From the IMG/VR virus record IMGVR_UViG_3300018421_000245, positions 1 through 22,361 of that record: a stretch of 22,361 bases of DNA; one strand, written 5' to 3'. The notes under the pieces are model-generated. The model worked only from the letters and a program-made list of their open reading frames with translations, was not told the origin of the DNA and did no database searches. Shown here one piece after another: positions 1 to 22,361 of this stretch. Origin of the DNA: a virus. A program made the position numbers and the translations under genes. How positions within the stretch are numbered: position 1 is the stretch's first letter; each line of letters begins with the position of its first letter.

Positions 1-276
1 AATTTTTTCAGGTTGTCTGGCGTACTCATTTGCGTCTCTGCCGGCTCTGACAAAATACTTTCCAAAGACTGCGTCCAACGCTTTTGCGCTATAGTTAAGA
101 TTTTCACTGAATGTCCTCCATCCACCACTTTCATGACCACACTGCGCTACAAAAGCGGCAATTCGTTGCGGTGTGTTAATTTCGTACTTGGGGAATACTT
201 CGTTCATTGCATCGACCCATCCGTCAGGGTCTTTACAGCGAGGAAATAACCCGCTAAATTGTTCTGCTGTTAGCAT
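1..276 (-). CDS. GH19 chitinase-like endolysin, N-terminal part (runs off the window)
   Basis: Cleaves peptidoglycan for lysis, by similarity to glycoside hydrolase family 19 lysins. The 92 visible codons read from an ATG at 276 and stay open to base 1, so the C-terminus is missing. Residues 36-52 (TPQRIAAFVAQCGHESG) carry the GH19 signature, in which the HES glutamate (E49) is the expected general acid. They are followed by a WRTFSENLNYSAKAL stretch typical of the family. A Shine-Dalgarno AAGGA lies 8 nt before the start. The gene begins 3 bp after the stop of the upstream unknown gene, so it is probably read from the promoter near 1590. There is no signal peptide, so a holin would be needed; none is certain here. 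The family call is strong; the exact substrate is inferred. Confidence 0.85.
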   Translation of the reverse strand, partial: MLTAEQFSGLFPRCKDPDGWVDAMNEVFPKYEINTPQRIAAFVAQCGHESGGWRTFSENLNYSAKALDAVFGKYFVRAGRDANEYARQPEKI

Positions 277-279
277 AAT

Positions 280-996
280 TTAGATCCTTTTTACTACTAG
301 GGCCTTGCCCTGATTTTCGAAGACTAATTTGTCTCCATACTTACTTATGTTGTAATCGCCGACGTATTTGGTTAAAAAGAGTATTTCTGGATAACTTTCC
401 ATCAAATCAAACTTACCATCAATATTTTCTATAACATCTATACTATCGCCAAAATCAATAAATTCGAAAAATAAAGGTTCTGCGTATTTCTTTTTGATTG
501 TTAATCTATTCTCGTGTAGAGATATATCGTCTACAAAACTATTTGTAAAGAATTCTTTGTAATTTTCCATGCGTGTCTCAGTTACTTTAACACCGTAGTT
601 TGAAGGGTCAGTAGGAACAAATTCTTTTAATGCATCTATACTTAAATCTTGTGAACGCCAATTTTTATAATATCTAAATTTAAAATCTTCTCTACCAGTT
701 AGCTTTGAAACACCATCCATTATTTCCATGATATATTCTGGAACTCGTTTGTTTCTTTCCATCTCTACAAACACTCGATATCTTCCGTCCTTTTGCTCAC
801 CTGCTGTAACATCTGCATCAAGTATAAACTCGTAGCCTCTCTCTAAGAATCCGCCTAAGTCATTAGCGGCATCTTTATCTGCAACAGAAAAACTAAGTGT
901 TACTATATTTTCATCATCTCCCATTTTTGATTGATATGAATCTATTTCAAAAATATAGTCTACTAGATCTACTAAATCTTTTTCTCTTAATGCCAT
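280..996 (-). CDS. conserved-looking phage protein of unknown function, 238 aa
   Basis: I do not recognise a domain. The protein is soluble and acidic, with a mixed alpha/beta look, no signal peptide, no membrane segment and no cysteine-based metal site. The N-terminal 110 residues alternate charged helices and strands, and the C-terminal third is strand-rich with many Asp, Phe and Tyr. The ATG at 996 overlaps the TAA of the previous gene by one base (TAATG) and has a strong GGGGG-type ribosome site, so the two genes are translationally coupled. It sits between a proline-tailed unknown protein and the endolysin, and probably shares their late promoter. A virion or assembly role is a guess from position only. 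Confidence 0.75.
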   Translation of the reverse strand: MALREKDLVDLVDYIFEIDSYQSKMGDDENIVTLSFSVADKDAANDLGGFLERGYEFILDADVTAGEQKDGRYRVFVEMERNKRVPEYIMEIMDGVSKLTGREDFKFRYYKNWRSQDLSIDALKEFVPTDPSNYGVKVTETRMENYKEFFTNSFVDDISLHENRLTIKKKYAEPLFFEFIDFGDSIDVIENIDGKFDLMESYPEILFLTKYVGDYNISKYGDKLVFENQGKALVVKRI

Positions 997-1556
997 TATA
1001 CATCACCCCCTGGTGCTGGAGCCGGACTTGGAGCTGGAGCCGGTGCCGGAGGAGGTGCAGGTGCCGCTAGTGCATCTGCTGGTTGTGCCTGTCCTGGTAC
1101 ACCTTCTTCTTTTGGTACTTCAAAGTCTACATCTTGCTGTTCTTTGTAGCCTGTGTAAATATCTAGTACTAAACTCTTAGGCATTCTAATTTCTACAATC
1201 CATACAGGGTGTCTATCAAGTTTGCCTTTCTTTGTTCCCATACGCATGTCATCTGGACTACGTATCTTTCTAGGTTTAATCACAAAAGTTTTTTCATACT
1301 TAACTTTACAATCGTAGTCTAATAATCTTTTGCCTCCCATCGGATCAGGCATTTTATCTCTTGGCCACATAAATTTACAACTTACCCAATGCTTACCTAT
1401 CTTAGGCCCGTCAGCAAGTTCTCCGTCTTCCCAGTTCTTGTAAACATAAAGATCTAGTTCATCTATAACTCTTTCAAAATCTTTTAGTACTGTGAAGGCA
1501 GTATTAGAGTCGTAAATTTTTTCTAAGTTTGATATGATGTCGCCTACGTCATGCAT
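996..1556 (-). CDS. unknown phage protein with Pro/Ala-rich C-terminal tail, 186 aa
   Basis: Function not recognised. Residues 1-145 look globular, with several Trp and Lys-rich strands (for example KNWEDGELADGPKIGKHWV). Residues about 155-186 are a low-complexity tail of Ala and Pro, ending GGDV. That tail is encoded by a local GC-rich patch at about 1005-1085, in clear contrast to the AT-rich surroundings. The start is an ATG at 1556, with AAGGA about 13 nt upstream, rather far away. A late-type box (GATAAATA) lies 30 bp upstream. The stop overlaps the next start (TAATG). It heads the three-gene unit that ends with the endolysin, and the tail is probably a flexible linker or tether. Confidence 0.75.
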   Translation of the reverse strand: MHDVGDIISNLEKIYDSNTAFTVLKDFERVIDELDLYVYKNWEDGELADGPKIGKHWVSCKFMWPRDKMPDPMGGKRLLDYDCKVKYEKTFVIKPRKIRSPDDMRMGTKKGKLDRHPVWIVEIRMPKSLVLDIYTGYKEQQDVDFEVPKEEGVPGQAQPADALAAPAPPPAPAPAPSPAPAPGGDV

Positions 1557-1586
1557 GTTTTTTAATCCTTGAATATCCTACACACT

Positions 1587-1594
1587 TATTTATC
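1587..1594 (-). promoter_or_regulatory. T4-like late promoter box, GATAAATA
   Basis: On the minus strand the sequence GATAAATA differs from the T4 late consensus TATAAATA only in its first base. It lies 30 bp upstream of the start at 1556. The 14 bases around it (1584-1597) are identical to those at 21870-21883 upstream of the Fe-S carrier gene, which supports a shared control element. Function is inferred from position and recurrence. Confidence 0.55.
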
Positions 1595-1597
1595 GTA

Positions 1598-1610
1598 GTT
1601 ATGAGATAAC
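1598..1610. repeat. short palindrome in the phoH divergent region
   Basis: GTTAT-GAG-ATAAC is a perfect 5-bp inverted repeat with a 3-base spacer, immediately beside the late box and between two divergent genes. It could be a small protein-binding site. It is short enough to occur by chance. Confidence 0.3.
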
Positions 1611-1649
1611 TTACAAGTTTTTATCTAAATCGAAATGGTAAATAATTTT

Positions 1650-1685
1650 GTAGGGCAAGTGTGTTCTACACACAAACTACCCTGC
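1650..1685 (+). promoter_or_regulatory. stem-loop in the phoH leader
   Basis: On the plus strand an inner perfect stem GTGTGT/ACACAC (1659-1664 with 1668-1673, loop TCT) is enclosed by an outer 6-bp stem, GTAGGG with CCCTGC (1650-1655 with 1680-1685, one G-T pair). An asymmetric internal loop separates the two. It ends 28 nt before the phoH ATG and leaves the AGGAGG ribosome site free. It may be an RNA leader structure or an operator. No U-run follows, so it is not a standard terminator. Confidence 0.45.
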
Positions 1686-1713
1686 AATATTCCATAACTC
1701 ATAGGAGGACTGA

Positions 1714-2433
1714 ATGGGTGCAAAAAGAAAGGCTTTAAAGCGTTCAAATCAAAACTACAATAATGTAGTTGACCTTAATCTTCACAAAAAGAAAAAATTT
1801 GTTGAAATACTTCCAAGAAATAAACATCAAGAACAATATGTACTAAGACTACTAGACGAAACCAAAGATATAGTATTTGGAATCGGCCCTGCAGGAACAG
1901 GTAAAACACTGTTAGCAGTACAGGTAGCAGTAAAAATGTTTAAAGAAGGAAGGGTTGATAAAATAATTGTTACTAGACCAGCAGTATCAGTTGATGAAGA
2001 TTTGGGATTTTTACCAGGAACATTAGAACAAAAAATGGCTCCTTGGACAAGACCTATATTTGATGTACTACGTGAGTATTTCAATGCTAGAGAAATCGAA
2101 AGTATGATTGAAGAAGGCATAATTGAAATTGCTCCACTAGCATATATGCGAGGTAGAACATTTAAAAACAGTTTTATCTTAGCAGATGAAATGCAAAATG
2201 CAACACAAAATCAAATGAAAATGTTACTGACACGTTTAGGCGAAGGATCTATGATGGCTGTTACAGGCGACTTAGCACAAGCAGACAGGCTCAAAGATAA
2301 CGGTTTAATCAACTTTACTAAACTGTTAGAAACAAGTAATTCGACCCATTTGGACATAGTCCACTTTGCACAGGGAGATATAGAAAGACATGAAGCCGTT
2401 AAGGAGGTGTTACAAGTTTACGGCGACGAATAG
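1714..2433 (+). CDS. phoH: PhoH-like P-loop ATPase
   Basis: Member of the PhoH family of single-domain P-loop NTPases, very common in marine phages. The bacterial relatives belong to the phosphate regulon or act near RNA metabolism, and the phage role is unproven. Walker A is GPAGTGKT at residues 58-65, Walker B is ILADEMQN at about 155-162, and the family motif TRPAVSVDEDLGFLPGT is at 88-104. The length (239 aa) fits the short phage form without the PIN domain. A basic N-terminal stretch (KKKKF near 25-29) may bind nucleic acid. An ideal AGGAGG lies 5 nt before the ATG. It is one of only two plus-strand genes here and converges on the dCMP deaminase gene with no gap. Its promoter is unclear; a weak GGTAAATA lies near 1637. 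Confidence 0.95.
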   Translation: MGAKRKALKRSNQNYNNVVDLNLHKKKKFVEILPRNKHQEQYVLRLLDETKDIVFGIGPAGTGKTLLAVQVAVKMFKEGRVDKIIVTRPAVSVDEDLGFLPGTLEQKMAPWTRPIFDVLREYFNAREIESMIEEGIIEIAPLAYMRGRTFKNSFILADEMQNATQNQMKMLLTRLGEGSMMAVTGDLAQADRLKDNGLINFTKLLETSNSTHLDIVHFAQGDIERHEAVKEVLQVYGDE

Positions 2434-2880
2434 TTAGACTTTAACTACTTCAATATCAGATTTAACTAAAAACTCAATGCCCTGTGTACTACGATAATCA
2501 TTCTTGTAGTACACAGCGGCAATTCCACTTTGATAGATTAGTTTAGCACAATCTATACAGGGTGCGTGTGTAATAAAAATAGTCGCCCCTTCACCACTTT
2601 CGGGCGACTTTGCTAGTTTAGCGATTGCGTTAGACTCGGCATGTAATACCTCTGGCTTAGATTTTAGTTCGTATTTTGCATCGCTTACTCTATTACCGTA
2701 ATCAACTAATACTTCTTCTTCACAACAATTATCCCAGCCAGTAGGCATACCATTGTATCCAATACTAATAATACGATCATCCTTTACAACAATCGCACCT
2801 ACATTCAAACGCTTTGCTGAACTTAGTTGTGCAAAACGTTCTGCAACGTCCATATATGCTTCTACAAACTTAGGTTTCAC
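2434..2880 (-). CDS. cd: dCMP deaminase (T4 Cd type)
   Basis: Zinc-dependent deamination of dCMP to dUMP, feeding thymidylate synthesis. The zinc site is visible as HAE at residues 80-82 and PCxxC with C108 and C111. An N-terminal stretch with NVGAIVV and GYNGMPTGWDNC, and extra Cys residues at 52-53, matches the dCMP deaminase branch rather than cytidine deaminase. The length (148 aa) is normal. The start is GTG at 2880, supported by AAGGA 9 nt upstream, and it overlaps the 3' end of thyX by 11 bp. The neighbour ThyX uses its product directly. The stop is back-to-back with the phoH stop on the other strand. Confidence 0.93.
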   Translation of the reverse strand: MKPKFVEAYMDVAERFAQLSSAKRLNVGAIVVKDDRIISIGYNGMPTGWDNCCEEEVLVDYGNRVSDAKYELKSKPEVLHAESNAIAKLAKSPESGEGATIFITHAPCIDCAKLIYQSGIAAVYYKNDYRSTQGIEFLVKSDIEVVKV

Positions 2881-3550
2881 TTACAAGTTCCTTTGCTAAA
2901 GGAAAGATTTCTGCAATAACTTTAGCACAGGCGTGTGCAATTTCCATATGCTCTTTTTGTGTACCATTAGCACCACGCAATTCGATGTAATGAATCCAGC
3001 TACGCAAACTACCATTCATATATAACGTTGTCTTAGTTATACCTTCTGGCAATAGTTTACGTGCTTGCTCTTTTGCAATACCCATTTTAATAGCACGATC
3101 ATATTCTTTTTTAGCAAGATGTGCTATACGCATCTGAGCATGTAACCAATCAGTTTGTAGTTGCTTGTCTTCTACCTCAATAGAATTTTGTCTATTCTTT
3201 TCGTCTTGAAGTCTTGCTTCACTATAGATAAACATGTCGCCTTGATCTTCAGGCTTAGCATATCTTTGACTAAATTCCTGAAAAGCAAAACTACGATGGC
3301 GTACAATTTGATGTGCAATATCACGTGTAGTTACAATTTCCATACATGCATTAACCATTTCCAACGGCGACCAATGTGCATGTTTAATCAAATACTTTAC
3401 AAGTTTCTCACTTGTTTCTGTATTCATTTGATTACTAGGGTTAGATACTCTAGCACAATAAGCAACTAGGTCAAGCAAGTCATTATTGCTCATACCTTCT
3501 TGCACAAATTCTTCAGTTGGCTTTGTATAACTAACTAGTCTGACGTTCAT
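2870..3550 (-). CDS. thyX: flavin-dependent thymidylate synthase ThyX
   Basis: Converts dUMP to dTMP with methylene-tetrahydrofolate and FAD, using NADPH as reductant in known enzymes. The ThyX signature RHR-x7-S is exact: R84-H85-R86 and S94, within a [14 protein letters not shown] stretch. The C-terminal [11 protein letters not shown]...Q-EH segment, which forms the substrate-binding and catalytic region in the family, is also present. The length (226 aa) is typical. The ATG at 3550 has AAGGAAG upstream and overlaps the ferredoxin stop by 4 bp (ATGA). The order ferredoxin, ThyX, deaminase means one transcript makes dUMP, uses it, and encodes a small electron carrier. Any direct ferredoxin-ThyX electron transfer is speculation. 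Confidence 0.96.
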
Positions 3551-3894
3551 TCTACTTCCTTTACTTCTATAAATTGCTCGTACTTGTTAGGAACTCCGTC
3601 CCATTGTTCCGCATCTGTTGGAACTTTGCTATCATCTTTCTCTGTGATGTTAGGCCATTTGTTACTATATACCTGATTTATTGAAAACCATTTTTGTCGT
3701 TCATCGTCAGGTAACGATTCTTCAACAACTATAGCATCCACAGGACACTCTGGTTCACATACGCCGCAATCAATACATTCATCAGGATTAATTACCAACA
3801 TATCTTCGCCTTCATAGAAGCAGTCTACAGGACAAACTTCTACGCAATCCATATGTTTACATTTTATACAGTTATCAACTACTAAGTAAGACAT
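3547..3894 (-). CDS. fdxA: 7Fe ferredoxin, FdxA type ([3Fe-4S][4Fe-4S])
   Basis: Small low-potential electron carrier. By recalled comparison with Azotobacter ferredoxin I, the first 55 residues are nearly superimposable. The inferred 3Fe ligands are C9, C17 and C50; the 4Fe ligands are C21, C40, C43 and C46; the extra C12 and C25 match the two free cysteines of that protein. The C-terminal tail with WPNITEK and WDGV is also typical of FdxA, so this is a full-length protein (115 aa) and not a two-cluster clostridial ferredoxin. An AGGT ribosome site precedes the ATG. It is tightly packed between the 2OG oxygenase (2-bp gap) and thyX (4-bp overlap). Known cyanophage ferredoxins are plant-type 2Fe-2S, so this one points to a proteobacterial host. 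Confidence 0.95.
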
Positions 3895-3896
3895 TT

Positions 3897-4559
3897 TTAC
3901 CTCTCATAATAAAAGTTAGTATTTGCGCTGACGACAATCCTATCCTCTTTACCTGCATAAGGTGCCGCGTCATGCGGTATCCACCCCGGAAATAGTATTA
4001 AATCTCCTTCAGTCGGAGGCTTAGTATATGAATAGTGTTGCTCAAACCACTCAGCGCCATCATCTTTAGTACCTTGGTGTGTGTTAAAATTAAACCAAGT
4101 ATTAGTACCATTCATACTATCTAGATCACATTCGCTAGATTGAGCATAAAAAATTGCACCCCAACTTGTTCCAGGATGAACGTGTGTAAGGTGATATCCT
4201 TTGTCATTTGTAATATGGTACCAGCTTTCTCTAATTGTACAAGACATTGGACGTTTAGGTTGCCAATATCCTGTGCTAGGAAATCCTTGTGTAACTAAAT
4301 GCGACAAAGACTGCTCAAAGAATTTTTTTAATTTATGAATTGCAGGATTGTCTATATTTAGAAAATTAAAATCACTTTCTTTCAAATTAGATTTCAAATG
4401 TGTAGCAACACCGCTGTCTACGTCACGTTTTTGTTTTTCAGCTTCTTTATAAATTGTATCTACAAGTTGATTTTTATCTTGTTTGTAATTTTCATACTTA
4501 TAGTGAAAAACGAATGTAGGCCAAAGTATGTTATATGTGTCAAACTGTGCAATATTCAC
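3897..4559 (-). CDS. putative 2OG-Fe(II) oxygenase (TIGR02466-like)
   Basis: Predicted non-haem iron dioxygenase using 2-oxoglutarate; the substrate is unknown. The double-stranded beta-helix motifs are visible. The first metal motif is around [17 protein letters not shown] (H123, H126, H128). The distal motif is [19 protein letters not shown] with H196, followed by R207, which would bind 2-oxoglutarate. The first site reads HxH rather than the usual HxD/E, so the exact ligands are uncertain. The length (220 aa) fits the family. The start is GTG at 4559, overlapping the clamp-loader TAG by 1 bp with only a weak ribosome site, so translation probably depends on coupling. Its place between replication and ferredoxin genes does not define a target. 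Confidence 0.8.
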
Positions 4560-5464
4560 TATAGTCTCGCTAATCTTATCAGTGTTGCCGCAAGATTAAT
4601 TTCAGGATCTACAACTAATGTATGATCTACCATACCTTGCTTAATAATTAGCACTGCTTGGTCTGGATCTTTAAATAATTCGATGTTGTCATACATCCAA
4701 CGATAGACTTCTTCCATTTCCTCTGGACGAATAGCACCACATAGTAATTTACGTGCTTCTTGAATCTTGCCTGCCTTAAACAGTTCGACCATATCAAGTT
4801 TCCAATCGCTTTCGCCTGTGTCACCTTCATTGGGTTTGTTTAGCACACCATCAACTGAATTCATTTGTACAGTGTTGATACATTTTCTTAAATCTGGGTA
4901 GGTTGCTTTGACATACGTGTCCAATGTATCAAGGTCCGGGTTAACTCCCTCCGTAATAAGTATTTCCGCGACTCTCGCAGTAAACTCTGTCTGGTCGATT
5001 TTGGCAATATGGAAACCTTGGCACCTGCTGTGAATAGCTGGTATAATACGGTTTGGATAGTTACACGTGAGTATAAAACGTGCAGTTGTATGATATTCTT
5101 CCATAACACCGCGCAATGCCGCTTGTGCGTTTGGAGATAAGTAATCAGCCTCATCTAGTAGTACCACTTTAAAGTCGCCAAATGGAATCATTTGTACGAA
5201 GTTTACAATTTTATCACGAACATCATCTACTGAGTTTGTTCGTGATGCGTTAATTTCTAATATGTCTAGATCATTTACTTCAAGCTCGTTAAATAGTAAC
5301 TTAGCAAGAGTAGTTTTACCAATCCCAGCATTGCCACTAAAAAGCAAGTGCGGAATAGTTTTATCTTTGATCCAAGTTTTAACTTGTTGTTTTTGTGCGT
5401 CATCTCTAAATACATATCCATCTACCGTCTTAGGACGATACTTTTCTACCCATAATTCTTTCAA
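4559..5464 (-). CDS. 44: sliding-clamp-loader ATPase subunit (T4 gp44-like)
   Basis: AAA+ ATPase that opens and loads the DNA polymerase clamp. Starting with WVEKYRPKTVD, it shows Walker A GNAGIGKT (44-51), Walker B VVLLDEAD (100-107), sensor-1 region TCNYPNRI (133-140) and the SRC arginine-finger motif (146-148), all hallmarks of RFC small subunits and gp44. The length is 301 aa, against about 319 in T4. The start is TTG at 5464, supported by AGGAG exactly 7 nt upstream and by homology beginning at once; it overlaps the DexA TGA by 3 bp. The partners expected in T4 order (gp45 clamp, gp62, RegA) are not beside it, so replication genes are rearranged relative to T4. Confidence 0.93.
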   Translation of the reverse strand: MKELWVEKYRPKTVDGYVFRDDAQKQQVKTWIKDKTIPHLLFSGNAGIGKTTLAKLLFNELEVNDLDILEINASRTNSVDDVRDKIVNFVQMIPFGDFKVVLLDEADYLSPNAQAALRGVMEEYHTTARFILTCNYPNRIIPAIHSRCQGFHIAKIDQTEFTARVAEILITEGVNPDLDTLDTYVKATYPDLRKCINTVQMNSVDGVLNKPNEGDTGESDWKLDMVELFKAGKIQEARKLLCGAIRPEEMEEVYRWMYDNIELFKDPDQAVLIIKQGMVDHTLVVDPEINLAATLIRLARL

Positions 5465-5997
5465 CGTGTTACTCCTAGTTCTTTATATGCCATTTGTATT
5501 GCCTTTGATTGATAGTATGCATCTGCCAGTGCATTGTGCAAATCGTTTTGGATCTTCTTGCGAGGATCTTCCTTACATACACTAAACAGTGTGCGACTAT
5601 CACGTACTTGCCAGAAGTTGTATGGAATAGGTTTGCCTAAACTACGATACATGTCTTCAATAATTGTGTAGTCAAAGCCATAACCTTGCCCCCATAGTAC
5701 ATCTACACCAACAACAAACTTATTAATTTTACTTAGTGCTTCTTCTACAGTAATAGCACCTTTTTGGTCAAACGCTTCTTCCATAATCTTTGGATCTTGT
5801 TTGCTCCACCATTCAATAGTATCATCACTTGCTGTACGACCCAATTGATCTTGGTCATCGATAGAAATTTTAAAATACAACTCGTTGTAAGGCTCTGAAT
5901 TGTCAAACGGATTAAATTTTACAGCGCCTAAACTTAGTACTGTAGACTGCGGCCGTGTGTCAATTGTTTCTAAATCTATTGTTGCATGTATAGCCAA
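5461..5997 (-). CDS. dexA: DexA-like 3'-5' exonuclease (DEDDh)
   Basis: Exonuclease of the DnaQ/RNase T superfamily, resembling T4 exonuclease A. All four acidic positions are visible: D8 and E10 in IDLET, D109 in GYGFDY, and the ExoIII motif with H154 and D159 in HNALADA. A Trp-rich IEWWSKQDP (61-69) also fits DexA relatives. The length is 178 aa, against about 227 in T4, so it is a compact form. The start is TTG at 5997: AGGAG lies 7 nt upstream and no in-frame ATG gives a better beginning. It is the first gene after a near-consensus sigma70 promoter and leads the operon down to the dCMP deaminase. A likely role is degradation of host DNA or trimming of replication intermediates. Confidence 0.9.
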   Translation of the reverse strand: MAIHATIDLETIDTRPQSTVLSLGAVKFNPFDNSEPYNELYFKISIDDQDQLGRTASDDTIEWWSKQDPKIMEEAFDQKGAITVEEALSKINKFVVGVDVLWGQGYGFDYTIIEDMYRSLGKPIPYNFWQVRDSRTLFSVCKEDPRKKIQNDLHNALADAYYQSKAIQMAYKELGVTR

Positions 5998-6003
5998 AAG
6001 AAA

Positions 6004-6051
6004 ACTCCTATCAATTTATACATGTATTATAACGTAAAAACTGATAGGAGT
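6004..6051. repeat. 10-bp inverted repeat around the dexA promoter
   Basis: ACTCCTATCA at 6004-6013 is the exact reverse complement of TGATAGGAGT at 6042-6051, with 28 bp between. One arm overlaps the -35 box, the other contains the dexA ribosome site, and the -10 box lies in the loop. It may be an operator pair or a leader element. The loop is too long for a normal terminator. Confidence 0.6.
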
Positions 6052-6054
6052 CAA
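6026..6054 (-). promoter_or_regulatory. sigma70-type promoter of the dexA-clamp loader-thyX operon
   Basis: On the minus strand, TTGACT (6054-6049) is followed after exactly 17 bp by TATAAT (6031-6026), one base from the perfect consensus. Transcription would start near 6019, giving a leader of about 22 nt that contains the AGGAG of dexA. This is a host-type early promoter and the clearest one in the window. Confidence 0.8.
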
Positions 6055-6098
6055 GTATTATTTTTTAGGAATTGTCCAAAGATTAATTGGAGGTAATA

Positions 6099-6461
6099 CT
6101 AGTTCTGGCCAATGAAAGGTGCTAGTTCTGGTGCTTTCCAGCCTTCCGGCTTCAATACCTTGCCATCTTCGCGTTTGAGTACTTTGCCTGTGTCTGGATC
6201 GATCTTCGCAAAGTTTGTGTCCATTACTTCTTTCCATGCACCTTCTCCGTCAAATCCACCTGCTCTGATAGCACCCATAGTAACAACAAGAATATCGATA
6301 AGTGCATCTAGTTGTTCTACACGATCGTTGTCTTCTACTGCATCTGCAAGTTCATGAAACTCTTCTTCAATAAGACCGAGATACATTTTGTAGTTTGCTT
6401 CATTAGGCTCTTGATCACACGCCGAGCCAAAGCGTTCAATATCTTTAAATGGGTTTGTCAT
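6099..6461 (-). CDS. mazG: MazG-like nucleotide pyrophosphohydrolase
   Basis: Member of the all-alpha NTP pyrophosphohydrolase (MazG/HisE) superfamily, which hydrolyses nucleotides to monophosphates. The metal-binding signature is present: EEEFHEL at 32-38 (first acidic cluster) and LDALIDILVV at 51-60, with D52 and D56. The C-terminal part with repeated GKVLK motifs and GWKAPEL matches phage versions. The length (120 aa) is a single domain. In marine phages MazG has been proposed to alter the (p)ppGpp or dNTP pool; the actual substrate cannot be read from the sequence. The ATG at 6461 has GAGG upstream. It follows the co-chaperonin gene by 9 bp and ends 101 bp before the dexA start. Confidence 0.9.
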   Translation of the reverse strand: MTNPFKDIERFGSACDQEPNEANYKMYLGLIEEEFHELADAVEDNDRVEQLDALIDILVVTMGAIRAGGFDGEGAWKEVMDTNFAKIDPDTGKVLKREDGKVLKPEGWKAPELAPFIGQN

Positions 6462-6470
6462 TATTGCCTC

Positions 6471-6884
6471 TTATACTGGTTGATTCATAAATGAAGTAGG
6501 ATCAATTGTTGCGTGTTCCCCGTCAGCATATTCATTGCCTATTATTACATCAGCTGGTTTTTCATCTGAATAGGCAAGGATACTTTCAGTTTCAACCATA
6601 CGAACTTCAATTTGACCATCTTCATCAGTTTCAATATTCATTCCACGTGTCCAGCGACCGTGTTCTACAAGGATCCATTGTCCTACTTCATAAGGATCTT
6701 TATTTTTTGGGCCTTTTGAATATACCTTACCCCAACGAGGATAAACACCGCGTGTTGTTCCGTCGTCGTTATTAATAATCAAACCGCTTGCAGTTTTTTG
6801 CTCACCAAAGTACATATCGGTAACAAGCACTCTGTCGCCAATTGCTCTTGGTTTGCCTTTGATAGAATTAATGTTAATTGCCAT
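6471..6884 (-). CDS. GroES-like co-chaperonin (T4 gp31 role)
   Basis: Small co-chaperonin expected to cap the host GroEL and help fold phage proteins. Residues 12-21 (PRAIGDRVLV) and 28-37 (EQKTASGLII) match the GroES N-terminal strand and mobile loop. The following strands (GKVYSKG, VGQWILVEHG) complete the beta-barrel, to about residue 106. It is longer than typical GroES (137 aa against about 97) through an insert after the mobile loop and a C-terminal tail. The ATG at 6884 overlaps the previous TAA (TAATG), with AAAGG upstream. Many T4-like phages replace the roof of GroES to allow a bigger folding chamber; whether that applies here needs structural modelling. Confidence 0.87.
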   Translation of the reverse strand: MAININSIKGKPRAIGDRVLVTDMYFGEQKTASGLIINNDDGTTRGVYPRWGKVYSKGPKNKDPYEVGQWILVEHGRWTRGMNIETDEDGQIEVRMVETESILAYSDEKPADVIIGNEYADGEHATIDPTSFMNQPV

Positions 6885-7267
6885 TAGTCACCTTTTTTAA
6901 CAAAATTGCCTTCGTCGTCTTCTACCCATTCGTCGTCTGAAGTTTCTACTACGACTGGATCTTTCTTTGCTGTAGTTTTTGTTGTTTTAACTTCTGGTTC
7001 TACCCAATCTTCAGTTAAATCCTTATTTGCAGATCTTTTTACTGCCGTTTCTACCGGTCTTGGTCCATCAGTATTGTAGTACTCTTTAACTACATCTTCT
7101 CTTTTCTTGATAATTCTTCCACCTGCACCTAGCTCATCACCACGTGCATTTACTTTAGCATTGCCAACGGCTGGAGTAAGTTCGTTGCGTTGGCGTAGCA
7201 AATCCATATCTATGGTTTTACCTTGCATTGTTTTATAGACTTTTCGTCCTGTTTGTTTCATAGCCAT
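6884..7267 (-). CDS. unknown phage protein with basic head and acidic tail, 127 aa
   Basis: Function not recognised. The N-terminal 65 residues are basic and look conserved (RKVYKTMQGK, ELTPAVGNAKVNARGDELG, RIIKKREDVVKEYY). The rest is low-complexity, with Lys/Thr runs (about 93-102) and an acidic end (DDEWVEDDEGNF). Such a layout suggests a mostly disordered, possibly nucleic-acid- or scaffold-binding protein. The ATG at 7267 has AGGAG 7 nt upstream. A TATAAT lies just above that (7283-7288), but no -35 is visible at the right spacing. The gene is joined head-to-tail to the co-chaperonin gene by TAATG, so the two proteins are made together. Confidence 0.75.
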   Translation of the reverse strand: MAMKQTGRKVYKTMQGKTIDMDLLRQRNELTPAVGNAKVNARGDELGAGGRIIKKREDVVKEYYNTDGPRPVETAVKRSANKDLTEDWVEPEVKTTKTTAKKDPVVVETSDDEWVEDDEGNFVKKGD

Positions 7268-7295
7268 ATTGACTCTCCTAAAATTATATATGTAC

Positions 7296-7817
7296 TTATC
7301 TCAAGAACTCACGCCAGTCTAGGTCAAACTGGATTGAATTAATACGGTGTACTCCAATCAAATATAGCACATAACTTGCTACACTAGATCCACGTCCTAC
7401 ACCCCATACAATACCATTCTCACGCATGAAGTCTACAAGATAGATCATATACTGTAGCAAAGGCATCATACCTCTGCCTTCAAACTCTGCAAGTTCTTCT
7501 GCACATCTAGCAGTTTCTTCTTGTGAGTTACATTTTGTTAGAATGTAGTTATGTACATTTAGCTTCTTGTATTTGTCAGGCATAAACCATTCACTTTGAC
7601 ATACACCGTCAAAAGTCTTTTGATCTACATCTAATGGGATATATTTCTGTAGCTTGTCAAAGCCTTGCTCTTCCATTGCTGTATTAAACTTATCTATATC
7701 GTCGTTTTTATCGCATAAAACCACATGGACTTTATCCGCATGACCTGAATAAATCATGTCAATAAGGTCGCGATTAGAAAATCTGGGTATACCTAGTTCG
7801 TCTGTTTTCATTAGCAT
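7296..7817 (-). CDS. truncated DNA polymerase III alpha-like protein, 173 aa
   Basis: Residues about 120-173 resemble the start of the palm domain of bacterial DnaE/PolC polymerases: a YLVDFMRENGIVWGVGRGSS block followed by ASYVLYLIGV and DLDWREFLR. DnaE has the same order, with VGPGRGSGAGSLVAY and then FERFLNPER. The protein stops exactly before the DFD catalytic aspartates, so it cannot polymerise. Residues 1-119 show no recognisable PHP metal motif. It looks full-length in its own right, ending in a clean TAA. Start codons ATG-CTA-ATG at 7817-7809 leave the start ambiguous by two codons, and no good ribosome site is seen. A decoy or clamp/host-polymerase-interacting role is possible but unproven. 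Confidence 0.7.
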   Translation of the reverse strand: MLMKTDELGIPRFSNRDLIDMIYSGHADKVHVVLCDKNDDIDKFNTAMEEQGFDKLQKYIPLDVDQKTFDGVCQSEWFMPDKYKKLNVHNYILTKCNSQEETARCAEELAEFEGRGMMPLLQYMIYLVDFMRENGIVWGVGRGSSVASYVLYLIGVHRINSIQFDLDWREFLR

Positions 7818-7826
7818 TAATGTATA

Positions 7827-8057
7827 TTAACTGATATTAATCAAATTGTCAAGAGAATCATCGCCATTTTCTTGCATTTGACTTTGTTTTGCACGGCGTG
7901 ATAATGCTTCTTCTTTATACATATTCAGCATTGTAGCAATTTGTGTTTGTAATTGGGGATTGCGAGCTTGCCAATATTTTCTGCCAAGCTCTGATATTTT
8001 TTGATCTAAATCTGTGTCTGATAATTTATCTAAACTATCTACTAACGGATTAAACAT
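7827..8057 (-). CDS. small conserved-looking helical protein, 76 aa
   Basis: Function not recognised. It is almost entirely helical by composition, with a central RKYWQARNPQLQTQIATMLNMYKEEAL amphipathic stretch (split here: RKYWQARNPQ then LQTQIATML) that could form a coiled coil or oligomerise, and an acidic C-terminus. Small size and placement directly after a fibre-like gene suggest a virion assembly accessory role, but this is only inferred. The ATG at 8057 overlaps the upstream TAA by one base, so it is translationally coupled to the fibre-like gene. The downstream DnaE-like gene begins 9 bp later. Confidence 0.7.
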   Translation of the reverse strand: MFNPLVDSLDKLSDTDLDQKISELGRKYWQARNPQLQTQIATMLNMYKEEALSRRAKQSQMQENGDDSLDNLINIS

Positions 8058-8626
8058 TATGAAGTAAATTGACCTATATAGTGTGCATAAACTACAGTGC
8101 CTGCACTATCGGTCCAAAAATCAACAACTTTAGGCTGTGTTTCTGATGTTACTTCAAATGGTGCAGGAAAATTTGTATCATATCTAATAGTACCGCCACC
8201 AGTAGTAGACCATGTAATAGGTGTAGTATTACTGCCATCCCCGGTCACTATTAGTCTAATTTTTCCTAATTTACCGCTAGTAGGCCAATCAGCTAGAGAA
8301 AGTGTAATACTATCTGAACCAGTTACACCTACTGTTTGGTAACTACCGTTAGTAAAGCTCAAGTTTTGACTGTTTGTAATACTTGAAGAGATATAAACTT
8401 CTTCTGTAGTTTGAATAAAATTGGCTCTACTAATATCATTATTATTGAAATCGGTATTTTCATTTGTTTTTGCAGTGTTAGTCTGCAAATCTGTAATTTC
8501 AGATTTTGCAAAATCTAAATTATCTTTTATGTTTGTAAAGTTATCACGAAATCCCTGTGAGTCATTATCAACTCCAGGCACTGGATATGCTTCATCTAAA
8601 CCTGCTGTATCTATTTGGCTAGCCAT
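8057..8626 (-). CDS. small tail-fibre-like structural protein, 189 aa
   Basis: Probable virion surface protein. The N-terminal 45 residues contain a SQGFRDNFTNIKDNL stretch like the anchor motif of the larger fibres (GDSIRESFRKVNENF). A short helical linker (45-70) follows. The C-terminal 110 residues are a Gly/Thr-rich beta module (SITLSLADWPTSGKLGKIRL, ITWSTTGGGTI, VVDFWTDSAGTVVYAHY), of a kind often seen as a terminal tip domain. The ATG at 8626 has GGAG upstream. A GATAAATA box sits 18 bp before the start and overlaps the stop of the preceding gene. No catalytic motif is visible. Fibre, neck or baseplate decoration are all possible. Confidence 0.7.
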   Translation of the reverse strand: MASQIDTAGLDEAYPVPGVDNDSQGFRDNFTNIKDNLDFAKSEITDLQTNTAKTNENTDFNNNDISRANFIQTTEEVYISSSITNSQNLSFTNGSYQTVGVTGSDSITLSLADWPTSGKLGKIRLIVTGDGSNTTPITWSTTGGGTIRYDTNFPAPFEVTSETQPKVVDFWTDSAGTVVYAHYIGQFTS

Positions 8627-8644
8627 TTTCTTTTATCTCCAATG

Positions 8645-8652
8645 TATTTATC
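8645..8652 (-). promoter_or_regulatory. T4-like late promoter box, GATAAATA
   Basis: GATAAATA on the minus strand, one base off the T4 late consensus, is followed by CATTG and then GAGATAAAAG up to the ATG at 8626. If transcription starts as in T4, the leader is only about 13 nt. The box overlaps the TGA of the upstream 838-residue gene. Confidence 0.5.
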
Positions 8653-11167
8653 ATATATTATATTCATAATTTGCAAATACGAAGTACTTAGGCTCACCTA
8701 CTCCTGTAGTACTATCTATTTCAAATCTATCTATGTCCAGTTCAAACTGTCTAAAGTCAAAGTTACTAAAATTAATAGCCGCCTTTACAGTTTCTGATGT
8801 TCCTGGTTTGCAATACACTAGAGGAATAGCTAGTGTATAACCTAATTCTTGTATACTACCTTCCTGTGATGTTCGCATCCATAAAGGTAAAAAGTTACGT
8901 TCAGTTCTACCTAAATCACGTAATTTATTCCTAATGTTGCTTTCGTTACTTATGTATCTAGTATTACTATTAGGGTCACTTACTTTTATTGCAGTGCTAT
9001 CTGCTCTAATTGTATTTTCAGGAACAGGACGTATGTTTATATTGGTTGTGCTACCTCGTGTAAATGTAACATTGCTACCAGGTCCTGGACCACCATTTCT
9101 TGTTTCAACATAAACATCGCTACCGAATACCCATTGTATAACTCCATTTGATCGTGTAGTAACTTCAATAAAGTTGTCAAAGTACTTTACATTATCTGCG
9201 TTATATCTTAGTGCAATAGGTAATTGTGATCTAGTTAAAATATCGTAATAAGGATCATCAGGTGTAGTTCTTACGCTATTTACAAGAATCTTTTCATTGT
9301 TTTTTATTGTAATTTTGCTTGCAACTTTTCCGTCTTTTTCATAAGGATCTTTTACTTCTAAATAAACAACTTCGTACACAATGTCATCAGTTCCGGGTGT
9401 TTTAGCAACTGCTGTTTTTAAATCGCTAATTTTAAAGTTTCTTCTTTTAGTAGTAGTTGCCATTGCCGCTACATATCTATTTGCAAGCACAGTTTCTATA
9501 CCAGGATATAGCAATAATTTAATTTCTTTTTGTAATCCAAACCTAGGATCATTTGGTCTATAAATATATTCTGGAATAAAGATTTCAGGATTGCTTAACC
9601 ATTCTTGGAAAGTTAGTCTTTGTGCTGATTTTAATAATGGTTTATAGTAAACATTACTATACAACTTGTCATCTGGATCAGATACTGTAATAGAAAATTC
9701 TCTAGTAATAGCACTAAACCCAAATTGGTCCTGTGCTTTAACTGTAAACTTAAATTCTCTATCTATTTTAGTATCATTATTGTCTAGTATTAATTGTCCA
9801 TTATCAAATACTGTTAAGCCGGGATTATCACTTGTGCCAAAACTATTAATTTTACCTATTATTTCGCCATCAAAACTTAGATCTAGTCCGGGAGGTAATT
9901 TTCCAGATTCTAGTGTATAAATTAATGTTGCATCTGGAACTGTAGTTTCGGCTTTTACACTTAGAATACTTATGTAGTTACTAGGAATATCTCCTAAATC
10001 GGCATTTGTTAACCAATTTATTGTGCTTTCAACTTCGCCTAGTAATCTAACAACAAATGTTTTTTTACTTTCTGCAACTTCTGATGTGTTAGCAGTAAAA
10101 CGAGTCGCTTTAACTGTAAATTTATATTCTCTAGTAACAGCTGGCTGATAAGGTACAACTCCTGCAATCTCACCCGAACTTATGTCAAGTGTTGTGCCTG
10201 GCGGTAATACACTATCACTACCGTCGTCATTTGTTTCTTCTAAACTGTATGATACGACACCAATAAGTGAATTAGGGTCTATTATATCTAAAAATAAAGT
10301 TATATAATTATTAGCCCTTCTTACACCTAAATCTCTTGGTGTCAACCAAATCGGTGTTCTTACAAATGTATTATCTGCGGTGAATACACCAGTTCCTACT
10401 TGCATTAATGTATTATCAGCACGTAAGAAATCATCTCCTACAACAAAAATTCTAAACTTGCGTTTTGCAATAGTGTCGCCGTCACTTACACTTACTTCAA
10501 ACTCATAATATCTGTTTAATTTTTTTGGAACAAGAGTAGGTGTTTGTAAATCGTATCTAGTAACATCAAAGTAAAAACTATCAAAACCCTGCGAACTTCT
10601 AATACTAAAGTCATATGGATATTTGTCAAAATTGTTAACATCGTAATGACCGCTACCGGCAGCCTTTTGTAATGCCAACACAGGATCTACTACACCTATC
10701 AGTCTACCTTCTTCTGTAAGTGTTATACCTGGAGGCAGTTGTCCTCCATCATTGGCAATAAAGTATGTTAACTTTTGTCCCGAACTTGTATCAGTATCTC
10801 TAACTCTTAATTGAAAATCAACAGGCGCACTATCTAAAAGATAGTATGCGTCATTTGTACCAATAGGTAATAGATCGGGCTCAGTGATCCATTGAGGTTC
10901 GTCAGCCCCTTCTACATCAATAGAAAATGTTCTGTCTTCACTTTGATCGTTTAGAGTAGCCCTTAAAACAAATCTATATATAGTTGTTCTTGGAACTTCG
11001 AACGGAGTGCCTTCTAGAGCATCTCCATTTATACGCAACCCTTTGGGAAGTTCGCCGCTAATTAAGACAACAGTTGCGTTTGGATCAACCGGTAGGGCTA
11101 CTGTAGTAGTAATTCTTTCTTGTAGTATTGCTAATTTTATGCCCGAACGTTTGGTCCATATTGCCAT
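8651..11167 (-). CDS. large virion protein with putative Ig-like (He_PIG) repeats, 838 aa
   Basis: Probable structural or adhesion protein. Repeats of the putative-Ig type recur, each with a LPxG-x-L...G.I.G core: residues 40-54 (LPKGLRINGDALEGT), 144-160 (LPPGITLTEEGRLIGVV), 321-338 (LPPGTTLDISSGEIAGVV) and 424-440 (LPPGLDLSFDGEIIGKI). Each is followed by strands ending in forms such as FTVKA. These belong to the cadherin/Ig-like beta-sandwich class common in adhesins. Residues about 505-838 form a different C-terminal region without repeats. The ATG at 11167 has GAGGAG upstream and an AATAAATA box 18 bp before it. The protein lies between fibre genes and is probably tail- or baseplate-bound. 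There is no signal peptide, as expected for a phage virion protein. Confidence 0.82.
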   Translation of the reverse strand: MAIWTKRSGIKLAILQERITTTVALPVDPNATVVLISGELPKGLRINGDALEGTPFEVPRTTIYRFVLRATLNDQSEDRTFSIDVEGADEPQWITEPDLLPIGTNDAYYLLDSAPVDFQLRVRDTDTSSGQKLTYFIANDGGQLPPGITLTEEGRLIGVVDPVLALQKAAGSGHYDVNNFDKYPYDFSIRSSQGFDSFYFDVTRYDLQTPTLVPKKLNRYYEFEVSVSDGDTIAKRKFRIFVVGDDFLRADNTLMQVGTGVFTADNTFVRTPIWLTPRDLGVRRANNYITLFLDIIDPNSLIGVVSYSLEETNDDGSDSVLPPGTTLDISSGEIAGVVPYQPAVTREYKFTVKATRFTANTSEVAESKKTFVVRLLGEVESTINWLTNADLGDIPSNYISILSVKAETTVPDATLIYTLESGKLPPGLDLSFDGEIIGKINSFGTSDNPGLTVFDNGQLILDNNDTKIDREFKFTVKAQDQFGFSAITREFSITVSDPDDKLYSNVYYKPLLKSAQRLTFQEWLSNPEIFIPEYIYRPNDPRFGLQKEIKLLLYPGIETVLANRYVAAMATTTKRRNFKISDLKTAVAKTPGTDDIVYEVVYLEVKDPYEKDGKVASKITIKNNEKILVNSVRTTPDDPYYDILTRSQLPIALRYNADNVKYFDNFIEVTTRSNGVIQWVFGSDVYVETRNGGPGPGSNVTFTRGSTTNINIRPVPENTIRADSTAIKVSDPNSNTRYISNESNIRNKLRDLGRTERNFLPLWMRTSQEGSIQELGYTLAIPLVYCKPGTSETVKAAINFSNFDFRQFELDIDRFEIDSTTGVGEPKYFVFANYEYNI

Positions 11168-11185
11168 AATTTAAACTCCTCAATG

Positions 11186-11193
11186 TATTTATT
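11186..11193 (-). promoter_or_regulatory. T4-like late promoter box, AATAAATA
   Basis: AATAAATA on the minus strand, followed by CATTG and then AGGAG. It shares the ATAAATACATTG block with the box at 8645. It drives the 838-residue gene, with a predicted leader of about 13 nt. Confidence 0.5.
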
Positions 11194-11198
11194 GTAAA

Positions 11199-11915
11199 TT
11201 AAGGAGCAACTGCGCCAAGGTCAATTTCTATGTCTAGATACTCCGAACCAACAAACCCACCTAAATCTACATCATTTGTAGAAATTAAGTAATCAATTAT
11301 ATTGTTTAAAACAGGCTGTGTTGCATCACCAAAATCCCAATAATCATCAAAGTAAGAATTTGCAAGTCTTACATCTACGCCATATACTAGACCTGACAAT
11401 GGTCCTGTAATGCTATTTGCAGTTATTAGTCCTGCATTTGCTATGTTGTTACCATTAGCTTCTAGATTTGCTGTAAGTGTAGGATTACTATCTCTAGCAA
11501 CTATTCCACTTGATGCTAAATCTATAAAAAGATTACTTCCGCTTACCCTTGTATCAATTACTTCACCGCCATTTATACCTAAATAGTTTTGACTTGTAAC
11601 TGTAATGTGTCCATTATCTGATACAACAAGGACTTCGTCTAGTCCACCTGCCGCATCTACAATTACCTGTGTTGTATTAGAAGTTAGTGTAACATTAGCT
11701 CCTGCAACAAGTGTTTTAAATTGCAGTGTGTTATTATCACGACCTGCGTAAACTGCCTCGCCATATGCTCCTACGTTTTCTGCTTCAATAGATGCAGAAG
11801 TAATACGAGTATCTAAATCTTGTAAACTACTGTTAACTTTTTGGAAGGCAACACGTAGATCATCACCTGTGCCATCATTCGGTATATCACCTATGTTAAT
11901 TGTTTGTATTGCCAT
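11199..11915 (-). CDS. tail-fibre-like structural protein, 238 aa
   Basis: Probable virion protein. The N-terminus reads INIGDIPNDGTGDDLR followed by AFQKVNSSLQDLD, the same anchor motif as in the 2751-residue fibre. The middle is a run of short Gly/Asn/Thr-rich strands (ANVTLTSNTTQVIVDAAGG, LTANLEANGNNIANAGLIT), consistent with a trimeric beta-rich shaft. The C-terminal part (about 170-238) has aromatic residues (YFDDYWDFG). The ATG at 11915 has GGAG 8 nt upstream. It sits 15 bp after the next fibre gene, with no promoter between, so it is probably co-transcribed. Receptor binding or fibre assembly is likely but not shown. Confidence 0.75.
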   Translation of the reverse strand: MAIQTINIGDIPNDGTGDDLRVAFQKVNSSLQDLDTRITSASIEAENVGAYGEAVYAGRDNNTLQFKTLVAGANVTLTSNTTQVIVDAAGGLDEVLVVSDNGHITVTSQNYLGINGGEVIDTRVSGSNLFIDLASSGIVARDSNPTLTANLEANGNNIANAGLITANSITGPLSGLVYGVDVRLANSYFDDYWDFGDATQPVLNNIIDYLISTNDVDLGGFVGSEYLDIEIDLGAVAP

Positions 11916-11930
11916 GCATCATCTCCATAA

Positions 11931-13217
11931 TTAGTTGTATGTTATATCCTGTCCAGAAACCACTACCCAACCTGAACTAGTGTAAACTAACATTGCTGTT
12001 CCAAATGGACCAGCAAAAACAAAGTCAGTGTAAGGCATGCCAAATGTAGCAGGAGTAATAGTTGCTGTACCAGAACCGGTATTACCAACAATAATTTTTA
12101 TTTGACCAGGCGTGCCGTTTGGTAGACTGTAAGTGTCAGTTCCTGTTGTTGTTATTGTTGTTGTTAAACTTTCTACGCCGATTGTACCAGGTCCTGTTAT
12201 AGTGTCAATATCACCTTTAATCGTGTCAATTGGTGCAAATAGTTTACCTTGTAAACTATCAACTATTAAGCTGGAATCGTCTGCAAAAACACTTCCTCTT
12301 AGATCTCCAGTTACTCCGCCCTTTGCATCTATAGCAGTTTCTACAGTACCGCCTATGCTTACATTGCCATTTACTGTTATATTACCTGTAAAGGTTGTAT
12401 CAAATTGCAGTTCCATGGGTTCGCCGCCTGTTGTAGCAAGTGTTTCAGCATTTGCATTTAAACGTAGTAATCCTCCTAGTGTTATATCTCCGGAAGTTAC
12501 AAGTAATGTTCCTTCTGAATCAATTTGATCGGTTGTAACTTTAGGCGTAAAAACTTCTTTGGTGATTCCGTCAATAACCAATGATGAATCATCGGCAAAT
12601 ACAGATCCTACTAAAACTCTTACAGGATTTTGTTCTAAGATAGCATTTACATCTGCATTAGTAGCATAGTCTTGATCATTAACAAATTCTGACACAAACA
12701 CAGGACGACTTTGTATTTCAGTCCAGGTAACATTTGCGGGTCTCCACGCACCTGCATAAAATTTTAAGTATTTGTTTTCAACAGTGCCTGTAATTATTAC
12801 GTCATTTAGTTGTGTGATATTGTAGTTACTTAAATCAACTGTATCAACATCTGCAGGCACCCATTGATTGTCTGCATCACTCCAAACTAATCCTTGTCCG
12901 TCTGTTGGTTGTGTTAATGAAACATCTGATATATTACTTAAATGTGTAGGTATAATAGGTTTGTTTGTTAAGTCTGTATAGTCTCCGGAAAATATAACCG
13001 GTCTATTATTTAGGTCGTTATAATTATTAGATATAGCGGCAGCACCTAGTGCATTACCGTTTATCTGTAACGTCCCAACATTAACAGTTCCTAGTGTTGT
13101 TATACCTGCAACATTAACTATATTACTTTGGCTTAGGTCTAAATTATCGCCCGCAGGCAATTCTTTAATTTTGTTACCATCGCTTGTGTCTATTATTAAT
13201 GGAAAATGATCTGCCAT
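11931..13217 (-). CDS. modular tail-fibre protein with internal repeats, 428 aa
   Basis: Probable fibre protein. Duplicated segments are visible. GSVFADDSSLVIDG at residues 204-217 recurs as GSVFADDSSLIVDS at 308-321, each followed by K-x-F-x-P. DLNNRPVIF and DLTNKPIIP (68-90) form a second repeat pair, with NISDV and QLNDV close behind. The N-terminal region (LSQSNIVNVAGITTLGTV, VGTLQINGNA) is a beta-roll-like shaft. The C-terminal 75 residues (YSLPNGTPGQIKIIVGN...LVYTSSGWVVVSG) form a tip-like module that resembles the end of the 189-residue protein. Unlike its neighbours it lacks the N-terminal anchor motif. The ATG at 13217 is 2 bp from the giant fibre stop, with GGAAGAG upstream, so it is part of the same late transcript. 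Confidence 0.8.
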   Translation of the reverse strand: MADHFPLIIDTSDGNKIKELPAGDNLDLSQSNIVNVAGITTLGTVNVGTLQINGNALGAAAISNNYNDLNNRPVIFSGDYTDLTNKPIIPTHLSNISDVSLTQPTDGQGLVWSDADNQWVPADVDTVDLSNYNITQLNDVIITGTVENKYLKFYAGAWRPANVTWTEIQSRPVFVSEFVNDQDYATNADVNAILEQNPVRVLVGSVFADDSSLVIDGITKEVFTPKVTTDQIDSEGTLLVTSGDITLGGLLRLNANAETLATTGGEPMELQFDTTFTGNITVNGNVSIGGTVETAIDAKGGVTGDLRGSVFADDSSLIVDSLQGKLFAPIDTIKGDIDTITGPGTIGVESLTTTITTTGTDTYSLPNGTPGQIKIIVGNTGSGTATITPATFGMPYTDFVFAGPFGTAMLVYTSSGWVVVSGQDITYN

Positions 13218-13218
13218 G

Positions 13219-16200
13219 TTATACTCTTCCTACGACTATTTCAATTATTTCCTTGCCGTCTGTATCTTTAGACTCAAGGGCCTTACCTATTACTGTACCA
13301 TATGTTGGATTGTTATTAACTACTGCATATCCTGGTATAGCACTGGTAACTAGTAAATCACCTTTTTGTACTTTACCTAGTACCTTACAAGGTACACGAC
13401 CTTGTAATGCCACTGCTACAGGATTATCAGCTTCTAGTTCACTGTTCATCAAATATGCAGGATTAGTTGAAACAACACCTGCCACTCTGTGATCGAGTGT
13501 TCTATCAGTAACTGTTACTTCTTTGTCACCGCCAAATACTACAACTGTTCCTGGTTCGTATGCATCGTCTGCACTATAGTTTTCTGCTAAGTCAGCATAT
13601 CTTGCAGTTTGAGCTGTACCTACAACTAAATCAATGTATGCTGTTTGCCAACGGTTACTGTTACCGCCTAGGTTACGTGTGCTATTACCGTCTGGTAACA
13701 CGTTTGTACCTACTCTACCGTTAGTACCAAATTCTAATGAACCGTTAATAGTAAATGTGTCAGTACTTGCATTAGCAAATATAAAGTCACCATTTACAGT
13801 AAGATCTTTGTCCATTACAACATTTTCTTTTGCTGTAATAGTTGTACCATTTATAACAAGTGTTTCAGTGCCTCCGTTTACAAAAACAGTTGTATTCGCG
13901 CCTTCGCTTGTATAACCATGTCCGTCACCAAGGCCAATACCTGTAGTTTCACTTGATAGTTCATCTGCTTCTGTTAATGCTTCTATAAAGTTTGTGTAAA
14001 CCCAATCGCCTGCAACAAATCCTTCGGCAGCAAAATCACTACCGGATTGAGCATTACTTTCTGTAACACCTGTTTCGCCAGCATCTACACTACCAGGAAA
14101 TTTTACAACTAAACTAGCAGAACTGTTTCCTACTGCTGTTATAATGTCTGCACCGCCTGGTGTTTTTAATTTTGTAGTTTGTGCGTCTACAGTAACAATA
14201 TCAATTCCAGAAATTTGATAACCAGTTGCATTTAATCTACCGGTGTTAGTTCTACGTGCAATACTATTAGTATCTGTACTAATCGAAATGTTAGTTTTAG
14301 AATAAATTCTTCCACCATCTGCAAGGTCAATTGTAATAAGAGCATCTCCAACATCTGCAAAGTCTGCTGTTGTTGAAGTTACTAGGACTTCTGTACCTAT
14401 ACCAGTATCAGGATCGACTGTATCTTCTTCATATAGGGGATCAAACCCGCCGCCGGTGTTAATCTCTAAAAAGTCAGTCTGACTAATTGTATCAAAAGGT
14501 CCATTTACAACGGCTGTAACATAAATGACATCTTTGTTTTCAATAGTTTGGCGCACGGTTGCCTCTGCACCACTACCTGGCTGTCTAATTACATCACCTG
14601 TGCTTACGCTTACTTTTCTATCAAGTTGGACTTTGGTGATAGCCACTGTTGTAATATCGTTCCAATTCGATGCAAAGTCTTTGTCTTGAACTGAATCACC
14701 ATATTTTGCAACGTTGCTAAAACTAATACCTGTTGGTACGCCTGTACCTGTATCTGTTCTACCATACAATTGGTATTGACTAATATTAGCCATTTCTGCA
14801 AACGCAACACCGTTATCTTTTATTCGTACATAGCCATCCTTTGTATCAAAGTTTTCATCACTAAATTTTGCAAGTCCTAAATCTGCTTGTACTTTTGTAT
14901 CTGTACCGTCCCAACCAGTTGTCGCATCATCTTCATCAAACGTATCAGCATTTTGCATTGCTAGTTTGCTTTGTGCAATTTCTGCATCGCTTGCTACATC
15001 TGCATTTGCAACAGTTAGATCTTCAATTTGGAAGTTGTAGGTAGCTTTTCCGCCACTACTTCTATCAACAGTTAGATTTACAACACTATCTACTGCTTCA
15101 GATGCGTTTGCCCATTCGTCAATTGGTCCATCAACTATTGCCGCGTTAGCAGTTTGTCCTGGTTGATCGTATAAAACTTCACCTATTACAAAGTCTAGTC
15201 CTGTTACCATTTCTATTGTAACTTTTTGTAATGGTCCTTCGATTGGATCAGTGATACTAACAATGTCAATAATATTTGCTGTTTTAGTAGCACTTGCTAA
15301 TCCAATTACATCAGATACATTCCATGTTCCGCCTTGTACAGGAGAAACATAAATTATTTTATAACCAGTAGCAACTAAAAGATCATTAGCTTGAGTATTA
15401 TTAATTTCAGTGTTTCTAATATCTTCTATTTGGTCATAGTTTTGATTGTTTTGGTCTACATAATTTTTGTTAGTAGCCGCAGTACCGTCAGTACCTGGAA
15501 GGGCAAGGTTTGTAATTTGGTTAGCACCCATATCAATGTCGCCTTCCATATCGCTACCACCATTCAACGGTAAGAAGCCTGGGCCTATTCTATTTCCGCC
15601 ATTTGCTGGATCTAATATCTGTGATAGAGCCTGTACGTTGTATCCTAATACTCTGTTGATATAGTTACCAACTGCTTTTTCTGTAGGCACTGCTTGTGCA
15701 GAATTATCACTAAATGAGTCATCTGCAGAGAATTCATTAATTGTTACACCACGTTTAAAGCCTAGTGAGTTTGCATTTGTTAGACCAACTTCACCTGCGA
15801 ATTCAATGTCACCTGTTGCCTGGTCAACACTAAAGAATTTACCAACTCTAAAGAAGCCAAATTGGTCTGTTGTTACAAAGAATACCCTGCCCTTTCTACG
15901 TTCCCAAATTTGTGAACTTGTAGCAGTAGGTGCATCAGTATATGCTTCAGCTAATGGTAATTCAGGATCACCTAATAGCACGTTTGGATAGTTACTTGTG
16001 TTAAATCCACCTGTACCAATTTGTGTAAAGTCGTGTCCTGTTGCTCTACACAATGAAATTGCAATAGTAATTTCAGCAGTAGCGCCTGTGTCAAGACCTA
16101 AATTTAGTAGTACCTCATCTGAACCAAACCCACTCTGCAAACCAGTGACAGTAGGCGAGTTTAAATCTCTACCTGCTACATCACTAAAATCTAGTTTAGC

Positions 16201-19200
16201 CCAAGAAAGCGGACTGTATTCATCTGGAACACTGTTTGCACCTAGCGCACCACTTGTACTACCTGTCAATTCGTCTGAAGTATTAAATGTTCCCGAAGCA
16301 TCTATAACATTGATAACACTACCTGCTGTAACATCTTGTAATACAGTTGCAGTTGTTGAACCTTGTGATATTGTTTCGCCTGCAACTACTGTTATATTTC
16401 CGGTTGTAATAATTTTACCTACTGTACTATATTGTGTTGCTCTATGAATTTTTCCATCCCAATGGAAAATCATTCCGCCTGCATAACCTGCATCGCCTGG
16501 TTGTTTGCCCGCAACGTCACGCAACAATCTCGAAATTGTATCTTCATCTACAATGGTTTGTATTGCTAAAGATGTATCACCTTGTGTTGCACCATAGTTT
16601 GCAACAAGTTCATCTGTTTTTGTAAACACTGCTACATAACCAAACCCTGTATCTACATCAGTTAAAATTTGATCTGGGTTTAAATCTTGTGACAAAGAAT
16701 CTTGTTGTGCAAAACTTAAACTTCTGTATGTAATTTCATCACTTTCGTCAAAGTTAATAGCAGTAGAAGGACGAGTCTCTAATCTTTCAGGCTCTGCTAC
16801 GCCATCAAATATCATTGTACTATCTGTTCTAAATTCAATAACAGTGCCGTTCGGTACTGTATCTTGTAAAGTTCCAAAATAGTCTGCAGGTGAAGCATCA
16901 TCTGCTCTAAGGTCAAGTTTATATACACTATTACTATATACTCCGCCTGTTGCAACTTCGTCGCCTGGTTCACCTTCTGTACCATCATTATCTGCATCTG
17001 ACAAGTTGGTAACATTACTTACTCTATAATTTAGAATACCTACGCCTCTTGATGCTGAAGCTATTGCAAATGTTAAATCATCTGCAGGACTTGTACCACC
17101 TAGGTCTGCACCAGAGACTGTTAAAGTTTCTGCTAAAATGTAATCAACACCTGCATTGTTTGGTGTAACACTTGTTGCATCGCCGCTACCATCAATAACA
17201 ATATCAAATGTTGCATTTGTACCGCTGCCGCCGCTTGCACTTACGTTAGTGTAGGTGTTTGCCGCTCTGCCTGCACTTGCCGCACTTATATTAGAAACAC
17301 GTCTTACTTGACCTTCAGGTCCATGATTAATTGTAATTTGACTGTTAATCGTAGGCTTGTACTTTATATCTGTAATTGTAATACTAGGATCTTCTTCTAT
17401 GTTAGGAAAATTAGGAGTAGTATATGCCCTTGCAGGCTGTATCATAGGATTAGTTAGTGTAACTTGGTCTGGAATTTCGTTTGGATCAGCACCTTCAGCT
17501 ACTAGACCAAAGAACCCATAACCATTAGATCCGTTAGTTGAACGAATCTCTGAACCGTTACTTGCATAGTATGCTGCCTGACAGTAGTATGTAAACATAG
17601 ATACCATTTCTGACAAAGCACCGTTGTTAGTAACAAGGCCATAGCCTAGGTCATTTATTTGTGTAAAGTCGTTTCCTAGTATACTTCTATTACCTGCTGT
17701 TTGTAAGAATATTTCTTGCGGCGTACTACCTGTGTAGCCCGTTCCGTTAAGTCCAGAACCAGCGTCTAAGAAAACTGTTACAGTACCTTGTACTTGATCA
17801 TATTGACTAATAGCATTAACCTGATATCGAATACCGTCTAAGTAAAACGGGCAAGGTACTTCTGGCGGCCTAATAAATAGACCTTGACCTGGATCACTTT
17901 CAAGTTCGAGTTGGAATGGTGTAACAGCATTTGTAATTCTAACAGGAATGTTACCTACGAATGCATCAACATACATTCCTCCTCTAAATCTCTTTTCATT
18001 GTCACTTTTACTAAATGATGAACCAGTTTGGATATATGGAGATTTAGTAAGAATTTGTCCTTCTGGATCAAGCACACACATAAAGCCACCGTGTCCTTGA
18101 ACTGTAACATTACGCACAATAGTAGCATCACTCATCGTAAATACGTCTACACCTTGTGCATCGTTTGACAATGGAGGATTGTAATCATCATTAAATGCGT
18201 AGTTAACTAAATTAATTAAACTGTTAACAAGTGTGTCAGTTCCTGTTTCTCCTATGCCTGCGCTGGTATCAGGTTGTACATTTAAAATATTATTGACGTT
18301 AGGTGAAGTTCCTGCTAATAACTGTACAGCTAAAACAGAGATCTGATTGATTGCTTGAGCAGTTTGTGTTTCTTGTCCTGCAACTGCACCAATGTAATAG
18401 TTTCCTTGTGCTTCAAGAGTAAACTCTGTGCCTCCTAGTGTAAGGTCTTTAATCAATGCATCAACAATTAATCCAACATCTCTATAACATTTGTCTCTAT
18501 CGTATGTAAATCCAAACCAAATACTTCCTGTAGCATTGTTTATATTTGCATCGTTTACATTGTCGTCAATCCACCATGTAACTTCTTCTTGTATAAATTC
18601 TTTGTTCTTTCTAAGAACACTTGCGGCAATTAAATAATCACCTACGTTAGTAGGAATAATACCTAAATCTTTTTCTGCAAAAGGATTTCTTAAATAATGT
18701 CTACCAAAGTATCCTTGTACTTGATTGGTTTGGTTAACGAATGCCGATACTTCGTTCTTTACTACATAAAAAGTTTGATCAGAATCGGTTAAAGCAAATG
18801 TTGCACCACCTTGTGTTTCACTTACTGTAAATTCTGTTGCACTGTCAATTGATTTAATAAAATAGACTGTGCTTCTTTGGACACCGCCATACAAACTATT
18901 ACCAACAAATCTTACAGTGTCATCAACATTCATCCATGATGTTGTATCACAAATAAATTGATCATTAGCAGTTGAGGTAGCAGTAATTGTAGAATGCTTC
19001 TTTTCTAATAATTCAATATCATCAAATTCTAAATCTCTAAAGAAGTACATATCTGACCAAACAGATTGTGACAGTCTGCGCTTAGGTCTAATAATTACAC
19101 GTCTAAATTCGTCACCTTTAAGTGACACATTATTGGCTAGTTTAATTGGATAGTCTTCTTCGTATGTGCCTGACTCTACAAATATAGTAACTTGTTTAGT

Positions 19201-21474
19201 TTTAACAAAGTTACCGTACTCTACTTCTTCTCCTACTTCAAAATCTTTACCATTAAGTTGGATTAGTTGGAAAGTATCTGGATTGTTAAAGTCTGGTGTA
19301 CTTTCAGTGCCGTCATTGTTAGTAAGTGTTACAATTCTTCCCTTAGCGCCTGATCTTTTACCTACTAATATTTTTCCAGGTAGTGTATCAGTGTTGTCTG
19401 GATTACCTTGGTCAATAAAAGTTCTAGCACCGTTGTCCATTACAAGTTTGTAAGTACTACCATAGATAACATTAGCACCTGCACTAACACCGTTTTGAAT
19501 AATATTTAAAATAAGATCAAATTTTGTACCTATTGCACTTCTAGCCGCAGTGTCTGCATCAGGCTGATCAAAAGTTTGTAGAACTTTGTTACTGTCAAAT
19601 GCTTCTAATCTAGGTTGATATACTACACCCATTCTTCCGCCGGTTGTGTAGTCTGTGTATGCACTTATATCCCAAAGTGTTAAAAGATCTTGATCCTCAT
19701 AAAGTTCAAATACACTATCACTTAACACTCTTATATACGCAGTTTGATCTTCTATTTCAATCATACCGCCCATGTCTTTGAATATAACCTGTTCTCCGTC
19801 AACTAAACCGTGATCAGGTGATGTTGTTACTCTAGCTCTATTTCCGTCAACACTAATACTAACAACATTTTTTTCTCTAAATAATTTATTTTGTAGGATA
19901 GCATCTACCATTTGCTTTGCAATATCTATTGCATCTACAGTTTCTGTTAACTGTTGTCCTATAGCATATCTACCACTAGAATTACTGTAATACCTTTCGC
20001 CTGCTTCTCTGGTTAAAAAGTTTGCGTTTAATCCACGATTTATATCAAACGATACAGCATCTAAAATTAAACCAGTATCTCTTTCACATGTTTCAATGTC
20101 GTAAATAAAATCAGGATACGTAAATTTTAGATAGCCTGATACTTCTTTTACAACATATTCTCTGTTTAATTGTATAAGAGCCTTTGTTTGTTCATATACA
20201 GGAACATCAACATCAGCAGTAATTACTGTAGACGTACTGTCTCCTGCATCTTTAGTAATTGTTTGGAAATATGGTCCTGGTTCTGCAGGACTTGTTTCGA
20301 TAATTTCGTAAGCTCTTCTAGCCGCGGCATTAATAGTACGGAATGCATAGTTTAGTGCTGACCCTTCTCTTCCTGGAGGCACACCAATCATTCTGTCATC
20401 ACCATTGGTGCTAACAAAAAGGTTTACAGTTGATGAATAACCGCTTTGGTCTACATAAAATTTAGAAGCGGCTTGTAAATCATCTGCTCCGTTAACAACT
20501 CCAAAACCTTTTAGGTCACCTGGGTGATCGGACAGTGTAAGAACGCCGTCCATGGTATCGCCTTGTCTGCGTACAATAGCATCTCTAGGCATTGCAACAT
20601 CACTTAAGAAGTTTCCTTCTAGTGTTTCGTCATAACCTGCATCAACCATTCTGTGTACATCGTCATTTTCGATAACACCTTGAACAAATATTTTTGTTTG
20701 TTCAGCAGTAAGCGTATCAACAACTTGTGCTTTTTCGGCTGTATCAAAAACTGCTAACTGATCGTCTGTAATATAGCGTAGAAAATAAGTGTCGCCTGAT
20801 GTTAAATTATTAGGATCATTATATATTGTACTAAAAACAAAAGGTATACCATTGATACTGGTATCATATCCGTGATTTAAAACTTCGATATTACCATTGA
20901 TGTATCTGTTTATGTCTAGCAAATAGGAATTTGTATTTGCTGGTTCACCTGCAACACGTATCGGCAAGCCTGAACTAACATAGCGTCTATCTGCAAATCC
21001 TTTTGTAATAACTAAATCATCTATACTTAAATCTGTATTGTGTCTTTCATTAAATAAATCAACAGCCGCTTGTGATACTGATACATTACCTATTGCATTT
21101 CCGTTAACATTTAACGGACCACCTAGTGCAGGTTTTAAGTCATCTGAAAGTTTTGTAAATGCTGTTGAAACAACAAGTTTGCCAGCTTGTGTATATGTAA
21201 ATGTAATAGTGTCAACTTCGTTAGGATCTAATGCACTATTAGAAGCAAGTTCTACAAGATTTATATTGGAGCCATCATCACTTACTAGCGGAATTGTGTT
21301 TGGTAATAGTTGGTCTGGAGTATCTGCAAGACTAGTAAATGCTATTGCACCTTCTTGACCGAATACAGCGTAAATCTCTGTAAAGTTTTCGTTTACCTTA
21401 CGAAACGATTCTCTAATACTATCACCGGTAGCATCATTGCCTTCTACACCGATATTAATATCTTGTCTTGCCAT
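13219..21474 (-). CDS. giant modular tail-fibre/virion protein, 2751 aa
   Basis: Probable long tail fibre or adhesin. The N-terminal 35 residues carry the anchor motif NDATGDSIRESFRKVNENF. T4/T7-style fibre repeats appear near 117-130 (GGPLNVNGNAIGNV), 298-341 (GDTMDGVLTL...KFYVDQ) and 1968-1995 (GGSDMEGDIDMGANQITNL). A repeated module around YD-x4-C-x-RD-x-GLI occurs at about 455-483 and 988-1013. A pectate-lyase-like strand (IFVESGTYEEDYPIKLANN, about 760-780) suggests a beta-helix. The C-terminus (about 2580-2751) has a NLGGNSNRWQTAYIDLVV lead-in, then ADLAENY...VVFGG...VAGVVSTNPAYLM, as in fibre tip or self-processing domains; cleavage is not shown. The ATG at 21474 has GGAG upstream. There is no frameshift across 8.3 kb. 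Confidence 0.85.
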   Translation of the reverse strand: MARQDINIGVEGNDATGDSIRESFRKVNENFTEIYAVFGQEGAIAFTSLADTPDQLLPNTIPLVSDDGSNINLVELASNSALDPNEVDTITFTYTQAGKLVVSTAFTKLSDDLKPALGGPLNVNGNAIGNVSVSQAAVDLFNERHNTDLSIDDLVITKGFADRRYVSSGLPIRVAGEPANTNSYLLDINRYINGNIEVLNHGYDTSINGIPFVFSTIYNDPNNLTSGDTYFLRYITDDQLAVFDTAEKAQVVDTLTAEQTKIFVQGVIENDDVHRMVDAGYDETLEGNFLSDVAMPRDAIVRRQGDTMDGVLTLSDHPGDLKGFGVVNGADDLQAASKFYVDQSGYSSTVNLFVSTNGDDRMIGVPPGREGSALNYAFRTINAAARRAYEIIETSPAEPGPYFQTITKDAGDSTSTVITADVDVPVYEQTKALIQLNREYVVKEVSGYLKFTYPDFIYDIETCERDTGLILDAVSFDINRGLNANFLTREAGERYYSNSSGRYAIGQQLTETVDAIDIAKQMVDAILQNKLFREKNVVSISVDGNRARVTTSPDHGLVDGEQVIFKDMGGMIEIEDQTAYIRVLSDSVFELYEDQDLLTLWDISAYTDYTTGGRMGVVYQPRLEAFDSNKVLQTFDQPDADTAARSAIGTKFDLILNIIQNGVSAGANVIYGSTYKLVMDNGARTFIDQGNPDNTDTLPGKILVGKRSGAKGRIVTLTNNDGTESTPDFNNPDTFQLIQLNGKDFEVGEEVEYGNFVKTKQVTIFVESGTYEEDYPIKLANNVSLKGDEFRRVIIRPKRRLSQSVWSDMYFFRDLEFDDIELLEKKHSTITATSTANDQFICDTTSWMNVDDTVRFVGNSLYGGVQRSTVYFIKSIDSATEFTVSETQGGATFALTDSDQTFYVVKNEVSAFVNQTNQVQGYFGRHYLRNPFAEKDLGIIPTNVGDYLIAASVLRKNKEFIQEEVTWWIDDNVNDANINNATGSIWFGFTYDRDKCYRDVGLIVDALIKDLTLGGTEFTLEAQGNYYIGAVAGQETQTAQAINQISVLAVQLLAGTSPNVNNILNVQPDTSAGIGETGTDTLVNSLINLVNYAFNDDYNPPLSNDAQGVDVFTMSDATIVRNVTVQGHGGFMCVLDPEGQILTKSPYIQTGSSFSKSDNEKRFRGGMYVDAFVGNIPVRITNAVTPFQLELESDPGQGLFIRPPEVPCPFYLDGIRYQVNAISQYDQVQGTVTVFLDAGSGLNGTGYTGSTPQEIFLQTAGNRSILGNDFTQINDLGYGLVTNNGALSEMVSMFTYYCQAAYYASNGSEIRSTNGSNGYGFFGLVAEGADPNEIPDQVTLTNPMIQPARAYTTPNFPNIEEDPSITITDIKYKPTINSQITINHGPEGQVRRVSNISAASAGRAANTYTNVSASGGSGTNATFDIVIDGSGDATSVTPNNAGVDYILAETLTVSGADLGGTSPADDLTFAIASASRGVGILNYRVSNVTNLSDADNDGTEGEPGDEVATGGVYSNSVYKLDLRADDASPADYFGTLQDTVPNGTVIEFRTDSTMIFDGVAEPERLETRPSTAINFDESDEITYRSLSFAQQDSLSQDLNPDQILTDVDTGFGYVAVFTKTDELVANYGATQGDTSLAIQTIVDEDTISRLLRDVAGKQPGDAGYAGGMIFHWDGKIHRATQYSTVGKIITTGNITVVAGETISQGSTTATVLQDVTAGSVINVIDASGTFNTSDELTGSTSGALGANSVPDEYSPLSWAKLDFSDVAGRDLNSPTVTGLQSGFGSDEVLLNLGLDTGATAEITIAISLCRATGHDFTQIGTGGFNTSNYPNVLLGDPELPLAEAYTDAPTATSSQIWERRKGRVFFVTTDQFGFFRVGKFFSVDQATGDIEFAGEVGLTNANSLGFKRGVTINEFSADDSFSDNSAQAVPTEKAVGNYINRVLGYNVQALSQILDPANGGNRIGPGFLPLNGGSDMEGDIDMGANQITNLALPGTDGTAATNKNYVDQNNQNYDQIEDIRNTEINNTQANDLLVATGYKIIYVSPVQGGTWNVSDVIGLASATKTANIIDIVSITDPIEGPLQKVTIEMVTGLDFVIGEVLYDQPGQTANAAIVDGPIDEWANASEAVDSVVNLTVDRSSGGKATYNFQIEDLTVANADVASDAEIAQSKLAMQNADTFDEDDATTGWDGTDTKVQADLGLAKFSDENFDTKDGYVRIKDNGVAFAEMANISQYQLYGRTDTGTGVPTGISFSNVAKYGDSVQDKDFASNWNDITTVAITKVQLDRKVSVSTGDVIRQPGSGAEATVRQTIENKDVIYVTAVVNGPFDTISQTDFLEINTGGGFDPLYEEDTVDPDTGIGTEVLVTSTTADFADVGDALITIDLADGGRIYSKTNISISTDTNSIARRTNTGRLNATGYQISGIDIVTVDAQTTKLKTPGGADIITAVGNSSASLVVKFPGSVDAGETGVTESNAQSGSDFAAEGFVAGDWVYTNFIEALTEADELSSETTGIGLGDGHGYTSEGANTTVFVNGGTETLVINGTTITAKENVVMDKDLTVNGDFIFANASTDTFTINGSLEFGTNGRVGTNVLPDGNSTRNLGGNSNRWQTAYIDLVVGTAQTARYADLAENYSADDAYEPGTVVVFGGDKEVTVTDRTLDHRVAGVVSTNPAYLMNSELEADNPVAVALQGRVPCKVLGKVQKGDLLVTSAIPGYAVVNNNPTYGTVIGKALESKDTDGKEIIEIVVGRV

Positions 21475-21492
21475 TACTTATTGCTCCATTAA

Positions 21493-21852
21493 TTATGCTG
21501 GATACCCTAACGTATCCATATTAAAGTTTACACTTACTCCGCAACCACAACTGCTTTGTGCATTTGGGTTTTTAATTTCAAAAGTTGAACCTACAAGGTC
21601 TTTTACGTAGTCTATTTCTGTGCCTGCTAGAAAAATTAAACTTTGTATGCCGATTACAAGATTGCCTTTGCCTGCGCTAATAACTTCATCGCCTTCGTTA
21701 ACATCTTGCTCATTTTCTATTGTACCCCATTCATATTCAAATCCTGCACAGCCACCGCCTTTTAAGTTTAAACTAATTGCATAACAGTTATTTTCAGCAC
21801 ATAAAGTGTTAATTTGTGTTTCTGCTTTATCGGTAAGTGTGCAAATCTGCAT
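21493..21852 (-). CDS. A-type Fe-S cluster carrier (IscA/ErpA/HesB family)
   Basis: Delivers or stores Fe-S clusters for apo-proteins. The three signature cysteines are intact: C35 in GGGCAGFEYEW, and C102 and C104 in NPNAQSSCGCG. DYVKDLVGSTFEIKNPNA completes the family pattern. The length (119 aa) is usual. The sequence alone does not separate IscA, ErpA and SufA, so no symbol is given. The ATG at 21852 has GGGAG upstream, and a GATAAATA late box sits 20 bp before the start. It is the first gene of the late transcript that continues into the 2751-residue fibre 18 bp later, an unusual place for a metabolic gene. It may serve the phage ferredoxin or host enzymes. Confidence 0.93.
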   Translation of the reverse strand: MQICTLTDKAETQINTLCAENNCYAISLNLKGGGCAGFEYEWGTIENEQDVNEGDEVISAGKGNLVIGIQSLIFLAGTEIDYVKDLVGSTFEIKNPNAQSSCGCGVSVNFNMDTLGYPA

Positions 21853-21872
21853 ATTATGGTTCTCCCTATACT

Positions 21873-21880
21873 TATTTATC
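21873..21880 (-). promoter_or_regulatory. T4-like late promoter box, GATAAATA
   Basis: GATAAATA on the minus strand is followed by AGTAT and the AGGGAG ribosome site, then the ATG at 21852. The flanking 14-mer (21870-21883) is identical to that at 1584-1597. It probably drives the Fe-S carrier and the fibre genes. Confidence 0.55.
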
Positions 21881-21913
21881 GTATGATTTTATAATCTTAA
21901 TGTAAATATAGTT

Positions 21914-22201
21914 ATGTTTATAAAAGAATATACAGTTACAAAGAGACATAAACGTGCAAGTAAACACGGTGTAGAACATGAATACTCTAGAAATTCGAGT
22001 ATGTGTGTTTTTAGATGTGATAGTTGTGATGCAGAATTTGAAAGATCACGGGGTAGTATGGACCCTAAACGGCTAAACAATAACTATTTTCATGTGTGTA
22101 GTGATTGTGATGCAAAAGTGTTTGCACAAAAAAAGGGAGTAGAACGCAAACAAGTATGGAACTTATCTGCTAGTTCTGACCTCCCAATTAGTAAATTGTA
22201 A
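21914..22201 (+). CDS. small zinc-ribbon protein of unknown function, 95 aa
   Basis: Two CxxC pairs (CDSC at 35-38, CSDC at 61-64) with basic residues between them form a probable zinc ribbon. The FRCDSCDAEFERSRGSM and NNNYFHVCSDCDAKVF stretches resemble the zinc domain found before HNH nucleases, but no HNH core follows. The N-terminal 20 residues are basic (TVTKRHKRASKHG), fitting nucleic-acid binding. The start is the first ATG at 21914; no clear ribosome site is seen. A TATAAT at 21890-21895 is a possible -10 without a good -35. It is one of only two plus-strand genes, diverges from the Fe-S carrier and ends back-to-back with the minus-strand membrane-protein gene. Confidence 0.72.
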   Translation: MFIKEYTVTKRHKRASKHGVEHEYSRNSSMCVFRCDSCDAEFERSRGSMDPKRLNNNYFHVCSDCDAKVFAQKKGVERKQVWNLSASSDLPISKL

Positions 22202-22361
22202 TTATTCAGACTTCCAAATAGTCCAAGCACCGTATGCTATTGCCGCATATGCCGCTAAAGCCGCAATTGGTTTGAAAATTAAGAATGAAACGCCTGCTAC
22301 TACTAAAATAACACCATCTAGTGTTGTACGCTCTTTTATACGAGCATTAATCCATTTTTGT
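22202..22361 (-). CDS. small membrane protein, C-terminal 52 residues (N-terminus outside window)
   Basis: Reading minus-strand from the window edge gives 52 residues to a TAA at 22204-22202. A basic head (WINARIKERTTLD) is followed by about 30 mainly hydrophobic residues (GVILVVAGVSFLIFKP, then IAALAAYAAIAYGAW), enough for one long or two short membrane spans, and a charged end WKSE. The start codon lies beyond the window. Holin-like size and shape are compatible, but no family is recognised and it is not beside the endolysin. The stop is back-to-back with the zinc-ribbon stop. Confidence 0.7.
   Translation of the reverse strand, partial: QKWINARIKERTTLDGVILVVAGVSFLIFKPIAALAAYAAIAYGAWTIWKSE

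Follow-up and report, generated by a model that had tools for sequence, protein, structure and literature searches.

The promoter of a DexA-like exonuclease gene in an uncultured virus is probably part of a composite punctuation element, in which a sigma70-type promoter lies inside an intrinsic terminator and the 3' arm of that terminator doubles as the Shine-Dalgarno (SD) sequence of the gene. Computation revealed a hairpin in the read-through RNA, covariation indicating selection on that hairpin, burial of the SD in the read-through RNA alone, and coupling of the hairpin to a U-tract across many sites. Because the hairpin and the directly adjoining U-tract are coupled in this way, we read the structure as a promoter nested in an intrinsic terminator, and the same ~60 bases probably serve to stop transcription, to start it, and to bind ribosomes.

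The window, which is the whole 22,361-nt stretch analyzed (IMG/VR virus record IMGVR_UViG_3300018421_000245), carries the element on its minus strand, with the following features in the order of transcription:

6099..6461, minus strand: MazG-type pyrophosphohydrolase gene, upstream and codirectional (PHROG 671, E 1e-33; Pfam PRA-PH)
6049..6054, minus strand: -35 hexamer TTGACT, whose final bases open the 5' arm of the hairpin
6038..6052, minus strand: 5' arm of the hairpin, which pairs with 6003-6017 and is missing from promoter-started RNA
6051-6034 and 6021-6004, minus strand: arms of the inverted repeat, 18 nt, 16/18 (89%) complementary, 12 nt apart
6026..6031, minus strand: -10 hexamer TATAAT, in the loop or apical part of the hairpin
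6019, minus strand: expected transcription start (A), placed from the promoter ~7 nt past the -10 and between the arms
6003..6017, minus strand: 3' arm of the hairpin, which includes the SD and shows covariation
6005..6009, minus strand: SD AGGAG of the DexA-like gene, with the TTG start 7 nt further on
5996..6004, minus strand: U-tract TTTTCTTTT, which occupies the SD-to-start space and continues into the TTG start codon
5461..5997, minus strand: DexA-like 3'-5' exonuclease gene, 178 aa, TTG start (PHROG 255, E 9e-44; Pfam PF16473, Rv2179c-like, E 4e-36)
4559..5464, minus strand: sliding-clamp loader subunit gene, next downstream of the DexA-like gene (PHROG 168, E 6e-77)

The promoter upstream of the DexA-like gene (TTGACT-17 nt-TATAAT) matches the consensus at 11 of 12 positions, in agreement with a sequence-only reading of this DNA that had described a near-perfect promoter before dexA; 44 nt separate the mazG stop codon from the -35. 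The inverted repeat noted in that reading is real, but its length, given as 10, was understated, since 10 nt is only the perfect core of the 18-nt arms, and the next position in the RNA is a G-U pair. The layout was described correctly, with one arm over the -35 and spacer (the 5' arm spans the end of the -35 plus the spacer), the other over the ribosome site, and the -10 in the loop or apical region. The U-tract was overlooked, as was the recurrence of the element ahead of further genes and in a second group of viruses. In the read-through RNA, the hairpin consists of 15 consecutive pairs and five apical pairs. Its 3' arm ends with AGGAG plus T, with the U-tract TTTTCTTTTG directly 3' of the hairpin, and its base (CTCC/GGAG) is G-C-rich and gives way at once to the U-tract TTTTCTTTT, as is required of an intrinsic-terminator stem.

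The minimum free energy of the read-through RNA was -30.6 kcal/mol for a 129-nt segment (z -5.3; 0 of 200 shuffles) and -24.4 kcal/mol for an 81-nt segment (z -5.5; 0 of 200 shuffles), whereas the RNA starting at 6019 showed no notable structure (z +0.5), as anticipated by the suggestion that the arms would pair only in an RNA started upstream. The predicted accessibility of the SD in the window was 0.000 in the read-through RNA versus 0.603 in the native RNA. A search of the whole window against Rfam gave no match at the gathering score. The motif ACTCCTATCAR, allowing up to two mismatches, occurred 15 times across the window versus 10.6 expected, so it does not represent a dispersed site.

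In the order of minus-strand transcription, the window opens with a 2751-aa protein with a tail-fibre-like end, a baseplate/tail-fibre connector-like protein, and an 838-aa Ig-domain protein, followed by small genes, a DNA-polymerase-related protein, a GroES/head-morphogenesis-like protein, MazG, and the element. The genes after the element encode the DexA-like protein, the clamp loader, a 2OG oxygenase, thymidylate synthase, and dCMP deaminase, and PhoH is encoded on the plus strand. The C-terminal part of the 2751-aa frame (13219-21474, minus strand), which was the part searched, gave tail-fibre-like matches to PHROG 22593 and 19602. The closest named relatives of the clamp loader belong to PA5oct-like Pseudomonas phages (55.6% identity), and Paride (Arenbergviridae) has the same gene order of polymerase-related gene, clamp loader, PhoH, and virion genes. 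No close isolated phage was found with blastn and tblastn, and the company that the sequence keeps suggests a marine origin of the phage.

A dexA protein search provided 36 loci, of which 16, judged by eye, had TTGAC-TATAAT-GGAG and foldable arms directly before dexA. In 12 of the remaining 20 loci, the promoter-hairpin was located one gene further upstream, where it precedes the gene of a 52-56-aa membrane-like protein that abuts dexA, and in eight of the 36 it was not found. A membrane-like protein of 52-63 aa (MKxTPQTAGIGTTGATGIALMILH...) often lies between the element and dexA (e.g., L006:2788-3000 and L049:1383-1596), and one member had no match in Pfam or in the phage collection. The start codon of dexA was TTG in 26 of 30 strong-hairpin cassettes of the promoter-pattern set, and mostly ATG, by eye, at the protein-search loci in which dexA abuts another gene. 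When IMG/VR was scanned with the pattern TTGACTCC-N15-TATAAT-N9..22-GGAGT, long hairpins were present, among the matches listed, before several single genes as well as dexA relatives, the gene for the small membrane-like protein, and a different type of mazG (PHROG 229). Within one PA5oct-like clade, the predicted element design is found before several different genes. A tail protein gene was immediately upstream of the element in L213, and a baseplate-wedge-like protein gene was four genes upstream in L171. A looser promoter pattern matched 16 of 20 long contigs. By eye, 11 of the 16 had a single hairpin cassette each, and no comparable folding was seen at the remaining promoters of these genomes.

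Covariation of the arms was evaluated in three sets of cassettes. The first comprised 37 dexA cassettes (37/37 used), picked by the promoter-plus-GGAG pattern and the gene, with structure ignored; the pattern required TTGAC and TAYAAT, and the constancy of TTGAC in this set follows from that selection. When the 15-pair stem of the window was imposed on this set, 90.3% of 554 cells were paired (75.5% when shuffled), 79 cells were altered on both sides (30.9 when shuffled), and the covariation score was 0.401 (0.146 when shuffled), a value reached in 0 of 500 shuffles and well above the maximum for a slid stem (0.129). RNAalifold recovered the same stem from the 37 dexA cassettes unaided. In the second set (24 small-membrane-protein and 13 mazG cassettes), the score was 0.464 versus 0.198, a value biased upward because non-folding small-protein promoters were omitted (24 of 38 used). 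In the third set, composed of T5-like cassettes (33/33 used), it was 0.349 versus 0.186, with a slid-stem maximum of 0.116. The half of the stem near the loop varied freely with compensation, and the pairs near the SD varied little because the -35 and the SD are constrained and the patterns required both. Since the arms change but stay complementary, the sequences argue for pairing of the arms as the selected property, rather than a repressor recognition sequence.

These compensatory changes are of the kind that the sequence-only reading had proposed to look for in aligned relatives and, together with the predicted inaccessibility of the SD, favor its suggestion that an RNA structure masks the dexA ribosome site in read-through transcripts. 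Its expectation that relatives keeping the promoter would also conserve the arms holds for their complementarity but not for their sequence. We consider a pairing-based block of read-through expression very probable.

The hairpin was tightly coupled to the U-tract. For this comparison, 121 unique sites of 136 were kept, after removal of duplicates and of sites lacking a start codon in the 17 nt downstream, and strong and weak hairpins were separated at -14 kcal/mol, a cut-off set after the energies were known. The eight nucleotides after GGAG contained a mean of 6.07 T in the 74 strong cassettes and 2.83 in the 47 weak ones (P 6e-16). Part of this set came from a pattern requiring the first T; in the protein-fetched loci alone, the values were 5.97 (37 strong) and 3.12 (25 weak; p 2e-8), and in the small-protein family they were 5.30 (23 strong) and 2.40 (15 weak). 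Because the rows include many close relatives, these P values exaggerate the independence of the data, and a tree-based analysis of the association yielded a single supported independent pair. In two scans with the 5' arm unspecified, hairpins of -14 kcal/mol or lower occurred at 28 of 98 unique promoter sites with GGAG+TTTT but at one of 120 with GGAG+AAAA (Fisher 3e-10, among related sequences), and the single GGAG+AAAA hairpin leaves the SD unpaired. Across 1.88 Mb of loci, some of them pattern-fetched, a hairpin plus U-tract surrounded the -10 at 62 of 824 promoter-like sites versus three of 654 in a reversed control. The median predicted SD accessibility of the 74 strong cassettes was 0.0002 in the read-through RNA versus 0.37 in the native RNA, in which it was moderate, exceeding 0.5 in 26% of these cassettes.

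In T5-like viruses, a scan with the 5' arm left free found cassettes of the form TTGACACTCC..TATAAT..GGAGTTTT, located between a DnaB-type helicase gene and a 98-aa gene that is followed by primase and DNA polymerase. The 98-aa product is a basic protein (PHROG 27048), and the nested element occurs at L293:1629-6663 and at 32 other T5-like loci. A scan with no T-tract requirement (TTGACACTC-N14-TATAAT-N10..27-GGAG) returned 76 unique sites. Of these, 33 form a single family (31 strong, with a mean of 6.8 T), and the others are scattered and almost all weak; the number of T after GGAG was 6.4 at the 35 sites with energies of -12 or lower and 3.0 at the other 41. At 28 of the 33 T5-like loci, 8-12 nt separate the upstream stop codon from the -35, and no long upstream frame was found within reach at the remaining five. 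Because the T5-like element is inside a replication cluster, the device is not tied to the boundary between late and early genes. The T5-like arms differ from the PA5oct-like arms, and the same predicted design recurs.

Outside these two groups, a 141-kb contig of another phage type (L127:238-303, minus strand) has a promoter enclosed by a hairpin of 15 pairs, and the 81-aa gene that follows is related to a gene of Methylophilales phage Melnitz. One pattern scan of bacterial genomes found four places in MAG contigs (folds of -11.1, -20.6, -8.1, and -12.6); L272 and L274 combine promoter, hairpin, and T-run (-20.6 and -12.6 kcal/mol), and in L272 the -10 is flanked by arms that pair cleanly over 13 positions. 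In the cyanophages P-RSM4 and Bellamy, mazG overlaps its upstream gene and there is no cassette. No convincing nested element was found in Paride, Melnitz-1, IrmaTschudi, AAS21, or 40 kb of T5, and the candidates in T5, IrmaTschudi, and P-RSM4 had weak promoters and poor folds by eye. On balance, we lean toward the view that at least two unrelated phage lineages independently packed three signals into an element of ~60 bp, which would serve as a general operon-boundary insulator, also for early genes, by ending incoming transcription, silencing it translationally, and restarting it.

The main rival to this reading is a block of translation only, of the kind described for T4 gene e and I-TevI, in which transcription would continue through the hairpin and the T-rich spacer would be incidental or would aid ribosome access. 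It would be sufficient for the burial of the SD and the covariation, and it has a direct precedent in T4 (PMC3014915, PMC2988022). Eight of the 74 strong hairpins, such as L051, are followed by four T or fewer, so pairing can persist without a U-tract. The scores from a terminator formula are likewise borderline: 39 of the 74 strong cassettes scored above zero when the stem was ended at GGAG and 19 with a stricter end, and the window scored +4.9 with the stem ended at GGAG. The element was not listed in a simple terminator scan of the window, and the predicted terminator strength is borderline in many members. However, a translational block does not explain why T rather than A stands at positions 1, 2, 3, and 4 after GGAG (70, 66, 69, and 62 of 74 strong cassettes, respectively), nor why T-richness is absent from the spacers of other GGAG genes in these contigs: none of 289 promoterless GGAG genes had at least six T, compared with 75.7% of the strong cassettes. 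At least five T were present in 66 of the 74 strong cassettes. It also leaves the same coupling in the unrelated T5-like clade unexplained. We regard a block by translation alone as rather unlikely, and real termination as a likely part of the block. Strong promoter-enclosing hairpins with no U-tract after GGAG (L086, L051, L095, and L092) are natural variants that could separate translational block from termination.

The hairpin usually starts within ~30 nt of the upstream stop codon, a position that would also suit a hairpin whose main role is in protecting or processing the 3' end of the mRNA from the upstream gene, as an RNase III site or 3' stabilizer, with the promoter merely overlapping. 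Such a role requires neither an SD in the 3' arm nor a stem ending exactly at the SD, and is very improbable. The upstream gene was codirectional for 71 of 72 strong hairpins and 39 of 46 weak ones, a property that hardly discriminates because 18 of 20 non-hairpin promoters of the same genomes also have a codirectional gene upstream.

The sequence-only reading had also offered a two-site operator, on which a dimeric or looping repressor bound to both arms would shut the promoter. The dyad symmetry flanks the promoter and the arm centers are ~30 bp apart, as such an operator would have it, but the arm sequences diverge widely among relatives while complementarity is kept, and neither the SD overlap nor the U-tract is accounted for. 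At L105:2139-2195, where the -35 is a full TTGACA, the 5' arm (GACTCCTTATTA) is displaced by ~4 nt in the downstream direction, which sets the stretch pairing with the SD apart from the -35. With its arms covarying and no conserved recognition sequence in them, the operator was rejected as very improbable. Least probable of all is chance complementarity of the -35 region and SD inherited by common descent, for although the TTGACT+CC and GGAGT consensus alone gives 5-6 pairs and many rows are related, the stem reaches 13-19 pairs with compensatory changes, TTGAC-TATAAT-GGAG promoters elsewhere in the same genomes do not fold, another clade repeats the design with different arms, and the z value of the window is -5.3.

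Under the nested promoter-terminator reading, a polymerase arriving from mazG, or from the tail genes further up, would copy both arms, and the hairpin would form and cover AGGAG in the read-through RNA. With AGGAG hidden, dexA would not be translated from this RNA, and the hairpin and U-tract would release many of the incoming transcripts at the dexA start codon. Transcription from the nested promoter would start between the arms and produce an RNA lacking the 5' arm, which would therefore form no hairpin and leave the SD free. With read-through silenced and native RNA free, the replication genes would be expressed from their own promoter only, whatever arrives from upstream. We infer that the promoter is active and that transcripts terminate, and we take the purpose of the arrangement to be the decoupling of the replication set from transcription arriving from upstream.

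Hairpin-embedded promoters in T4 prevent the early synthesis of late proteins. Here, the same trick would guard replication genes behind a host-type promoter, apparently with a built-in terminator, in an element that is common in uncultured viruses and would constitute a compact natural insulator part. The sequence rule that it provides, a complement of GGAG in the -35 or spacer and a U-run after GGAG, could mark operon boundaries in phage genomes that go unreported by a simple terminator scan.

Our literature search, judged by titles and abstract openings and covering few subscription papers, found no description of a nested promoter/terminator design. The closest known systems are T4 e, soc, 49, segB, and I-TevI/II/III and Aeh1 mobE, in which a promoter lies within an SD-sequestering hairpin; there, the SD is hidden in the early read-through RNA, and RNA from the late promoter, which lacks the 5' strand, is translated (PMC3014915, PMC2988022). 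As in the gene e type, the hairpin of the window is predicted to sequester the SD in the longer RNA, and its promoter is placed so that RNA starting at the expected position, 6019, omits the 5' arm. Unlike that type, the window has no late T4-type promoter (TATAAATA) but a sigma70-type TTGACT-17-TATAAT. The T4-type genes controlled by hairpins are all late genes lying on early or middle transcripts (PMC2988022), and their promoters are late (or middle), whereas that of the window is of the host sigma70 type and precedes replication genes. The U-tract after the stem, with its probable termination step, is likewise absent from the passages describing the T4-type hairpins (PMC3014915, PMC2988022). 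The element resembles intrinsic (Rho-independent) terminators in its stable stem with a G-C-rich base, followed at once by a U-run and located after an upstream stop codon. It differs from them in its long stem, which beyond the base is rich in A-U, in its borderline scores, and in that its 3' arm is the SD, its U-run is the SD spacer, and its loop and 5' arm are the promoter. Signals are similarly tightly packed at phage T5 promoter P-G25, where a terminator and a promoter are annotated side by side; in the element of the window, however, all three signals occupy the same bases.
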